Source of the DNA: Hyphococcus sp.
GTDB lineage: Bacteria; Pseudomonadota; Alphaproteobacteria; Caulobacterales; Parvularculaceae
Direction: 5' to 3'
NCBI GenBank assembly: GCA_028281665.1
Contig: JANQJK010000019.1
Coordinates: 1 to 64,000, forward strand
DNA: 64,000 nt
Shown one piece after another: positions 1 to 64,000 of this stretch; within the stretch, counting starts at the first letter, position 1, and each line of letters begins with the position of its first letter. The notes below the pieces were generated by a model. That model was not told the DNA's origin, ran no database searches, and saw nothing but the letters and a program-made list of their open reading frames with translations. The position numbers and the translations under genes were made by a program.

Positions 1-340
<340 letters not shown>

Positions 341-452
341 GTCCTCATGCGACGTTTTTCGGAACGGCGTTTGAGACACCCTAAACTCATGCGCGGCGAA
401 CGATCCGTCTCAGGATCGATTGCTTGCAAACAACATTAGACATTTCCGTGAC

Positions 453-494
453 CTTCATCCTGAGGAGCGCTGAAAAGCGCGTCTCGAAGGATGA
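453..494. repeat. Intergenic palindrome in the 23S-5S spacer
   Basis: The spacer holds an imperfect palindrome whose arms begin CATCCTGAG and end CTCGAAGGATG around an inner AGCGC/GCGC stem. Sequences of this kind (CATCCT..AAGGATG) are very common between genes in Alphaproteobacteria. Here it sits inside a transcribed rRNA spacer, so it would fold as RNA and could affect processing. Confidence 0.6.
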
Positions 495-508
495 CGTCTT
501 AAGAAGAA

Positions 509-531
509 CTGGATCCCGGCTTTCGCCGGGA
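509..531 (+). repeat. REP-like palindrome, family R, copy 1
   Basis: CTGGATCCCGGCTTTCGCCGGGA has a perfect 6-bp stem (CCCGGC/GCCGGG, 515-520 and 525-530) with a TTTC loop. Four more copies occur in the window, near 24052, 24164, 30259 and 30359. This copy is in the 23S-5S spacer directly before 5S copy 1. Confidence 0.75.
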
Positions 532-542
532 CGCTTCGCGCT

Positions 543-709
543 CTCGCATTTTCGAATCATCTTTGCCGGCCCGGTGGCTATGGCGGGGAGCCTCCACCCG
601 ATCCCATTCCGAACTCGGTCGTTAAAGTCCCCAGCGCCGATGGTACTACGTCTTAAGGCGTGGGAGAGTAGGTCGCCGCCAGGCCTGCAAAGCTGATTTG
701 AGACCCTTC
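543..709 (+). repeat. Direct repeat containing 5S copy 1
   Basis: This ~167-bp stretch matches 4806-5005, from CTCGCATTTTCGAAT upstream of 5S to ACCCTTC downstream of it. The matching includes about 25 bp of non-5S flank on each side, so the duplication covers more than the mature gene. The two copies bracket the AT-richer genes at 881-4732. Confidence 0.85.
568..685 (+). rRNA. rrf: 5S ribosomal RNA, copy 1 (standard length, 118 nt)
   Basis: The sequence aligns with the E. coli 5S core without gaps through the first 71 positions. Helix II pairs with the bulged A, loop C reads CCGAAC, and the 5' strand of loop E is CGATGGTA against GAGAGTAGG. Helix I pairs 568-577 with 676-685 and has one C-A mismatch (572 with 681) and one G-T pair. 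No clear intrinsic terminator follows, unlike copy 2, so transcription may run on into the downstream insert. This is the more conventional of the two 5S genes. Confidence 0.95.
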
Positions 710-880
710 ATTTTCGTATTTTCCATGTACCCAAATATACTAAAGTGGCGCGTGAATTTTTGCGCGATTCAATTTCGCAACCACGAGAGATTACTAAAAA
801 TATTATTTGACGCTGACGTAATTTGCGTTCTCGCACATGTAATATGGCGCTTATTTTCGTATGCGCCGAGGCGTTAGGTG

Positions 881-1588
881 TTATGGCCTTGCTTTACAAA
901 CGAAGTTGAAATGGCCGCAAAATTGCGCCAGGGCGGATACATATTCATGGTCCCCGCCACCGTGTCTCGCGACTTTTTTTCGCAATGACTGTGCAAAAAA
1001 GCCTCCATCCTCAAAAAATATGACCTTTTTTAGCTCTTCTTTCGGAACGCCTAGCATGTTCATCAAAGTTCGGATCGTAAGCGTAAGTCCGTCAGTGTAG
1101 GGTACGATCGCAAGAACTTCGAGCTTGTGCCGCTCGCATATCGCGTCAAATCCTATTGGCGTATAGTTGAATGTACTAAATCCATGATATGGTTCCATGA
1201 AGGAAACGCTGCCGCAAAAGATACCGCCATTCTTTAGGCATCGCCGAATTTCAGAAAAACTTACCTCCGGTTGGATGACGTGCTCCAAAGACTGCCAGGA
1301 CCATATCATGTCGAATGATTGATCGTTCCATGGCAACCGGGTTCCATCGTAGGAGTATTGTCCTTCTTCAACCGCGTATTGCTGGTTCTTTTTTCCATCT
1401 CGTGCGTAATTGATGCCTAACCAACGTAGCCCCGAATCACTCAGCAGATCGCGATGAGCGCCGGGACCGCAACCGAAGTCCAGAACTGAATTTAAATCTA
1501 TATCCGCTGATTTCTTTGCGTATTCTAAAACATCAATTGCATCGCGATGCGGCCAATACTGCAATTTTTTACCCAAGGCCGCTGTCAT
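881..1588 (-). CDS. Class I SAM-dependent methyltransferase
   Basis: The protein is 235 aa with a Methyltransf_11-type fold. Motif I (VLDFGCGPG) is near residues 36-44, a post-I acidic region follows, and WSWQSLEHV near residues 96-104 corresponds to the motif IV region that usually reads as an acidic dipeptide followed by LEH. Methyltransferases of this type occur in surface-glycan gene clusters and modify sugars or lipids; the substrate here is unknown. It reads against the rRNA operon and against the two following genes, so rrn read-through would be antisense to it. Codon use is AT-richer than the window average. The ATG at 1588 is the only clear start. Confidence 0.85.
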   Translation of the reverse strand: MTAALGKKLQYWPHRDAIDVLEYAKKSADIDLNSVLDFGCGPGAHRDLLSDSGLRWLGINYARDGKKNQQYAVEEGQYSYDGTRLPWNDQSFDMIWSWQSLEHVIQPEVSFSEIRRCLKNGGIFCGSVSFMEPYHGFSTFNYTPIGFDAICERHKLEVLAIVPYTDGLTLTIRTLMNMLGVPKEELKKVIFFEDGGFFAQSLRKKVARHGGGDHEYVSALAQFCGHFNFVCKARP

Positions 1589-2033
1589 GGGGCTAACTGG
1601 ACGGAAATCGCCTTCGAGCGCAAACAGGCGTTACGCGATATCGCTCATCATTGATTCAATTTCGACGTGAACATCCTGCATGAGTGTTCCTTTAACCCTT
1701 GCTTCAATTTAACGCATTCGTAAGTCGACATGAGATTTTGGTAGATTCGATCAGCGCATTTGACGTATGCCACATCGATTCGCCAGAGAACGTGCAGCGA
1801 TTTGAACAATTCTATCGGTAGAGTTTAACCGGTTGGCCGTGCTATGCAACGCTGCGGGCCTTCGAGGGCATTTGCCTGGTTTGTGGCGCCTTGTTCAAAT
1901 GAGCAGCGGCGATTAGTGCCTGATGATTTTGCGGCTGTAAAAGGTAATGTCCACCCGTAGATGCCTGGCCGGCGAAATTTTCGAGGGTAGCGATTTCACA
2001 CCGGTAAAAATAGTTTAGGCAAGTAGCCAATGA
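1589..2033. other. AT-rich intergenic stretch, no gene seen
   Basis: The 445 bp between the divergent methyltransferase and glycosyltransferase-like genes hold no convincing coding frame; a short minus-strand frame at 1842-2030 has no recognisable features. The stretch should contain the promoters of both flanking genes. I could not identify a clear -35/-10 pair. Confidence 0.6.
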
Positions 2034-3686
2034 TTGTCCGCTCTCGCCAAAATTACACTTTTAGGCTATTGGACGGCCTTCTCTTTGCTGCGATGCGCCG
2101 CTGGCTCAAAATGGGGAATTGAATTGCGCGAACGCCTTGAAAATGGGACTCAAGATACCGAGCAGCGACAACAACGGGACGAGCTAGATGCGCTTTTCGA
2201 GCTGTTTCTGGACCGAAAGCCAGCGGATCGGGAACTTGTAGAGTTATGCGATGTGGCGGGAGACGGTGATACCGCTGTTATCAATTTCTTGTTCGATCAT
2301 CCGGCGTACCGATTTAAGAATGCCTGTTATCCGAGCGACTACGTCGTACCCATTGAGAAAAACCATCCTATAACCTCTGACTTCTCGCCGCTGCATGTCG
2401 ATGTCGCATACCGTTTTTTGTTCGGGCGCACTGCGACGGACGCTGAATTATCCCAAGGCGTCGAGACATATAACAACACACGCGACTTCCGTCACTTCCT
2501 GTTCGCCAAACAAGAATTTGCAAAAGCGCGTTTTAAAAGACCCAACATTTCGGAGAATCGCCTGGGGCCCGTAGGTCACGAGCGGTTTCATCGCGCGGTA
2601 GCCGATATCGCGCATGAGTGCGAGGAAATTTTAGACCAGCTTGTCGATTTTGTTCGCTATATCGGAGACCGAAATTGGAAGGCCGAGGTATTAGCGCAGA
2701 AGCGCATTAAGATATCGCGATTGGCCAATATCGAAAGGCGTAATATCGCTATCATTGTGAAGCCGTCCTATCTGGGCGAACTGGATCGAGTGCTTCGAAG
2801 TGGTGAGCGTAATATTCGCACTTTCAGGTCTTCGCAGGAATTCTTTGATAGCGATTTCTGCAATGAGACGCACGTTGTTGTAATTAACAACAACTTTTTT
2901 CCGACCACGGAATTGCAATTAAGGTGGCGAAATTATCTAAAGGAGCCGGAGTCGCCGCTTGGTGTTCTTTGGTCGTACGATAATCATCACTCATTTGCGA
3001 ACACTATTATAACCCATAGTATTTTCGATGTGATTGTTCCGGCGCACGCAAATTATACAGATTATTTATTGACGACGCCGACAATTTTGTTGCCGGCCAC
3101 GCCATGCGGCTTGGCGCAATGGACGCCTGACGTTGTCATGGAGGGCTACGAGGCGTTCGGAAATGTTGAGCGTACCGACAAGCTTGATGGCGGGTATAAT
3201 CTATACTTCAATAGAAACGCCTACCGAAATGCGAAGATAGAAACGATTAGCGCAGGAATGCCGGAGTCGAACGTTCGCGGCGTCGTATTCAACGAGCAAC
3301 GATACTGGCAAAACAGTGACCTCGATAACCTCAAAGAATGGATGTCGCATAAAACATCTGTGGCTATACCGGTGAATAATGATCTGCCAATCAGGGTGTT
3401 TGACGCGCTCGCGGCGGGCCAAATTCCGCTTGTCCCTGGATGGCTCGGGGGTTTTGACTCGATTATTTCACCAGCATTGCAGCGTTCGTTGCCTATCGTA
3501 AAATTCCTCGACTATGACGTTTCGGAGATCAGGCGTGCGCACCGGAAAGCATTGAAATTATTTGATCAAGGCGGGGCTGAAGGAATCAAGCGGCGACGGG
3601 ATTATTGCCTGAACACGCATACGCTCAATCATCGGTACGAAGAAATTCTCACGAAAATTGAGAATTTGATCACAATTGATTCTTGA
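2034..3686 (+). CDS. Putative glycosyltransferase with N-terminal DUF4214-like segments
   Basis: The protein is about 550 aa. Residues ~45-180 hold two repeats resembling DUF4214/phycobilisome-linker-like modules (LFELFLDRKPADRELVEL and YRFLFGRTATDAELSQG, each followed by a PAYR or QEF-type end). These modules are often attached to polysaccharide glycosyltransferases. The C-terminal half resembles a GT-B acceptor/donor region, with PIRVFDALAAGQIPLVP near residue 455 like the ExxAxGxxPv motif of retaining transferases, although the usual glutamate is not obvious. The start is uncertain: TTG at 2034 gives this frame and no good ribosome site or in-frame ATG lies near it. The UDP-xylose synthase follows 56 bp downstream, so this enzyme could use UDP-xylose; that is inference. 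Composition is AT-rich. Confidence 0.65.
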   Translation: MSALAKITLLGYWTAFSLLRCAAGSKWGIELRERLENGTQDTEQRQQRDELDALFELFLDRKPADRELVELCDVAGDGDTAVINFLFDHPAYRFKNACYPSDYVVPIEKNHPITSDFSPLHVDVAYRFLFGRTATDAELSQGVETYNNTRDFRHFLFAKQEFAKARFKRPNISENRLGPVGHERFHRAVADIAHECEEILDQLVDFVRYIGDRNWKAEVLAQKRIKISRLANIERRNIAIIVKPSYLGELDRVLRSGERNIRTFRSSQEFFDSDFCNETHVVVINNNFFPTTELQLRWRNYLKEPESPLGVLWSYDNHHSFANTIITHSIFDVIVPAHANYTDYLLTTPTILLPATPCGLAQWTPDVVMEGYEAFGNVERTDKLDGGYNLYFNRNAYRNAKIETISAGMPESNVRGVVFNEQRYWQNSDLDNLKEWMSHKTSVAIPVNNDLPIRVFDALAAGQIPLVPGWLGGFDSIISPALQRSLPIVKFLDYDVSEIRRAHRKALKLFDQGGAEGIKRRRDYCLNTHTLNHRYEEILTKIENLITIDS

Positions 3687-3742
3687 TGCGCTGAAAGAAT
3701 GACATTGCGCATTCGGTGAGTCTGCTGGACTAGAGGGGTACT

Positions 3743-4732
3743 ATGACAAAGCATTCTGTTCATAATGGGGTGCCGGCGCCAAAAAGAGTTCTTGTGACAG
3801 GGGGCGCGGGATTTATCGGGTCGCATTTATGCGAGCGATTGCTTGAAAATGGCGACGAGGTTCTTTGCGTCGACAATTATTTTACTGGTTCTCGGGCAAA
3901 TATCTCCAGGTTTCTGGATCATCCAAATTTCGAAGTGCTTCGACACGATGTGACGTTCCCTCTGTTCGTCGAGGTCGATCAGATTTTCAACCTGGCATGT
4001 CCGGCGTCGCCTATCCATTATCAATACGACCCGGTGCAAACCCTAAAAACGAGCGTGCACGGCGCTATCAATATGCTCGGATTGGCCAAGCGAACCAATG
4101 CGCGCATATTGCAGGCGTCAACAAGCGAAGTTTACGGAAACCCGACCCAGCATCCGCAAACGGAATCATATTGGGGCAATGTCAATCCGCTTGGCCCGCG
4201 CGCTTGTTACGACGAAGGCAAACGCGCGGCCGAAACATTGTTCTTCGACTACCATCGACAACACGGTGTTGACGTCAAAGTTATTCGGATCTTCAATACT
4301 TACGGGCCTAACATGCACCCGGACGACGGACGTGTTGTTTCCAACTTTGTAATTCAGGCACTGTTGAATAAGCCGATTACAATTTACGGCGAGGGCGAGC
4401 AAACGCGATCGTTCTGTTACGTAGATGATTTGGTGGACGGTATGCTGCGTATGATGAACGAAAGCGGGCCGGATTTTATGGGGCCTGTAAATTTGGGCAA
4501 TAACAATGAGATAACAATTCGGGAGTTGGCGGACTCAATTATCGAACTGACGTCTTCGAAATCTGAGCTTCAGAAGAAACCATTGCCGCAGGATGATCCG
4601 GAACGCCGCCGCCCGGATTTGTCTCTTGCCGAAGAAAAACTTGGGTGGGCGCCTCGAACCGATTTGAAAAAGGGCCTTGCGACGACTATTGAGTATTTTG
4701 AGCAGTACTTGCGCCGGCATGGCGCCGTTTAG
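3743..4732 (+). CDS. UDP-glucuronate decarboxylase (UDP-xylose synthase)
   Basis: The enzyme makes UDP-xylose from UDP-glucuronate in the cytoplasm for surface polysaccharide or glycoprotein synthesis. This 329-aa protein is an extended short-chain dehydrogenase: NAD-binding [10 protein letters not shown] near residues 16-25, [27 protein letters not shown] and the catalytic CYDEGKR (YxxxK). [10 protein letters not shown] and [16 protein letters not shown] are hallmark strings of the UXS family and distinguish it from UDP-glucose epimerases. The length is typical for the bacterial soluble form. It probably shares a transcript with the preceding glycosyltransferase-like gene. It ends 98 bp before 5S copy 2. 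Confidence 0.95.
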
Positions 4733-4805
4733 CGAAGTTGCGCTGAACGCGCGGTTTGAACAGTGCTCGCCCTCTGCGCGTCGCGGCCACAATCCAGCGT
4801 AGAGG

Positions 4806-5005
4806 CTCGCATTTTCGAATTATCGTTGCCGGCCTGGCGGCTATTGCGCGGAGCCTCCACCGTTAAATGAATTCGTTTAACCCCAATTCCGAACTCGGTC
4901 GTTAAAGTCCCCAGCGCGCTCGCGGCTCGTCGCCGCTCGCGGTACGTCTTAAGGCGTGGGAGAGTAGGTCGCCGCCAGGCCTGCAAAGCTGATTTGCGAC
5001 CCTTC
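4806..5005 (+). repeat. Direct repeat containing 5S copy 2
   Basis: This is the second copy of the 5S-containing duplication (partner 543-709). It is longer because of two internal 20-nt insertions. Outside the 5S it matches the first copy for about 25 bp upstream and 24 bp downstream, with a few substitutions. Confidence 0.85.
4831..4981 (+). rRNA. Expanded or degenerate 5S rRNA, copy 2 (151 nt)
   Basis: Helix I is perfectly paired over 10 bp (4831-4840 with 4972-4981), better than in copy 1. Two insertions are present. At helix III/loop C a near-perfect palindrome, GTTAAATGAATTCGTTTAAC (4862-4881), replaces four bases. At the loop E/helix IV 5' strand a 20-nt GC-rich block (4918-4937) with an internal GCGGC/GCCGC stem is added and four core bases are lost. 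The second insertion is flanked by a 9-bp direct repeat CGCTCGCGG (4917-4925 and 4934-4942). The loop E 5' strand is altered (CGATGGTA becomes CGCGGTA), and helix II gains a C-C mismatch or re-pairs. It sits next to the rrn terminator. It may be a pseudogene or a functional expanded 5S; I cannot decide. Confidence 0.8.
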
Positions 5006-5017
5006 TTCGGTCATTCG

Positions 5018-5055
5018 AAACCGCGCCTTTTCAGCAATGAATGGCGCGGTTTTTT
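5018..5055 (+). terminator. Intrinsic terminator of the rRNA operon
   Basis: A perfect stem CCGCGCC/GGCGCGG (5021-5027 and 5043-5049), extended by AAA/TTT, is followed by a run of six T (5050-5055). It lies 36 bp after the expanded 5S copy and is the only strong terminator near either 5S, so it probably marks the original end of the operon. Confidence 0.9.
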
Positions 5056-5158
5056 ATGGCTGGCGTCTTGTCCGCCAAATGTCCTGCCAGACCCGCCAAT
5101 TGACGCCGCGGTCGGAACCGGTAATGAAACGATCCGAGAATATTTGCGACAGGGGCAG

Positions 5159-5908
5159 ATGATGGCGCGACGCGCCCGTTCTTGTATTCAGGGGGCCGCC
5201 GCGGCGCTGGGGGCGCTGTGCATTGTCGCCTGTTCGCAGCCGCAACCCTCTGCGGGCGAGGGCGGCGCTCCGGCGAACCGTTCCGGCGACACCGCGCCGG
5301 CGGCCATCGAACCGGAGGACGAGATCAATCTCGATCTCTGGCTGGAGCGGTTGGAGGTTGGAAGCCGCGAGCTTTATTCCGCACGCGCCGCGGTGGTCGA
5401 CGCTGTCGGATTGCAACCCGGCGACTGGGTCGCCGATATCGGCTCGGGCACGGGGCTTTATACGTTGCTCTTTGCCGAAGAGATCGGCCCGACGGGACAG
5501 GTCTTTGCCGAGGACATCGAACCCTTGTTCCTCGATCTTGTTACGCGCCGCGCGGCCGACGCCGATCTCAACAATATCAGCGCCGTCCTCGGCCGCGAAG
5601 ACGATGTTACGCTGCCGAATGAATCGATCGATGTCGTATTTATCGCCGACACCTATCATTACTTCGACGATCGCGAAGCGGTGATGCGGTCGGTCTTCCG
5701 TGCCCTGAAGCCCGGCGGTTCGCTGATTCTGGTTGAGTTCGACATCGCGCCGGGAGAGGAGCGCGCCGACTACAAATCCCATGTGCGCTTCGGCAAGGAC
5801 GCCGTGATTTCCGAGCTGGAGTTTGTCGGGTTCAAATACGAAGGCGAAACGCAGGTCGAAGGCCTTGACGAAAATTACTTCGTCACGCTCGTCAAACCTG
5901 CCGAGTAA
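5159..5908 (+). CDS. Putative lipoprotein class I SAM-dependent methyltransferase
   Basis: The start at 5159 (or 5162) is chosen because AGGGG lies just upstream and the N-terminus then reads as a lipoprotein signal: MMARRAR, a hydrophobic stretch, and lipobox IVAC near residue 25 followed by a disordered SQPQPSAGEGG linker. The rest is a Methyltransf domain: motif I VADIGSGTGLYT, FAEDIEP, and VIFMF-like strand VVFIADTYHYF followed by LKPGGSLILVEFDI. It resembles signal-peptide-bearing predicted methyltransferases found in Proteobacteria. Where such an enzyme would find S-adenosylmethionine outside the cytoplasm is unclear, so it may act differently. A longer frame begins at 4994 but would run through the terminator. 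Confidence 0.8.
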   Translation: MMARRARSCIQGAAAALGALCIVACSQPQPSAGEGGAPANRSGDTAPAAIEPEDEINLDLWLERLEVGSRELYSARAAVVDAVGLQPGDWVADIGSGTGLYTLLFAEEIGPTGQVFAEDIEPLFLDLVTRRAADADLNNISAVLGREDDVTLPNESIDVVFIADTYHYFDDREAVMRSVFRALKPGGSLILVEFDIAPGEERADYKSHVRFGKDAVISELEFVGFKYEGETQVEGLDENYFVTLVKPAE

Positions 5909-5918
5909 AAGAGTTTCG

Positions 5919-6995
5919 TCAGTCGAGCGGGCAGACCATGACGTGCCCGTCAAAGACAGCGCCGACAACCAGCGTGTCGTCAGATGCCGCGCCGACCGAT
6001 GAGCCGTTGATTTCGCCATTCAGCGAAACGAATTTGTTTTCGCTCGTCCCCGTTTGCGGGTCGAGCCGCAGCACATGGCTCGGCGCAATGGCGGCGGGAT
6101 CTTCAGCATGCTGCAAAAATTTCGTGGTGTTGGGATGCCCGGCGATCCAGAGCGAGCCGTCGGGCGCCACATCGATGTTATCGGGCGCCGTATTGACCCG
6201 CCATCGCTTTTTCAGTGTCAGTTCGCCGCTTGCCCGGTCACGGGCATATGCGGATATTCTTCGTTTGACGATCTCGGCGACATAGATTTCGCCGGCGTCA
6301 AGGGACGGTGCGACGCCGTTCGCATAGGCAAGGCCCCGCGCCGCAGACCGTCCCTCAACGCCGTCGAAATAGACGACGTCGGTGAGGGGCAGGGCGCCGT
6401 AAACTTCCGCAACGCCGAGAATGCCGGTTTCGTACCGCCGGTCGTTGCTTGCATAGAACTGCCGGTCGCCGACTGCGGCAACGTCGTTCGGCGAATACAT
6501 GGCGTCGAATGAAACCGTCTCCGTGTGGAACAACGCGCCGTCCGCGCCGACATCGAACATTTCCACCGCTTCCACGCCGTCGGCGCGGTGATTGACGACA
6601 AACAGCCTGCGTGCGCCGTCGTCGCCGCGCCACAGACTGATGCCGTGGGGGGAAAAATCCGCCGGCGCATCCTGAGAAATCAGCCGGGGCGTTAATGTCC
6701 GGTCGGTGAGGTCAATGAGGTAGATGTCGCCGCGCGGACGATCATCGTCGGTCCCCGCATACCAGCCCCGGCGTTCGAATGTAGAGACGAATACCTGCTG
6801 CGCCGCGTCGTCGATCTCGACGTCTTCCGTGCCCGGCGCAACGTCGACATGCCGGCATTCCCCGACCAGCAGGGGATCGAGGTCGTTGAAGACGCCGATC
6901 GCCGGCAGAATGTGAAACGCCATCCAGGCCGCAATGGCGAGGACGGCGCCCAGAACAACGACGCCAATTGACTTCACGTAACCCGGTTCTCCCAC
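5919..6995 (-). CDS. Paraoxonase/arylesterase-like beta-propeller (SMP-30 superfamily), membrane-anchored
   Basis: The 358-aa protein has an uncleaved-looking N-terminal hydrophobic helix (residues ~9-30) followed by a six-bladed propeller. Motifs match the calcium sites of serum paraoxonases: DVEIDD, PHGISLWRG, SPNDVAAVG, LAYANGV and APDNIDVAPDGSLWIAGHP, the last carrying the Asp-Asn pair. Family members hydrolyse lactones and aryl esters; the substrate here is unknown. The start is a GTG at 6995; another GTG at 6977 is also possible. It converges on the lipoprotein methyltransferase with a 10-bp gap. Confidence 0.82.
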   Translation of the reverse strand: MGEPGYVKSIGVVVLGAVLAIAAWMAFHILPAIGVFNDLDPLLVGECRHVDVAPGTEDVEIDDAAQQVFVSTFERRGWYAGTDDDRPRGDIYLIDLTDRTLTPRLISQDAPADFSPHGISLWRGDDGARRLFVVNHRADGVEAVEMFDVGADGALFHTETVSFDAMYSPNDVAAVGDRQFYASNDRRYETGILGVAEVYGALPLTDVVYFDGVEGRSAARGLAYANGVAPSLDAGEIYVAEIVKRRISAYARDRASGELTLKKRWRVNTAPDNIDVAPDGSLWIAGHPNTTKFLQHAEDPAAIAPSHVLRLDPQTGTSENKFVSLNGEINGSSVGAASDDTLVVGAVFDGHVMVCPLD

Positions 6996-7370
6996 CCCCG
7001 ATTGACGCCATTGTCACAAAGGAACCCCCGCCCGGCAAGCGGGCGAGGGTTGTAATCATGATGACGATTTCGCGCCGGGCTTGTCTTAGGTTTCGGCGGC
7101 CGCTGTGGAAAAGTCCAGAAAATAGTAACAAAAACAATCTATTAAAGATGGGTCTCCGGGCGCGCCGGCGCTGAGCCGCCCGGACGTGCGAATACGTATT
7201 CGGGCAATCGGGGTTTGTGGCGGCCCGCCGCTTGACGATCGCGGGAAAAGGTTTACGTAACCGCCATCTCCCCGGTTATCCAAGCATATGAGATCCTCGC
7301 CCTGCTGCGGCGCCCGACCCCCTATGCTCTCTGGCCGGCGGCGTGAGCGACAAAACATTGGCGGCCCATT
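6996..7370. other. Intergenic region upstream of secE
   Basis: The 375 bp between the divergent paraoxonase-like gene and secE contain a GC-rich hairpin near 7027-7045 (CGCCCG/CGGGCG). No gene was found. The tRNA-Trp that often precedes secE in bacteria is absent. Confidence 0.6.
7232..7259 (+). promoter_or_regulatory. Possible sigma-70-type promoter for secE-nusG
   Basis: TTGACG at 7232-7237 is followed after 16 bp by TACGTA at 7254-7259. The -35 is good and the -10 is weak. Position about 110 bp upstream of secE is plausible. This is a by-eye match only. Confidence 0.3.
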
Positions 7371-7658
7371 ATGGCGAATAAAAAGAAGAACCAAACCGGC
7401 GGCTCCGGCGCTTCGAAAACAATCGAAGGCAAGGCCGACGAACAGCCCCGGAAACAGAAAAAGACCAGCCCCTTCGAGTTCCTTCAGCAGGTTCGCGCGG
7501 AAGGTTCGAAAGTGACCTGGACATCGCGGAACGAAACCATGGTGTCGACGGTCATGGTGTTGATCATGGTCGCGATCATGGCGCTCTTCTTCTTCCTCGT
7601 GGATCAAGTGTTGCGTTACGGGGTCTGCAACCTGCTGCCGATTGAATGCGGCGGCTAG
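7371..7658 (+). CDS. secE: Preprotein translocase subunit SecE
   Basis: SecE is the small essential subunit of the SecYEG channel in the inner membrane. The 95-aa protein has a hydrophilic Lys-rich N-terminus, the conserved amphipathic segment with EFLQQVRAEGSKVTWTSRNE, and one membrane helix (VMVLIMVAIMALFFFLVDQVL). It is a short single-helix form. nusG follows after 37 bp, the usual partner order in bacteria. Confidence 0.96.
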   Translation: MANKKKNQTGGSGASKTIEGKADEQPRKQKKTSPFEFLQQVRAEGSKVTWTSRNETMVSTVMVLIMVAIMALFFFLVDQVLRYGVCNLLPIECGG

Positions 7659-7695
7659 ATTTCATTATTGACCAGACAAGACCGGATCCCCTGCA

Positions 7696-8229
7696 ATGAC
7701 CGCGAATTGGTATATCGTCCACGCATACTCCAACTTTGAAAAGAAAGTTGCCGACGCGATATTGCTGTCGGCGAAGGAAAAAGGCCTCGACCAGTTTATC
7801 GAGGAAGTGTTCGTGCCGACCGAAGACGTCACCGAGGTGCGCCGCGGCCGGAAGGTCAACACCGAGCGCCGCTTCTTTCCCGGTTACGTGCTGGTCAAGA
7901 TGGATCTCAACGATCAGATTTATCATCTGGTCAAGGATACGCCGAAAGTGACCGGTTTCCTTGGCTCGGGCAACAAGCCGATGCCGGTGCCGCAAAAGGA
8001 GATCGACCGTATTCGCGGCGTCATCGAAGAAGGGGAAACGCGGGTCGGCCCGTCAATCACCTTCGAGATTGGCGAAACCGTGCGCGTCACCGACGGTCCG
8101 TTTGCGTCCTTTTCCGGCGTCGTCGAAGATGTGGACGAAGAGAACTACCGCGTCAAAGTCGCCGTATCGATTTTCGGACGGGCAACGCCGGTGGAGCTGG
8201 AATTCACCCAGGTCGAGAAATCGAGCTAG
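7696..8229 (+). CDS. nusG: Transcription termination/antitermination factor NusG
   Basis: NusG binds RNA polymerase and links it to Rho or ribosomes. The 177-aa protein has the NGN domain (WYIVHAYSNFEKKVA, FFPGYVLVKM, TGFLGSGNKPMPV) and a C-terminal KOW domain (GETVRVTDGPFASFSGVVEDVD). It follows secE. The ribosomal protein genes rplK-rplA that usually come next are missing; instead a DNA glycosylase gene reads in the opposite direction and overlaps the nusG end by 4 bp. Confidence 0.98.
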   Translation: MTANWYIVHAYSNFEKKVADAILLSAKEKGLDQFIEEVFVPTEDVTEVRRGRKVNTERRFFPGYVLVKMDLNDQIYHLVKDTPKVTGFLGSGNKPMPVPQKEIDRIRGVIEEGETRVGPSITFEIGETVRVTDGPFASFSGVVEDVDEENYRVKVAVSIFGRATPVELEFTQVEKSS

Positions 8230-8768
8230 GGTTGGTTGCGAGATGGATGCGCGGGCAGACAATCTGCTTTGCGCAATATGCGATCGATTCCAAGCCAGAT
8301 ATCTTTATTCCACCATCGGGTCGCGAGACCTGAGGGTGAACACAAAATGTACAGCTGAGTGCTTCCGACAGGGTTGTCTTGCAGGCCGTACTCAATTTTC
8401 GATGTTGATTTTCCCAAAAAGATAGCGCCGGCTTTCTTGCTGGTGAACGCCCACACTTGCGGTTGATAGCGTTCAATTTTCTCTTTGGTGGCGTCAATAT
8501 CAAAGTCGGACATCGTCAAGTCAGCGTCATTTCCATGCGCTGTCTTTGATAAATCCGTCAGACCAATTCCCAGAGCAAGCAGTTTCCTGTATTCCTGCGG
8601 CTGAAACTGGCGCGGCGTCAGGCCGATTTCGTGGAGCGTCGGCCAGAATTTGTTTCCGGGCTTCGCGTAGTACGCCTTTTCCTGGAATGACTTGGTCCCC
8701 AGCGCCGTACCGCAAAAGACTATTCGCAAATCAGGCGCAAGCAAATCAGGGATGAGTTTTTGGCTCAT
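8226..8768 (-). CDS. Mismatch-specific uracil/thymine DNA glycosylase (Mug/TDG family)
   Basis: Enzymes of this family excise uracil or thymine mispaired with guanine. The 180-aa protein shows the family's N-terminal core RIVFCGTALGTKSFQEK followed by YYAKPGNKFWPTLHEIGLT, and a later SPSGLATRWW strand-like motif. The active-site position that is Asn in E. coli Mug (GINPG) here reads GTALG, as in a distinct subgroup of the family, so its specificity may differ. It is tail to tail with nusG, sharing 4 bp. The region is slightly AT-richer than its neighbours, which may indicate later arrival. Confidence 0.85.
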   Translation of the reverse strand: MSQKLIPDLLAPDLRIVFCGTALGTKSFQEKAYYAKPGNKFWPTLHEIGLTPRQFQPQEYRKLLALGIGLTDLSKTAHGNDADLTMSDFDIDATKEKIERYQPQVWAFTSKKAGAIFLGKSTSKIEYGLQDNPVGSTQLYILCSPSGLATRWWNKDIWLGIDRILRKADCLPAHPSRNQP

Positions 8769-8793
8769 GCCCCACAGATAAGGCTGGATTTCG

Positions 8794-9174
8794 TTAAAGG
8801 TCCTTTAAGTTGCCTGATCGCCGTCCGCGCCGGCGCAAAATATCGGCGAGACCTTCATTGCTGCGCAAGTCATCGTTTGCGGTTTCTTCGTCTTCTTCCT
8901 TTTCTTCTTCATCCTTATCCGGATGGGGGTCGCTTTTGCGCAGCGACCGCGTCATCCAGCGCGGCAGTTTTCGCTGAAGCCATTTGAGCCGGCGGTCGAG
9001 CCAGCCCCAGCGCCGTCGGATGAAGCGCAATGTCGCCGGCGAAATCGTCGCGAGCAACAGAAAGCCGACGAAAATCAACGGCAGTCCGAGCGGGACCGGC
9101 GTGATCGCGGTTACCATGCCGATAAGGATCAGGACGATCGCGAAAGCTGCGACGATGAATCTGAAAATTGTCAC
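8794..9174 (-). CDS. Small membrane protein, paralogue of the next gene
   Basis: The 126-aa protein has two closely spaced hydrophobic helices (residues ~4-25 and ~28-47, with a PVPLGLPLI turn), then a basic segment RFIRRRWGWLDRRLKWLQRKLP and a charged acidic tail. The start is GTG at 9174, overlapping the stop of the upstream gene by 4 bp (GTGA), which indicates translational coupling. The pattern recalls small PGPGW-type membrane proteins. Function unknown. Confidence 0.7.
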   Translation of the reverse strand: MTIFRFIVAAFAIVLILIGMVTAITPVPLGLPLIFVGFLLLATISPATLRFIRRRWGWLDRRLKWLQRKLPRWMTRSLRKSDPHPDKDEEEKEEDEETANDDLRSNEGLADILRRRGRRSGNLKDL

Positions 9175-9506
9175 GCGTCATCCCCCTTTCTCGCTGCGCC
9201 GGCGTCCGCATCGGACCGCCCGTCCGCATCCCCGTTCTGATCCTGCCCCGCCGGGTCCGTTTCCACAATAACTTCGCGAACGACGCCGCTCGCCCGCGGC
9301 GCGGCCAGCCGCACCAGCTTGTCGAACCAGCGCCATTTGCGCCGCATGGCGCGAATGACCGGGCGGAAGGCGGGATTGGCTCCGGCGATCATGAACAGGC
9401 CAATGACCGCCAGCGGCGCGCCTACGGGGAGGGGCGAAACGGCCGCAATCACCCCGTAGATGAAAAGGACAACGCCGAGCGCCGTTGTTGCGATGCGGGC
9501 AATCAC
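9171..9506 (-). CDS. Small membrane protein, paralogue of the downstream gene
   Basis: The protein shares the layout of its downstream neighbour: a hydrophobic helix, a turn (SPLPVGAPLAVIG), a second helix, and a basic stretch AMRRKWRWFDKLVRLAAP with a polar tail. The two look like a tandem duplication. The start is uncertain; GTG at 9506 gives about 111 aa, beginning at the first helix. The frame stays open upstream to 9758 but would overlap the divergent HD gene. Function unknown. Confidence 0.6.
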   Translation of the reverse strand: MIARIATTALGVVLFIYGVIAAVSPLPVGAPLAVIGLFMIAGANPAFRPVIRAMRRKWRWFDKLVRLAAPRASGVVREVIVETDPAGQDQNGDADGRSDADAGAARKGDDA

Positions 9507-9620
9507 CGGCGCGCCGCCCGCGCTCGGTTGTGTCGATGCCGCTTGTACATGCCGCCCGTGCGCTCCTATTCTCCCGAAAGCATAAATGCCCGGCGTCCAT
9601 CGTAGAACAGGAGGCGTAAT

Positions 9621-10223
9621 ATGCCAGATCATGGAGATCCGTCCGCGCCGCGCGCCAGGTTCAAGGCGATGACCGAGGGCACGCAGGAAGACTGGCAGAT
9701 CATCGGCGGCCAGTATCTTCCCTTTGCCGCGGCGGGAGGAAAGCGGATCCTCGATCATTTACGCCTGCTTGACGGCGACTATGGCGGCTTTCCCGTCGAC
9801 CGGCTGGAACACTGCCTGCAAACGGCGACCCGCGCCCACCGCGACGGCCGCGACGAGGAATATGTCGTCTGCGCCCTGCTGCACGATATCGGCGACACGC
9901 TCGGCGCCTACAACCACCCAGATATCGCCGCGGCGATCCTCCAACCGTTCGTCTCGGAGGCGAACCACTGGATGGTCAAGCATCACGGCATATTTCAGGG
10001 GTATTATTTCTTCCACCATCTCGGCATGGACAGAAACATGCGTGATGAATTCAAAGACCATCCGCATTATCAGTACACCGCCGATTTCTGTCACAAATAC
10101 GATCAGACAGCGTTTGATGCCGACTATGACACCATGCCGCTCGAAGCGTTCGAACCCATGGTGATGAAGCTTTTTACGGCGCCGAAGAACTCAATGTATT
10201 CCGCGGCGTCTCTTGAGGAATAA
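9621..10223 (+). CDS. HD-domain protein, inositol-oxygenase-like
   Basis: The 200-aa protein has the metal-binding HD pattern: LEHCLQTATRAHRDG (H64), LLHDIGDTLG (H88-D89), NHP and KHHGIFQGYYFFHH. This arrangement matches a family related to myo-inositol oxygenase and PhnZ-type mixed-valent diiron oxygenases as much as to phosphohydrolases. The reaction is therefore open. A strong ribosome site AGGAGG (9609-9614) is 6 bp before the ATG. It stands alone, divergent from the small membrane proteins. Confidence 0.75.
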   Translation: MPDHGDPSAPRARFKAMTEGTQEDWQIIGGQYLPFAAAGGKRILDHLRLLDGDYGGFPVDRLEHCLQTATRAHRDGRDEEYVVCALLHDIGDTLGAYNHPDIAAAILQPFVSEANHWMVKHHGIFQGYYFFHHLGMDRNMRDEFKDHPHYQYTADFCHKYDQTAFDADYDTMPLEAFEPMVMKLFTAPKNSMYSAASLEE

Positions 10224-10300
10224 GCGCTGAACGCGCTCGCTCCGGCGATAGCTTGTTTGCGGCGATGCGGCTGCCGCGGGTTGCAAAATGCGCCGCCCAT

Positions 10301-11008
10301 TCACGCCCTGATCCGCCGGTCGTAGAAAAACTTGTAATCTTTCATGCACGCGTCGGCGGCGGCTTCCTGCGCCGGGGTGAGTTCAATCGTCCTCTCTTCA
10401 TACGGCTTGAACCCGGTCGACGCTCTGACGGCGTCATACCAGTGCGGCGCCCAGACGCCGTCGCTTTCGCGTGGGCCCGCCGGCCATGACAGCATCGCCG
10501 GGTGAAAGGCGATGCCGAGGGCGGCGCAAAGCGCCCGCAACATCCCTTCGGGATTCTTCAGGACATCGGCGGCGTCAACAACGGGGCAGTCGCCGCCTGC
10601 GCGCGCGTCGACCTCGCGCTGTACGCGGTAGCTCTCTGCAATCGGCGCGACGTCATCATACTTTTTTGCATAGGATGCGACCATGGCGCGCGGGTCGCGG
10701 ATCAGGTGAAAAACGCGCGCGCCGTCGATCCAGCCGAGAGGCGCGTCGCCGGCAAAGTGAAACGCGATGTTTTTCTGGAACTGAATGTTATCGTTCCGCG
10801 CCGCTTCCAGCTGTTTGGCGACATCGGACCAGTCGTCGGACTGCGCGGCCAGTACAGCCTCTCGCATAGGATGCGCCGCGCCGCTTTCTTTCAGGTAGCA
10901 AGCGTAAAAAGGCTCGTCGAGAACCACCGTATCCGGACGGTTTTCAAAGGCGCGCATCATCGTTGTCGAAATGTTGCGCGGGCCGGAAAACATCGCGATG
11001 ACCGTCAT
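10301..11008 (-). CDS. Sulfotransferase-like P-loop protein
   Basis: The 235-aa protein starts with a PAPS-binding-like loop, MFSGPRNISTTMMRAFENRPD (residues ~6-26), and has VFHLIRDPRAMVASY near 99-113, matching the 3'-phosphate-binding motif of sulfotransferases. Proteins of this subfamily are fused to a class IV aminotransferase in plants, and a class IV aminotransferase gene lies 1.4 kb upstream on the same strand here. No sulfate acceptor is evident. Two genes (a small membrane protein and a LOG protein) lie between, all on the minus strand, so this may be one transcription unit. Confidence 0.75.
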   Translation of the reverse strand: MTVIAMFSGPRNISTTMMRAFENRPDTVVLDEPFYACYLKESGAAHPMREAVLAAQSDDWSDVAKQLEAARNDNIQFQKNIAFHFAGDAPLGWIDGARVFHLIRDPRAMVASYAKKYDDVAPIAESYRVQREVDARAGGDCPVVDAADVLKNPEGMLRALCAALGIAFHPAMLSWPAGPRESDGVWAPHWYDAVRASTGFKPYEERTIELTPAQEAAADACMKDYKFFYDRRIRA

Positions 11009-11086
11009 GGCGTCGCCTGTAGCTTGATCTTCGCAAGGGGAGACCGGATCTGCGTTCCGGTCGCGCGGGGCAATCTGCCCGAAACG

Positions 11087-11497
11087 CTAACGCAACCTCG
11101 GCGGCGCCTTCGGCTGTGCGTGGTCTGCGACCGATTCAAGCTTCGGCGCCGGCATATGGGGAACGTCCGCGCCCATCTCCTCCATCATGGCGATAATCCG
11201 CCGCGAGGAAACGGCGATCTCCTTGGCGCCTTCGGTTTTCTGCCGGTTGAGCGCCGACTGGTTCTCCAGCGCGTCAACGGCCTTGTACGCCTGCTCGACC
11301 GCTGAATTCAGGTTGCGGGTAAGATCCGGCAGGTCGGGATCGTCTTCAAGGAGTTTTTGCTCGGCGACCTTGGTGAGCTTGGCCATTTCCTCGCCGATTT
11401 CCTCGACGCGCCGCCGCATCCGCCGGCCGGTCGTCATGGACCCGAAAACCACGCCAATAAGCAGACCGGCAATTGCCGCGCCGGCGCCGATAAACAT
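11087..11497 (-). CDS. Membrane-anchored coiled-coil protein of unknown function
   Basis: Starting at the ATG at 11497, the ~136-aa protein begins with a hydrophobic glycine-rich helix (FIGAGAAIAGLLIGVVFGS), then basic RRMRRR and a long charged helix with coiled-coil character. The frame is open to a TTG at 11542. No known domain is recognised. It sits between the sulfotransferase-like and LOG genes on the same strand. Confidence 0.6.
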   Translation of the reverse strand: MFIGAGAAIAGLLIGVVFGSMTTGRRMRRRVEEIGEEMAKLTKVAEQKLLEDDPDLPDLTRNLNSAVEQAYKAVDALENQSALNRQKTEGAKEIAVSSRRIIAMMEEMGADVPHMPAPKLESVADHAQPKAPPRLR

Positions 11498-11580
11498 CAC
11501 ATCGGTAAACACCGCAAACGCCCCATTTTTACACCCACACAACGGTATTGTGGATATTTCCCGGCGCTTTGCAAGGCGCG

Positions 11581-12366
11581 TCAGATGAGGGCGTTGCGCG
11601 CCGCATGGTCAGCGGCTTCGAGGCCGTTTTCGAGAAGCCGCGACCAGGCCTCTTCCGGCGTCGAGGCGTACTGAAAGAGGTCAAGATCCTCCGGACCGAT
11701 CATGCCGTGATCGGCGATATGCCGGAAATTGACGACCTCGGTCCAATAGGACTTGTCGTAAAGCACGATCGGCAGCTTCGGCGCCTTCTTCGTCTGCACG
11801 AGCGTCAGGAGTTCGAACAGTTCGTCGAACGTGCCGAACCCGCCGGGGAAGATCACCAGCGCCGCCGCGCGCATGGCGAAGTGCATCTTCCGCATGCCGA
11901 AATAATGAAACTGGAAGGTCAGGTCCGGCGTGGAATAGGGGTTGGGCTCCTGTTCGAAGGGAAGGCGGATATTGAAACCGATAGACGGCGCGCCGGCGTC
12001 CGCGGCGCCGCGGTTCGCCGCCTCCATAATGCCGCCGCCGCCGCCGGTTGCGATGACATTGTCCCGCCGGCCCTTGTGATCCTTGTCGAGGGCGCCGCCG
12101 CGTTCCGACGCGATGCGCGCAAATTCTCTCGCCGCATCGTACCAGCGCGTATGTTCCCCGTCGCCGTTTTCGACCGTGCGGGCGGAACCGAAGACGACGA
12201 TGGTTGATTTGACGCCCCATTTCCTCAGCGCCTGTTCCGCCTTCTCGTATTCCAGCAGAAACCGCACGCCGCGCTGGGGATCGTCGAGGAGAAAATCCTG
12301 ATCGAGCGCCGCAAGCCGGTAAGCGGGCGACGCCATCTGGTCTGCATTGGGCTTTTTCTTGCTCAT
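11581..12366 (-). CDS. LOG-family protein (TIGR00730, nucleoside-5'-monophosphate phosphoribohydrolase type)
   Basis: The 261-aa protein has the family signature PGGFGTFDELFELLTLVQTKK, plus IVVFGSART and GGGGGIMEAANRGA for the Rossmann-like nucleotide site. LOG enzymes release bases from nucleoside monophosphates; this longer form is often annotated as lysine-decarboxylase-like, which is misleading. The ATG at 12366 overlaps the aminotransferase stop in an ATGA tetramer, so translation is coupled. An upstream in-frame ATG at 12396 would lie inside the aminotransferase gene and is less likely. Confidence 0.9.
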   Translation of the reverse strand: MSKKKPNADQMASPAYRLAALDQDFLLDDPQRGVRFLLEYEKAEQALRKWGVKSTIVVFGSARTVENGDGEHTRWYDAAREFARIASERGGALDKDHKGRRDNVIATGGGGGIMEAANRGAADAGAPSIGFNIRLPFEQEPNPYSTPDLTFQFHYFGMRKMHFAMRAAALVIFPGGFGTFDELFELLTLVQTKKAPKLPIVLYDKSYWTEVVNFRHIADHGMIGPEDLDLFQYASTPEEAWSRLLENGLEAADHAARNALI

Positions 12367-13295
12367 CGTCCTTTTGCCGCCTCGTCTGCTATGCATTTTT
12401 TGTAAAGCCTTTGCAGGCGTTCGACCATCGGGCCGCGCCCATCACCGATGCGGCGGCCGTCAACGTCGCTTACAGGCGTAACGCCGGCGAACGTTCCCGT
12501 GATGAACGCTTCGTCGGCGCCGTAGACATCATGCAGGGAAAAGTTCTTCTCCCGCGCGACGAGCCCATTGGCGCGCGCAAGGTCCAGAATGACGCCGCGG
12601 GTAATGCCGCCCAGACAGAAATCGCCGGTGGACGTCCACAGCTCGCCGTTCCGTACAATGAAGAAATGGGTCGAGTTGCAGGTGGCGACAAAACCATGGG
12701 GATCGAGCATCAGCGCTTCGTCGGCGCCGGCCTTTGTCGCCTGGATGCAGCCGAGAATGCAGTTCAGCTTGGAATGGGAATTCAGTTTCTGGTCCTGCAC
12801 GTCCGGATAGCCGCGCCGCACATGGACCGTAAACAGCGACGCGCCGGCGCTGGCGGTCTCCGCGTGCGGGGTTTTGAACTCGGGAATGATCACGACAGTC
12901 GGCGGGGTGACCGTGGCGCGCGGATCCTGATAGGGCGTCGCCTTGACGCCGCGGGAGACCATCAGACGGACATGCACGCCGTCATGGGCGTCATTGGCGT
13001 CAAGGCAGCGGTAGAGCCGTTTCGTCAGCGCCTCCTTCGAAACGTTCATCTCGAAATCGAGGGTCTTTGCGCCGTCATAGAGCCGCGTCAGATGCTGTTC
13101 GAGAAAGGCGATGACGCCCCTGCCGTCGGGGCCCGGGTGGACGCGCAGGCCCTCCCACACGCCGTCGCCCAGAACGAAGCCGGAATCGAACACCGAAACC
13201 TTTGCCTCAGCCCTTGGAAAAAGCTCCCCATTCACGTCGATCCGGATCGCGTCATTGCGCGGATCGGGCTGATAGGCGTGAGTGGAGTGGGTCAT
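12363..13295 (-). CDS. Class IV aminotransferase (branched-chain/D-amino-acid type)
   Basis: The 310-aa PLP enzyme has the fold-type IV pattern: VFDSGFVLGDGVWEGLRV, the catalytic lysine in SHSKLNCILG (K176) and TGTFAGVTPVSDVDGR near the C-terminus. The position usually held by Glu in the cofactor-binding loop reads ATCNSTHFFIV, so cofactor binding differs from standard BCATs. Substrate could be branched-chain or D-amino acids. It starts a minus-strand group with the LOG, small membrane and sulfotransferase-like genes. A leucyl aminopeptidase reads divergently. Confidence 0.87.
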   Translation of the reverse strand: MTHSTHAYQPDPRNDAIRIDVNGELFPRAEAKVSVFDSGFVLGDGVWEGLRVHPGPDGRGVIAFLEQHLTRLYDGAKTLDFEMNVSKEALTKRLYRCLDANDAHDGVHVRLMVSRGVKATPYQDPRATVTPPTVVIIPEFKTPHAETASAGASLFTVHVRRGYPDVQDQKLNSHSKLNCILGCIQATKAGADEALMLDPHGFVATCNSTHFFIVRNGELWTSTGDFCLGGITRGVILDLARANGLVAREKNFSLHDVYGADEAFITGTFAGVTPVSDVDGRRIGDGRGPMVERLQRLYKKCIADEAAKGR

Positions 13296-13387
13296 CGGAT
13301 TTGCCTTATTGATGAGGCCAGGGCTGGTCCGGCGTGCGAACGCCCTTTATGACTCCGCCTTCACCATAACAACAGAGGGGCCGCGCC

Positions 13388-14911
13388 ATGCGACTGCTTT
13401 CGGTATTCCTGATTTTCGTTCTTTTCGCGGCGCCTGCGAAGGCCGAGCGCGCGATAGATTTTGCGGCGCAAGCGGGGGCCGGCGACGGCCTCATCGTCGC
13501 GGTGGGCGAACCGGTAAACCTTGACGGCCCGAAAGCGCTGATGAGCGAAGCGGCGGCGACGCAGTTCGAAAACGCGGTCAGTGCCTCGGCCTTCACCGGG
13601 GCGGTCGGCGAGACGGCGAGCTTCCTTCTCGGCGGCGAGATCGGCGAGGTTCATCTCATCGCCGTGCCCGCCGGCGACATGGCCCGTCGCGACTGGGCCG
13701 ATTTCGGCGGCCGGGCGGGCCTCATCGCGAAAACGAGCAAGGCGGCGCGGCTGTCCGTGCTGGCGGAGGGCGCCAGCCCCGGCGACGCGGTTGCGGCGGC
13801 GGAAGGCGCCATTCTCGGGGCCTATTCTTTTGACAAATACAAAAGCGAAATACCGGCGCTGGTGGATGGCGCGCTGACTTTCATCCTCTCGCAGCCGGGA
13901 CCGGCGCGGGCGCAGTTCGAAGGCGAAGCGCGCTTTCGCGCCGAAGCGGTGAACTGGGCGCGCGACATGCAGTCCGAGCCGCCGAATGTTCTTTATCCGG
14001 AGGAGTTCGTCAGGCGCGCGCGGGCGGCGTTTCGCGGCGTCGGCGGGGTCAGCGTCAGCGTACTCACCGAGCGCGAGATGGCGCGGCTCGGCATGAACGC
14101 CTTGCTCGGCGTCGGACGCGGATCGGTGCGCCCGCCGCGCCTGATGATCGTCCGGTATTCGGGCGGCGACAGCGGCGAGGCGCCCATGGTGTTCGCCGGC
14201 AAGGGCATTACGTTCGACACGGGCGGCATCTCCATCAAACCCAATCCCGGCATGTGGCGCATGAAAGCGGACATGACCGGCGCCGCGACGGTGATCGCCG
14301 CAGTGCACTCGCTGGCAAAGTCCCGGGCGCCGGTAAACGTCATCGCGGTTGCCGCGCTCGCGGAAAACATGCCCGATGGCGGCGCCCAGCGGCCGGGGGA
14401 TGTCGTGCGCACCATGTCGGGCAAGACCGTCGAAATCATGTCTACGGACGCGGAAGGCCGGCTCGTTCTGTCCGACGCCGTCTGGTATGCACAGCAGGAA
14501 TACAATCCGTCGCTGCTGGTCGATGTGGCGACGCTTACCGGTTCCGTCGGCCGCGCCCTTGGCGACGAATATGCGGGGCTGTTTGCACGGGACGACGCGA
14601 TTGCGGCGCGCGTGAAAGCGGCGGGGGACGTGTCGGGCGACGACGTATGGCGCCTGCCGCTGCACCCCAACCATGACGTTCAGATCAAGTCAGTGATCGC
14701 CGACATCAAAAACGCCGACACCGGGGCGCCCGGCGCGTCGACCGCCGCCGCCTTTATCGGCTCCTTCGTCAAGCCGGAAACGCCCTGGGCCCATCTCGAC
14801 ATCGCCGGGGTCGACTGGCGCGACGAGCCAACGCCAACGTCGCCGCTCGGCGCATCCGGTTTCAGCGTCCGGCTGCTGGACCGGCTGGCGCGGGAAGAGG
14901 CGGTGAACTAG
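13388..14911 (+). CDS. Exported leucyl aminopeptidase, M17 family
   Basis: The enzyme removes N-terminal residues from peptides using two metal ions. Family motifs are clear: GKGITFDTGGISIKP (ligands K and D), MKADMTGAA, and the signature STDAEGRLVLSDAV. The 507-aa protein begins with a signal peptide MRLLSVFLIFVLFAAPAKA, so it should act in the periplasm; most PepA proteins are cytoplasmic. A ribosome site AGAGGGG (13374-13380) precedes the ATG. A long antisense frame over the gene is a GC-rich shadow. Confidence 0.92.
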   Translation: MRLLSVFLIFVLFAAPAKAERAIDFAAQAGAGDGLIVAVGEPVNLDGPKALMSEAAATQFENAVSASAFTGAVGETASFLLGGEIGEVHLIAVPAGDMARRDWADFGGRAGLIAKTSKAARLSVLAEGASPGDAVAAAEGAILGAYSFDKYKSEIPALVDGALTFILSQPGPARAQFEGEARFRAEAVNWARDMQSEPPNVLYPEEFVRRARAAFRGVGGVSVSVLTEREMARLGMNALLGVGRGSVRPPRLMIVRYSGGDSGEAPMVFAGKGITFDTGGISIKPNPGMWRMKADMTGAATVIAAVHSLAKSRAPVNVIAVAALAENMPDGGAQRPGDVVRTMSGKTVEIMSTDAEGRLVLSDAVWYAQQEYNPSLLVDVATLTGSVGRALGDEYAGLFARDDAIAARVKAAGDVSGDDVWRLPLHPNHDVQIKSVIADIKNADTGAPGASTAAAFIGSFVKPETPWAHLDIAGVDWRDEPTPTSPLGASGFSVRLLDRLAREEAVN

Positions 14912-15042
14912 GGGCGATAGCGCCGCTGCGGAATCCGGTTGTCTGAGAGGAGTTATAGACGACCGGATTTTGCTGTGAGTTCAATTGGTCGGCGCAACGC
15001 CAATCAAAGCCTCATATCCGAAGCGCCACCCAAATCCAATTT

Positions 15043-15492
15043 TTAATAATTATGCTCAACCCAGGTGACATAAAAATCTTTGGTGCGCCTTAATGACTGA
15101 AATACGTCGCTGCGCTCCAATTGCCTTACAAGCTCACTCATCGCCAAGGCATATGGGGTATGCTTCGTGTTGAATTCTTCTGCATCCATAGCCTCATTGT
15201 AATGATCATCGTATAGCTTCTCATCCCAAGCTTGGTGCGATGACATATCCGCGAAGCCTTGATATGCCCAGTCGCCAGTATTCGCCCGGAACTCCGCAAC
15301 TTCGTCAGCCGGTAAGGTACGCCATCGCCCTTCGAATTCAGCCAACGCCGAACGGAATTGTTCTTCCGAATTTAAGCAGAGTAGAGAAGCGTCAATTGCG
15401 AACCCGTAAAACATCTCGTTCGGGTGAGCCTTAGAAAATTCAATAATTTCTTTACGGCAAAATTCGAATAGTCCGTCTATATCGAACGACAT
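15043..15492 (-). CDS. DUF4303-like protein
   Basis: The 149-aa protein has the pattern of DUF4303: an N-terminal helix (LFEFCRKEIIEFSKAHPNEMFYGFAIDA) and a later GDWAYQGF. Members of this group are sometimes found as immunity-like or orphan proteins near toxin clusters; no toxin gene is present here. The sequence is distinctly AT-richer than its neighbours and lies next to a transposase fragment, which suggests recent acquisition. Confidence 0.65.
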   Translation of the reverse strand: MSFDIDGLFEFCRKEIIEFSKAHPNEMFYGFAIDASLLCLNSEEQFRSALAEFEGRWRTLPADEVAEFRANTGDWAYQGFADMSSHQAWDEKLYDDHYNEAMDAEEFNTKHTPYALAMSELVRQLERSDVFQSLRRTKDFYVTWVEHNY

Positions 15493-15547
15493 TTCATACT
15501 TCTTTTTGTTTTGTATTCATCAGCTTCTGATCAGCCGACGATTACCA

Positions 15548-15994
15548 TCAATATAACCAATGGATGCATTTCTGAAGAAGTCGGCAGGCGTTACGAATCC
15601 GAGCGTCTTTCTTGGCCTTTTTCGGTCGCCTTGACGTGTCCCGAGCGCGCTGTTCCGCATTGGCGGCTCGACAGGCGATTCGCCCGCCATTTCGACTGAC
15701 TTCGCGATTGATGGTTGATGCGGCACGCCCGATCATCCCAGCAATCGCACGGATACTCAGGCCTTGCACAAGCCCACGGGAAATCGCCTCACGCTCGAAA
15801 AGCGTCAGCGATTTCGAATGTCGCTTCCGTTCGGGCGGCCGTATACCGCCTGTGCGGGAGAGAACCAGATAAATGGCAGACGACGTCTTATCGAATGCCC
15901 TGCCAATTGCTTTCAGGGACTCCCCTCGGCTCCATCGAGCCCAAAGGTCTTCCGTTTGTTCAATAGTCAAATATCGACGCGGCTTCTTTGCCAT
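15548..15994 (-). pseudogene. IS30-family transposase remnant
   Basis: The 148-aa frame carries the N-terminal helix-turn-helix region of IS30-type transposases: LTLFEREAISRGLVQGLSIRAIAGMIGRAASTINREVSRNGG, then a degraded RARRPK-like stretch. An IS30 transposase is normally above 300 aa with a DDE domain; here the frame ends in an unrelated tail and no DDE domain follows. It is therefore a truncated relic. No clear terminal inverted repeats were found around it. Confidence 0.75.
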
Positions 15995-16093
15995 GCTGCA
16001 AACGCTCCTTCTTTGCGATCAAAGAACTTGCGTTGCGTCGACCCTTGGAGTCCGCCACATTAGCAGTCACTCGTCGATTATTCAGGCCCCCTT

Positions 16094-17833
16094 TCAACAC
16101 CCGCCATCGGGCGAACAGGCGCCGCCGCCGGGGATGCGGCTGTCGGCGTAACCGTAGAACCAGCCGTCTTTCATTTGCGCGCCCGCGGGCCGGGCGTACC
16201 AGTCGAGCGGTTCAAGCTCGTGGCCCATGGCTTCGAGCGCCGCTTTGGTTTCTTCGCCGAGCCCCGGCTCGTGCATGAGGAGATCCGGCAGCCATTGGTG
16301 ATGAATGCGCGGCGCGTCGATCGCATCGGCGAGGTTCATGTCGCGGTCGATGACATTGACGATGACGTTGAAGGTCGAGGTGATAATGCGCGCGCCGCCG
16401 GGCGCGCCGACGGACATGTAGGGCTCGCCATCCTTGAAGACGAGCGCCGGCGTCATTGAGCTCAAGGGGCGCTTGTTTGCGGCGATGGCGTTTTTCTCAT
16501 CGCCGATGAGGCCGTAGAAATTCGGTGCGCCGGGCGCTGCGGAAAAATCGTCCATCTCGTTGTTCAGGAGAATGCCGGTCCCGGGAACGACAATGCCGGT
16601 CCCGTAGGAAAGGTTCAGCGTATAGGTGTTGGCGACCATGTTGCCGTCGCCGTCGATGACCGAGTAGTGCGTCGTGTCGGGCCCTTCATAGGCGTACGGG
16701 TCGCCCTCGCGCACGTCGCTTGATTTCGATGCGGCGCCGGTATCGATTTCTCCGGCGAGCGCGGCGGCATAGCTGTCGCTCAGCAAACCTTCCACCGGTA
16801 CGTCGACAAAATCCGGGTCGCCCAGATGTTCGGCGCGATCGGCAAACGCCCGTCGCATGATTTCAGCGATAAAGTGCAGGCGCGGCGCGGATTCGCCGTC
16901 GCTTTCAAAAGGCGGCTTTGTCTCCAGCATGTTCAGCATCTGGATCAGATGGACGCCGCCGGAACTCGGCGGCGGCATGGAGTGGATCTCATAGCCGCGG
17001 AAATCGCCAATGACAGGTTCGCGGACGGCAATCCTGTAACTCGCAAGATCTTCTTTCGTCACCAGCCCGCCATTGGCCGCCATTGCGCTTGCGATTTTTT
17101 TCGCGACGGCGCCTTTGTAGAAACCGTCGCGTCCTTTTTGCGAGATTGCTTTCAGCGTGCGCGCGAGGTCGGGCCGTTTGAACGTCTCGCCTGGAAGATA
17201 TCCGCCGCCCTCGGCCTTGAAGAAGATTGCGCGCGCTGCCGGATCACGCATCAGGAGGTCGCGATGGCTTTCAATCATCGCCGCCTGATAATAGGTGAGG
17301 GGCCATCCCTTTTGTGCGAGGGCGATTGCGGGCGCCATCACGGCCTGCCGGGTAAGCCTGCCATATCGTTCCTGTACGAACAGTAACCCGGCGACCGTGC
17401 CGGGCACGCCAGCGGATTTGTAGGAACGCTGGATCGCCTCGCTGTCGACCTTGCCGTCTTCGTCGAGATACATATCGCGCGTCGCGGCGGCCGGCGCCGT
17501 CTCGCGATAGTCGATGGCGACCGTTTCGCCGGTTTCACGTATATTCAGGAGTATAAAGCCGCCCCCGCCGATGTTTCCGGCTCGCGGATGCGTGACGGCG
17601 AGCGCGAAGCCGGTTGCGACGGCAGCGTCGACGGCGTTGCCCCCTTGCGCCAGCATCTCCGCGCCGATCTTCGCCGCCATTCTCTCTTCTGCAACGACGA
17701 TGCCCTGGCGCCCGGCGTTCGGGTGGTGCAGCGCGGTTTCAAGGGGCGGCGTCGAGAGTGGTTCTTCCGCGCTTGCGGTGGCGGCTGCAAGGCTGACGCA
17801 CAACAGCGTGGCGACAAGCATGTTTCGCGTCAT
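16094..17833 (-). CDS. ggt: Gamma-glutamyltransferase
   Basis: The enzyme transfers or hydrolyses the gamma-glutamyl group of glutathione in the periplasm, after self-cleavage into two subunits. The 579-aa protein has a signal peptide (MTRNMLVATLLCVSLAAATASA), the ATGFALAVTHPRAGNIGGGGFIL motif and the self-processing threonine in DTTHYSVIDGDGNMVA. NEMDDF and PLSSMTPALV complete the active site. Length is normal for the family. It stands alone. Confidence 0.95.
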   Translation of the reverse strand: MTRNMLVATLLCVSLAAATASAEEPLSTPPLETALHHPNAGRQGIVVAEERMAAKIGAEMLAQGGNAVDAAVATGFALAVTHPRAGNIGGGGFILLNIRETGETVAIDYRETAPAAATRDMYLDEDGKVDSEAIQRSYKSAGVPGTVAGLLFVQERYGRLTRQAVMAPAIALAQKGWPLTYYQAAMIESHRDLLMRDPAARAIFFKAEGGGYLPGETFKRPDLARTLKAISQKGRDGFYKGAVAKKIASAMAANGGLVTKEDLASYRIAVREPVIGDFRGYEIHSMPPPSSGGVHLIQMLNMLETKPPFESDGESAPRLHFIAEIMRRAFADRAEHLGDPDFVDVPVEGLLSDSYAAALAGEIDTGAASKSSDVREGDPYAYEGPDTTHYSVIDGDGNMVANTYTLNLSYGTGIVVPGTGILLNNEMDDFSAAPGAPNFYGLIGDEKNAIAANKRPLSSMTPALVFKDGEPYMSVGAPGGARIITSTFNVIVNVIDRDMNLADAIDAPRIHHQWLPDLLMHEPGLGEETKAALEAMGHELEPLDWYARPAGAQMKDGWFYGYADSRIPGGGACSPDGGC

Positions 17834-18010
17834 CGGCCGTCCCTCCGTCTTCGCCCCGGCGCATTACATAGCACAAACTTCCGCAAAAGCCGAAAGCCCG
17901 GTTTGACGCCGCGCGATCTACGCCGCAGTGGATATATGCGCGTGACGGGTGTGTCTCTCAGCGATGCGCCGGGTTAGAATGAACGGCCGTAGCGCAGTGC
18001 AGGAGGTTCC

Positions 18011-18730
18011 TTGGCGGCGACTCTGTTGGAGCGACTGACGCGAAGAATGTCGGAAAACGGCGTCCGTGCGACGGCGGCGCACTTGCAGATGCGCGCCCAT
18101 GAACGGTATCGCGACTGGCGGCTCGGCGTCGACACTTGCGGCGTCATCCCGTCGAGCGAGCTTGGCGATGATGCGGCGTGCATTGATTACGAGCCGGTGA
18201 ATTACCGTTGCCTCGATGTTGCGTTCAACTATCTGACTGTCCGCGAGGGCGGGGACGTTTTTCTCGACTATGGCTGCGGCAAGGGGAGAGCGCTCGCCTA
18301 CGCAGCGACATTTCCGTTTCGCCGGATTATCGGCGTAGACCGCGTGCCGGAACTATGCGCGGCGGCGGAGGAAAATTTGCGCCGCGTCAAGCCGGACATT
18401 CAGTGCGCCGATATTGACATTGTCGCGGCGGATGCACGCGAGTTTGAATTGCCGGGCGACGTATCTGTGATTTTCATGTTCAACCCTTTCACCGGGCAAA
18501 TTCTCGAAGACGTTCAGGAAAAAATCCGACAGTCGCTGGCGCGGGCGCCGCGAAAGACGACGATTATTTATCTGTACCCGCATAACCGCCAGGAAGACGC
18601 ATTCGCCGGGCGGCCCTGGATTACAAAGGTGTGCGAGTTACCCACCAGTTCCTGGAGCAGCATTGTTACGCTCGTGGTTTACGAAAGCGCGCCCGGCGCC
18701 GGCAACGGTCAGGCCGTCGCCGCCGTGTAA
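18011..18730 (+). CDS. Class I SAM-dependent methyltransferase
   Basis: The 239-aa protein has motif I in FLDYGCGKGRALAYAA, an acidic loop IIGVDRVPELC, ADAREFE, and VSVIFMFNPF as motif IV. This NPF/NPPF-type motif is seen in protein or small-molecule methyltransferases; the substrate is unknown. The start is probably TTG at 18011, four bases after a strong AGGAGG (18001-18006). An ATG at 18047 is an alternative. It stands next to a VOC protein gene 62 bp downstream. Confidence 0.8.
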   Translation: MAATLLERLTRRMSENGVRATAAHLQMRAHERYRDWRLGVDTCGVIPSSELGDDAACIDYEPVNYRCLDVAFNYLTVREGGDVFLDYGCGKGRALAYAATFPFRRIIGVDRVPELCAAAEENLRRVKPDIQCADIDIVAADAREFELPGDVSVIFMFNPFTGQILEDVQEKIRQSLARAPRKTTIIYLYPHNRQEDAFAGRPWITKVCELPTSSWSSIVTLVVYESAPGAGNGQAVAAV

Positions 18731-18792
18731 GCAGTTTTGACGGACCCCCGCGCCGCGGCCTAGCATGTCTGCAAAACCGGAGGGACAAGGGT

Positions 18793-19170
18793 ATGTCGGA
18801 AAAAAAGCAAACGATCGGATCGATCGGCTGGCGCGATCTGACAGTTGAGAACGCGAAAGAGCTGCGGGACTTTTACGCCGCCGTTACGGGCTGGACCGTC
18901 CATGAAACGCCCATGGGCGATTACGCTGATTACACGATGATGGACGCGAATGGCGAGCCGGCGGGGGGCGTCTGTCATGCAAGGGGAACGAACGCCGATA
19001 TGCCGCCGCAATGGCTGATCTATGTGGTCGTTGAGAATCTGGAAAAGAGCCTCGATGAAACCATGAAACGCGGCGGCGACGTCGTTGCGCCGCCGCGCGG
19101 CCTTATGGGCGGCAAGATGGCGGTGGTCAAAGACCCCGCCGGCGCCGTGATTGCGCTCTGGGAGGAATAG
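18793..19170 (+). CDS. VOC (glyoxalase/dioxygenase superfamily) protein
   Basis: The 125-aa protein matches a single VOC module: WRDLTVENAKELRDFYAAVTGW at the start and MAVVKDPAGAVIALWEE at the end, with PPQWLIYVVVENLEKSLDE in the middle. Such proteins bind metal and act on diverse small molecules. The ATG at 18793 follows GGAGGGACAAGGGT and gives a normal-length domain. Function beyond the fold is unknown. Confidence 0.85.
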   Translation: MSEKKQTIGSIGWRDLTVENAKELRDFYAAVTGWTVHETPMGDYADYTMMDANGEPAGGVCHARGTNADMPPQWLIYVVVENLEKSLDETMKRGGDVVAPPRGLMGGKMAVVKDPAGAVIALWEE

Positions 19171-19230
19171 CCGGGACTTTCGGCCACGCCCGGCTCCAGC
19201 GGGCTTATCGACATCACGCTTTCGAACTTT

Positions 19231-19482
19231 TCAAGATGCGCTATCCGTCGTTCCATAAAGAATGAATTTCTGCCCGCCCACATAGTCAAAACCCGGCGCG
19301 AAGCGGAACACCGCCGCGGGATCAGCCGGGTATTGCAACGTTCCGCCAACGAATGTTCCCGCGAGTCCTGAAAAAACCGGCGCCGTGGCGTCTCGCCCGC
19401 GGTCCGTGAACCATGCATGGCCGCCGAGGGCCGCAATGGCGAGAATGATCGCAAGCGTTGCGAACAACAAAATGCGTTTCAA
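19231..19482 (-). CDS. Short secreted or membrane-anchored protein
   Basis: The 83-aa frame starts at a TTG with a strong ribosome site (GGAGGGAGGA on the minus strand). Its N-terminus is a hydrophobic helix (residues ~3-22), then a short globular part with FAPGFDYVGGQKFILYG. It may be a truncated version of a longer protein, since the frame stops soon after a beta-rich stretch. No known family is recognised. Confidence 0.5.
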   Translation of the reverse strand: MKRILLFATLAIILAIAALGGHAWFTDRGRDATAPVFSGLAGTFVGGTLQYPADPAAVFRFAPGFDYVGGQKFILYGTTDSAS

Positions 19483-19536
19483 GGTTTTGTCCTCCCTCCG
19501 CAGGAGCGACCTTGCCCTGGCTCTCGATCATCGCCC

Positions 19537-20478
19537 TCAGGTCAGCCCGAACTTCTCAAGCGCCGCCTCCGCAATCGGCGCACCCCATTCCTGCACGAAG
19601 TGGCCGGCCTCGGCGACCTCTATAGGTTCGGGACAGTTTTTGATCATCTTTTTCAGCATATACATCGCCGGGGGCCCAAGCACCGGGTCCTGCATGCCGA
19701 TGGCCATGAAACTGTCGCCGGCCCAGTCTTCATGCCAGAACTTGCGCGCGGCGAGGGAAGTTTCAACGCCCTCGGCCGACGCCGGCGTTAAATCCCTGCC
19801 CTGTTCCTTCAGCATGACGAGTTCAGGAAAGCGCCTGACGCCGCCCTTGTACGACTGGTCGGGGAAGGGTGCGTCATAGGCGGCGGCTTCCTCATCGGTA
19901 AGTATGGACGTCGCGCGCTTCATCAGCCCGCCCACATCAAGGTCCGGGTTGGCGCGGTTGAAGGCGCGCCAGGCGGCGAACCCTTCGCCCGCTTCTTCAC
20001 CGCCGGGAAGCCCCGTATTCATCACGATCAGCCGCGTATAGCGTTCCGGCGCAGCCATGGGGAGCGTCAGGCCGAGAAGCCCGCCCCAGTCCTGCACCAC
20101 AAGGCAAACATTTTTCAGGCCGAGCTTTTCGACGAAGGCAAGAAGGGCATTGCGGTGAAAATGATAGGTATACGTTTCATCGTCCACCGGCTTGTCGGAA
20201 CGCCCGAAGCCGAACATATCGACCGCAATGGCGCGATGACCAGCGCTGGTGAATACCGGAATCATCTTGCGGAAGAGATACGCCCATGACGGTTCGCCGT
20301 GAATGCACAGGAACGTGACGTCCGAATCGGCATTTTTATCTGATGAGGGGCCTTCGTCCGCATAATGCATTCTGAGGCCTTCATAACCGGGCAGGTCGTC
20401 TACATAGCGGGGCGCAAAGCCCCAGCCATCGAGATTTTCAAATCGGTCGTCGGGCGTTCGGAGGGCTTTGACGGTCAT
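19537..20478 (-). CDS. Haloalkane dehalogenase, DhlA-like
   Basis: The enzyme cleaves carbon-halogen bonds by an alpha/beta-hydrolase mechanism. This 313-aa protein closely follows the DhlA (HLD-I) pattern: LCIHGEPSWAYLFRKMIPVF, VDMFGFGRSDKP, nucleophile Asp in VVQDWGGLLGLTLP, catalytic acid region MAIGMQDPVLGP, and the histidine in EAGHFVQEWG. The start at 20478 gives MTVKALRTPDDRF, the usual N-terminus; an upstream ATG at 20532 is less likely. The halogenated substrate is not predictable. Confidence 0.9.
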   Translation of the reverse strand: MTVKALRTPDDRFENLDGWGFAPRYVDDLPGYEGLRMHYADEGPSSDKNADSDVTFLCIHGEPSWAYLFRKMIPVFTSAGHRAIAVDMFGFGRSDKPVDDETYTYHFHRNALLAFVEKLGLKNVCLVVQDWGGLLGLTLPMAAPERYTRLIVMNTGLPGGEEAGEGFAAWRAFNRANPDLDVGGLMKRATSILTDEEAAAYDAPFPDQSYKGGVRRFPELVMLKEQGRDLTPASAEGVETSLAARKFWHEDWAGDSFMAIGMQDPVLGPPAMYMLKKMIKNCPEPIEVAEAGHFVQEWGAPIAEAALEKFGLT

Positions 20479-20618
20479 GGGGTGTTCCTGTTTGTGCATC
20501 TGCACAATGGCGCGTGTAGCAACAGAACTCAATAATTTTCAGCAGCTTGAATAGATTGTGAGCAGTAATTGCAAGCAACATGTTCCTATGAAATAGTGTG
20601 TCGACAAAGGGGTGGGAT

Positions 20619-21881
20619 ATGAAAATTTTTCTTTATTTTGTTTTATGTTTTTTTGTGTCCGGTTGCACACTAGGTGAAATAAATTCCATTCATCGCAAAG
20701 CGAACTTTACGGAGGGAGAAAGTCATATAATAGACGCCAAGCAACGTTTTGTGGTCACGTACAAGCGGCCGAAAGAAAGTGGCCAAGTCAGCGACAAAAC
20801 TGGCGTGTCCAACAACAGCGCGAGTTTCGACTATGTAACATGCGCTGAGCCTAGCCCCGATGTATTCTCAGTATACGCCGCAAGCGGAGAAGCTTCAGTT
20901 AGTAAGGGCGGCGCAAGTGGGGCGGGATCGTTTTCTTCTACGGAAACCGGCGCGCAATTAGGGGAGCGGTCGATTGGCCTTCAGGCGTTGCGAGACGCCT
21001 ATTTTCGATTATGTGAAGCCTATGCCGTGGGTGCAATTGACAAGATCGATTACATGATTGGGCAACGTCATAATCAGACGGCCTTGATGGGTTTGCTGGC
21101 AATTGAGGAGATGAATGCGATTGCCCGCGCGCCTTCGGTTGTGATTGGTGGGCAGGCGGGCGCAGTTTCTGCTTCTGGCATTCAGCGAATGACGAGTATG
21201 TTGGCGACGTTATCGAATGAAAATGCTGATCTCAAAAACGAAAGTGATGCGTGGAAAAGTGAAATTGAGGATAACAAAAAAAAGAAACAAGACGCCACGC
21301 AAGGAACGGATGAACAAAAAGCCCAAAAAAAAGCGGCAAACGTGAAGATCGACAAAGACAATGAGGCACTGCAGAAAAAAATAGATAAGAATACCAACAA
21401 AATAAAATCTAACAATAAAGCAATTGCGGCTCTAGAAAAAGGTTTGGAAAACGCCGGGGCAACCGGAACATACGCGTCATCCGTTGCGCCAGTTTTTATT
21501 GGTGGGGACGAATGCGATAGCGAATGCGTGGATAAAAGTGGGGAGGTGGCCAAGCAAATGGTTAAGGTGGTGCAGACGCTTAATGACGATGATTACGGAC
21601 CGACTATTTGCTTAAGTTACTTTCGTAGCCAAAAAGACCTTGATGAGGATGACCAATCAAAAATCACTCAGGTTTGTGGTGATGTATTGGGCGCATATAG
21701 CCAAAGCATAAGAGAACGCGGAAAGGCTCGGATTGAACTCCTAAAACAGCTTGTTCCAGGGGTGTTGGCCACGAAGGATAAGGAGTTGCTCAGCATCCTT
21801 GTGCAAGCAGCTGCCGGATTAGGGGGGGGCGCTGTAGTAAAGGCCGAGAACGCTGACGGTCAGGGCGTCGTAAGGAATTGA
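20619..21881 (+). CDS. Coiled-coil lipoprotein of unknown function, AT-rich gene
   Basis: From the ATG at 20619 (preceded by GGTGGG) the 420-aa protein has a lipoprotein signal MKIFLYFVLCFFVSGC with Cys at residue 16. A beta-type region and a Gly/Ser-rich stretch follow, then GLQALRDAYFRLCEAYAVGAID, a Lys-rich coiled coil near residues 195-270, and a Cys-containing C-terminal domain. Composition is much more AT-rich than neighbours (poly-A runs, AATAAA-type words), so it was probably acquired horizontally. No known domain is recognised. It stands alone between the dehalogenase and MAPEG genes. Confidence 0.75.
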   Translation: MKIFLYFVLCFFVSGCTLGEINSIHRKANFTEGESHIIDAKQRFVVTYKRPKESGQVSDKTGVSNNSASFDYVTCAEPSPDVFSVYAASGEASVSKGGASGAGSFSSTETGAQLGERSIGLQALRDAYFRLCEAYAVGAIDKIDYMIGQRHNQTALMGLLAIEEMNAIARAPSVVIGGQAGAVSASGIQRMTSMLATLSNENADLKNESDAWKSEIEDNKKKKQDATQGTDEQKAQKKAANVKIDKDNEALQKKIDKNTNKIKSNNKAIAALEKGLENAGATGTYASSVAPVFIGGDECDSECVDKSGEVAKQMVKVVQTLNDDDYGPTICLSYFRSQKDLDEDDQSKITQVCGDVLGAYSQSIRERGKARIELLKQLVPGVLATKDKELLSILVQAAAGLGGGAVVKAENADGQGVVRN

Positions 21882-22045
21882 AATTTCTCTTAAGGCGATT
21901 TTATTGCCTTTACGAGCTGGCCAACATTTTATTAGTGCGCGCGGAAGTCGTATGCGCTCGCATCCGTCTTCTTAATTGATGAAAACGTTTGGTTTATGAT
22001 GATGTGCCGCTTATTCCGCAGCTAGGCGATTCGCTCAGCTCGCGC

Positions 22046-22441
22046 CTAGTTGGTAAGGCGCAAAACCATCATGATGAGCCCGGCGGCGCCGACCATCCAG
22101 ATGAGGGAGCGCAGGCCGAAGACGCCGGCGTAGTAAGCCGGGAGGTACGCCGCGCGGGCAATGACGAAAATCAGTGCGCCGGTGAGCCCCATCCCGTCGG
22201 CCTTGCCGGTAACGATCAGCAACAGCGCCACGGGCAGGAAGAAGAACATCGCCTCCTCCATATTGCGCTGGGCGCGGCCGCAGCGCTGCGCCGCGACGGA
22301 TTTCTCCAGCACGGTATCCCGGGTCCCGAGGCCGATAGTGAGGAGGTTGCCGTCGCCCTTGCTCGATTGCAGCTTCATGACGGCGTGAACGACGATGTAG
22401 ATGAAGTACAGAAGCAACGCCCAGAGAATATAGTCGATCAT
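22046..22441 (-). CDS. MAPEG-family integral membrane protein
   Basis: The 131-aa protein has four predicted membrane helices and the MAPEG-type GRAQRNMEEAMFFFLPVALLL motif between the first two. MAPEG proteins include glutathione-dependent detoxification enzymes; bacterial members are mostly uncharacterised. A GST gene lies 2 kb away but in another transcription unit. Confidence 0.85.
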   Translation of the reverse strand: MIDYILWALLLYFIYIVVHAVMKLQSSKGDGNLLTIGLGTRDTVLEKSVAAQRCGRAQRNMEEAMFFFLPVALLLIVTGKADGMGLTGALIFVIARAAYLPAYYAGVFGLRSLIWMVGAAGLIMMVLRLTN

Positions 22442-22593
22442 TTTCTCGCTCCTTGGCTTTCCGGGGGCTTTCCTGGGGCTTTCCGGGTTTTCTTGCCCGG
22501 TCCCGCCGCTATAGTCGCGCCAAATGCGGGCGCCGCCAAGGCCGCGATGCAGCGCGGGCGCTGTAACAAGATCACGTTGGAGAGAGATAGACG

Positions 22594-24009
22594 ATGACCG
22601 ACCATACTGTAGACCTTGTCGTAATCGGCTCAGGGCCGGGGGGCTATGTGGCCGCCATTCGCGCCGCGCAGCTGGGGCTCAAGACGGCGATTGTCGAGCG
22701 CGACGCCCTCGGCGGGGTCTGCCTCAACTGGGGCTGCATCCCGACGAAAGCGCTGCTCCGGACGTCGGAAATCTACACCAACATGAAACACGCTGAGGAA
22801 TTCGGGCTGAAAGCAGACAATATCGGCTTCGACATTGAGAAGGTCGTGAAGCGCTCGCGGAAAGTTGCGGGCAAGCTCTCCGGCGGCATCGGCTATCTGA
22901 TGAAGAAGAACAAGATCGCCGTCATCGAGGGCGAGGCGCGACTGGAGAAAGGGTCTGCTGCGCCAATTGTGAAAGTGAAAACCAAGGGTGGCGAGGACAC
23001 GGTCAAAGCCAAACACGTGATCCTCGCGACGGGCGCACGGGCGCGCACCATCCCGCAAGCCGGGCTGGAGCCTGACGGCAAGTTCGTCTGGACGGCGAAG
23101 GAAGCCATGGTTCCCGACATCATGCCGAAGTCGCTCCTCGTCATCGGGTCGGGCGCCATCGGCATCGAGTTCGCGAGTTTCTACAATGCGCTGGGCGCCG
23201 AGGTGACGATTGTCGAAATGCTCGACCGCATTCTCCCCGTTGAGGACAAGGAGATCTCTTCCTTCGCCGACAAGGCGTTCCAGAAGCAGGGCATGAAGAT
23301 CATGACCGGCGCGCAGGTTGAAAAGCTCGACACGTCGGGCAAGCTGGCGAAAGCGACGATCAAAACCAAAGACGGCAAGTCAGAGACGGTAGAGGCCGAG
23401 CGCGTCGTCCTCGCCGTCGGCATTGTCGGCAATACGGAAAACTTAGGGCTCGAAGCGGTCGGCGCGAAGGTCGACCGCGGGCATATCGTGGTCGACGAGT
23501 GGCTCTCGACCGGCGTTCCGGGGCTCTATGCGATTGGCGATGTGGTCGGCGCGCCCTGGCTCGCCCATAAGGCGTCCCATGAAGGGGTGATCTGTGTAGA
23601 GAAGATCGCCGGCGTGAAAGACGTTCACCCGCTCGACGTCACGAACATTCCGGGCTGCACCTATTGCCAGCCGCAGATCGCCAGCGTCGGCCTTACCGAG
23701 GACAAGGCGAAAGAAGCGGGCCACAAGGTGAAAGTCGGCCGCTTCCCCTTCAACGGCAACGGCAAGGCGATTGCGCTGGGCGAGCCGGAAGGCCTCGTCA
23801 AAACCGTGTTCGATGCGGAAACAGGCGAACTCCTCGGCGCCCACATGGTCGGCGCGGAAGTCACCGAACTCATTCAGGGCTTCGGCCTCGCCAAGTCAGC
23901 AGAACTCGTCGAGCAGGACCTCATGCACGCCATCTTCCCGCACCCGACGCTGTCAGAGATGATGCATGAGAGCGTATTGGATGCGTATGGGCGGGTGATG
24001 CATATTTAG
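22594..24009 (+). CDS. lpdA: Dihydrolipoyl dehydrogenase (E3)
   Basis: The flavoenzyme re-oxidises lipoamide in pyruvate and 2-oxoacid dehydrogenase complexes. The 471-aa protein has FAD-binding GSGPGGYVAAIRAAQLG, redox-active Cys pair in GGVCLNWGCIPTKALL, NAD-binding VIGSGAIGIEFASFY, and the C-terminal catalytic HPTLSEMMHE. The GGVCLNWGC form is typical of the E3 paired with alphaproteobacterial pyruvate dehydrogenase. Here it stands without E1/E2 genes. GAGAGAGAT just upstream is the probable ribosome site. Confidence 0.97.
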   Translation: MTDHTVDLVVIGSGPGGYVAAIRAAQLGLKTAIVERDALGGVCLNWGCIPTKALLRTSEIYTNMKHAEEFGLKADNIGFDIEKVVKRSRKVAGKLSGGIGYLMKKNKIAVIEGEARLEKGSAAPIVKVKTKGGEDTVKAKHVILATGARARTIPQAGLEPDGKFVWTAKEAMVPDIMPKSLLVIGSGAIGIEFASFYNALGAEVTIVEMLDRILPVEDKEISSFADKAFQKQGMKIMTGAQVEKLDTSGKLAKATIKTKDGKSETVEAERVVLAVGIVGNTENLGLEAVGAKVDRGHIVVDEWLSTGVPGLYAIGDVVGAPWLAHKASHEGVICVEKIAGVKDVHPLDVTNIPGCTYCQPQIASVGLTEDKAKEAGHKVKVGRFPFNGNGKAIALGEPEGLVKTVFDAETGELLGAHMVGAEVTELIQGFGLAKSAELVEQDLMHAIFPHPTLSEMMHESVLDAYGRVMHI

Positions 24010-24051
24010 AGCGTCCGTCGAGGTGATGCCTCGGCGACCGCCACCCGCTCT

Positions 24052-24073
24052 CCCGGGCGAAAGCCGGGGTCCA
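24052..24073 (-). repeat. REP-like palindrome, family R, copy 2 (reverse)
   Basis: Reverse orientation copy of the CTGGATCCCGGC-TTTC-GCCGGG element, with small changes (CCCCGGC/GCCCGGG arms). It pairs in inverted orientation with copy 3 about 90 bp away. Confidence 0.7.
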
Positions 24074-24163
24074 CGAACGTTGCGACGTAGCGGCGGATTG
24101 CGTTTTTGTGTGTGGCATGCGCCAACCGCTAAGCTCGCAGATCAGGTTTTATCGGACATCTCC

Positions 24164-24198
24164 CTGGATCCCGGCTTTCGCCGGGATGAGCGGGAGAG
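24164..24198 (+). repeat. REP-like palindrome, family R, copy 3
   Basis: CTGGATCCCGGCTTTCGCCGG followed by GATGAGCGGGAGAG. Together with copy 2 it forms an inverted pair just after lpdA, so it may act as a large transcript-end hairpin. Confidence 0.75.
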
Positions 24199-24201
24199 GG
24201 G

Positions 24202-24885
24202 CTAGGCCCCGCCAAACACCACTTCTTCACCCGTCTCTTTCCACTGCGGATACTTTTCCATCACGGATGCAAAAAGCTCCGACCCCATCAGCCCTTTCAG
24301 CCAGGTCCGCACGCTTGCCGGCGCGTGTTCGTCAAACCACGCCTCATCTGCGATGCGGAACTGGCGGACGAAGGGGAAGATGGCGATGTCGGCGCGGCTG
24401 CGTTTGGCGCCGCATAGGTGCTGCCGCTGCCCGAGGCGCGCGGCGAGGGCTTCCAGAAATTTTGCCCCTTCTGCCCGGTGGGTTTCCGGGTCTGCGTCTT
24501 CGTAGCGGGTCGCGTATTTATAGCGGTCGAGATGGTGTTTGAAGTCGCCGTCGCAGGCCGCGATGAGATCCGCGCCGTCCTCGCCGTCGTCTGGCGCCAA
24601 CCACCCTTCCGGATCGTTCTTTGCGAGCGCCCAGTCCATGACGGCGAGGCTTTCGTCGATGACGTTATCGCCGACAATCAGCACCGGGACGGTTCCTTTG
24701 GGCGAGGCGGCGATCATCTCCGCCGGCTTGTCGCGCAACAGCACTTCGCGCAGGCGCACGCGGCGCCCGCTCACCGCAATCGCCATGCGCGCCCGCATGG
24801 CGTAGGGGCATCGCCGGAAGGAATAGAGGATTGGGAGGTTAGTTACGAGGGCCCCCTCCGTCGCCTTCGGCGCTTCCTCTCCCAT
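24202..24885 (-). CDS. Glutathione S-transferase
   Basis: The 227-aa protein has a thioredoxin-fold N-terminus with active-site-type FRRCPYAMRARMAIAVSG (residues ~23-40), the cis-proline region KGTVPVLIVGD followed by DESLAVMDWAL, and an all-helical C-terminal domain. The cysteine active site suggests an Omega/Beta-like class. The first 15 codons (MGEEAPKATEGAL) come from an intergenic repeat that also encodes the end of trhO; no other start is apparent. Confidence 0.88.
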   Translation of the reverse strand: MGEEAPKATEGALVTNLPILYSFRRCPYAMRARMAIAVSGRRVRLREVLLRDKPAEMIAASPKGTVPVLIVGDNVIDESLAVMDWALAKNDPEGWLAPDDGEDGADLIAACDGDFKHHLDRYKYATRYEDADPETHRAEGAKFLEALAARLGQRQHLCGAKRSRADIAIFPFVRQFRIADEAWFDEHAPASVRTWLKGLMGSELFASVMEKYPQWKETGEEVVFGGA

Positions 24886-25819
24886 GAATGGGGGAGGAAG
24901 CAGACGGTTGCGTGACGCCGATATGTATCTCGCCCCGTGCGGCCGCGAGCTTCATCTGTTTCTGGCGCTCTGCGAAGGCGCGCCGGCGCTCCTCGGAATA
25001 TTCGCCGACGCAATGGGGGCAGGAAACGCCCGGGCTGTAATGGGGCGATGCCTTGTCTTCATCGTCAATCGGCCGGCGGCAGGCGAAACACTGGTCGTAA
25101 GAGCCGGGCGCGAGATCGTGGCCCACGGAAACGCGCCCGTCGAAGACGAAACACTCCCCGCGCCACAGGCTTTCGTCTTCGGGAACGGTTTCGAGATATC
25201 TCAGAATGCCGCCCTGCAAGTGCGCCACGTCCTCAATGCCTTCGCTGCGCAGGAACGCCGTCGATTTTTCACAGCGAATGCCGCCGGTGCAGAACATGGC
25301 GACTTTTTTCACGTCGCGCGTTTTGCGAAACTCGCGGAACCATTGCGGGAAGTCGCGGAAGGATGGCGTTTCCGGATTGATGGCGCCCTCAAACGTCCCG
25401 ATGCTGACTTCATAGTCATTGCGCGTGTCGATGACGAGGGTTTCCGGATCGCTGATCACCGCGTTCCAGTCTTCCGGCGCGACGTAGCGTTCGTGGCTCA
25501 ACTCCGGAGCGATGCCCGTAACGCCCATGGTGACGATCTCTTTTTTCAGCCGCACCTTCATGCGGTGAAAGGGCGGGGCGTCGGCGACGGCGGTTTTCCA
25601 GTCCATGTCAGCGCAGCCCGGAAAGTCGCGGATGTAATCAATCACCGCGTTCACGCCGTCGCCCGTCCCGGCGATGGTTCCGTTGACCCCCTCCGGGGCG
25701 AGCAGGATCGTGCCGAGGGCGCCATGGTCCTGCGCGCAGGCCAGCAGGCCGGCGCGCCGCTCCTCGAAGTCGGGCAGGTCGGTGAATTTGTAAAAGGCGG
25801 CGACGGTGATTTCGGCCAT
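24839..25819 (-). CDS. trhO: tRNA uridine(34) hydroxylase, rhodanese family
   Basis: TrhO hydroxylates uridine 34 of certain tRNAs. The protein has the N-terminal ferredoxin-like domain (GTILLAPEGVNGTIAG, MDWKTA), a rhodanese domain with LVIDTRNDYEV and active-site Cys177 in MFCTGGIRCEKST, and a C-terminal part with paired cysteines (CFACRRPI and CPHC) that may bind zinc. The start at 25819 (MAEITV) is preferred over an in-frame ATG at 25855. The last ~20 residues (PSASSPIHGRGSAEGDGG) come from an intergenic repeat and look like a run-on tail. Confidence 0.92.
   Translation of the reverse strand: MAEITVAAFYKFTDLPDFEERRAGLLACAQDHGALGTILLAPEGVNGTIAGTGDGVNAVIDYIRDFPGCADMDWKTAVADAPPFHRMKVRLKKEIVTMGVTGIAPELSHERYVAPEDWNAVISDPETLVIDTRNDYEVSIGTFEGAINPETPSFRDFPQWFREFRKTRDVKKVAMFCTGGIRCEKSTAFLRSEGIEDVAHLQGGILRYLETVPEDESLWRGECFVFDGRVSVGHDLAPGSYDQCFACRRPIDDEDKASPHYSPGVSCPHCVGEYSEERRRAFAERQKQMKLAAARGEIHIGVTQPSASSPIHGRGSAEGDGGGPRN
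24852..24898. repeat. Intergenic palindrome, family Q, copy 1 (inside coding ends)
   Basis: On the minus strand the element reads TCCTCCCCCATTCATGGGAG, then GAAGCGCCGAAGGCGACGGAGGGGG, containing two short stems. Related sequences occur near 33454, 40790 and 41590. This copy overlaps the C-terminal codons of trhO and the N-terminal codons of the GST gene in different frames. Confidence 0.75.
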
Positions 25820-26051
25820 GGCGGAGGATCTACGCGAGGCCGCGCCGGCGCTCAAGCAAGGGGCTTTTCCGCCGGGCCCCCACAGTGCAGTTGCAATTTC
25901 CCCTTGAAAGGGCCATATGCCTTTCGCGCCATGATTGAAGGCCGTCTATGGGCCTTGTTCTACAAGATTCTACACTCCTCCAAACATCGGCAGCAATCCA
26001 GGGTCAGGACCTTATCCCGGCCCGTAACGCCTGTTTGAAAGGACTAACATT

Positions 26052-26258
26052 ATGGCGACCGGAACAGTGAAATGGTACAATTCCCAAAAGGGTTACGGCT
26101 TCATCGAGCCGTCTGACGGCGGCAAGGACGTTTTCGTCCACGCCACGGCCGTTGAAGCGGCCGGCCTGCGCGGCCTCAATGACGGCCAGCAAATCAGCTA
26201 CGAGCTGCAACAGGATCGCGGCAAGACGTCCGCCGGCAACCTGAAAGCCGTCGACTAA
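26052..26258 (+). CDS. Cold-shock protein (CspA family)
   Basis: The 68-aa protein is a single cold-shock domain with RNP1 KGYGFI and RNP2 VFVHATAVE; it binds single-stranded RNA/DNA. AAAGGACT (26038-26045) is the ribosome site. The 195-bp upstream gap could include a long 5' leader typical of csp genes. A GGCGAATTCGCC palindrome followed by T/A-rich bases at 26266-26282 is a weak terminator candidate. Confidence 0.96.
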   Translation: MATGTVKWYNSQKGYGFIEPSDGGKDVFVHATAVEAAGLRGLNDGQQISYELQQDRGKTSAGNLKAVD

Positions 26259-26637
26259 CTTTTTGGGCGAATTCGCCTTTAAAACATGATGAGGGCGGAT
26301 CGGCGCCGCGGGGTTTTCCGCGAAAGCCGGTTCGCCCTTTCTTTTTGCCGGCGTGCGAAGACACTGCGCGCAAAGGCGCCGCCGTTCTCCACGACGTCGA
26401 AATCGCTGCCCCAATAAGGCGAGCCGGGTCTCGCAAATGCACCAATAACCGTAAAATCTTTCATGAATCCCGCATTTGGTAGATACGTATCAACGGGGTC
26501 GGCGGGCGCCTTATGATGATGGCGTGATGCATTTATCGAAAATCAGAGACCGGTTCTCGGCCGTTCCTCCCGGCAAAAAAGGCGACGCCTCGTTATCGGC
26601 AGTGCGCGCCGGGAAACGCGCGGCGCAGGCGCGCCGC
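26259..26637. other. Intergenic stretch after cspA
   Basis: The 379 bp hold the weak hairpin after cspA. A 61-codon minus-strand frame at 26279-26464 (starting MKDFTVIGAFARPG) has no recognised relative and is not called. GC-rich inverted repeats near 26600-26640 lie at the end of the FkbM gene. Confidence 0.45.
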
Positions 26638-27432
26638 TCAGTCGCGCACGCCGTAGGTCATCAGCCGTTTGCCGACCGCCTCGTCTATCACCCGGAAGCC
26701 ATGGCGTTCGAGGATCGCCCGGCAGGCGCCATGGGTGCGCGCGCCCTGGCGTTCCGCGCCGGTGTCGAGAGCGACGGCGCGGGTGTTCGCGAGGATGCCC
26801 GACGCTCCTTCAAGGACTTCCGGTTCCGCGCCCTCCGCGTCGCATTTCAGGAGGTCGATGCGGGTAATGGCGTTGTCGGCGCAGAACCGGTCAAGGGTCG
26901 CAGCCCGTCGCATGGCGGTCGGCGCCGCGCCAGCGGCGAAAACGGAACTGTCCGCGTGATCCGGGATAGAGGCGAAGGGAATGTCCGTTTCTTCCTTCCA
27001 GAGCAGCACGTCATGGACCGATGCATTGGTCAGGGTAAGGAGGTTCTCCTCAAGGCAGGCGCGGACCGCCGGGTCCGGTTCAAGGCAGAATACGCGGGCG
27101 CCAGACCGTGCGCAGACAAACGCGAATTCCCCGGCATTGGCGCCGGCGTCGATGACGGTGCTGTCGGCTGTAAGATGAAAATGGCGGCCGACGCCGTATT
27201 CGGCGGCGAGCTGGTCGAGGCGCGCCTGCCAGCCCTTGCGGTAGAGTTTCCAGCGATAGGGGGAGGGAACGATAAAGCGCCCGTCGGAGATGATGATCTC
27301 CGCGCCGAGGCTGTGGGGCGCAATGCGCACGCGCCGGTGGCCGCGTATCTTCGCTGCGGCGAGCAGTTCCTGACGCCAGAGCTTCCAGCGGATTTTGAAA
27401 GGCAGGCCCATGGAGTGTGCTGAACCGATCAT
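26638..27432 (-). CDS. FkbM-family methyltransferase
   Basis: The 264-aa protein has the FkbM domain: VIDAGANAGEFAFVCARSGARVFCLEPDPAVRACLEENL, an aspartate-rich IDLLKCDAEGAEPEVLEGA and a C-terminal HGFRV. Family members O-methylate sugars or other small molecules, often in glycan pathways. It follows mlaF on the minus strand by 60 bp and may be co-transcribed, though no functional link is clear. Two ATG starts (27432, 27411) are possible. Confidence 0.88.
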   Translation of the reverse strand: MIGSAHSMGLPFKIRWKLWRQELLAAAKIRGHRRVRIAPHSLGAEIIISDGRFIVPSPYRWKLYRKGWQARLDQLAAEYGVGRHFHLTADSTVIDAGANAGEFAFVCARSGARVFCLEPDPAVRACLEENLLTLTNASVHDVLLWKEETDIPFASIPDHADSSVFAAGAAPTAMRRAATLDRFCADNAITRIDLLKCDAEGAEPEVLEGASGILANTRAVALDTGAERQGARTHGACRAILERHGFRVIDEAVGKRLMTYGVRD

Positions 27433-27493
27433 CGCTGCGCAGTATCACGACGTTTGCGGCGCCCGCAAAAAAGAAAAGCCGCAGCGCCGACGA

Positions 27494-28282
27494 CTAGCGC
27501 CGCTTGAATTTCCGCACCTGCATCTGGATCGGGCCGTCGGCGCGTCCGTGCACAAACTGATCGACCATGGGGTTGCCGGAATTGTCCAGCGCGTCGGGAC
27601 TGCCGCGCCAGATGATAACGCCCTCATAAAGCATGGCGACTTCGTCGGCGATTTTGCGGGCCGAGGCCATGTCATGGGTGATGGAGATGGCCGTGGCGCC
27701 GATTGCCCTGACGCGCTCGACGATGAGATTGTTGATGACGTCCGACATGATCGGGTCGAGGCCCGTTGTCGGTTCGTCAAAGAAGAGGATCTGCGGGTCC
27801 GACGCGATGGCGCGGGCGAGGCTGACGCGTTTTTTCATGCCGCCGGACAGTTCCGGCGGGCGCAGCTCGCCCACTTCCGGCGCGAGCCCGACCTGGGCGA
27901 GGCAATCCATTGCTTTTTCTTTTGACGGCGCGCGCTTCTTGCCTTCGCCATAGAGCAGGCGGAAGGCAACGTTTTCCCATACTTTTAGGGAGTCGAATAA
28001 TGCAGCGCCCTGAAACAGCATGCCGGTCTGGGCGGCGACAAACTTTTTGTCGCCCGCCGTGTGTCGCGCGATGTTGCAGCCGTCGACTTTGATAGAGCCC
28101 CGATCCGGCTTGACGAGCCCGAGGACGCTTTTCAGGAGCACCGATTTGCCCGAGCCCGACCCGCCGATAACGACAAGGGACTTGCCCGCAGGGATCGTCA
28201 GGTCAATGCCGCGCAGGACGTGATTGGCGCCGAAGGATTTTTTCAAGCCCTGAATTTCGATTTTGACCGGCGTGTCGCTCAT
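27494..28282 (-). CDS. mlaF: Phospholipid ABC transporter ATP-binding protein MlaF
   Basis: MlaF powers lipid transport between the membranes. The 262-aa ABC ATPase has Walker A GGSGSGKSVLLKSV, signature LSGGMKKRVSLARAIA, and Walker B ILFFDEPTTGLDP followed by the H-loop ITHD. LSGGMKKR is characteristic of MlaF-type ATPases. It lies 4 bp after mlaE. No mlaD gene follows, so the substrate-binding partner is encoded elsewhere. Confidence 0.95.
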   Translation of the reverse strand: MSDTPVKIEIQGLKKSFGANHVLRGIDLTIPAGKSLVVIGGSGSGKSVLLKSVLGLVKPDRGSIKVDGCNIARHTAGDKKFVAAQTGMLFQGAALFDSLKVWENVAFRLLYGEGKKRAPSKEKAMDCLAQVGLAPEVGELRPPELSGGMKKRVSLARAIASDPQILFFDEPTTGLDPIMSDVINNLIVERVRAIGATAISITHDMASARKIADEVAMLYEGVIIWRGSPDALDNSGNPMVDQFVHGRADGPIQMQVRKFKRR

Positions 28283-28286
28283 GAGT

Positions 28287-29060
28287 TTAGAAATCCACGA
28301 ACAGCGAGGTCAGGACGTAATTCGCTGCAAAGATCGAAACCGCGGCGGCGACGACGGCCGTGCGCGTTGCATTGCCGACGCCCGTGGCGCCGCCGCTTGA
28401 ACGATACCCGTAATAGCAGCCCATGACCGCGATCAGGAATCCGAAGACCGTCGCCTTGATAAGACCGCTCGTTACGTCTTCATGGCTGATGAAGTCGACA
28501 AGCGTATTGATGTAGATCGGCGCCGACATGTCGAGCAGATAAACGGAGACGAGATAGCCTCCATAGACGCCGATGATGTCGGCGGTAAGAACGAGGAGCG
28601 GCATGGCGATCGTCGTTGCAAGAATGCGCGGTCCCACGAGATATCGAAACGGATTGACGGACAGCGTCGACATGGCGTCGATCTGCTCCGTGACGCGCAT
28701 GGCGCCGATCTCCGCGGCCATCGCCGAAGAACATCGCCCGGCGACCATGAGCGCGGCGAGCACCGGGCCAAGCTCGCGGACGATTGAGACGCCGAGGATC
28801 TGCGGGATGAAGGCGTTCGCATCCGGGAAGATGCTGCCCTCGTAAATGTTGAGCGCCAGCGCCCCGCCGGTAAACAACGCGGTGAGGCCGACGACCGGAA
28901 GGGACGCATACCCGATGCGCGCCAGCGATTGCAGGAAGGGCCGCCAGAAAAACGGCGGCGTCACCGCGGCCAGCGCGCCTTCGATCGCAAAATTCGTCAT
29001 GCGGCCGACCTCGCCAAGGACATCAAGGCTGAGGCGGCCGACGGCGGCGATAGGGTTCAT
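28287..29060 (-). CDS. mlaE: Phospholipid ABC transporter permease MlaE
   Basis: The 257-aa permease has about five membrane helices and the family's conserved VRELGPVLAALMVAGRCSSAMAAEIGAMRVTEQIDAM (residues ~95-130), the interface helix with the ATPase. It precedes mlaF in an operon. It begins 27 bp after alr on the same strand, so alr-mlaE-mlaF may be one unit. Confidence 0.95.
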   Translation of the reverse strand: MNPIAAVGRLSLDVLGEVGRMTNFAIEGALAAVTPPFFWRPFLQSLARIGYASLPVVGLTALFTGGALALNIYEGSIFPDANAFIPQILGVSIVRELGPVLAALMVAGRCSSAMAAEIGAMRVTEQIDAMSTLSVNPFRYLVGPRILATTIAMPLLVLTADIIGVYGGYLVSVYLLDMSAPIYINTLVDFISHEDVTSGLIKATVFGFLIAVMGCYYGYRSSGGATGVGNATRTAVVAAAVSIFAANYVLTSLFVDF

Positions 29061-29087
29061 CTGGCCGGTCCCGCTTGCATTCGACGC

Positions 29088-30185
29088 CTAGACGTAGCGG
29101 CGATCAACGCGTCCGCCAAGTCCGGTGAGCAATTCATAGGGGATCGTTCCGCAGGCCTGCGCCGCCTCGAAGAGGCCTATGGTTTCGCCAAAAAACTCGG
29201 CTGTTTCGCCGACTTGCGGCGGTTTCTTGAAGCCTGTGACGTCGAGACAGATGAGGTCCATGGAAACGCGGCCGGCGAATTTCGCCCGCTCGCCGGCGAT
29301 CGCCGCGAAGGCCCGGTTCGAGCCCGCAATGGGATATCCGTCCCCGTAGCCGAGCGCCACGGTGGCGATGGCGGTTGGCGTCTGTGCGGTGAACGTCGCC
29401 CCGTAACCTACGGTCTCGCCGGGCGCGAGCATGCGCATCTGCACGATGGGCGCTTTAAGCGAGACGACGGGCTTGATGCGCCCGTCATCGACGTCGAACG
29501 GGCTGCCGCCGTAAAGCGCAATACCCGGCCGCGTGAGATCGAAGTGGTAGGACGCGTCCATAAGCGCGCCCGCCGACGCCGCCAGCGACCGCCGGGCCTT
29601 CGGAAAGAGCGCCGCGGCCTTCTCGAAGGCGGTGCGCTGTTCGCTGTTCATGGGATGATCGGGCTCCGATCCGCAGGCGAGGTGACTCATCAGGACATCG
29701 ACATTGAGGTCGGAGAGCGCCGCCAACTCGGAGAGGTCGTCAACGGATGCGCCCAACCGGTTCATGCCTGTGTCCACATGCAACGCGCATGGGGCGCCCG
29801 GCTTATGGGATATCCAGCGGCGGACCTGATCGGCGTTGTTGAGGACCGGGATCAGTCCGGCGTCGTCAAAGGCGTCGAGTGTGTCGGGCAGGGGACCGAC
29901 AAACACGTAGATGCTGGCGTTTGGCGCCGACGACGAAAGCGCCGCGCGCAACTGCGCGCCTTCTTCGGCGTAGGCGACAAAGAAGGTCCGACAGTTTTCG
30001 CGGGTCGCGAGCGCCTGCGCTACCGGGGCGAGCCCAAGACCGTAGGCGTTGCACTTAACAACCGCCGCCGTTTCGGCTCCGGGCGTGGCGCGGCGCAGCA
30101 TGGCAAAATTTTCGCAAAGGGCGGCGAGATCGACTTCGACCCAGGGGCCGGCGGTCTTCCGGTTTGCGGTATCGGCGCTGTGCAT
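29088..30185 (-). CDS. alr: Alanine racemase
   Basis: The PLP enzyme makes D-alanine for peptidoglycan. The 365-aa protein has the PLP lysine in AVVKCNAYGLG near the N-terminus, catalytic Tyr in GETVGYGATFTA, and a TRPGIALYGG motif. The start at 30185 is chosen because the extra 32 upstream codons translate an intergenic REP-like repeat. It follows dnaB in the minus-strand operon. Confidence 0.94.
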   Translation of the reverse strand: MHSADTANRKTAGPWVEVDLAALCENFAMLRRATPGAETAAVVKCNAYGLGLAPVAQALATRENCRTFFVAYAEEGAQLRAALSSSAPNASIYVFVGPLPDTLDAFDDAGLIPVLNNADQVRRWISHKPGAPCALHVDTGMNRLGASVDDLSELAALSDLNVDVLMSHLACGSEPDHPMNSEQRTAFEKAAALFPKARRSLAASAGALMDASYHFDLTRPGIALYGGSPFDVDDGRIKPVVSLKAPIVQMRMLAPGETVGYGATFTAQTPTAIATVALGYGDGYPIAGSNRAFAAIAGERAKFAGRVSMDLICLDVTGFKKPPQVGETAEFFGETIGLFEAAQACGTIPYELLTGLGGRVDRRYV

Positions 30186-30258
30186 GGGGGAAGCAGTAAG
30201 GAGTTTTTGTTTGGGAGCAAAGGGCCTGCCGGCGCAGCGCAACCTTCCAACCCGATCT

Positions 30259-30280
30259 TCCCGGCGAAAGCCGGGATCCA
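30259..30280 (-). repeat. REP-like palindrome, family R, copy 4 (reverse)
   Basis: TCCCGGCGAAAGCCGGGATCCA is the exact reverse complement of the family core. It forms an inverted pair with copy 5 about 80 bp away, between dnaB and alr. Confidence 0.75.
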
Positions 30281-30358
30281 TGTTTCCGTGGGAGCATGGG
30301 AGGAAAAGAATCGAACGATACGCGCAAACACCTTACCGTTATTGAAAAACCAACGCTT

Positions 30359-30390
30359 CTGGACCCCGGCTTTCGCCGGGGAGAGCGGGA
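30359..30390 (+). repeat. REP-like palindrome, family R, copy 5
   Basis: CTGGACCCCGGCTTTCGCCG followed by GGGAGAGCGGGA. It matches copy 3 including the GAGCGGGA tail, and is paired with copy 4 in the same (-,+) arrangement. Confidence 0.75.
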
Positions 30391-30442
30391 TATGGGCGTT
30401 TTGCAGAGCGAAGCGAGACAGGCGCTGCTGATGGAGTACGCC

Positions 30443-31924
30443 TTACTCCTCGCGGGAGTAGCGATCGCTGGCGAGATTTGAGAACTTGGTGAACTTCTCT
30501 TCAAAATGCAGATCGACCTTGCCGATGGGGCCGTGACGCTGTTTGCCGATGATCACTTCGGCCGTGTCGCCGACTTCCTCCAGGCGCGTCTGCCATTTGA
30601 CGTGTTCCTCCGTCCCTTCGCGCGGCTCCACGCGGGAGAGGTAGTACTTCTCCCGGAACACAAAGAGGACGACGTCGGCGTCCTGTTCGATGGAACCGGA
30701 CTCGCGGAGGTCGGCAAGTTGCGGTCGCTTGTCGTCGCGCTCCTCGACTTTCCGCGAAAGCTGCGCGAGGCCGATCACCGGGATGTTCAATTCCTTCGCC
30801 AGCGCCTTTAGCCCCTGTGAAATCTCGGTGATTTCCTGCACGCGATTGTCATTGCGCTTGCCGGATCCCGTCAGTAGCTGGATGTAGTCGATGATGAGAA
30901 GATCGAGGCCGTGCTGGCGTTTCAGTCGCCGCGCGCGCGCCGCGACCTGAGCGATGGAAAGCCCGCCGGTATCGTCAATGAATATCGGCAGGGATTCCAG
31001 CTCGCGCGTCGCGTGGTAGATGTCGTCGAATTCGCTTTGCTCGATCTCGCCGCGGCGGATTTTTTCCGAAGGCACGCGGGCGAAGTCGGAGATGATCCGC
31101 GTTGCGATCTGTTCCGCCGACATCTCCAGCGAGAACAGCCCGACAACGCCGCCGGAGATTGTCTTGAGCGTACCGTCCGGCTGGCGTTCGGTTTTGTGGG
31201 CCTTTGCGGCGTTGACGCCGATATTCACGCCAAGGGACGACTTACCCATGGAGGGCCGGCCTGCAAGGATGAGAAGATCGGACGGGTGAAGGCCGCCAAG
31301 CTGACGGTCAAGATCGCGCAAGCCCGTCGAAATCCCCGCAAGGCCGCCGCCGCGACGGAACGCGGCGTCTGCAAGTTCGATGGCTTCGGTCAGCGACGAG
31401 CGAAAACTTTTAAAGCCCCCGCCGTACTTTCCGGTCTCCGCGAGCGAGTAGAGCGCCTGCTCGGCTTCTTCGAGCTGCTTCGACGGCGTGTCTTCAAGGC
31501 TCGATGTTTTGGCGCGGTCGACCATTTCGGCGCCGATCGACATCAATCCGCGACAGGTCGACAGATCGAAAACGATGCGCGCGTAATCAATCGCGCCGGT
31601 CGTTGACGGAACGTTGGCGGCGAGCTGTTCGAGATATTTGCGCCCGCCCGCTTCCTGATAGCCGGGCGAGCTTGCGAGATAGGTGTCGAGCGCGACCGGG
31701 GATGCGAGACGGCCGCCGTCAACGAGCGATTTCGCGGCGTCGTACACCAGTTGGTGGACGGGATCGTAAAAGTGCTCGCTTTTCAGGAACTGCGAAGCGC
31801 GGATCAGGATTTCGTTGTCAAACAGGATCGCGCCCAGGATCGCCTGTTCGGCGTCGAGATTGATGGGCGCCTGTTCTTCCGTGTCCGGATTAAACGGCTC
31901 AATATTGTTCGCGGGGCTCGCCAT
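30443..31924 (-). CDS. dnaB: Replicative DNA helicase DnaB
   Basis: DnaB unwinds DNA at the replication fork as a hexamer. The 493-aa protein has the N-terminal domain (LDAEQAILGAIL), Walker A LAGRPSMGKSSLGVNI, DLLIIDYIQLLTGSG, and VIGLAQLSRKVEERDDKRP with LRESGSIEQDADVVLFVFR. No intein interrupts it. It follows rplI in the usual order. Confidence 0.98.
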   Translation of the reverse strand: MASPANNIEPFNPDTEEQAPINLDAEQAILGAILFDNEILIRASQFLKSEHFYDPVHQLVYDAAKSLVDGGRLASPVALDTYLASSPGYQEAGGRKYLEQLAANVPSTTGAIDYARIVFDLSTCRGLMSIGAEMVDRAKTSSLEDTPSKQLEEAEQALYSLAETGKYGGGFKSFRSSLTEAIELADAAFRRGGGLAGISTGLRDLDRQLGGLHPSDLLILAGRPSMGKSSLGVNIGVNAAKAHKTERQPDGTLKTISGGVVGLFSLEMSAEQIATRIISDFARVPSEKIRRGEIEQSEFDDIYHATRELESLPIFIDDTGGLSIAQVAARARRLKRQHGLDLLIIDYIQLLTGSGKRNDNRVQEITEISQGLKALAKELNIPVIGLAQLSRKVEERDDKRPQLADLRESGSIEQDADVVLFVFREKYYLSRVEPREGTEEHVKWQTRLEEVGDTAEVIIGKQRHGPIGKVDLHFEEKFTKFSNLASDRYSREE

Positions 31925-32032
31925 GGGAGGACGGTTAAATCAAAGAAAACGCCGGCTGGAAAGCCAGCCGGCGCCGAAACTTTTCCCCGCACGCTGTGCG
32001 CCCGGTTGACGTCGGGCGCGAAGCGCCGGGCG

Positions 32033-32650
32033 CTAGTCTTTGTCTTCGCTTGCTTCTTCGTCGCCGCCTTCAGCGGCGACGGCGGTTTGCGCTTCCGGAT
32101 CGAAAAATTCAGCGGATTTTTCTTCTCCGGAATCTTCCTCCTCGGTTTCATCTTCATCGCCGCGGGCCAGTACGTTTTCGCCGCGGGCCTGACGTTCCGC
32201 CTCATCTTCGGAACGGGCGACATTAACCTCGACAGTGGCGTCCACATCCGGGTGCAGGACAATGCGAACCTCGACAATGCCGATCGCTTTCAACGGTTTG
32301 TCGATACGCACCTGGCTGCGCTCAAGGCTGACGCCTTCTTCGGACGCCGCGTCGGCGATGTCGCGCGCCGTCACCGAGCCGTAAAGGGCGCCGGCTTCTG
32401 ACGCCTGGCGGATAACGATAAAGCTCCGGCCGTTCAGTTTTTCCGCCGCTGCTTCGGCTTCCTTGCGGCGCTCAAGATTGCGCGCTTCAAGGTCAACGCG
32501 CTGGTTTTCGAAAACCTGTTTGTTGGCGTCGTTCGCCCGCAGGGCTTTTTTCTGCGGCAGCAGATAGTTGCGCGCAAAGCCGGATTTGACTTTGACGACA
32601 TCGCCCATCTGGCCGAGGTTTTCGACGCGCTCAAGAAGAATAACTTCCAT
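32033..32650 (-). CDS. rplI: 50S ribosomal protein L9 with long acidic tail
   Basis: L9 binds 23S rRNA. The N-terminal domain is standard ([36 protein letters not shown]). At 205 aa it is about 55 residues longer than E. coli L9; the extra C-terminus (from ~145) is dominated by Glu and Asp. Extended acidic L9 tails are known in Alphaproteobacteria. It is 5 bp after rpsR. Confidence 0.97.
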
Positions 32651-32655
32651 CGGTC

Positions 32656-32880
32656 TTACTCCGAAACGTAGGGAAGGAGGGCAAGAATGCGGGCGCGCTT
32701 GATGGCGCGCGCGAGCTCGCGCTGCTTCTTCTGCGACACTGCGGAAATACGCGACGGGACAATTTTGCCGCGTTCCGAAACATAGCGCTGCAACAGTTTC
32801 GGATCCTTGTAATCGATCTTCGGTGCGTTATCGCCTGAGAACGGGCAGGATTTACGGCGCCGGAAAAATGGTTTGGCCAT
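32656..32880 (-). CDS. rpsR: 30S ribosomal protein S18
   Basis: The 74-aa protein has the S18 core: [34 protein letters not shown], and [13 protein letters not shown]. It lies between rpsF and rplI. Confidence 0.98.
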
Positions 32881-32898
32881 GGTTCTTTCTCCTTGCCC

Positions 32899-33258
32899 CT
32901 AGCGGCGCTTGTCGCGGTCGCCGCGGTCATTGCGGTCGCGGCGGCTGAGGACGGGCGACGGTTCCGGGTCGAGTTCCTCGACGCGAATGGTCAGCGCGCG
33001 CAGGACGTCGTCATTGATCTTTTCCTGACGCTCCAGTTCCTGAACGGCGACCGCGGGGCCTTCAATATTGAAAAGGCTGTAATGGCCCTTGCGGTTCTTG
33101 TTGATTTTGTATTGCAGGTTGCGAAGTCCCCAATATTCGGACTTCTCAATCTTGCCGCCATTGTCGGTGACAATTTTGGCGAGGGTTTCTGTAAGGCCTT
33201 CAACCTGCGCAGGGGAGATATCCTGACGCGCGATGAAGACATGCTCGTAACACGGCAT
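32899..33258 (-). CDS. rpsF: 30S ribosomal protein S6
   Basis: The 119-aa protein reads [20 protein letters not shown] with [19 protein letters not shown], typical of S6, and ends in a charged [14 protein letters not shown] tail. The start at 33258 matches family length; the frame upstream to 33426 is not coding. It heads the minus-strand operon rpsF-rpsR-rplI-dnaB-alr. Confidence 0.97.
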
Positions 33259-33627
33259 GAAGCCAGCTCCCGATTGGCGACGGAGACCGGCTGGAACGGC
33301 TGGGGTTCCCGCTGACCTGCGGCTCGCAAAGGCTAAGGGACCATCCCTCGAACCGATCGGAAGACCGGCGCCCGCGACCGTCGCTCGCGAAGGCGGCGAA
33401 ATAGCGGAGGCGGGCCGGGTTTGCAAGCGCGAAGTGGGGATTAGCCGCTTTTACCTCCCCCTTGAGGGGAGGTCGAAAACGCAAAGCGTTTTCGGGTGTG
33501 GATATGCGGTGTGCGATGACGCATCACCCCCCTCGAAATCGTAGATTTCGATCCCCCCTTCAAGGGGGGATATGCGACTTGCCCTTGAGGCTCGCCATAG
33601 TTAATCCCACGCCAAAAGGAGCCATTT
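33259..33627. other. Divergent intergenic region rpsF / fabD with repeats
   Basis: The 369 bp separate two divergent operons and should hold both promoters. Much of the right half is a compound repeat (33454-33570). No clear promoter could be assigned by eye and no gene was found. Confidence 0.6.
33454..33570. repeat. Compound intergenic repeat, family Q, copy 2
   Basis: The element contains several nested palindromes: CCTCCCC/GGGGAGG around TTGA, GAAAACGC/GCGTTTTC, TCGAAATC/GATTTCGA, and CCCCCC/GGGGGG around TTCAA at the right end. The outer ends are CCTCCCCC and GGGGGGA. It lies in the fabD promoter region. Confidence 0.7.
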
Positions 33628-34560
33628 ATGACGCGCGCTTTCATCTTTCCGGGGCAGGGAAGCCAGTCTGTCGGCATGGGCAAGGCGCTTGCCGACGCCT
33701 TTCCGGTCGCCCGGGAGGTGTTCGAGGAGGTCGATGACGCCCTCGGCCAGAAGCTGACCGCCCTGATGTGGGACGGCCCGATGGAGGAGCTGACCCTGAC
33801 GGCGAATACCCAGCCGGCGTTGATGGCGCACTCCATTGCGGCGATGCGGGTGCTTGAAAAAGAGGCCGGCGTCGATGTGGCCGATGCGATGTTCGTCGCC
33901 GGTCATTCTCTTGGCGAGTACTCGGCGCTCTGCGCTGTGCGCGCCATTAGTCTCTCGGACACCGCCAGGCTCCTGCGCATTCGCGGGGAGGCCATGCAGG
34001 CCGCCGTTCCCGTTGGGGAGGGCGCCATGGCCGCCCTCATCGGAGTTGATCTTGAGGGCGCGCAAAAGGCGATTGACGCGACGGAGGGCGGCGCCTGTGA
34101 GATCGCCAATGACAATGCGCCCGGACAGGTTGTTATCTCCGGCGAGAAAGAACGCGTCGAGTCTGTTTGCGCGGGCGCCAGAGAATTCGGCGCGAAGATC
34201 GCGAAACTATTGCCGGTTTCGGCGCCTTTTCACTCCTCGCTGATGGCGCCGGCGGCGGCGCGTATGGAAGAAGCGCTGGCCAAGGCTGAGATTGCGCAGC
34301 CCGCCACGACGTTGATCGCCAACGTGACCGCCGGGAAGGTCACGTCCCCCGACGACATCCGCGAGCTTCTCGTCAAGCAGGTCACGGGTCGCGTGCGCTG
34401 GACGGAGAGTGTCGCATTGATGGCTGCGGAGGGGTGCGAAACATTCGTCGAGGTCGGCGCCGGCAAAGTGCTGTGCGGCCTTGTCCGGCGCATCGAGAAG
34501 GGCGCTGCGAGCATGAATGTCGGCGAGCCCGCTGACGTCGAGGCGTTTGCGGGCGCCTGA
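33628..34560 (+). CDS. fabD: Malonyl-CoA-ACP transacylase
   Basis: FabD loads malonyl units onto ACP. The 310-aa protein has GQGSQ near residues 9-13, catalytic Ser94 in GHSLGEYSAL, and the His region VSAPFHSSLM. AAAAGGAG precedes the ATG. It begins the fatty-acid operon. Confidence 0.97.
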   Translation: MTRAFIFPGQGSQSVGMGKALADAFPVAREVFEEVDDALGQKLTALMWDGPMEELTLTANTQPALMAHSIAAMRVLEKEAGVDVADAMFVAGHSLGEYSALCAVRAISLSDTARLLRIRGEAMQAAVPVGEGAMAALIGVDLEGAQKAIDATEGGACEIANDNAPGQVVISGEKERVESVCAGAREFGAKIAKLLPVSAPFHSSLMAPAAARMEEALAKAEIAQPATTLIANVTAGKVTSPDDIRELLVKQVTGRVRWTESVALMAAEGCETFVEVGAGKVLCGLVRRIEKGAASMNVGEPADVEAFAGA

Positions 34561-34567
34561 TAACCCC

Positions 34568-35617
34568 GTGCCGGCGTCACGCGAGGAAATTCTGGCCGCA
34601 TTCAAACGTCAGGCCGACTATTGCCGCCTGCGCGAGGCGCCGCTTACGGCGTCGATCATCGACGCCGCGGGGACGGACCTTCAGGCCGGCGGTCCGATTG
34701 CCGGCCTTCTTCAGGACTTCGACGAAGACCCGGCCAGGGGCGCGCTCGCATTGAGGATAGCCGGCGCCGTCCACTACCTGGCGATCAAGGGTCGGGCAGG
34801 GCCGCTCCAGAAGGCGTATCGGACACTGTCGTTGCCGGAAACGAACGCGGTTGCCGCCTCGCTTGCGGCGCTTGCAGAGGAGCATGGCGCTGTTTTTCAG
34901 TCGCTCGTCTCGCGCCCGCCTCAGACGAACGAAATCAACAGGTTGGCGGCGTTGATTCCGGCATTCTCTGAGGTTTCTTCGGCGTGGGGGCTCCCCGTCG
35001 ATCTGTATGAGTTGGGGACGAGCGGCGGCCTGTTGTTGTCGCCGGATCGATGTTCCGTCGACTACGGCGCCTTTTCCTGGGGCGATGGTCCGGTGTCGCT
35101 GAAATCCGACTGGCGCGGCGATGCGCATGAATTCGCCGACAGGCTGGAGATTCGTGGCAGGTCTGGATGCGATCGCAACGCGATCGATTTTACTGATCCG
35201 GAACAAATGGATATTGCCCACTCCTATATCTGGCCTGAACATCCTGAGCGACGACGGACCTTTGACGCCGCCATTGCGGCAACCCGCGATGCGGGCGCCC
35301 GCATTGACCGCGCGGACGCTCTTCAATGGCTTGCGGCCCGGGACATCCCGCAACCGGGCGCGGTGTCGGTTGTCTTTACGTCGGTCTTCGCAGTCTACCT
35401 GAACGACGATGAGACCGCGCGCCTCAATCGCCTGATGGACGACTTTGGCGCCCGGGCGACGACGGACGCGCCTGTCGCCTTCATCCAGTTCGAACCGGAG
35501 CCGGAACTGGACTTCGTCACGTTCAATGTGGACCTGACCATATGGCCTGGCCGCATGCGGCGACGTATCGCGACCGCCCACGCGCACGGCGCCTGGGTTG
35601 AACCCGTTCCCGATTAG
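34568..35617 (+). CDS. DUF2332-family protein
   Basis: The ~349-aa protein matches DUF2332: an N-terminal helical region (YCRLREAPLTASIIDAAG), YELGTSGGLLLSPDR, and a C-terminal beta-rich part ending WPGRMRRRIATAHAHG. Its function is unknown; the C-terminal half has a methyltransferase-like look with ELGTSGGL in the place of motif I, but that is a guess. GTG at 34568 and ATG at 34517 (overlapping fabD) are both possible starts. It interrupts the fabD-fabG order. Confidence 0.78.
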   Translation: MPASREEILAAFKRQADYCRLREAPLTASIIDAAGTDLQAGGPIAGLLQDFDEDPARGALALRIAGAVHYLAIKGRAGPLQKAYRTLSLPETNAVAASLAALAEEHGAVFQSLVSRPPQTNEINRLAALIPAFSEVSSAWGLPVDLYELGTSGGLLLSPDRCSVDYGAFSWGDGPVSLKSDWRGDAHEFADRLEIRGRSGCDRNAIDFTDPEQMDIAHSYIWPEHPERRRTFDAAIAATRDAGARIDRADALQWLAARDIPQPGAVSVVFTSVFAVYLNDDETARLNRLMDDFGARATTDAPVAFIQFEPEPELDFVTFNVDLTIWPGRMRRRIATAHAHGAWVEPVPD

Positions 35618-35652
35618 CGCCATTTAGGCGCGAACCGAGCAGGATATTTCTG

Positions 35653-36390
35653 ATGTTTGATCTCACTGGAAAACGCGCGCTGGTTACCGGCGCCACTGGC
35701 GGCATTGGCGGGGCAATCGCCGGAGCGCTGCATGAAGGCGGCGCAGAGGTCGCCATATCGGGAACGCGCGAGGAAAAACTCGCCGCGCTCGCCGAAGAGC
35801 TGAAGACCCGCGTGCACCCGACGCCCTGCAACCTGTCGGATCTCGACGCCGTGGACGCGCTGCCGAAACGGGCGAGCGAGGCCATGGGCGGGCTCGACAT
35901 TGTTGTCGCGAATGCGGGCGTCACCCGCGATACGCTGATGATGATGATGAAGCCGGACATGTGGGACGAGGTCATCAAGATCAATCTGACGGCCTATTTT
36001 CGACTGGCGAAAGCGTCGCTGCGCGGCATGACCAAGCAGCGCTTCGGGCGAATCATCGGCGTTACGTCCGTTGTCGGCGTCACCGGAAATCCGGGTCAGG
36101 CGAATTACGCCGCCTCCAAGGCCGGCATGATCGGCATGTCGAAATCCCTCGCTGCGGAGGTGGCGAGCCGGAACGTGACCGTGAATTGCATTGCCCCCGG
36201 CTTCATCGCGACGGCAATGACCGACGCCCTCAACGAACAGCAGCGCGAGGCAATCTTGGGGAAAATCCCCGCCGGCGCCATGGGAACGCCGGAAGATATC
36301 GCCGCCGCAGCGCGATATCTTGCCTCGGATGAGGCGAAATACGTCACCGGCCAGACGATTCACGTTAACGGCGGCATGGCAATGCTTTAG
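35653..36390 (+). CDS. fabG: 3-oxoacyl-ACP reductase
   Basis: FabG reduces 3-oxoacyl-ACP with NADPH. The 245-aa SDR has [23 protein letters not shown], the catalytic Ser region [22 protein letters not shown] (YxxxK), and INVNGGM at the C-terminus. It lies 35 bp after the DUF2332 gene and 139 bp before acpP. Confidence 0.96.
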
Positions 36391-36529
36391 GCGAAGGCCT
36401 GAATATGCTTGCCTTTTGGCGTTGCAACAATCGAAAATATGCCGTAATGCGCCCGCAACCCGGCAAAACAAGGCATTGACCCGCGGTCCCGCCGCGACCC
36501 GAATTAACAATGCAATCAAGGAGCCCTGG

Positions 36530-36766
36530 ATGTCTGATCTTGCAGAACGCGTGAAGAAAATTGTTGTCGAGCATCTCGATGTCGACCTTGCGAAGGTTGA
36601 GCCGAAGGCGAGCTTTATTGACGACCTCGGCGCTGACAGCCTCGACATTGTTGAACTCGTCATGGCGTTCGAGGAAGAGTTTGACGTTGAGATTCCCGAT
36701 GATGCGGCCGAGACGATCCAGTCTGTCGGCGACGCAATCAAATTCATCGAAGAGCAAAAGGGCTGA
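36530..36766 (+). CDS. acpP: Acyl carrier protein
   Basis: The 78-aa acidic protein carries the 4'-phosphopantetheine on Ser37 in [18 protein letters not shown] is the ribosome site and fixes the ATG at 36530. It sits in the normal fabG-acpP-fabF position. Confidence 0.98.
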
Positions 36767-36860
36767 CGCGCCGAACGTCAACCGTTTGCCTGACGCCGCC
36801 AAGTCTTGAAATCATCAAGGTAGCGCGCGCGGTCATCACGTTGCGTAAGGAAGCTTAGAC

Positions 36861-38147
36861 ATGCGTCGCGTCGTCGTTACCGGCATGGGAATTGTCTCGC
36901 CGCTCGGCTACGGACTCGATGCCGTCTGGCGGCGGCTGATCGACGGCGAGTCCGGCGCCGGCAAAATCGAAAAATTCGATACGTCCGCGATGGCCTGCCA
37001 CATCGCCGCCGAAGTGCCGAAAACAGATGGTTACGGCGGCGGCGCCAAGGCGGGCGATGCTGCGTTCAATCCCGACGACTGGGTTGAGCCGCGCGATCAA
37101 AAGCGCATGGGCGACTTCATCGTATACGGAATTGCCGCCGCTCAAATGGCGTTTAACGATTCCGGCGTTGAATTGAAAACCGATGAAGACCGCGAACGCT
37201 TCGGGGTGATGACCGGATCGGGGATCGGCGGGCTTCAGGGCATCGAAGAACAATCGCTGGTGCTGGATCAGAAAGGCCCGCGACGGGTCTCGCCGTTTTT
37301 TGTCGCCGGCAATCTGATCAATCTCGTTTCCGGGCAGGTGTCGATCCGTCTTGGTCTGAAAGGACCGAACCATGCGGTGGTCACTGCGTGTTCTTCGGGC
37401 GCCCACGCCATCGGAGACGCTGCGCGGCTGATCGCGTTTGACGATGCGGACATGATGCTTGCGGGCGGCGCGGAAGCGACGGTCTGCCCGATCGGCATCG
37501 CCGGATTTGCCGCATGCAAGGCGCTGACAACGCACTTCAACGATGCGCCCGAAAAAGCGTCGCGGCCCTATGACCGCGATCGCGACGGCTTCCTGATGGG
37601 CGAGGGTTCGGGCTTTTTCGTGTTGGAAGAATACGAACACGCAGAAGCGCGGGGCGCGAAGATCTACGCCGAGATCATCGGCTATGGCCTTTCGGGCGAC
37701 GCCTATCACATCACGGCGCCCGCTGAAGACGGCGACGGCGCATTCCGGTCGATGAAAATGGCCTTGAAGCGGGCAGGCATTGAGCCGAAGGACATCGACT
37801 ATGTAAACGCGCACGGCACGTCGACCCCGCGCGGCGACGAGATCGAGCTTGGCGCCGTCGAGCGTCTGTTCGGCGACGCGGCGCACGGGCTGCACATGTC
37901 GTCCACGAAATCCTCGATCGGCCACCTTTTGGGCGCTGCGGGCGCCGTTGAGGCGATATTCTGCGTGCTCGCCATGCGTGACGGAATCGCCCCGCCAACG
38001 CTCAACCTGGATAATCCGTCGGTCGAGACCCCGATCGATCTCTGCGCCAATCGCGCTGTGGAAAAACCGATCGACACGGTTCTGTCCAACTCATTTGGCT
38101 TTGGCGGAACCAACGCCTCTCTGGTGATGCGCCGCGTTGACGGCTAA
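36861..38147 (+). CDS. fabF: 3-oxoacyl-ACP synthase II
   Basis: FabF elongates acyl chains. The 428-aa protein has catalytic Cys177 in VVTACSSGAHAIGDA, the two histidines in NAHGTSTPRGDEIE and SSIGHLLGAAG, and GFGGTNASLVMRR at the end. Length is normal. Confidence 0.98.
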   Translation: MRRVVVTGMGIVSPLGYGLDAVWRRLIDGESGAGKIEKFDTSAMACHIAAEVPKTDGYGGGAKAGDAAFNPDDWVEPRDQKRMGDFIVYGIAAAQMAFNDSGVELKTDEDRERFGVMTGSGIGGLQGIEEQSLVLDQKGPRRVSPFFVAGNLINLVSGQVSIRLGLKGPNHAVVTACSSGAHAIGDAARLIAFDDADMMLAGGAEATVCPIGIAGFAACKALTTHFNDAPEKASRPYDRDRDGFLMGEGSGFFVLEEYEHAEARGAKIYAEIIGYGLSGDAYHITAPAEDGDGAFRSMKMALKRAGIEPKDIDYVNAHGTSTPRGDEIELGAVERLFGDAAHGLHMSSTKSSIGHLLGAAGAVEAIFCVLAMRDGIAPPTLNLDNPSVETPIDLCANRAVEKPIDTVLSNSFGFGGTNASLVMRRVDG

Positions 38148-38189
38148 ACTGACGCCTTCGCAGGTCTTATTGATTCGGCAGGGGAAGGT

Positions 38190-39236
38190 GTGACAGTGGA
38201 CGCGAAGGCGAATGATGTGGACGCGCGCGCCGACCAACGTGGCGGGGCCATAAAGTCCTTTCTTCTGTTCTTTGCCGGGCTCGCTGTTCTCGCGATCGCC
38301 GCGTTCGGCGTCGGCGGATATCTTGGGTACCGCGAGGCGATAAAACCGGGACCGGCGAAAAGCGACGTTATCGTGCTGCTGGCGCAGGGCAGCTCCGTAT
38401 CGGCCATCGCGCACGACCTCGAAGACGCCGGCGTTATTCGGTATCCGGAGCTTTTCACCGCGGTGGTCCGCGTTCGCGGCGCCGAGAACGACGTCAAGGC
38501 GGGCGAGTACGAAATCCCGGCCGGCGCCAGCGTCAATGACATCATTGACCAGCTCATCGAGGGAAAGAGCATTCTCCACTATTTCACCGCGCCTGAGGGT
38601 CTGACGACGGCGCAGGTTCTCCGCCTGGTCGCGGCCGATGACGTGCTGACGGACGAACTGACGGCGACGCCGGAGGAGGGGGAGTTACTTCCTGAAACAT
38701 ACGCGTTCACGAGGGGCGAAAGCCGCGATGAAATGGTCGAGCGCATGGCGGCGGCGCAGGACAGGCTGCTGGAGAAACTCTGGGACGACCGCACCACGGA
38801 ATTGCCCCTCTCGACAAAGGAAGAGGCGATTATCCTCGCGTCGATTGTCGAAAAGGAAACCGGCGTTGCGGAGGAACGCGCGCGCATTGCGGGCGTATTC
38901 GTCAATCGCCTGAAGCGCGGCATGCGGCTTGAGTCCGACCCGACGATTATCTACGGGCTGACGCAGGGCGAACCCCTTGGGCGCGGCCTGCGCGTCAGCG
39001 AACTGCGTGGCGAAACGCCTTATAATACCTACATCATTCGCGGCCTGCCGCCGACGCCGATCGCCAATCCCGGCGCGGACTCGATTGCCGCGGTCCTTAA
39101 TCCCATGGACACCGACGATCTGTTTTTCGTCGCCGACGGCACGGGCGGTCACGCCTTCGCAAAAACAAATCGCGAGCACGAGCGAAACGTCGCCGCATGG
39201 CGCCGGATCGAACGCGAACGCCGGCAAGGCGGGTAA
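38190..39236 (+). CDS. mltG: Endolytic murein transglycosylase MltG
   Basis: MltG cuts nascent glycan strands in the periplasm. The 348-aa protein has a short cytoplasmic N-terminus, one membrane helix (residues ~20-45), and the YceG domain with catalytic Glu in LASIVEKETGV and RLKRGMRLESDPTIIYGL. It starts at GTG (38190 or 38196) after GGGGAAGG. Its place after fabF is common in Proteobacteria. Confidence 0.95.
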   Translation: MTVDAKANDVDARADQRGGAIKSFLLFFAGLAVLAIAAFGVGGYLGYREAIKPGPAKSDVIVLLAQGSSVSAIAHDLEDAGVIRYPELFTAVVRVRGAENDVKAGEYEIPAGASVNDIIDQLIEGKSILHYFTAPEGLTTAQVLRLVAADDVLTDELTATPEEGELLPETYAFTRGESRDEMVERMAAAQDRLLEKLWDDRTTELPLSTKEEAIILASIVEKETGVAEERARIAGVFVNRLKRGMRLESDPTIIYGLTQGEPLGRGLRVSELRGETPYNTYIIRGLPPTPIANPGADSIAAVLNPMDTDDLFFVADGTGGHAFAKTNREHERNVAAWRRIERERRQGG

Positions 39237-39240
39237 CGGC

Positions 39241-40125
39241 GTGCTTGTTTCCTCAATGACCGGCTTTGCGCGCATCGACGGCGCCCATGCCGGCAAGCGC
39301 TGGACGTGGGAGCTGAAAAGCGTAAACGGGCGCGGTCTTGAAATGCGCTTTCGGTTGCCGCCCGGTTTCGACGAATTGGAGCCGGCCCTGCGCGCGAAGA
39401 TTTCATCGCGGTTGAGGCGCGGGTCGATCTTCGCAAATCTGCAATTAAGCGCCGCGTCAGGTGATGTTCGCATTCGCGTCAACAAGGCGGCGCTGGCCGA
39501 CGCTGTTGCCGCCGTCAAGGATGTCCGTGGGCAGATCGATTGCGGTCCGCCCCGGGCGGAAGGCGTGCTTGCGTTACGCGGCGTCATGGAGCCTGCGGAC
39601 GACGACCTCGATGAAGCGGCGCGCGCAGCGCTGAATAACGCCATAGAAAAAAGCTTTCAGGACGTTGTCCGGCTCCTTGGAGATGCGCGCGCTGAGGAAG
39701 GCGCTGCGATGGCGGTCGTGGTCGCCGGGCACGTGGACGATATCGAAACGCTGACCGCAAAAGCGAACGCCGATCCCGGCGCGTCGCTGTCAGCGATACG
39801 CGACCGGATTGGCGCGCAACTCGCCGAGCTGATCGGCGATGACGCCGTTCCCGAGGAGCGGTTGGCGCAGGAAGCCGCGCTGCTCGCCGTCAAGGCGGAC
39901 GTGCGCGAAGAACTCAACCGGTTGACGGCTCATGTTGACGCTGCGCGATCGTTGCTGAAACGCGGCGGCGCGGTGGGGCGCGAGCTGGATTTCCTGACCC
40001 AGGAACTGAACCGCGAAACCAATACGCTGTGTGCGAAAGCGCAGAATATGGACCTGAAGAGAGTGGGGCTCGACCTGAAAAAGGTCATCGATCAACTGCG
40101 TGAACAGGTTCAAAACATCGAATAG
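39241..40125 (+). CDS. YicC/YloC-family endoribonuclease
   Basis: YicC-type proteins are RNA-degrading enzymes linked to small-RNA turnover. The protein begins SSMTGFARIDG (family hallmark) and has ELKSVNGRGLEMRFRLP and a C-terminal GRELDFLTQELNRETNTLCAKA motif. GTG at 39241 or ATG at 39256 are possible starts; the first lies 4 bp after the mltG stop. gmk follows after 9 bp. Confidence 0.93.
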   Translation: MLVSSMTGFARIDGAHAGKRWTWELKSVNGRGLEMRFRLPPGFDELEPALRAKISSRLRRGSIFANLQLSAASGDVRIRVNKAALADAVAAVKDVRGQIDCGPPRAEGVLALRGVMEPADDDLDEAARAALNNAIEKSFQDVVRLLGDARAEEGAAMAVVVAGHVDDIETLTAKANADPGASLSAIRDRIGAQLAELIGDDAVPEERLAQEAALLAVKADVREELNRLTAHVDAARSLLKRGGAVGRELDFLTQELNRETNTLCAKAQNMDLKRVGLDLKKVIDQLREQVQNIE

Positions 40126-40134
40126 GAAAGGCGA

Positions 40135-40779
40135 ATGATCGGCGGCGACCTGAAAGTAGCCCGCAGGGGGCTGATGTTTATCCTGTCGAGCCCCTCGGGG
40201 GCCGGCAAGACGACGCTTGCCGACCGGCTTCTTAAAAAAGAAGACCAGATGACCCTGTCGGTCTCCGCGACGACGCGGCCGCGCCGGCCGGGCGAAGCCC
40301 ATGGTCAGGACTACTATTTCGTTTCCGAGGACGAGTTTTTCCGAATGCGCGACGAAGGCGAGTTTCTCGAATGGGCGAATGTTTTCGGACACTATTACGG
40401 AACGCCCCGCGTGCTTGTCGAAAACACTCTGTCAAAAGGACAGGACGTTCTCTTCGACATTGACTGGCAGGGCGCGCAGCAACTGGCGCAGGTCGCTGGC
40501 GAGGATGTGGTCAAGGTGTTTATTCTGCCGCCCTCGCGCGAAGAACTGGAGCGGCGTTTGCGCCAGCGCGCCCAGGACACCGAAGAGGTCGTGCAGAAGC
40601 GCATGGCCAAAGCCGACGCGGAAATTTCTCACTGGGCGGAATATGACTATGTGATCGTCAACTACGATCTCGATGAGTCGGAGAAGCTTTTAAGCTCAAT
40701 CCTGTTCGCCGAGCGTTTGAAGCGCCGTCGCCAGACCGGCCTTTCGCAAATCGTCAAAGGCATGATTCGGGAAGAATAG
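40135..40779 (+). CDS. gmk: Guanylate kinase
   Basis: Gmk phosphorylates GMP. The 214-aa protein has the P-loop SSPSGAGKTT (residues 18-27), SVSATTRPRRPGE, and the GMP-binding YYFVSEDEF. It ends the fab-mltG-yicC-gmk series, a common arrangement. Confidence 0.97.
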   Translation: MIGGDLKVARRGLMFILSSPSGAGKTTLADRLLKKEDQMTLSVSATTRPRRPGEAHGQDYYFVSEDEFFRMRDEGEFLEWANVFGHYYGTPRVLVENTLSKGQDVLFDIDWQGAQQLAQVAGEDVVKVFILPPSREELERRLRQRAQDTEEVVQKRMAKADAEISHWAEYDYVIVNYDLDESEKLLSSILFAERLKRRRQTGLSQIVKGMIREE

Positions 40780-40789
40780 CGGATCATTC

Positions 40790-40838
40790 CTCCTCCCCCG
40801 CTTGCGGGGGAGGTGTCAGCGAAGCTGACGGAGGGGGT
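40790..40838 (+). repeat. Intergenic palindrome, family Q, copy 3
   Basis: The element contains CCTCCCCCGC/GCGGGGGAGG around TT, then GTCAGC/GCTGAC around GAA, ending CGGAGGGGG. It is the left member of an inverted pair around the broken nuclease gene; the right member is at 41590. Confidence 0.8.
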
Positions 40839-40872
40839 GTAATCTGGAAGTTTATTTCCTAAAGTGATTGTC

Positions 40873-41581
40873 GTGACGACACCGAAAGAAACCATACCGG
40901 ATGAAATTAAACGCCTGGCCGAGAAAAGTGGTGGCGCTGTACCGGCAGAAAGAGATTTGCACGTGAACTGGTATCGCAGAAAGCGAATGGTACGGCGTGC
41001 ATTGGGCTCGCTGGAGTGACGCCATAATTGAGGCGGGTTTTCGACCGAACACCAAACAGCAAAAATCTTCTTCGGATGAAATGCTTAGGCATTTCGCAGA
41101 ATCAATTAGGCATTTCGAGAAAATTCCCTCGGAAGGCGATCTTCGAATCTATGCACGTAAGAAAAATGGGTTTCCCGCCTACTCGACATTCAAAAGTCAC
41201 TTTGGAAGTAAGGCGGGGACAGTTACAGCGCTTTTAGGCTGGCTGAAAGGCAACAAAGATTACGAAGATATTCTTCCTTACGTCCCGGAAGAAGCGAACA
41301 CTGCTGAAGTGGTTAGTCCGACGTTGGAAGGTTTGGTTTATCTTCTCTAATCAGGAGCTTTCTATAAAGTTGGTCGAAGCGATAATGTTGAGCGCAGGGT
41401 GAAAGAAATTAATGTTGCATTGCCCGAAGAGGTTGTGCTCGTTCATGCCATTCGAACTGACGATCCCGCCGGCATAGAAGCATACTGGCATCGCCGCTTT
41501 GCAGATAAGCGTGCAAACGGCGAGTGGTTCAAACTCGCGGGCTTAGATATAAAGGCCTTCAAGCGCAGAAAGTTTCAATAA
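40873..41581 (+). pseudogene. Broken GIY-YIG (MUG113/T5orf172-like) nuclease-type gene
   Basis: Three pieces together give a protein: an N-terminal part (MTTPKETIPDEIKRLAEKSGG), a middle part GIAESEWYGVHWARWSDAIIEAGF through LEGLVYLL, and a C-terminal GIY-YIG-type half with [17 protein letters not shown] and [16 protein letters not shown]. The N-terminal part is out of frame (an apparent 2-base loss between about 40937 and 40965), and a TAA at about 41348 replaces a codon, usually Lys, between VYLL and SGAFYKVG. The frame after the stop matches the family. So it is inactivated unless these are sequence errors. Composition is AT-rich and family Q repeats lie on both sides. Confidence 0.78.
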
Positions 41582-41589
41582 TAGCGATG

Positions 41590-41667
41590 CCCCCTCCGTC
41601 CGCTTCGCGGACACGTCGATTGGGGTTGGGGCCCCAATCGACCCCATAAATGGGGGAGGGGAGGAAT
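41590..41667 (-). repeat. Compound intergenic palindrome, family Q, copy 4
   Basis: Reverse-oriented relative of copy 3: CCCCCTCCGTCCGCTTCGCG at the left, a long inner stem CGATTGGGG/CCCCAATCG, and GGGGGAGGGGAGGAA at the right. Lies between the pseudogene and the greA end and may serve as terminator for greA. Confidence 0.8.
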
Positions 41668-41679
41668 AAGCTTCCGCCT

Positions 41680-42153
41680 TCATTTGTAAACCAGTTGTGC
41701 GATTTCGAAGGAGCGTGCGCCGCCGGGTGCAGCGACCTCAACGCTGTCGCCAACGGACTTGCCGATGACGCCGCGGGCGATTGGCGAACTGACGGAAATC
41801 TTCTGCTGTTTCACATCGGCCTCGTGTTCGCCGACGATCTGCCAGACTTTCTCTTCCTCGGTGTCTTCGTCGATAAGCGTCACCGTGGCGCCGAACTTCA
41901 CGGTGTCGCCGTTCAGCTTGGCCACATCGATGACTTCCGCGCGGGTGATCTTGTCCTCAATTTCGAGGATCTGGCTCTCAATCCAGCCCTGACGGTCCTT
42001 GGCGGTGTGATACTCTGCATTTTCGGAGAGGTCGCCATGGGCGCGCGCTTCCGCAATCGCCTGGATCACCGCAGGACGTTCCTCGTTTTTCAGCTTTTTC
42101 AGGTCCGTTTCCAGTTGCTGGAAACCGCTCATTGTCATTGGGACCTTTTCCAT
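41680..42153 (-). CDS. greA: Transcription elongation factor GreA
   Basis: GreA rescues backtracked RNA polymerase. The 157-aa protein has the coiled-coil tip [24 protein letters not shown] and a C-terminal [23 protein letters not shown]. In many Alphaproteobacteria greA is near carB; here an M13 peptidase gene lies between. Confidence 0.97.
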
Positions 42154-42383
42154 TGGGTCGCCTTCCTCTGCTTAATCCGCCTGAAATCCGCTCCGACCCG
42201 CCCCGTCTGGGAACGCCGAAGCAAAAAAAGAGCGCGGCTGCGGCGGGTTGCGCCGCGGCCGTCGCTTCAGGCAAGAGCGGAGACATATAGGCTCCGCTCC
42301 GATATTTCAATATATTTTCAGTCTCGAAAGAGCATGAAAAATTCGGAAGCCTAGTAAATTCAATAGGTTACCGAGATCGCCGT

Positions 42384-44435
42384 TCACCAAATCCGGACCC
42401 GGTCCGCCGGCGCCAAGTATAGATCGTCGTCTTCAGTAACGCCGAATGCGTCGTACCAGGCGTCGAGGTTCCGGACGACGCCGTTCACCCGATATTTCGG
42501 CGGGCTGTGGGGATCGGTTACGAGACGTCGACGGGTTTCGTCTTCCCGGGCCTTGGCGCGCCAGACCTGCGCCCAGCCGAGGAAGAAGCGTTGATCTCCG
42601 GTCAGGCCGTCGATTACCGGCGCTTCCCCGGCGCAGCAGGCGTCAAGATGGCGTTGATAGGCGGCGTGACCCATCTGCAATCCGCCGAGATCGCCAATGT
42701 TCTCGCCCATGGTCAGCGTGCCGTTGATGTTGAGGCCCTCAACCGGCTCATAGGCGTCGTATTGTGCGCCGAGCACATCGGCTTTCGCCTGAAAGCGCTC
42801 ATTGGCCGCTTCCGTCCACCAGTCGCGGATACGGCCTTTCTCGTCGAACCGGCGGCCCTGATCGTCGAAGCCATGTCCGATCTCGTGTCCGATCACCGCG
42901 CCGATGGCGCCGTAGTTCACCGCGGCGTCCGCGTTCGGATCGAAGAACGGCGGTTGCAGGATGCCCGCCGGAAACGTGATCTGATTGAGCAGCGGGCTGT
43001 AGGACGCGTTCACGGTCTGTGGCGGATACGGCCAGAGATCGCGGTCAACAGGTCCGTCCAGGCGCTTCAGCTGTTCGTTCCATTGGAACTCCCGGACGGC
43101 AAACGTATTTTCGATCAATGCGCCCGGTTTGATTTCAAGCGGCGCATAATCGATCCACTTCTCCGTAAAGCCGATCCTCGGCTCGAAGGTTGAAAGTTTG
43201 AGCAACGCCTGCGCGCGCGTTTCATCGTCCATCCATTCATTGTTCCGCAGGCGCTCTTCAAATGCGGCGACCAGGTTGTCGACCAGCGTTTGCATTTGCG
43301 CCTTGTAGTCTGCCGGGAAGTGGCGATCGACGTATATCTGTCCAACGGCTTCGCCGATGCCGCCATTGACGATCTGAACGCCGCGCTTCCAGCGCTCTCG
43401 CTGTTCTTCCGTGCCGCGCAGTGTTTTGCCGAAGAACTCGAACGACGCTTCGTCGAAGGCGCTCGAAAGACGGCTTGCGTTATTGTTGATCAAGTGGAAT
43501 GCGAGATAGTCCTTGACGACGTTGAGGGGCGTTTCCGCGAACAGTTCGCCGGCGGCCTTGATGGCGGAAGGCTGCGCCACGACAAAAGTCTCCACCGCGG
43601 AGAGGCCGGATTCTTCAAGAACAATATCCCAGTTGAAATCGGGCGCCGTCGCTTTCAGCTCGTCCTGGCTCATCGGGTTGTAGATTTTCTGGATGTTGCG
43701 GGAATCCTCCGCGCTCCAGTGTACTTCCGCCAACGCTGTCTCAAGGGCAATCACGGCGTCGGCGCGGGCGCCTGCGTTTTCGAGGCCTGCAAGCGACAGA
43801 ACTTTTGTTACGTAGACATCATACGCGTCCCGGTACCGGTCAAACTTTTCGTCATCTTTCATGTAATAGTCGCGATCCGGCATGCCGAGACCGGACTGAC
43901 CGACAAATACGATGTACCGCGTCGTATCCGCAGGGTCGGGAATAATGCCGCCGCCGAATGGCGCGTCTCCGTGAAGACTGGCGTAGGCGCGGTTGAGATC
44001 TTCCTGTGAGCTGATGGCGAAGATCTTCTCAAGGTGACCGGCAATCGGCGCCGCCCCTTTCTCGTTCAACGCATCGATATTCATCCAGGAGGCGTAATAG
44101 TCGCCGACTTTCTGTTCCAGGGATCCGGGCGCCGCATCCGTTGCCACAAGTTCTTCGACAATGGCGCGCACGTCCGCTTCCGCGTCGAGGCGCAGTTGAT
44201 CGAACATGCCGTAGCGGGAAAGGTCGGCTGGGATCGCCGTATTCGCAAGCCACGTTCCGTTTGCATATTCTGCAAAATCATCGCCCGGCTTTACGGACAG
44301 ATCCCGTTGATCAAGCTCGACGCCCCAGGCGCCGAGTTCGGCCGTCGGTTCCGCCGGCAGCGTCGTGCAGGCGTTGAGCGCAACCGCGCCAAGTATTGCG
44401 AGGCTTGCCGCCCCCGGTCTGCGTTTCAGTTTCAT
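42384..44435 (-). CDS. M13-family metalloendopeptidase, lipoprotein
   Basis: The 683-aa protein belongs to the neprilysin/PepO family. It has a lipobox (LNAC near residue 23), the zinc motif IGHEIGHGFDDQGRRFD (HExxH), and downstream NIGDLGG (third ligand region) and RVNGVVRNLDAWYDAFGV near the end. It should be an outer-membrane or periplasmic peptidase. It is between greA and carB with normal base use. Confidence 0.93.
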   Translation of the reverse strand: MKLKRRPGAASLAILGAVALNACTTLPAEPTAELGAWGVELDQRDLSVKPGDDFAEYANGTWLANTAIPADLSRYGMFDQLRLDAEADVRAIVEELVATDAAPGSLEQKVGDYYASWMNIDALNEKGAAPIAGHLEKIFAISSQEDLNRAYASLHGDAPFGGGIIPDPADTTRYIVFVGQSGLGMPDRDYYMKDDEKFDRYRDAYDVYVTKVLSLAGLENAGARADAVIALETALAEVHWSAEDSRNIQKIYNPMSQDELKATAPDFNWDIVLEESGLSAVETFVVAQPSAIKAAGELFAETPLNVVKDYLAFHLINNNASRLSSAFDEASFEFFGKTLRGTEEQRERWKRGVQIVNGGIGEAVGQIYVDRHFPADYKAQMQTLVDNLVAAFEERLRNNEWMDDETRAQALLKLSTFEPRIGFTEKWIDYAPLEIKPGALIENTFAVREFQWNEQLKRLDGPVDRDLWPYPPQTVNASYSPLLNQITFPAGILQPPFFDPNADAAVNYGAIGAVIGHEIGHGFDDQGRRFDEKGRIRDWWTEAANERFQAKADVLGAQYDAYEPVEGLNINGTLTMGENIGDLGGLQMGHAAYQRHLDACCAGEAPVIDGLTGDQRFFLGWAQVWRAKAREDETRRRLVTDPHSPPKYRVNGVVRNLDAWYDAFGVTEDDDLYLAPADRVRIW

Positions 44436-44560
44436 GGATTATGCCCCTTCGCATTCCAGATATGCCAATGCGCGTCGTCCCCCTCGCATCCGGCGGTGGC
44501 GGAAATCATAGCGGACCGGGGACAGCGGTGAAACACGGAGCGCCGCGCCGGGCAGGCGTT

Positions 44561-47500
44561 TTATCGCTTAAAATAGGATTGCAGCGGGGCGACTTCGACG
44601 CCGCCGGCGCGCAGTGCTTCAATGGCGCGAACGGCGGCGCGGGCGCCGGCCGCTGTCGTAATGCACGGAATTTTCTGGGCGAGGGCGGTCGTGCGAATGG
44701 ACCGCGAATCCTTGATCGCCTGCGCGCCTTCCGTCGTATTGAACACAAGCTGAACGTCGCCGTTTTTCAGCGCGTCGACAATATGCGGGCGCCCTTCGAG
44801 GACTTTGTTGACGACCTCGACGTCAAGGTTGCGGGATTTGAAAAACTCCGCCGTGCCGCGGGTCGCGATGATGGTGAAACCCATCTCCAGAAGCTTCTCG
44901 GCGGCCGGGGCCATTGCGTCCTTGTCCGCGTTCTTCAATGAAATGAAGACACGTCCCTCAAGCGGCATGTGGGCGCCGGCCGCGATCAGGCTTTTGAGGC
45001 GCGCCTTTGCAAATCCGGCGTCAATGCCCATGACTTCGCCCGTCGATCGCATCTCCGGCCCCAGCACCGTATCGACGCCGGGAAACCGTGAGAACGGGAA
45101 GACGACTTCCTTCACGGACATGTGCGCCGGCGTTGTTGTCGGCAGCGCCATCCTGGAGAGTTTTTCTCCCGCCATTACTTTCGCCGCAATGCGCGCGATC
45201 GGCAGGCCCGTTGATTTTGCGACGAATGGCGCCGTGCGCGATGCGCGCGGATTGACTTCCAGTATATAGATTACGTCGTCCTTGATCGCATACTGAACAT
45301 TCATCAGACCGACGACGCCGAGCGCCCTGGCGAGGGAAACAGTCTGCTCCTCAAGCGCGGCGACCGTCTCGTCGGAGAGCGTGTATGGCGGCAGCGAACA
45401 GGCGCTGTCGCCCGAGTGAACGCCGGCTTCCTCAATGTGCTCCATCACGCCGGCGATAAAAACATCATCGCCGTCGCAGATGGCGTCCACATCGACCTCG
45501 ACGGCGTTCTGAAGATACTGGTCGAGAAGAAGCGGTTCCTTATCGCTGATTTCGATCTGCGCCGTGGCAAGGTAATGGCGCAGTCCCGCCTCGTCGCGCA
45601 CGATCTCCATTGCTCGCCCGCCCAAGACATAGGAAGGCCGCGTCACCAGCGGATAGCCAACGGACTCAGCAATCTCGGCGGCGGCCTCGCGGGTCGGCGC
45701 GGTGGCGTTCCTCGGCTGCTTCAGGCCAAGGTCGTTGACGAGCTTTTGAAACCGCTCCCGGTCTTCCGCGAGATCGATGGCGTCCGAGGGCGTTCCGAGA
45801 ATGGGAACGTTTTCGGCGTCGAGCGTGTTCGCAAGTTTCAGGGGCGTCTGTCCGCCATACTGGACGATGACGCCCAAGAGCGTGCCGGCCTGCCGTTCGG
45901 CGTCGACGATTTCGAGAACGTCCTCGGCGGTGAGCGGTTCGAAATACAATCGGTCTGATGTGTCGTAATCGGTTGAGACTGTCTCCGGATTGCAGTTCAC
46001 CATGACCGACTCGACATCGATATCGGCAAGCGCAAAGGCGGCGTGACAACAGCAATAGTCAAATTCGATGCCTTGTCCGATGCGGTTGGGGCCGCCGCCG
46101 AGAATGATAACCTTCTTCCGATCCGACGGGCGCGATTCGCATTCAACAGCGTCACCGTAAGGCGGTTCGTAGGCGGAATACATATAGGGCGTCTTCGCCG
46201 CGAACTCCGCCGCGCAGGTGTCGACGCGTTTGTAAATCGGTCTGACGCCGCGTTCGCGTCGGAACTCGCGCACTTCTTTTTCGTCGCCGTCGCATAATTG
46301 CGCCAGCCGTTTGTCGGAAAAGCCCATGGCTTTAAGTCGTCGCAAGACCGCCGCGTCGCTGGGCAGTCCTTCCGCGGCGACCGTTTGTTCCGCGACGATG
46401 ATTTCCTCGATGCGGTCAAGGAACCACGGATCATACTGGGTGATGGCGCGAACCTGCTCTATTGGCAGACCATGCCGGATGGCCTGAGCCGTGACGCGCA
46501 GACGGTCTGGCGTCGGCGCGGCGAGGGCGGCGCGGAAAGCGTTGGCGTCGTCGCTTTCGCCAAGCCCCGGAATCTCGATGGGATCGAGGCCGCACAGATC
46601 GGTTTCGAGCGAGCGCATGGCTTTCTGCATGGACTCTGCAAATGTGCGTCCGATGGCCATGGCTTCGCCGACTGACTTCATGGCCGTGGAGAGCATCGGT
46701 TCCGCGCCCGGAAACTTTTCGAACGCAAAGCGCGGAATTTTTGTGACAACGTAATCGATAGTCGGCTCAAAGGCTGCCGGCGTCGCGCCGGTGATGTCGT
46801 TGTCCAGTTCGTCAAGCGTGTAGCCGACGGCGAGTTTGGCCGCGATCCGTGCGATCGGAAAGCCGGTCGCTTTGGACGCAAGGGCCGACGAGCGGGATAC
46901 GCGCGGGTTCATTTCGATAACGACGAGCCGGCCGTCGTCTGGATTAACGGCGAACTGAACGTTGGAGCCGCCGGTTTCGACGCCGATCTCGCGCATGACC
47001 GCAATGGATGCGTTACGCATAATCTGAAATTCTTTGTCGGTCAGCGTCAGTGCGGGCGCGACGGTGATCGAGTCGCCGGTGTGGACGCCCATAGGATCGA
47101 CATTCTCGATGGAGCAGATGATGACGCAGTTATCCACCTTGTCGCGGACCACCTCCATCTCGAATTCCTTCCACCCGAGGAGGCTTTCGTCGATCAGCAC
47201 CTGCCCGACGGGAGACGCGTCGATCCCGGTACGGATGTAATACTCGAATTCTTCGCGGTTGTAGGCGACGCCCCCGCCGGTTCCGCCCAGTGTAAAGGCG
47301 GGGCGAATAATCGCCGGCAGGCCGATGTCGTCGATCACGTGCAGGGCTTCGGCAATCCCGCTTGCACGGTCATAGCCGATGATCTGGCCGTCGTCGTCCT
47401 TTATCGGCGGCGATGACGCGATGGCGGAGCGGGGGTTTTCGAGGCCGATTTTTTCCATTGCGGCGCGAAACTTTTCGCGGTCTTCGGCCTTTTCGATAAC

Positions 47501-47863
47501 GTCGGCGCGGGCGCCGATCATCTCCACGCCATGCTTTTCAAGAACGCCGGACTGCTCCAGCTCCAGCGCGCAATTCAGCGCCGTCTGTCCGCCCATGGTC
47601 GGCAGGAGCGCGTCGGGTTTTTCGCGCTCGATAATTTTTTCCACAAACTCCGGGGTGATCGGCTCGATATAGGTGGCGTCGGCAAGCTCCGGATCCGTCA
47701 TGATCGTTGCCGGATTGGAGTTGACCAGAATGACGCGGAAGCCTTCCTCCTTGAGTGCTTTCACGGCCTGGACGCCGGAGTAGTCAAATTCGCAGGCCTG
47801 CCCGATGACGATGGGCCCGGCGCCAATGATCAGGATGGAGGATAAATCGCTGCGTTTTGGCAT
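44561..47863 (-). CDS. carB: Carbamoyl-phosphate synthase large subunit
   Basis: CarB makes carbamoyl phosphate for pyrimidines and arginine. The 1100-aa protein has duplicated ATP-grasp halves ([17 protein letters not shown] and [17 protein letters not shown]), [11 protein letters not shown] and [13 protein letters not shown], and an allosteric MGS-type C-terminus. carA is not adjacent; it lies 5.7 kb away on the same strand. Confidence 0.98.
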
Positions 47864-48069
47864 CTCTACTCGCGCGCAATCTCGCCTTCAGCGCACCGTA
47901 TCAGGCGGCGCGCGTCGCGCGAGGGAATCAATTGTCGATTAAAGCGGTGTCTTAGGTGAAGCGTTCGCAAAGGGAAAGCCCTTTTGCGCTGTAATTCTCG
48001 GACTTTCGCTTGACAACCGGTCGCATGCCTTACAACCCGGTCTTATAGGGAGACATAGGGCGGGCAGCG

Positions 48070-49419
48070 ATGACCAAAAAAGACGCGTCCCAATCTAGGG
48101 CCATTGTGGCCGGCGCCGGCATTGGGGGCCTAGCGGCCGCCGCCGCGGCGGCCAAGTATTTCGACGAGGTGTTGCTTTTTGAAAAGGACCCGACGCCGGA
48201 ACGCCGCTCTGCGCGGCCCGGCGTCGCGCAGGGACGCCACACGCACCTGATGCTGCGCGGGGGCGCGGCGGCGCTCGATTCGCTTTTGCCGGGTTTTTCG
48301 GACGACATGGCCGGGGCGGGGGCGGCGGTTTATGACGTTGGCGCTGACTTCCCGGTGTTCGATTATAACTCATGGCGGTCGCGCTTTCGCCATGACGTGC
48401 CGATGCAGATCATGAGCCGGCCGGCGCTGGAGCATCTGTTATGCGATAGGGTCACGCGCCTCGATAATGTTTCGATCCGTCATCGGGAAAGCGTCGAAAG
48501 CATTGTTCTTGAAAATGGCGAAGTGCGCGGCGTTCGGCTGAAGGGGCGCGACGGCGCAGAGACATTGAGCGCCGATTTCGTTGTCGACGCCCGCGGGCGC
48601 AGCGGCGCCCTGGCGCGCGATCTGGCGGCGGCCGGTTATGGCGATACGCCGGAAACCGTAATCGGCATCGACATGACGTACTCCTCGGGCCACTTTCGTC
48701 TGCCGCGACCGGCGGGCGATACGGATAAGGCGATGCTTTTCCGCTGCGATCCGCCCGGCACGCGTTTTGGCTTGATTACCGCCATTGAGGACGGCGAATG
48801 GTCGGTCACGCTGGCGGGCCGCGGCGAGGATGCGCCGCCGACGGATCTCTCCGGATTTTTTGCCTATGCAAAAAGTTTTGACACGGATCGTTTTTACGAA
48901 TTCATCAAAGACGGCGAACTTGTCGGCGATTTGCACCGGTACAAGAAGCCGAAAGCGGTTTGGCGCCGGTTTGATCAGTTGAACGAATTCCCCGCGCGAC
49001 TTGCGCCGATAGGCGACGTGATCACCAGCTTCAATCCGATTTTTGCGCAAGGCATGACAGTCGCGGCGCTTCAGGCGGTGGCATTGTCGGAGACATTATC
49101 CGATCACGCCGCAAACGATGGCGGTTTCTTCCGCGCCTATATCGACAAGGCCCTCGTTGCGAGCGAAAGCGCCTGGCGCCTCGCAGCGCTCACCGACTTC
49201 GCCTATCCCCAGGTTACGGGCGAAGCGCCGCCCGACGTAGAGACGTTTTCGCAACTGACCCACGCGGTAAAGCTCGTGGCTGATGAAAACCCTGCCGTTC
49301 AGCGAACGTTCCTCAAGGTCATTCACATGGAGGAGCCGGAAACGGTTCTTCAGACGCCGGAAATCATGGCCCTTGTGATGCAGAAACTTGGCGAGCTGAA
49401 TGCATCTTCGGGCGTTTGA
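48070..49419 (+). CDS. FAD-dependent oxidoreductase/monooxygenase
   Basis: The 449-aa protein has the FAD-binding VAGAGIGGLAAAAAAAKYF (N-terminus), GVAQGRHTHLMLRGG typical of a subgroup related to epoxidases and geranylgeranyl reductases, FVVDARGRSG and IGDVITSFNPIFAQGMTVAALQA at the second FAD contact. The substrate is unknown. It is divergent from carB. Confidence 0.85.
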   Translation: MTKKDASQSRAIVAGAGIGGLAAAAAAAKYFDEVLLFEKDPTPERRSARPGVAQGRHTHLMLRGGAAALDSLLPGFSDDMAGAGAAVYDVGADFPVFDYNSWRSRFRHDVPMQIMSRPALEHLLCDRVTRLDNVSIRHRESVESIVLENGEVRGVRLKGRDGAETLSADFVVDARGRSGALARDLAAAGYGDTPETVIGIDMTYSSGHFRLPRPAGDTDKAMLFRCDPPGTRFGLITAIEDGEWSVTLAGRGEDAPPTDLSGFFAYAKSFDTDRFYEFIKDGELVGDLHRYKKPKAVWRRFDQLNEFPARLAPIGDVITSFNPIFAQGMTVAALQAVALSETLSDHAANDGGFFRAYIDKALVASESAWRLAALTDFAYPQVTGEAPPDVETFSQLTHAVKLVADENPAVQRTFLKVIHMEEPETVLQTPEIMALVMQKLGELNASSGV

Positions 49420-49589
49420 CATAAAACCAAAAGGTTTCGTATAAAAAGCAGACCGCACCCCGTTGTCTAACCAAAGTTTTAGCTCCCGTTCACCGATCAT
49501 TCGCTGATGCGGCGTTCGTTCGCGTCGCTTCGTATGCTAGTCTGCGAGCGTCGAACGAATCCTGCGGACAACCAATTCGGGAGAGAGTT

Positions 49590-50594
49590 ATGCGAGGCGT
49601 AACGTTGCTAAGCGCGCTGATCCTCGGTGTTGCGCCGATCAGCGCATCCGCTGAAGAAACCGTCGACATTCGCGAATGGAAAGTTCCTTACGAGGAATCG
49701 CGGCCGCGCGATCCGTTTGCGTATGATGCGACGTCGATCTGGTTTGTGGGCCAGCGCACCGGCTATCTCGCGCACCTCAACGCGGAAACCGGCGACATCC
49801 ACAAAATCGATTTGAAAGAAGGGTCAGGGCCCCACAATCTTATCGTCGGTTCTGACGGCGTTGTCTGGTATGCAGGCAACAAGACCGCGCTTATCGGCTG
49901 TTATGATCCGGTATCCAAGGAAATCGAAGAAATCGAAATGCCGGATCCCGATGCGCGCGATCCGCATACGCTGATTTTCGATGCCGGCGAGGAGAATATC
50001 TGGTTCACCCTTCAGGGGTCCAACATGATCGGCAGGCTGAATATCGAAACGCGAAAAGTCGATCTCATTGCGTCAAAGACTGAGCGCTCCCGGCCATATG
50101 GGATCAAGCTGGCGCCGGACGGGTCGATCTGGGTGGCGCTGTTCGGAACGTCAAAGCTCGCCCGGATCGATGCAGAGACGATGGAGCTGACGGAAGTCGA
50201 TCTGCCCCGCGATACCGCCCGGCCGCGACGGCTCGAAGTCCTTGATGACGGCGGCGTGTGGTATGTGGATTACGCTGGCGGCGTTCTCGGCAAGTACGAT
50301 CCCGCCGCGAAGGCGTTTGAGGAATGGGTGCTGCCGCAAGGCGAGGGTGCGCGACCCTACGGGATGGCGTCGGACCGCGAGGGACGGCTCTGGATGGTCG
50401 CCACCGGCGTTTCACCGAACGTGTTTCTGGGTTTCGATCCCGATCGGGAAGAATTCTTCGGCTCTACCGACATCCCGTCAGGCGGCGGAACGGTGCGGCA
50501 TATGCATTACCATCGGCCATCGGGCGCCGTGTGGTTCGGCGCTGACACGAATTACATCGGCCGCGCTGTGGTTGCGCCGCCGCTGACGGAGTAA
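49590..50594 (+). CDS. Exported Vgb-like beta-propeller lyase
   Basis: The 334-aa protein has a signal peptide (MRGVTLLSALILGVAPISASA) and repeated blades of the virginiamycin B lyase/SMP-30-like type: GPHNLIVGSDGVVWYAG, RPYGIKLAPDGSIWVALFG and ARPYGMASDREGRLWMVAT. It is probably periplasmic. A c-type-haem-motif protein follows after 3 bp, so the two likely work together in an electron-transfer or sensing role; this is inference. Confidence 0.83.
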   Translation: MRGVTLLSALILGVAPISASAEETVDIREWKVPYEESRPRDPFAYDATSIWFVGQRTGYLAHLNAETGDIHKIDLKEGSGPHNLIVGSDGVVWYAGNKTALIGCYDPVSKEIEEIEMPDPDARDPHTLIFDAGEENIWFTLQGSNMIGRLNIETRKVDLIASKTERSRPYGIKLAPDGSIWVALFGTSKLARIDAETMELTEVDLPRDTARPRRLEVLDDGGVWYVDYAGGVLGKYDPAAKAFEEWVLPQGEGARPYGMASDREGRLWMVATGVSPNVFLGFDPDREEFFGSTDIPSGGGTVRHMHYHRPSGAVWFGADTNYIGRAVVAPPLTE

Positions 50595-50597
50595 AAC

Positions 50598-51116
50598 TTG
50601 CGACTACATTGCTTTTGCGTCGCCATGTTGGTTGCATCCGTCGCGTCGCCGGCGACTGCGCATCCGGAGGGCGCGCCCTGGGGCTCCGCCGATCCGGATA
50701 CGCTGAACTCCTGTGCGTCGTGCCATTTTGATCACGAACCGGTTGGGCGGTCGCAATCCTTACTTGTGGCGGGGCTGCCCGAATATGCCGAGGCAGGCGA
50801 AGAATACGAAGTCACGCTTCGTTTAGACGCCGGCGGCGCGGCAGGCGCCGGCTTTCTGCTTTCCGCCTCGACCGGCGCATTTGGAGCGATCAATGACTTC
50901 GTGGAAGTGAACGGCAGCGAAGCGCGATCGGTGAAGCCGTCGCTGCCGCGCAACGGCTTTACGGAATGGTCGTTCATCTGGCGCGCTGGGGCGCAAACTC
51001 CGGACATCGTCACGTTTCGCGCAGCGGCAATCGCGTCCGACAACGATCAATCGCCATTTGGCGACGAACTGCATTTCCGAAAGTTCGAAGTGTTGATGCG
51101 GACGGGCGAAGACTGA
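50598..51116 (+). CDS. Exported protein with CxxCH motif (choice-of-anchor V type)
   Basis: The 172-aa protein starts at TTG with GGAG just before it and has a signal peptide. CASCH (Cys39, Cys42, His43) is a covalent haem-binding signature. The rest (LLVAGLPEYAEAGEEYEVTLRLDAGGAAGAGFLLSAS) resembles a Reeler/choice-of-anchor V beta domain. Its start is 3 bp after the Vgb-like gene stop, indicating coupling. Confidence 0.75.
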   Translation: MRLHCFCVAMLVASVASPATAHPEGAPWGSADPDTLNSCASCHFDHEPVGRSQSLLVAGLPEYAEAGEEYEVTLRLDAGGAAGAGFLLSASTGAFGAINDFVEVNGSEARSVKPSLPRNGFTEWSFIWRAGAQTPDIVTFRAAAIASDNDQSPFGDELHFRKFEVLMRTGED

Positions 51117-51117
51117 T

Positions 51118-51852
51118 TTACGTCCAGCGTTTTGAGAGTTTCTGGTCCATCTCATTGGCGCCGGTTTTCTTTGCGCCGCCATAGCCGGTGATGTTGTCTC
51201 CGACAAATGGATTGGTCTTGCGCTCCTGGCCAAAGGTCGAGGTGGGGCCATGGCCCGGCACGAACTGCATGTCGTCGCCCAGCGCCCATAGCTTGCCGGT
51301 AATGGAATCGATCAGCGTCTGATGATCGCCGCGGGGGAAATCCGTCCGCCCGATCGAGCCCGCAAACAGAACGTCCCCCACGAACGCGATGCGCGCGCCA
51401 TCGTGATAGATGACCACATGCCCCGGCGTATGGCCCGGCGTGTATGCCACGTCGAAGCGGATGCCGTCGAGTTCAAGCACATCGCCGTCATTGAGCCAGC
51501 GGTCGGGTTTACAGTCCTCGCCCATGCCCGGCTGTCCGTAATGCGCCCAGTGGCTCGCGATCTCGTCCAGCCAGAAAGTGTCTTCCTTGTGCGGCCCGAT
51601 AATCGGCGCGCCGGTTTTGCGCTTTACGGCCTCCGCGCCGCCCGCATGATCGAGATGTCCATGGGTGAGCCAGATCTGTTCGATTGTCGCGCTGAACTCA
51701 TCGGCCGCCGCCAGAATCTTTTCGGGCTCGCCGCCCGGATCGACAACGGCCGCCTTGCCGGAGGGCGCCTTGATGATCGAGCAATTCTGCTGAAACGGCG
51801 TCACCGGGACGACGCGGATCTGAAACGGCGGCTGGTTCTGCGGTTCTGTCAT
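51118..51852 (-). CDS. Metallo-beta-lactamase-fold hydrolase (glyoxalase II-like)
   Basis: The 244-aa protein has the MBL motif LTHGHLDHAGG, VAYTPGHTPGHVVIYHDG, FVGDVLFAGSIGRTDFP and FVPGHGPTSTFGQE, matching the YcbL/GloB-like group that hydrolyses thioesters such as S-lactoylglutathione. Starts at 51852. It is tail to tail with the haem-motif gene. Confidence 0.93.
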   Translation of the reverse strand: MTEPQNQPPFQIRVVPVTPFQQNCSIIKAPSGKAAVVDPGGEPEKILAAADEFSATIEQIWLTHGHLDHAGGAEAVKRKTGAPIIGPHKEDTFWLDEIASHWAHYGQPGMGEDCKPDRWLNDGDVLELDGIRFDVAYTPGHTPGHVVIYHDGARIAFVGDVLFAGSIGRTDFPRGDHQTLIDSITGKLWALGDDMQFVPGHGPTSTFGQERKTNPFVGDNITGYGGAKKTGANEMDQKLSKRWT

Positions 51853-51877
51853 GACGGGTGTTCTAGCGGCAATATTG

Positions 51878-52297
51878 TCAGGCTGAAACTGCGCGAAGCG
51901 TCACAATCGCCATGGCGCAGTGCGTGCGCTCCCCGTCTTTTTCACCGTAAACATTGGAGTGGACGACGCCGACCGTGCCGCCGCTGGAGATGACCGTCGC
52001 TTCGGCGGCGAGCTTGTCGCCGGTCGCCGGCTTCATGAAATTGATTTTGAGTTCGATCGTCAGGCAAATGCGACCTTCCGGCAGCACCGATGCATAGGCC
52101 GCCCCCGCCGCATGATCGGCGAGGCCGGTGACGACGCCCGCATGCACGTATCCCACGAACTGTGTCAGGTCCTCCCGCGGCGTCAACTCCAGCGTCACGG
52201 CGCCGGCTTCGAAGTCGCGGACTTTAAAGCCCGACGCCTTGGTGAACCCGGTATCGGTGATCTTTTCGAATACGGCTTTCAAATCTTCTTTTTGCAT
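51878..52297 (-). CDS. PaaI-family hotdog thioesterase
   Basis: The 139-aa protein has the hotdog pattern FVGYVHAGVVTGLADHAAGAAY and LTIELKINFMKPATGDKLAAEA. It should hydrolyse acyl-CoA thioesters. It lies 25 bp upstream of the MBL gene on the same strand, a plausible pair. Confidence 0.9.
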   Translation of the reverse strand: MQKEDLKAVFEKITDTGFTKASGFKVRDFEAGAVTLELTPREDLTQFVGYVHAGVVTGLADHAAGAAYASVLPEGRICLTIELKINFMKPATGDKLAAEATVISSGGTVGVVHSNVYGEKDGERTHCAMAIVTLRAVSA

Positions 52298-52374
52298 GAG
52301 CGGAGAGTAGGCGAGGGTGCGCCCGCTGAAAATCGGATTTTGCAGTAACGCCGCTCTGGGCCATAAGTCGCGTC

Positions 52375-53544
52375 ATGCCTTTACAGATTTCCAATCGCGA
52401 TGCGCGCCGGTTGTGGCTTGAGCGTCAGGGGCTCGCCGCCGCGCCGACAGGACCGGCGACGAATGACGATCTGATGGACGTCGTCAACAAGCTGGGTTTC
52501 GTGCAGCTTGATACAATCCGTGTTGTCGCGCGCGCCCATGATCATATTCTGTGGTCCCGTCGCCAACGATATCGCGAAGGGATGCTTGACCGTCTCGTTA
52601 AGGAAAGACTGGCGTTCGAGCACTTCACGCACGACGCCTCGGTTCTGCCGATGACGTCTTACCCCTATTGGCGCCGTCAGTTCGACCGCATGCGCGACCG
52701 CATAGACGGTTCAGGTTGGCGCAAGGCGATGCCGTCGGATAGGGAATGCGACGCGATCCTGAAACGGATCGCTGAGGAGGGCCCCCTGTCGACCAGGGAT
52801 TTCGAAGCGGCGAAAAAGAAATCCGATCACGCCTGGGCTCGCCCGCCCCACAAATACGCGCTCGATTATTACTGGCACGCCGGGTTGCTCGCAACGTGCC
52901 ACCGCAAGAAGTTCATTAAGCACTATGCGTTGCGTGAAAACGTCATTCCGCCGGACGTACTGTCAAAAGAGGTCAGCGATGCAAGGCAATTGAATTGGCT
53001 CTGCGAAAACGCGCTTGCGCGGCTGGGATTCGGTACAGAGGGCGACATACAGCGTTTCTGGGACGCCGCCGATCTTGACGAGGTCAAGGCGTGGGCAAAG
53101 CGAAGGCGCAGGAAACTTGTCGACGTTGAGATTACGTGCGCAGACAAATCTATCATGAAAGCGGTGGCGCCGGCGGATATCGAAGATCGCCTCGCCGCCG
53201 CACCGGCCCCGACAAGTCGCTTGCGTATTCTAAACCCGTTCGACCCGGCAGCGCGCGATCGCAGTCGTCTGGCGCGGCTGTTTGGTTTTGATTATCGCAT
53301 CGAGATTTTCGTGCCCGCTGCAAAACGTCAGTACGGCTACTACGTATATCCGATTTTAGAAGGCGACCGCTTTGTCGGTCGCATAGAGGCGAAATCGGAC
53401 CGCAAAGCCGGCGTTCTATCCATCGAAAAACTATGGTGGGAGCGCGGCGTCAGGGAAACCGCGGCGCGCCTTGCCAAACTGGATGCCGAGCTTGAGAGGA
53501 TGGCGCGGTTTGTCGGGCTGGAAGAGGTTGTCCGGCGCGCCTAG
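52375..53544 (+). CDS. YcaQ/AlkX-family DNA glycosylase
   Basis: Members unhook DNA interstrand crosslinks. The 389-aa protein has winged-helix repeats and the catalytic QxD motif in FVQLDTIRVV (Q44, D46), with RILNPFDPAARDRSRLARLFGFDYRIEIFVPAAKRQYGYYVYPIL late in the protein. It ends overlapping carA by 4 bp in opposite orientation. Confidence 0.92.
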   Translation: MPLQISNRDARRLWLERQGLAAAPTGPATNDDLMDVVNKLGFVQLDTIRVVARAHDHILWSRRQRYREGMLDRLVKERLAFEHFTHDASVLPMTSYPYWRRQFDRMRDRIDGSGWRKAMPSDRECDAILKRIAEEGPLSTRDFEAAKKKSDHAWARPPHKYALDYYWHAGLLATCHRKKFIKHYALRENVIPPDVLSKEVSDARQLNWLCENALARLGFGTEGDIQRFWDAADLDEVKAWAKRRRRKLVDVEITCADKSIMKAVAPADIEDRLAAAPAPTSRLRILNPFDPAARDRSRLARLFGFDYRIEIFVPAAKRQYGYYVYPILEGDRFVGRIEAKSDRKAGVLSIEKLWWERGVRETAARLAKLDAELERMARFVGLEEVVRRA

Positions 53545-54710
53545 GCCGCCCTCAGCCCCTCGATAAAGCGTCGGAAAATATAAAAGCTGTCTTCCGGTCC
53601 CGGGGACGCTTCCGGGTGGTGCTGAACGGACATGGCCGGGGCGTCTGTCAGCGCGATGCCGCTGTTTGAGCCGTCGAACAGCGAGACATGGGTTTCGACG
53701 ACATTGTCCGGAAGGCTGGCGCTGTCGACGGTGAAACCGTGGTTCATGGAAACGACTTCGACTTTGCCGGTTTTGATATCCTTGACCGGGTGATTTGCGC
53801 CGTGATGGCCCTGCGTCATCTTTTTGGTTTTTGCGCCGGCGGCGAGCGCGAGCATCTGATGGCCGAGGCAGACGCCGAAGGTCGGTATCTTGTTTTCAAT
53901 CAGCTTTCGGATAACCGGCGCCGCGTATTCTGCCGTCGCGGCGGGGTCTCCGGGCCCGTTCGAAAGGAGAACGCCGTCGGGCGCCTTATCCATGATATCT
54001 TCAAAGGACGACTTGGCGGAGACAACCGTAACCTTGCAGCCTTCGCTGGCAAGTCGCCGCAGAATGTTCCGCTTGGCGCCATAGTCGATGACGACGATAT
54101 GCGGGCCTGATCCGTCATGGACGCCGTAACCCTTGGCCCAGGTCCATCCCGTTTCTTCGTGGGCATATGTCTGCAATGTCGTCACGTCGCTTGCGAGGTC
54201 GCGGCCCTCAAGGCCCGCCCACTCCTGCGCGCGCTTTTTCATGGCCTCAACGTCGAACGCGCCCGAGGGCGAATGAGCGATGACGCCGTGGGGCATTCCG
54301 CGCTCGCGGATCTGCGCCGTCAGCGCGCGCGTATCGACGCCGGAGAGGCCAATAATGCCGCGCCGGCGCATCCAGACCGAAAGGTCCGTATGGGATCGAT
54401 AGTTCGATGGTCCGGTGACCGGGCCCCGGAAGATCGCGCCGCGGGCCGCCCGCGCGGCCGCCGGCGAGGCGTCTTCCACGTCCTCCGGATTGACGCCCAC
54501 ATTGCCGATATGGGGGAAGGTGAAGGTGATGATTTGCGCCGCATAGGAGGGGTCGGTGAGGATCTCCTGATATCCGGTCATCGCCGTGTTGAAGCAGATT
54601 TCCCCGACCGCTTCGCCAACCGCCCCCAGCCCCGCGCCGTAAAGCGTTGTTCCATCAGCTAAAACCAGCACGGCGGTCGGTTTGCGGGCGGGTGCTTGAC
54701 TAATGCGCAT
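53541..54710 (-). CDS. carA: Carbamoyl-phosphate synthase small subunit (glutaminase)
   Basis: CarA supplies ammonia from glutamine to CarB. The 389-aa protein has the class I glutaminase nucleophile in GVCLGHQMLALAAG, an N-terminal domain (FNTAMTGYQEILTDPSYAAQIITFT), and HPEASPGPED for the catalytic dyad. The start at 54710 fits the family; an open frame extends to 54794. It is separated from carB by six genes, partly on the other strand. Confidence 0.97.
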   Translation of the reverse strand: MRISQAPARKPTAVLVLADGTTLYGAGLGAVGEAVGEICFNTAMTGYQEILTDPSYAAQIITFTFPHIGNVGVNPEDVEDASPAAARAARGAIFRGPVTGPSNYRSHTDLSVWMRRRGIIGLSGVDTRALTAQIRERGMPHGVIAHSPSGAFDVEAMKKRAQEWAGLEGRDLASDVTTLQTYAHEETGWTWAKGYGVHDGSGPHIVVIDYGAKRNILRRLASEGCKVTVVSAKSSFEDIMDKAPDGVLLSNGPGDPAATAEYAAPVIRKLIENKIPTFGVCLGHQMLALAAGAKTKKMTQGHHGANHPVKDIKTGKVEVVSMNHGFTVDSASLPDNVVETHVSLFDGSNSGIALTDAPAMSVQHHPEASPGPEDSFYIFRRFIEGLRAA

Positions 54711-54943
54711 CAGAGAATATCTGTTCCTGGCTGTTTCGCGCGACTGCGAAGCGCGCGGATGATGCCGGCGAGCCGCCGAACGCGTCCCGCGCAAATTGGC
54801 CGGAAGCTATGCGAAGGGGCCCGTCAGGGTCAATAACGGATAAGCCTGAAATTAGCCAAACGAATCAGAACGTTCATAAATGAACAGTGACGCGGCGCGG
54901 GATTTGCGTGATCGCGGAACAGATGTTCGGAGACTCAGCAACA

Positions 54944-55402
54944 ATGCTCAGAGACCAGATCGACGATGCGCTGAAAACAGCGATGAAAGCGAAAGACGAC
55001 AAGATTCGCGTCGCGACGCTTAGGTTGATTAACGCCGCCATTAAGGATCGCGATATCGCGGCGCGCGGGGAAGACCGCTGCGAGGGCATCACGGATGAGG
55101 AAATCCTCGCCCTTTTAACGAAAATGGTGAAACAGCGCGATGAGAGCGCTGTGGCGTTCGACAAAGGATGCCGTCCCGAACTCGCGGAGCAGGAGCGCGC
55201 CGAGATCGAGGTGATTCGCGAGTTTCTGCCGCGCCAGCTCTCCGAAGACGAAATCAAGTCCGCCGTGAAAGACGTCATCGACGAATATGAAGCGTCCGGA
55301 CTAAAGGATATGGGCAAATGCATGGGCGCCCTGAAAGAGCGCTTCAACGGCTCAATGGACTTCGGTCGCGCCGGCCAATTCATGAAAGAAAGCCTGACGT
55401 AA
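54944..55402 (+). CDS. GatB/YqeY domain protein
   Basis: The 152-aa protein has the YqeY layout: MLRDQIDDALKTAMKAKDDKIRVATLRLINAAIKDRDI and EIEVIREFLPRQLSEDEI. The family is related to the tail domain of the amidotransferase GatB; its role is unclear. The start at 54944 fits the family. It lies divergent from carA, as in many Alphaproteobacteria where dnaG follows; here dnaG is 7.8 kb further on. Confidence 0.92.
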   Translation: MLRDQIDDALKTAMKAKDDKIRVATLRLINAAIKDRDIAARGEDRCEGITDEEILALLTKMVKQRDESAVAFDKGCRPELAEQERAEIEVIREFLPRQLSEDEIKSAVKDVIDEYEASGLKDMGKCMGALKERFNGSMDFGRAGQFMKESLT

Positions 55403-55492
55403 GCTTTCGCGTCGGCTGCGTCGCGCGGCCCCATGGACGCGAAAGCCAAAGCGCGCCGATAGTCTGCCCTGACGCAAAACCGGGCTCCGTAA

Positions 55493-56656
55493 ATGGAAAT
55501 CGCCATTGCAGGCGCTGGAATCGCCGGACTGACTGCGGCGGCGTTGTTGGCGCGTCTGGGGCATGCCGTCGTCATCTATGACAAGGCGAAGGAGCCGGCG
55601 CCCGTCGGGTCGGGGCTGATCGTCCAACCGGTCGGGCAGGCGGTTCTGCGCGCTATGGGCCTGTTGGAGGCGTTGCGCGGGCGTGGCGCGCCGCTTCGTC
55701 GGCTTAATGCGCTCAATACGCGCGGACAAACGGTTCTGAATGTCAGCTATGATGCGTTGGGCGACGATTGTTACGGGCTCGGCGTCCATCGCGCCGCGCT
55801 TTTCGACCTATTGCTGAACGCGGCGGAAAATGCGGGCGTTCGTTTTGAACGTAACTGTGAAGTCGCGAGCGTAGAAAACGGCGGCGAGAGCTGTCGCCTG
55901 AACCTCGTCAGCGGCGAAACGTCGTCGGCCTTCGATTTCGTCGTCGACGCACTCGGCGTTCGCTCTCCGCTGGTTCAGCGCGGTGACGCGTTCCTGACCT
56001 TCGGCGCGCTGTGGACGAATATTCCGCTTCCGGACGACCCGGCGTTTCCTCCGGACGCGTTGACGCAACGCTACCACGGCGCCGATACGTCTGCCGGCGT
56101 CATGCCGATTGGCGAGTCTCAGGCGGCGTTTTTCTGGACGCTGCGTCAGGACAGTTATGACGAGTGGCGCCGCGGCGGCCTCGATTTGTGGAAGCGCGAC
56201 GTTCTTCGGCTTTGGCCTCAGGCGGACCAATGCCTCGCAGAGATCTCCGATCCCGATGAGATGATATTCGCCCGTTACGCGCACCATACCCATCGTCGTC
56301 CGGTCGAAGGGCGCGTTGTCCACATTGGCGACGCCTGGCACGCGGCGAGCCCGCAACTCGGGCAGGGCGCCAACATGGCGTTGCTTGACGCTTACGCACT
56401 CGCCGCGGCGATTGAGTCCGCCGGCCGCGTAAGAGATGCGTTGCCGGCCTTTGCAAAAATGCGAAGACGTCACGTGGCGCTTTACCAGGCGATTTCCTGG
56501 GCCTTCACGCCCGTTTATCAATCTGAATCACGGATTCTTCCCGCGATACGGGACGCGCTCACCGGGCCGTTGTCAGACATTCCGCTGATGCGAGCGCTGC
56601 TTGCCGCGATCGTCTCCGGCAAAGTGGGCGCGCCGCTGAAGGCGCTCGGCCTCTAA
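55493..56656 (+). CDS. FAD-dependent monooxygenase (PHBH fold)
   Basis: The 387-aa protein has GAGIAGLTAAALLARLGHAVVIYDKA, a conserved DALG motif (FVVDALGVRSPL), and VVHIGDAWHAASPQLGQGANMALLDAYALAAAI with the second FAD-binding GD. Such enzymes hydroxylate aromatics or ubiquinone precursors; the substrate is unknown. It overlaps the end of typA by 4 bp, tail to tail. Confidence 0.87.
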   Translation: MEIAIAGAGIAGLTAAALLARLGHAVVIYDKAKEPAPVGSGLIVQPVGQAVLRAMGLLEALRGRGAPLRRLNALNTRGQTVLNVSYDALGDDCYGLGVHRAALFDLLLNAAENAGVRFERNCEVASVENGGESCRLNLVSGETSSAFDFVVDALGVRSPLVQRGDAFLTFGALWTNIPLPDDPAFPPDALTQRYHGADTSAGVMPIGESQAAFFWTLRQDSYDEWRRGGLDLWKRDVLRLWPQADQCLAEISDPDEMIFARYAHHTHRRPVEGRVVHIGDAWHAASPQLGQGANMALLDAYALAAAIESAGRVRDALPAFAKMRRRHVALYQAISWAFTPVYQSESRILPAIRDALTGPLSDIPLMRALLAAIVSGKVGAPLKALGL

Positions 56657-58500
56657 AGCTGGTCTTTTGCGCGTTTTTTCCGCAGATGGGGCTTCAGCGC
56701 TTTCTTCCGCAAGCGGATAGATTTCGGCGTTACTTCCACAAGCTCGTCTTCATCGATATATGAAATCGCCTGTTCAAGGGTCCGGCGCGTCGGCGGCGTC
56801 AGGCGCACTGCCTCGTCCTTGCCGGCGGCGCGGATATTTGTGAGCTGCTTGCCCTTGAGCGGATTGACGTCAAGATCGTCGGACTTCGCGTTTTCGCCGA
56901 CGATCATGCCTTCATAGACGGCTTCCCCGGGACCGATGAACATGACGCCCCGCTCTTCGAGATTCCACAGGGCGTATGGCGCCGCCGCGCCGTCGCCGTT
57001 GGAGATGAGGACGCCTGTGCGGCGTCCTTCGATCGCGCCTTTGTAGGGCGCGTGGGTCAGGTATGATCGGTTCATGACGCCGGTGCCGCGCGTGTCGGTC
57101 AGAAAGTCGCCGTGATAGCCGATAAGGGCGCGCGAGGGCGCATGCATGATCAGCCGCGTCTTGCCGGCGCCGGACGGGATCATCTCCGCGAGCTCGGCCT
57201 TTTTCTGCGAAAGTTTTTCAATGACGACGCCGGAGTGCTCGTCGTCCACATCGATAACGACTTCTTCTATCGGTTCCAGCACCTCGCCGTTTTCGTCCGT
57301 CTGCGTCAGCACGCGCGGCCGCGACACGGCGAGTTCGAAGCCTTCCCGGCGCATGTTCTCGATCAGCACGCCGAGCTGCAGTTCCCCGCGGCCGGCGACT
57401 TCGTATGCGTCCTTGGATTCCGTTTCGGTAACTGTAATCGCTACGTCGCCCTCGGCCTGTCGCAACAACCGTTCGCGAATAACGCGGGACTGGACCTTGT
57501 CGCCCTCGCGGCCGGCGAGCGGCGAGTCGTTCGCCGCGATTGTTATCGACAGTGTCGGCGGATCGATCGGCTGCGCGGGCAGGGGCGCCTCTACCTCCAG
57601 CGCGCAGATTGTGTCGGAGACGGATGCTTTCGAGAAGCCGGCGATGGCGACGATGTCGCCGGGCAGCGCCTCCTCGATCGGCTGGCGTTTCAGCCCGCGA
57701 AAGGCGAGCACCTTCGAGATGCGCGCCTGTTCGATCAGCGCGCCGGTGCGCGAGAGCGCCCTGATCGTTGCGTTGGGTTTGGCGACGCCGGCGACGATGC
57801 GGCCCGTGAGCAGGCGGCCAAGATAGGGGTCGGCCTCAAGCGTCGTCGCCAGCATGCGAAAGGGCGCGTCTGCGCAGCCCTCGATTTCCGGCGCCGGCAC
57901 ATGGGAGACGACAGTGTCGAACAAAACGTCGAGGTTTTCTCGCGGGCCTTCCATCGAGGTCGCCGCCCAGCCGTCCCGGCCCGCCGCATAAAGCACCGGA
58001 AAGTCCAGCTGCTCATCATTGGCGCCAAGCGCCGCGAACAGGTCAAAGGCCGCATTGAGCGCCCGGTCCGGATCCGCGCTCGGGCGATCGACCTTGTTCA
58101 GGACCACAATCGGTTTGAGGCCCAGCGCGAGGGCTTTGGAAAGTACGAACTTCGTTTGCGGCATCGGTCCTTCCGCCGCGTCGACCAGCAACAGGCAGCC
58201 GTCGACCATGGACAGGATGCGCTCCACTTCGCCGCCGAAATCCGCGTGGCCGGGCGTATCGACGATGTTGATGCGCACGTCGCTGCCGTCATGGGCCCAC
58301 ATGACGCTGGTGCACTTGGCGAGGATGGTGATGCCGCGTTCGCGTTCGATATCGTTCGAATCCATGGCGCGTTCGGCCATATCCGCGCCGGCGCGAACGG
58401 CGCCCGACTGGCGCAGCATCTCGTCGACGAGCGTCGTTTTGCCGTGATCGACATGGGCGATGATGGCGATATTGCGCAAAGATGAATGGCGGTCTGTCAT
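56653..58500 (-). CDS. typA: Translational GTPase TypA/BipA
   Basis: BipA binds ribosomes and aids assembly and stress adaptation. The 615-aa protein has G1 [16 protein letters not shown]2 region [33 protein letters not shown], then EF-G-like domains and the BipA C-terminus with [22 protein letters not shown] at 58500 is chosen; the longer frame adds 13 unlikely residues. Confidence 0.97.
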
Positions 58501-58653
58501 AGAGGCGCGCGGCGTGCCCGGTTTTTCAGCGCATTGCAAGCGGTTTCACCAAAGGCGCGGGGCCCCGATTTGCCGCCCTCGCGGCCTCGCGCTATGTCCT
58601 TATGGTTCCGCACCAGCCTTTCACGCCGTTAACAGCGGGGAGTCGCGCGCAAA

Positions 58654-60642
58654 ATGGCGCACATTTTCATCAGCTACGCCCGCGCCGACCGACCGACGGT
58701 GGAGAAGCTGGCGAGCGCTCTTGAGGGCGCCGGCCATTCGGTCTGGTGGGACAGGCATATCCGGGGCGGCGCGGCGTTCGCAAAAGATATCGAGTCCCAG
58801 CTTCAAAAGGCCGACGCTGTCGTCGTCGCCTGGTCGTCGGCGGCCAATGAATCGGACTGGGTGAAGGACGAGGCCGTTTTCGGACGCGACAAGGGCGTGC
58901 TGGTCCCGATCAGCCTGGATGCGACCGAGGCGCCGCTGGGGTTCCGACAATACCAGACCCTCGAATTCGAAAAATGGCGGGGCGATGCGGATGCGCCGGC
59001 GGTCCAGTCGCTGTTGAGCGCTGTCGCTGATCTGAGCGGCGCAGATCGGCCGGCTTTCGCGCCGCCGCCATCCTTTGGCGCGCGCCTGAAGTCGGACAAG
59101 CGGTACTGGGCCGCGGGCGCGGTATTCCTGATCGCGGTGCTGGCGGGCCTTTTCCTCCTCCGCGGCGTTCCGACGTCCGATGTCGCCGCGGGCGGCGGGG
59201 AAAGCGCCGAAAGAAGCGCGGCGATGAGCGCGAGCGCGCCGTCCATCGCCGTTTTGCCGTTTGCCGACATGTCGCCGGATGGCAATCAGGAGTATTTTGC
59301 AGACGGTCTTTCGGAGGAATTGTTAAACGTTCTCGTGCGCGTCGATGGTCTTCAGGTCGCATCGCGCACGTCTTCGTTTGCGCTGAAGGATCAGGTCTTT
59401 TCCATCGGTGAAATTGCCCAGCGTCTGAATGTCGATCATGTCCTCGAAGGCAGCGTGCGCAAGATGAACAACCGTGTTCGCATCACGGCGCAGCTGATCG
59501 ATGCGAAGACGGACAAACATCTCTGGTCCGAGACTTACGACCGCCATCTGTCAGACATCTTCCGCATACAGGACGAGATTGCGACCGCCGTCGTCGGCGC
59601 CCTCAGGGAAGAGCTTGGCATCGCCGAGGACACGCCCATTAAGATACGCCCGGCGACCGACGACCTCACCGCCTATGATGCTTACCTGAAGGCGCGCGAG
59701 CTTTATCTGGCGCGGGGCAAGGCGAATGTTGCGGAGTCCATGCGCTTGTTCGAACGCGCCGTAGAGCTCGATCCCCGTTTCGCCCGCGGGTGGGAAGGGC
59801 TGGCGGGCGTTTATGCGATCGCGACGAGCTGGGGCATTCTCGATCGCGACTATTCGGCGATGTCGCTGGTCGCGGCGAAAAAGGCGCTGGAAGTCGATCC
59901 GGATTTGTCCGCGCCCTATGCGGTTATCGGGCTCACCTACCGCACGCATTATCCGACGCCATGGGCTGAATCCATCGACAATCTGCAAAAGGCGATTGAG
60001 CGCGACAGGAAGGCGACCGACCCGGTTCTCTGGCTCGGCATGAACTATATGGCGGTTGGCGAAGTGGACCGCGCGATCGAGACATTTAGTCAGTGTCTTG
60101 AGATGGACGCGGCGCAAAAGCTCTGCCGCAAGTATCGGTCGCTGTCATATCTGACCAAGGGCGACAAAAAGCGAGCCGTTGCTGATGCGACGATCAACGC
60201 GGAGGTCGGATACTATTCGGACTTCGACGCCTACATCCCCCATTTCCTGTCCCAGGGCGAACGGCTCCTGGCGTTTACGATCTCGCGCACGGTCAACTGG
60301 TGGTCGAATTTTCCGCATCAGGAACTGATTGCTGCGATAGAGGACGGAAACAATCCGTCGCCGGAGCGGATTCAGAAGTTTATCAAATGGGGCGAGGATC
60401 AGAACGTGCGGGTGAAGACCCACGCCCATACGATGCTGACGATCCGCGCCTATGAAAATTTGACGGTCGACAACTGGAACAATGACTATGAAATGCTCTG
60501 GCTGCCGCAATTTTCGCATTTTCGCCGGTCGACGGAGTTCAAACAGCTCGCCGGCGATCTCGGGCTAACGACCTATTGGCGCGCAAACGGGTTCCCGCCG
60601 CAGTGCCGGGCGGTCGGCGAACTGGATTTTGAGTGCAGCTAG
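58654..60642 (+). CDS. TIR-domain membrane protein with TolB-like and TPR regions
   Basis: The 662-aa protein begins with a bacterial TIR domain (residues ~1-127: HIFISYARADRPTVEKLASALEGAG, VWWDRHIRGG). A single membrane helix follows at ~152-170. Then comes a TolB/FlgO-like domain, SIAVLPFADMSPDGNQEYFADGLSEELLNVL to HLWSETYDRHLSDIFRIQDEIA (~196-310), and tetratricopeptide repeats (~330-480). GGGGAG just upstream is the ribosome site. The TIR is predicted cytoplasmic and the rest periplasmic. A Glu lies in AKDIESQL, but whether the NAD-cleaving glutamate is present cannot be judged. It converges on another TIR protein gene. Confidence 0.85.
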   Translation: MAHIFISYARADRPTVEKLASALEGAGHSVWWDRHIRGGAAFAKDIESQLQKADAVVVAWSSAANESDWVKDEAVFGRDKGVLVPISLDATEAPLGFRQYQTLEFEKWRGDADAPAVQSLLSAVADLSGADRPAFAPPPSFGARLKSDKRYWAAGAVFLIAVLAGLFLLRGVPTSDVAAGGGESAERSAAMSASAPSIAVLPFADMSPDGNQEYFADGLSEELLNVLVRVDGLQVASRTSSFALKDQVFSIGEIAQRLNVDHVLEGSVRKMNNRVRITAQLIDAKTDKHLWSETYDRHLSDIFRIQDEIATAVVGALREELGIAEDTPIKIRPATDDLTAYDAYLKARELYLARGKANVAESMRLFERAVELDPRFARGWEGLAGVYAIATSWGILDRDYSAMSLVAAKKALEVDPDLSAPYAVIGLTYRTHYPTPWAESIDNLQKAIERDRKATDPVLWLGMNYMAVGEVDRAIETFSQCLEMDAAQKLCRKYRSLSYLTKGDKKRAVADATINAEVGYYSDFDAYIPHFLSQGERLLAFTISRTVNWWSNFPHQELIAAIEDGNNPSPERIQKFIKWGEDQNVRVKTHAHTMLTIRAYENLTVDNWNNDYEMLWLPQFSHFRRSTEFKQLAGDLGLTTYWRANGFPPQCRAVGELDFECS

Positions 60643-60736
60643 CCTGAGGCGGGCAACCGTAAAGCTCCGACGCACCAACTTGGTCTGCGCATGCTTGACC
60701 GCAATGCAAAGCAATCCGTTACGGCTTTGAGAGTCG

Positions 60737-62962
60737 TTACGTTGCGCGCCGCGTTCGCGGGTTGAAGTTGCGCAGGATCAGCGCGCGCCATGCCCAACGC
60801 AGCAGCGCAAAAATCGTCGCCGGGACAAAGGCAATCGTAAGCCAGAGTGCGAGCGCTTCGGCCGGCAGCGCCGACGCAATCAACAGGCCCGCATAAGCGG
60901 CGACGGCAAAGAGCGATCCGACGACCGCGATGCGCGCCACGGGGCGCAATCCGACGACCCAGAAAAAGCCCTTGAGCAGCAGGGCGACCATCAGCAGCGC
61001 GAAAGCGATGACAAAACCCTTTGCGAGGAGAAACAAGCCGATCGTGGGATCCTTCGCGAAATCGACCGGCACCGGCGCCTGGCTGGAAACAAAGGCCGGC
61101 GGCGTATCGATCGCCATGGGCAGGTCGATCGCCGAATCGATGTGCCCCATGGTGACGCGGTTCTTGCCGGCAGCGGCGCTCCATATGCGCGCCGTGTTGT
61201 CACGAGAGCCGGAAACGATCCATTTCCCGTCGGCGGTCGAGTCGAGGCCGCGCACACCGTCCTTGTGCCCGTCCAGCTCGCGCGCAAGAGACTGCGATTC
61301 GATATCCCAGATGCGGATGACCGGATCGACGCCGCTGGTCGCGAGCAGCGCGTCGCCGCCGGCAAAAGCGACCGAGAACGCGCGTTCGGCGCCGTGATCG
61401 AGGCTGGCGACAAGATTATTGTCGACCGTTCGCCAGATCCGGACGACGCCGTTATTGGCGGCCGCCGCGAACATCGAACCGTCATTGGAGAATTTGACGT
61501 CATTACCGGCGCCGCCGATCGACAAGGAAACGAGGCGCGCGCCCGAGCGCCAGTTCCACAGCGACACGGTGCCGTCGGCTGAGGCCGCAGCAAGGATGTC
61601 CCCATCGGGATGGAAATCGACTGCGTTTATGTCGTCTATGTGGACCGAAAGCGATCTCAAGCGTTCGCCGGTTTCGGCGTTCCAGAGAATAATCGCGTTG
61701 TCGCTTGATCCGGTCGCGATTGCCGCGCCGTCCGGCGACCAGGCGACGTCGTAAACGCTGGCGCCATGACCGCTCAACGTCGCGACGGCTTTTGCGTTGC
61801 CAGTGTCCCAGACAATCGCGGTGCGGTCGCGTGAGGCGGAAACGGCGCGGGTGCCGTCCGGCGAGAAGTCGGCGCCCCAGATCCAGCATTTGCCTTCATC
61901 GTCGGCGCAGTTTTTCTTGTGGGCGGTGAACTCGCCGCGTTCAACGCCCGTGGTCGCGTCCCATAGCTTGATCGTATTGTCGTCCGATGCCGTCGCGACA
62001 TAGCGGCCGCTTTTGTCAAACGTCACGCTGTTGATATCGGCGCCTTCAATGCCTTTTACCTGCACCCCTTCAAGCGCCGCCGCGTAAATGCGCCCTTCAA
62101 GAATAAGCGGCGAAATCGTAATCAACGAAAACAGGATCAGCGCAATGTATGATCGCGGCAACAGCGCCAACGAAGCAGCGCCGGCGGCGCGGTCCGCCTC
62201 CAATGTTCCGTACCGGGACAGAAATGCGAGGATCGCCATGGCCCCGATGAAAAACGGCCGGTAGGCGGCGAAGACAAAATCCGATGCGTAGGCGAGGGCG
62301 CCGAATGCGGCGGCGATTAGCCCTGCCATGAAAACAGCCTGACTGAACAACGCCAGTCGGCGCTTGGAGCCTGTCGTCGTATATTTGGAGGCCCGTTTCG
62401 ATACCCTTGACGGCGTCTTTCGCGCCGGGGCCGGCTTCGGCGGCGGCGCCGGCGCAGGTTTTGGTTTCTCTGCCTCCGGCGCAGGCTTCGGCGCTTCGGA
62501 ATCCGGTTGCGGCGCCGGTGCGGGTTCCGGCGCGGGCGCCGGTTCGCGGTCTGGCGCTCCGGCGCCGGCGCGCGCGCCATCGGCGACGGCGTCGACAAAC
62601 GCCTTGAAGGCGTTGTCGTTTAAGTTGCCGCGCCAATGGGTGAGATCGGCGGTCTGGATCTGGCGAAAGCCCAGCGGAATATCGACATTGTCGATCAGCG
62701 CGGGGAACAGGATTTCCCGCGCCGCCCCTTCATCGGCCTCGTCGGCGACAAAGCGCGACGCCACCGAGTATCGCGACCAGACGACGATAACCGATCGCGT
62801 TGCGTTCAGCGCCTCGGAAATCTCCTGGCGGAAGCCGGCGCCCGTCTTGATTTTCGGATCCCACCAGACATTGAGGCCGCGCTGGCCGAGCGCATTGGCG
62901 ATCTTCTCGACCTTTGCGCGATCCTCGCGCGAATAGGAAATGAATACGTCGTGGTGCCCCAA
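60737..62962 (-). CDS. TIR-WD40 multi-pass membrane protein
   Basis: The 741-aa protein has a TIR domain (~1-125: HDVFISYSREDRAKVEKIANALGQRG, VWWDPKIKTG), a Pro/Ala/Lys-rich linker (~133-183) and several membrane helices (~205-290). Seven WD40 repeats (~305-615) follow, each with DG..xxx..S.D..I.(L/I)W, making one full propeller; further helices (~640-735) complete it. Its TIR shares PLGFRQ-QT--L--WRG with the neighbour's TIR, so they are paralogues. The combination may signal membrane or envelope events. Known antiviral TIR systems differ in layout, so a defence role is only a possibility. Confidence 0.85.
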   Translation of the reverse strand: MGHHDVFISYSREDRAKVEKIANALGQRGLNVWWDPKIKTGAGFRQEISEALNATRSVIVVWSRYSVASRFVADEADEGAAREILFPALIDNVDIPLGFRQIQTADLTHWRGNLNDNAFKAFVDAVADGARAGAGAPDREPAPAPEPAPAPQPDSEAPKPAPEAEKPKPAPAPPPKPAPARKTPSRVSKRASKYTTTGSKRRLALFSQAVFMAGLIAAAFGALAYASDFVFAAYRPFFIGAMAILAFLSRYGTLEADRAAGAASLALLPRSYIALILFSLITISPLILEGRIYAAALEGVQVKGIEGADINSVTFDKSGRYVATASDDNTIKLWDATTGVERGEFTAHKKNCADDEGKCWIWGADFSPDGTRAVSASRDRTAIVWDTGNAKAVATLSGHGASVYDVAWSPDGAAIATGSSDNAIILWNAETGERLRSLSVHIDDINAVDFHPDGDILAAASADGTVSLWNWRSGARLVSLSIGGAGNDVKFSNDGSMFAAAANNGVVRIWRTVDNNLVASLDHGAERAFSVAFAGGDALLATSGVDPVIRIWDIESQSLARELDGHKDGVRGLDSTADGKWIVSGSRDNTARIWSAAAGKNRVTMGHIDSAIDLPMAIDTPPAFVSSQAPVPVDFAKDPTIGLFLLAKGFVIAFALLMVALLLKGFFWVVGLRPVARIAVVGSLFAVAAYAGLLIASALPAEALALWLTIAFVPATIFALLRWAWRALILRNFNPRTRRAT

Positions 62963-63215
62963 TTGATCCCCGCCATGCGTCCCGCACCGCCGGCGACCCC
63001 CGTCTTGCCGGCGCGCTATTTATGCCGCTGCGGCGTTCTCTCCCCGCTGCCCATAAGGGGAAATGTTACCAAATGGCGGCGGCAGCGGCAATCGCGGGCT
63101 TGCGGCCAGCAGGGATTGGGGAGAAATAGTCGGCCGAAACAGCGCAAAAACGGCTAGGTAGACGAACCGGCGGCGGGCTTGATGTCGCGCTGCAAAACGC
63201 CAAATCTGTACACGC

Positions 63216-64000
63216 ATGGCCCGTTTTAGCCCCGATTTCCTGGACGAATTGAAGAGTCGCCTTCGGCCGTCCGACGTCATCGGGCGCTATGTGAAGCTGC
63301 AAAAGCGAGGAAATGCGTGGTGGGGCCTTTCTCCGTTTAACAAGGAGAAAACGCCGTCTTTCACGGTGAATGATGATCGCGGCTCATACCACTGTTTTTC
63401 ATCGCAAAATCACGGCGACATCATCACCTTCCTGATCGAGACCCAGGGCATGTCGTTTCCCGAAGCGGTGGAGAGCCTTGCCGCCGACGCCGGGATGGAG
63501 CTTCCGAGATCCTCGCCCGAGGAGGCGGCGCGCGAGCGGCAGATCAAGGGTCTCGCCGAGGCGTGCGAGGCGGCGTCCGTCTTTTTTCAGAAAGGGCTGC
63601 ACCGCAATCATGGACGGGGCGCCCTGGACTATCTGAAGGACCGCGGCGTAACGGACGAGCAGATCGACGAATTCGATATCGGCCTTGCGCCGTCGGGCCG
63701 GACCGAACTCAAAGACCATCTCATCAACAAGGGGTTCACGGACGATGTGCTGGTCGAGGCGGGGCTCGTCATCAGGCCCGACGATGGCGGGGCGACCTTC
63801 GACCGGTTCCGTGGACGGATCATGTTTCCCATTCACGGGTCCCGCAATCGCGTCATCGCCTTTGGCGGACGCGCGCTCGACCCGAACGCACGGGCAAAAT
63901 ACCTGAATTCGCCGGAAACGCCGCTCTTTCACAAAAGCTCCGTCCTCTATCGGTTTGACCCCGCGCGCCGCGCCGCCGCTGAATCGAAAGAGCCGCTGAT
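63216..64000 (+). CDS. dnaG: DNA primase DnaG (5' part, runs off the window)
   Basis: DnaG makes primers for replication. The ATG at 63216 gives MARFSPDFLDELKSRLRPSDVIGR, followed by the N-terminal CHC2-type domain and DYLKDRGVTDEQIDEFDIGLAPSGR, FDRFRGRIMFPI and FGGRALDPNARAKYLNSPET of the primase core. The zinc ligands are mostly gone: canonical CPFH reads SPFN (Ser39, Asn42) and CFGC reads CFSS (Cys60, Ser63). The remaining fold is kept (EKTPSFTV, HGDIITFL). The gene continues past 64000. Confidence 0.95.
   Translation, partial: MARFSPDFLDELKSRLRPSDVIGRYVKLQKRGNAWWGLSPFNKEKTPSFTVNDDRGSYHCFSSQNHGDIITFLIETQGMSFPEAVESLAADAGMELPRSSPEEAARERQIKGLAEACEAASVFFQKGLHRNHGRGALDYLKDRGVTDEQIDEFDIGLAPSGRTELKDHLINKGFTDDVLVEAGLVIRPDDGGATFDRFRGRIMFPIHGSRNRVIAFGGRALDPNARAKYLNSPETPLFHKSSVLYRFDPARRAAAESKEPL

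Follow-up and report, generated by a model that had tools for sequence, protein, structure and literature searches.

What places a small set of genes between two 5S-like units at the 3′ end of an rRNA (rrn) operon, and does that position say something about the operon or about the genes? The locus was analyzed in a 64,000-nucleotide stretch of a Hyphococcus sp. contig, hereafter the window, together with the equivalent sites of related genomes.

Layout of the rrn end and its island

The contig starts within a 23S rRNA gene, whose 3′ end occupies positions 1-342 of the plus strand (Rfam RF02541, 355.7 bits). It is followed on the same strand by a 5S unit with its flanks (copy 1, 543-709; Rfam RF00001, 87.8 bits), in which the canonical mature 5S spans 570-684. 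After 4.1 kb of AT-richer DNA the 167-bp unit recurs, again on the plus strand, as 4806-5005 (copy 2), in ungapped repeat blocks of 89, 97 and 92% identity. The duplication of about 170 bp proposed by the first-pass annotation is thus borne out, and so is the difference in composition: in 1-kb windows, the GC content is 0.48-0.49 across 501-4500 vs 0.54-0.64 across 5001-12000. Copy 2 is followed on the plus strand by a strong intrinsic terminator (about 5020-5055; CCGCGCC, a 15-nt loop, GGCGCGG and TTTTTT), confirmed by a terminator scan and probably inherited from the ancestral rrn 3′ end; the order is the same at the empty site L022. Beyond it lies a conserved flanking methyltransferase gene, MT2 (5162-5908, plus strand), present in 23 of the 28 genus genomes (E ≤1e-40). 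The layout read earlier (23S end, 5S, AT-richer genes, second 5S-like unit, terminator) is therefore real. The wording that the island is embedded inside an rRNA operon was too strong: two 5S-like units do flank it, but one is canonical, the sole such 5S detected in the assembly and the sole one above the Rfam cut-off, and the other is a degenerate second 5S.

Three genes make up the island. The first (881-1588) is on the minus strand, convergent with the rrn operon, and codes for a SAM-dependent methyltransferase (Pfam Methyltransf_11, 2.9e-16), as had been called. The third (3743-4732, plus strand) codes for a UDP-glucuronate decarboxylase, in agreement with the earlier call of a UDP-xylose synthase (UXS); its best PDB match is 2b69 (E 5.7e-120), and it matches the Pfam families GDP_Man_Dehyd and Epimerase. 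Between them, the plus-strand gene at 2034-3686 codes for a rare protein of 550 amino acids that had been labeled glycosyltransferase-like (GT). It has no match in Pfam, NCBIfam, PHROGs or PDB. The label is kept on the strength of distant tblastn matches in 3 plasmids, which cover 32-59% of the protein at 26-31% identity; the best of them (28%) falls within an annotated glycosyltransferase. A structure prediction had a mean pLDDT of 36 and was not used. The gene had no match in 61 other genomes of the family or in 384 other genomes of the class sample. The cargo of the island probably consists of a few genes acquired from outside, two of which apparently serve sugar building.

Cargo between 5S and MT2 across the genus

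The first-pass annotation had suggested looking for an empty site in relatives. The closest relative sampled by CarB (G023, 94%) has the 23S-5S-terminator order without an island. The distance from 5S to MT2 could be followed in 21 genus genomes; it is about 1.2-7 kb in 16 of them and <0.4 kb in 5. The annotation had also allowed that the island genes might ancestrally lie downstream of the operon without a second 5S. Relatives do carry cargo there in that way, but the cargo genes differ. When the 54 cargo proteins of the 16 loci were compared all against all, at least one family recurred elsewhere for 9 loci, and 7 loci, among them the window, had no family in common with any other. The Pfam scan took in 30 of the 54 proteins and returned MBOAT, fatty-acid-hydroxylase, GT2, GT87, FkbM methyltransferase, CoA-transferase, sulfotransferase and S9 peptidase families, as well as Acyl_transf_3 in three loci, in two of them as SGNH fusions; 8 of the 30 had no Pfam match, and neither an integrase nor a transposase was found among the 30. 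Four of the 16 loci have an MBOAT module in common, and a fifth has one of its families; some of the cargo may therefore be a long-standing inheritance and not a recent gain.

A hotspot of horizontal gene transfer (HGT) without mobility genes is recognized by cargo that varies among related genomes while the core flanks stay the same, as is seen here. Since relatives carry other genes or nothing at this site, we read it as a place of gene turnover and not as a special ribosomal operon, and consider it likely, though not secure, that the segment between the rrn 5S and MT2 is a gene-turnover hotspot of the genus. Cargo would come and go through homologous recombination, for which the conserved 23S/5S end would provide one anchor and MT2 or a second 5S the other. 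Recombination between copy 1 and copy 2 would delete the cargo and restore the 23S-5S-terminator order. The excision route proposed earlier could make use of the 54 identical nt that copy 2 has in common with copy 1 (4943-4996).

The first-pass annotation also proposed that the island is an extension of the operon coupled to growth. Putative rrn transcripts would cross it up to the terminator after copy 2, and the GT and UXS proteins would be made in step with rRNA. The arrangement of terminators is in line with this, one being present after copy 2 and none after copy 1 in the main scan, which misses stems with a T run at L030 and L085. A second scan lists a weak stem at 749-766, after copy 1, which counts against read-through; that scan gave 8 sites vs 7.3 expected by chance, and it omits the terminator of copy 2 because it allowed loops of 3-8 nt only. 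A consensus scan places all 6 promoter-like sites of positions 1-5300 on the minus strand (5.5 expected by chance), which also favors transcription from the rrn side. Against it, a read-through transcript would first be antisense to the methyltransferase gene, and the arrangement is not general in the genus: a terminator stands directly after 5S in 13 of the 20 scanned (in G006 and G012, two other species, it follows the normal 5S), and the first cargo gene runs with the rrn operon in 9 of the 16 genus loci and faces it in 7. Read-through as a general way of tying cargo expression to growth rate is not upheld, and for the window itself we regard it as improbable.

The second 5S copy and its hairpins

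Copy 2 had been annotated as a second 5S gene. It is a 5S-derived unit with shared flanks, and its 5S-like body (4833-4980) is recognized by a 5S profile of the genus (E 1.3e-40), but its Rfam RF00001 score of 23.4 bits is below the gathering score of 38. It is not an ordinary 5S gene, and its score is low because part of loop C and the loop E/helix IV region have given way to two hairpins, missed earlier. The insertions amount to 17 and 16 alignment columns and are able to pair internally. Hairpin 1 (4862-4881, plus strand) is the palindrome GTTAAATGAATTCGTTTAAC, which replaces part of loop C; it folds better than chance (z −5.9 for 4855-4886) and has a homologue in G006. Hairpin 2 (4915-4942, plus strand), defined from the alignment, folds alone no better than chance (z −1.0 for 4910-4945).

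Copy 2 of the window retains both 5S ends. Its differences from copy 1 are unevenly spread, with 6 in the first 56 nt and 0 in the 54 nt at 4943-4996. Of the 15 columns that distinguish the two normal 5S units, 14 show in copy 2 of the window the same letter as in copy 1 of the window. In G006, of 6 comparable columns, 3 agree with its own copy 1, 1 with the window and 2 with neither. We infer that gene conversion has acted between the 5S copies, with weak support in G006, where 3 of the 6 columns match, and that copy 2 has lost its ribosomal function. Copy 1 would then serve the ribosome, and copy 2, beside MT2 and the old terminator, would make no ribosomal 5S; with its two expansion-segment hairpins it would drift, yet still trade sequence with copy 1.

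Among the window and 30 other loci searched with the genus 5S profile, distal 5S remnants were restricted to the window, G006 (E 3.6e-6) and G012 (E 5e-5), the last of which retains only a 3′ remnant. The hairpin motif occurs in 2 of the 28 genus genomes, once in each and adjoining MT2 in both; the bare palindrome is found in the same two among 62 family genomes, and the hairpin pattern in 398 order genomes matched these two and, with 3 mismatches, one more. With a single occurrence per carrier and two carriers in genus and family alike, a mobile repeat was rejected. A slightly shorter exact pattern gave 0 occurrences in viral contigs and 1 in genome contigs, in a record taken as G006. A phage origin of copy 2 was rejected for lack of a phage match. 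A plasmid origin was likewise rejected: among 15 of the 67 matched plasmid records, 17-18% of the query was matched, in the conserved 3′ part. In an Rfam 5S census of 150 order genomes that admitted matches to E 0.1, G000 alone had an expanded 5S of low score; the stricter filters of the census lose weak matches, and the 33 genomes that gave no 5S are uninformative. In the CarB tree the hairpin carriers fall into different clades, so vertical descent would need several losses; transfer of the hairpinned element between lineages is equally possible. In this tree the G000-G023 pair has a support of 0.69, the G002 row is a longer open frame whose long branch is not trusted, the rows of G012, G018, G001 and G005 are partial, and G011 had no CarB match.

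Could the hairpinned 5S be a functional element, acting as a structured non-coding RNA or, at the DNA level, as a folded site that directs the exchange of cargo? G006 carries it at the equivalent place, with different cargo alongside, and the two species have equal insertions at equal positions. Between the two, stem 1 differs by a compensatory double change of A-T to G-C and by a single change of G-T to G-C, and in the fold of the window copy the outer helix is paired throughout. On the other side, one pair of stem 1 is broken in G006, whose hairpinned copy has lost both 5S ends; the folds of the whole elements are no more stable than those of shuffled sequences (z −0.98 and +0.95); and the distribution is as sparse as described above. 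Such a function is unlikely, more so than read-through. Its boldest form, in which a folded site or a small RNA derived from 5S would be kept next to the operon to capture and release cargo and the rrn end would act as a gene-exchange port, strikes us as very unlikely; if it held, modules of this kind would also include the 5S remnants of Peptococcaceae and Pseudoalteromonas.

Finally, an assembly artefact joining two rrn ends at 5S is the least credible reading: the contig begins within 23S, the assembly is a draft of 28 contigs, and no 23S match is found elsewhere in it (so that its rrn operons cannot be counted), but only one 5S exceeds the cut-off, the DNA 3′ of copy 2 agrees with the gene order of an empty-site relative, and the separate genome G006 has the same two-5S order and hairpins on one contig.

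Comparison with known systems

A search of titles and abstract openings found no published report of this locus, which is no proof of absence. The turnover hotspot is like the HGT hotspots without mobility genes in the passages of a 2017 study that describe them (PMC5635113), in its variable cargo, its conserved flanks and the lack of integrases and transposases in the 30 proteins scanned. Unlike those hotspots, the one here has an rrn 3′ end as one flank and, in some genomes, a 5S copy at its distal edge. The locus documents a likely gene-turnover hotspot where an rrn operon ends.

Copy 2 is similar to remnants of 5S that carry expansion segments, known from Peptococcaceae and Pseudoalteromonadaceae (Stepanov and Fox 2021, PMC7812874). 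In the parts of that survey that treat them, they are read as possible pseudogenes, and the expansion sites given for 5S rRNA include loop C and helix IV. As in those remnants, copy 2 has a 5S-like core with large self-pairing insertions and follows a normal 5S in the distal position of the operon, here after 4.1 kb of cargo. The remnants described there lack one or both ends and have a putative terminator ahead of them, whereas the window copy has both ends (the G006 copy has neither) and only the weak stem stands after copy 1; separation of the normal and expanded 5S by protein-coding cargo is a further difference. The word Alphaproteobacteria is absent from the survey's main text, so that hairpin-bearing 5S copies are now found in a group unnamed there. 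They raise the question of why shared hairpins persist in an apparently dispensable 5S of two clades while, in the window, the surrounding 5S body follows its own lineage. A functional counterpart, as that survey describes it, is the 5S of Halococcus morrhuae, which has a large paired insertion beside loop E and is the sole 5S of the cell; here, in contrast, the expanded 5S coexists with a normal one and has parts of loops C and E replaced.

Gene content between the two 5S units

The window begins within a 23S rRNA gene (partial, 1-342), followed by a canonical 5S gene (copy 1, 570-684). The unit 543-709 is repeated at 4806-5005, and between the two lie genes for a methyltransferase (881-1588, minus strand), a 550-amino acid glycosyltransferase-like protein (2034-3686) and a UDP-glucuronate decarboxylase (3743-4732). 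As the first-pass annotation had stated, this island is AT-richer than its surroundings (GC 0.48-0.49 between both 5S units versus 0.54-0.64 downstream). The 550-amino acid protein had no match in Pfam, NCBIfam, PHROGs or PDB, and relatives were absent from 61 other family genomes and 384 other class-sample genomes; it shares 26-31% identity with proteins of three plasmids, the best match lying within an annotated glycosyltransferase. In the 23S-5S spacer (441-523), a hammerhead-like Rfam match of 21 bits, below the gathering threshold of 52, is probably due to chance.

The same annotation placed two 5S genes around the island. The duplication of the unit was confirmed, but copy 2 (body 4833-4980) differs from a normal 5S: it reached 23.4 Rfam bits, short of the gathering score of 38, and carries two insertions. 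In the alignment to copy 1, a palindromic hairpin (hairpin 1, 4862-4881) substitutes part of what we take to be loop C, and the second insertion (hairpin 2, 4915-4942) substitutes what is presumably the loop E/helix IV region. The latter can fold as a hairpin, yet no better than shuffles. Between the copies there are six differences within the first 56 nt, one mismatch in the 35 positions of the middle block (603-637) and none across 54 nt (4943-4996).

A variable site between 5S and MT2

A conserved methyltransferase gene, MT2 (5162-5908, plus strand), flanks the locus and is present in 23 of 28 genus genomes, although it does not share a contig with the 5S in every one of them. The 5S-MT2 stretch was read in 21 genomes (the window, 17 loci L022-L038, with the L038 5S truncated by a contig end, and L080, L081 and L082). 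The distance was below 0.4 kb in five (G023, G002, G015, G012 and G010) and ∼1.2-7 kb in 16. The empty site sought in relatives was found in G023, which pairs with the window genome, G000, in the CarB tree (support 0.69).

Thirty cargo proteins were searched against Pfam. The matches included MBOAT, fatty-acid hydroxylase, Acyl_transf_3 with or without SGNH, GT2, GT87, FkbM methyltransferase, CoA-transferase, sulfotransferase, S9 peptidase, endonuclease I, AraC-type regulators and TPR proteins; eight proteins had no match, and none matched an integrase or transposase. An all-against-all comparison of 54 proteins from 16 loci revealed a module, common to L023, L024, L025 and L031, that encodes an MBOAT acyltransferase with a partner protein and a pair of fatty-acid-hydroxylase-like proteins (Pfam names from L023). 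It lies between 5S and MT2, and L026 also has one of these families. Lesser sharing linked L024/L026, L030/L034 and L035/L038. Since nine of the 16 loci have a family in common with another locus and seven, including the window, have none, the cargo may be partly old and is partly turned over.

Beyond MT2, a 358-amino acid gene (5919-6995, minus strand), which may be beta-propeller-like (a working label), precedes two genes presumed to be secE and nusG. Among 20 rrn-end loci it had a tblastn match in L023 only, and none in the closest relative (L022).

Transcription and rrn number

A terminator scan (false calls in 6/1100 shuffles) agreed with the earlier observation of no terminator after copy 1 and one after copy 2; a second scan added a weak stem after copy 1 (749-766), at chance rate. 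Read-through from the rRNA operon (rrn) is possible in the window. That it is a design of the locus was not borne out: a terminator directly follows the 5S in 13 of 20 relatives, and the first cargo gene, co-directional with the rrn in 9/16 loci, opposes it in 7/16, window included. In a separate scan, L030 and L085 had a stem and T run after the 5S.

The operons of the assembly could not be counted, because only one 5S exceeded the cut-off and the genome search gave no 23S match, missing even the window's own 23S fragment. It is likely that there is one rrn operon, given the single 5S of the closed, single-contig genus genome G004. Two full-scoring 5S genes were observed in G003, at L027 (G003:C12) and L039 (G003:C32:221-335). 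The latter is divergent (83% for the 5S against that of the window, 86% for the 23S end), and hence may represent contamination or an rrn of foreign origin.

Hairpin-expanded 5S units and known systems

A genus 5S-unit profile, run over the window's first 8 kb and 30 loci, detected distal 5S remnants in three only: the window (E 1.3e-40), G006 (E 3.6e-6) and G012 (E 5e-5). The G006 remnant adjoins MT2, lacks both 5S ends and has both hairpins at matching positions; its cargo is unlike that of the window (an S9 peptidase and a small protein), and a terminator follows the normal 5S. Relative to the window, stem 1 of G006 has one double-sided A-T to G-C change, one G-T to G-C change and one broken pair. 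By eye, G012 retains the 5S 3′ end alone, followed by a terminator. G006 and G012 lie, with near-empty G010, in a clade (0.98) separate from G000.

The normal 5S unit of the window differs from that of G006 at 15 columns. Window copy 2 follows its own lineage at 14 and has a third letter at one; G006 copy 2 has letters at six, matching its own copy 1 at three (40, 50, 83), the window at one (162, poorly aligned) and neither at two. Both copies thus have the hairpins in common, whereas the 5S body of the window tracks its lineage, as the G006 body does weakly. Either gene conversion with the functional 5S or exchange of the hairpin segments would account for this combination.

We conclude that the locus is a known kind of hotspot with an unusual anchor and an unusual boundary, the latter a hairpin-expanded 5S that is probably non-ribosomal. 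The strangest point is the occurrence of the same hairpin insertions in two clades, so that a small chance remains that the hairpinned 5S is a functional element.

No published account of the window locus was found among titles and the beginnings of abstracts. The relevant parts of Stepanov and Fox 2021 (PMC7812874), whose main text does not contain the word Alphaproteobacteria, describe 5S-like remnants with large insertions at rrn distal ends in Peptococcaceae and Pseudoalteromonadaceae, and propose that they may be pseudogenes. Those of Oliveira et al. 2017 (PMC5635113) deal with hotspots that lack recognizable mobile elements and whose flanking core genes recombine frequently. As far as these parts of the two papers go, the window locus unites features of both, an expanded 5S remnant (PMC7812874) and a hotspot without recognizable mobile elements (PMC5635113).
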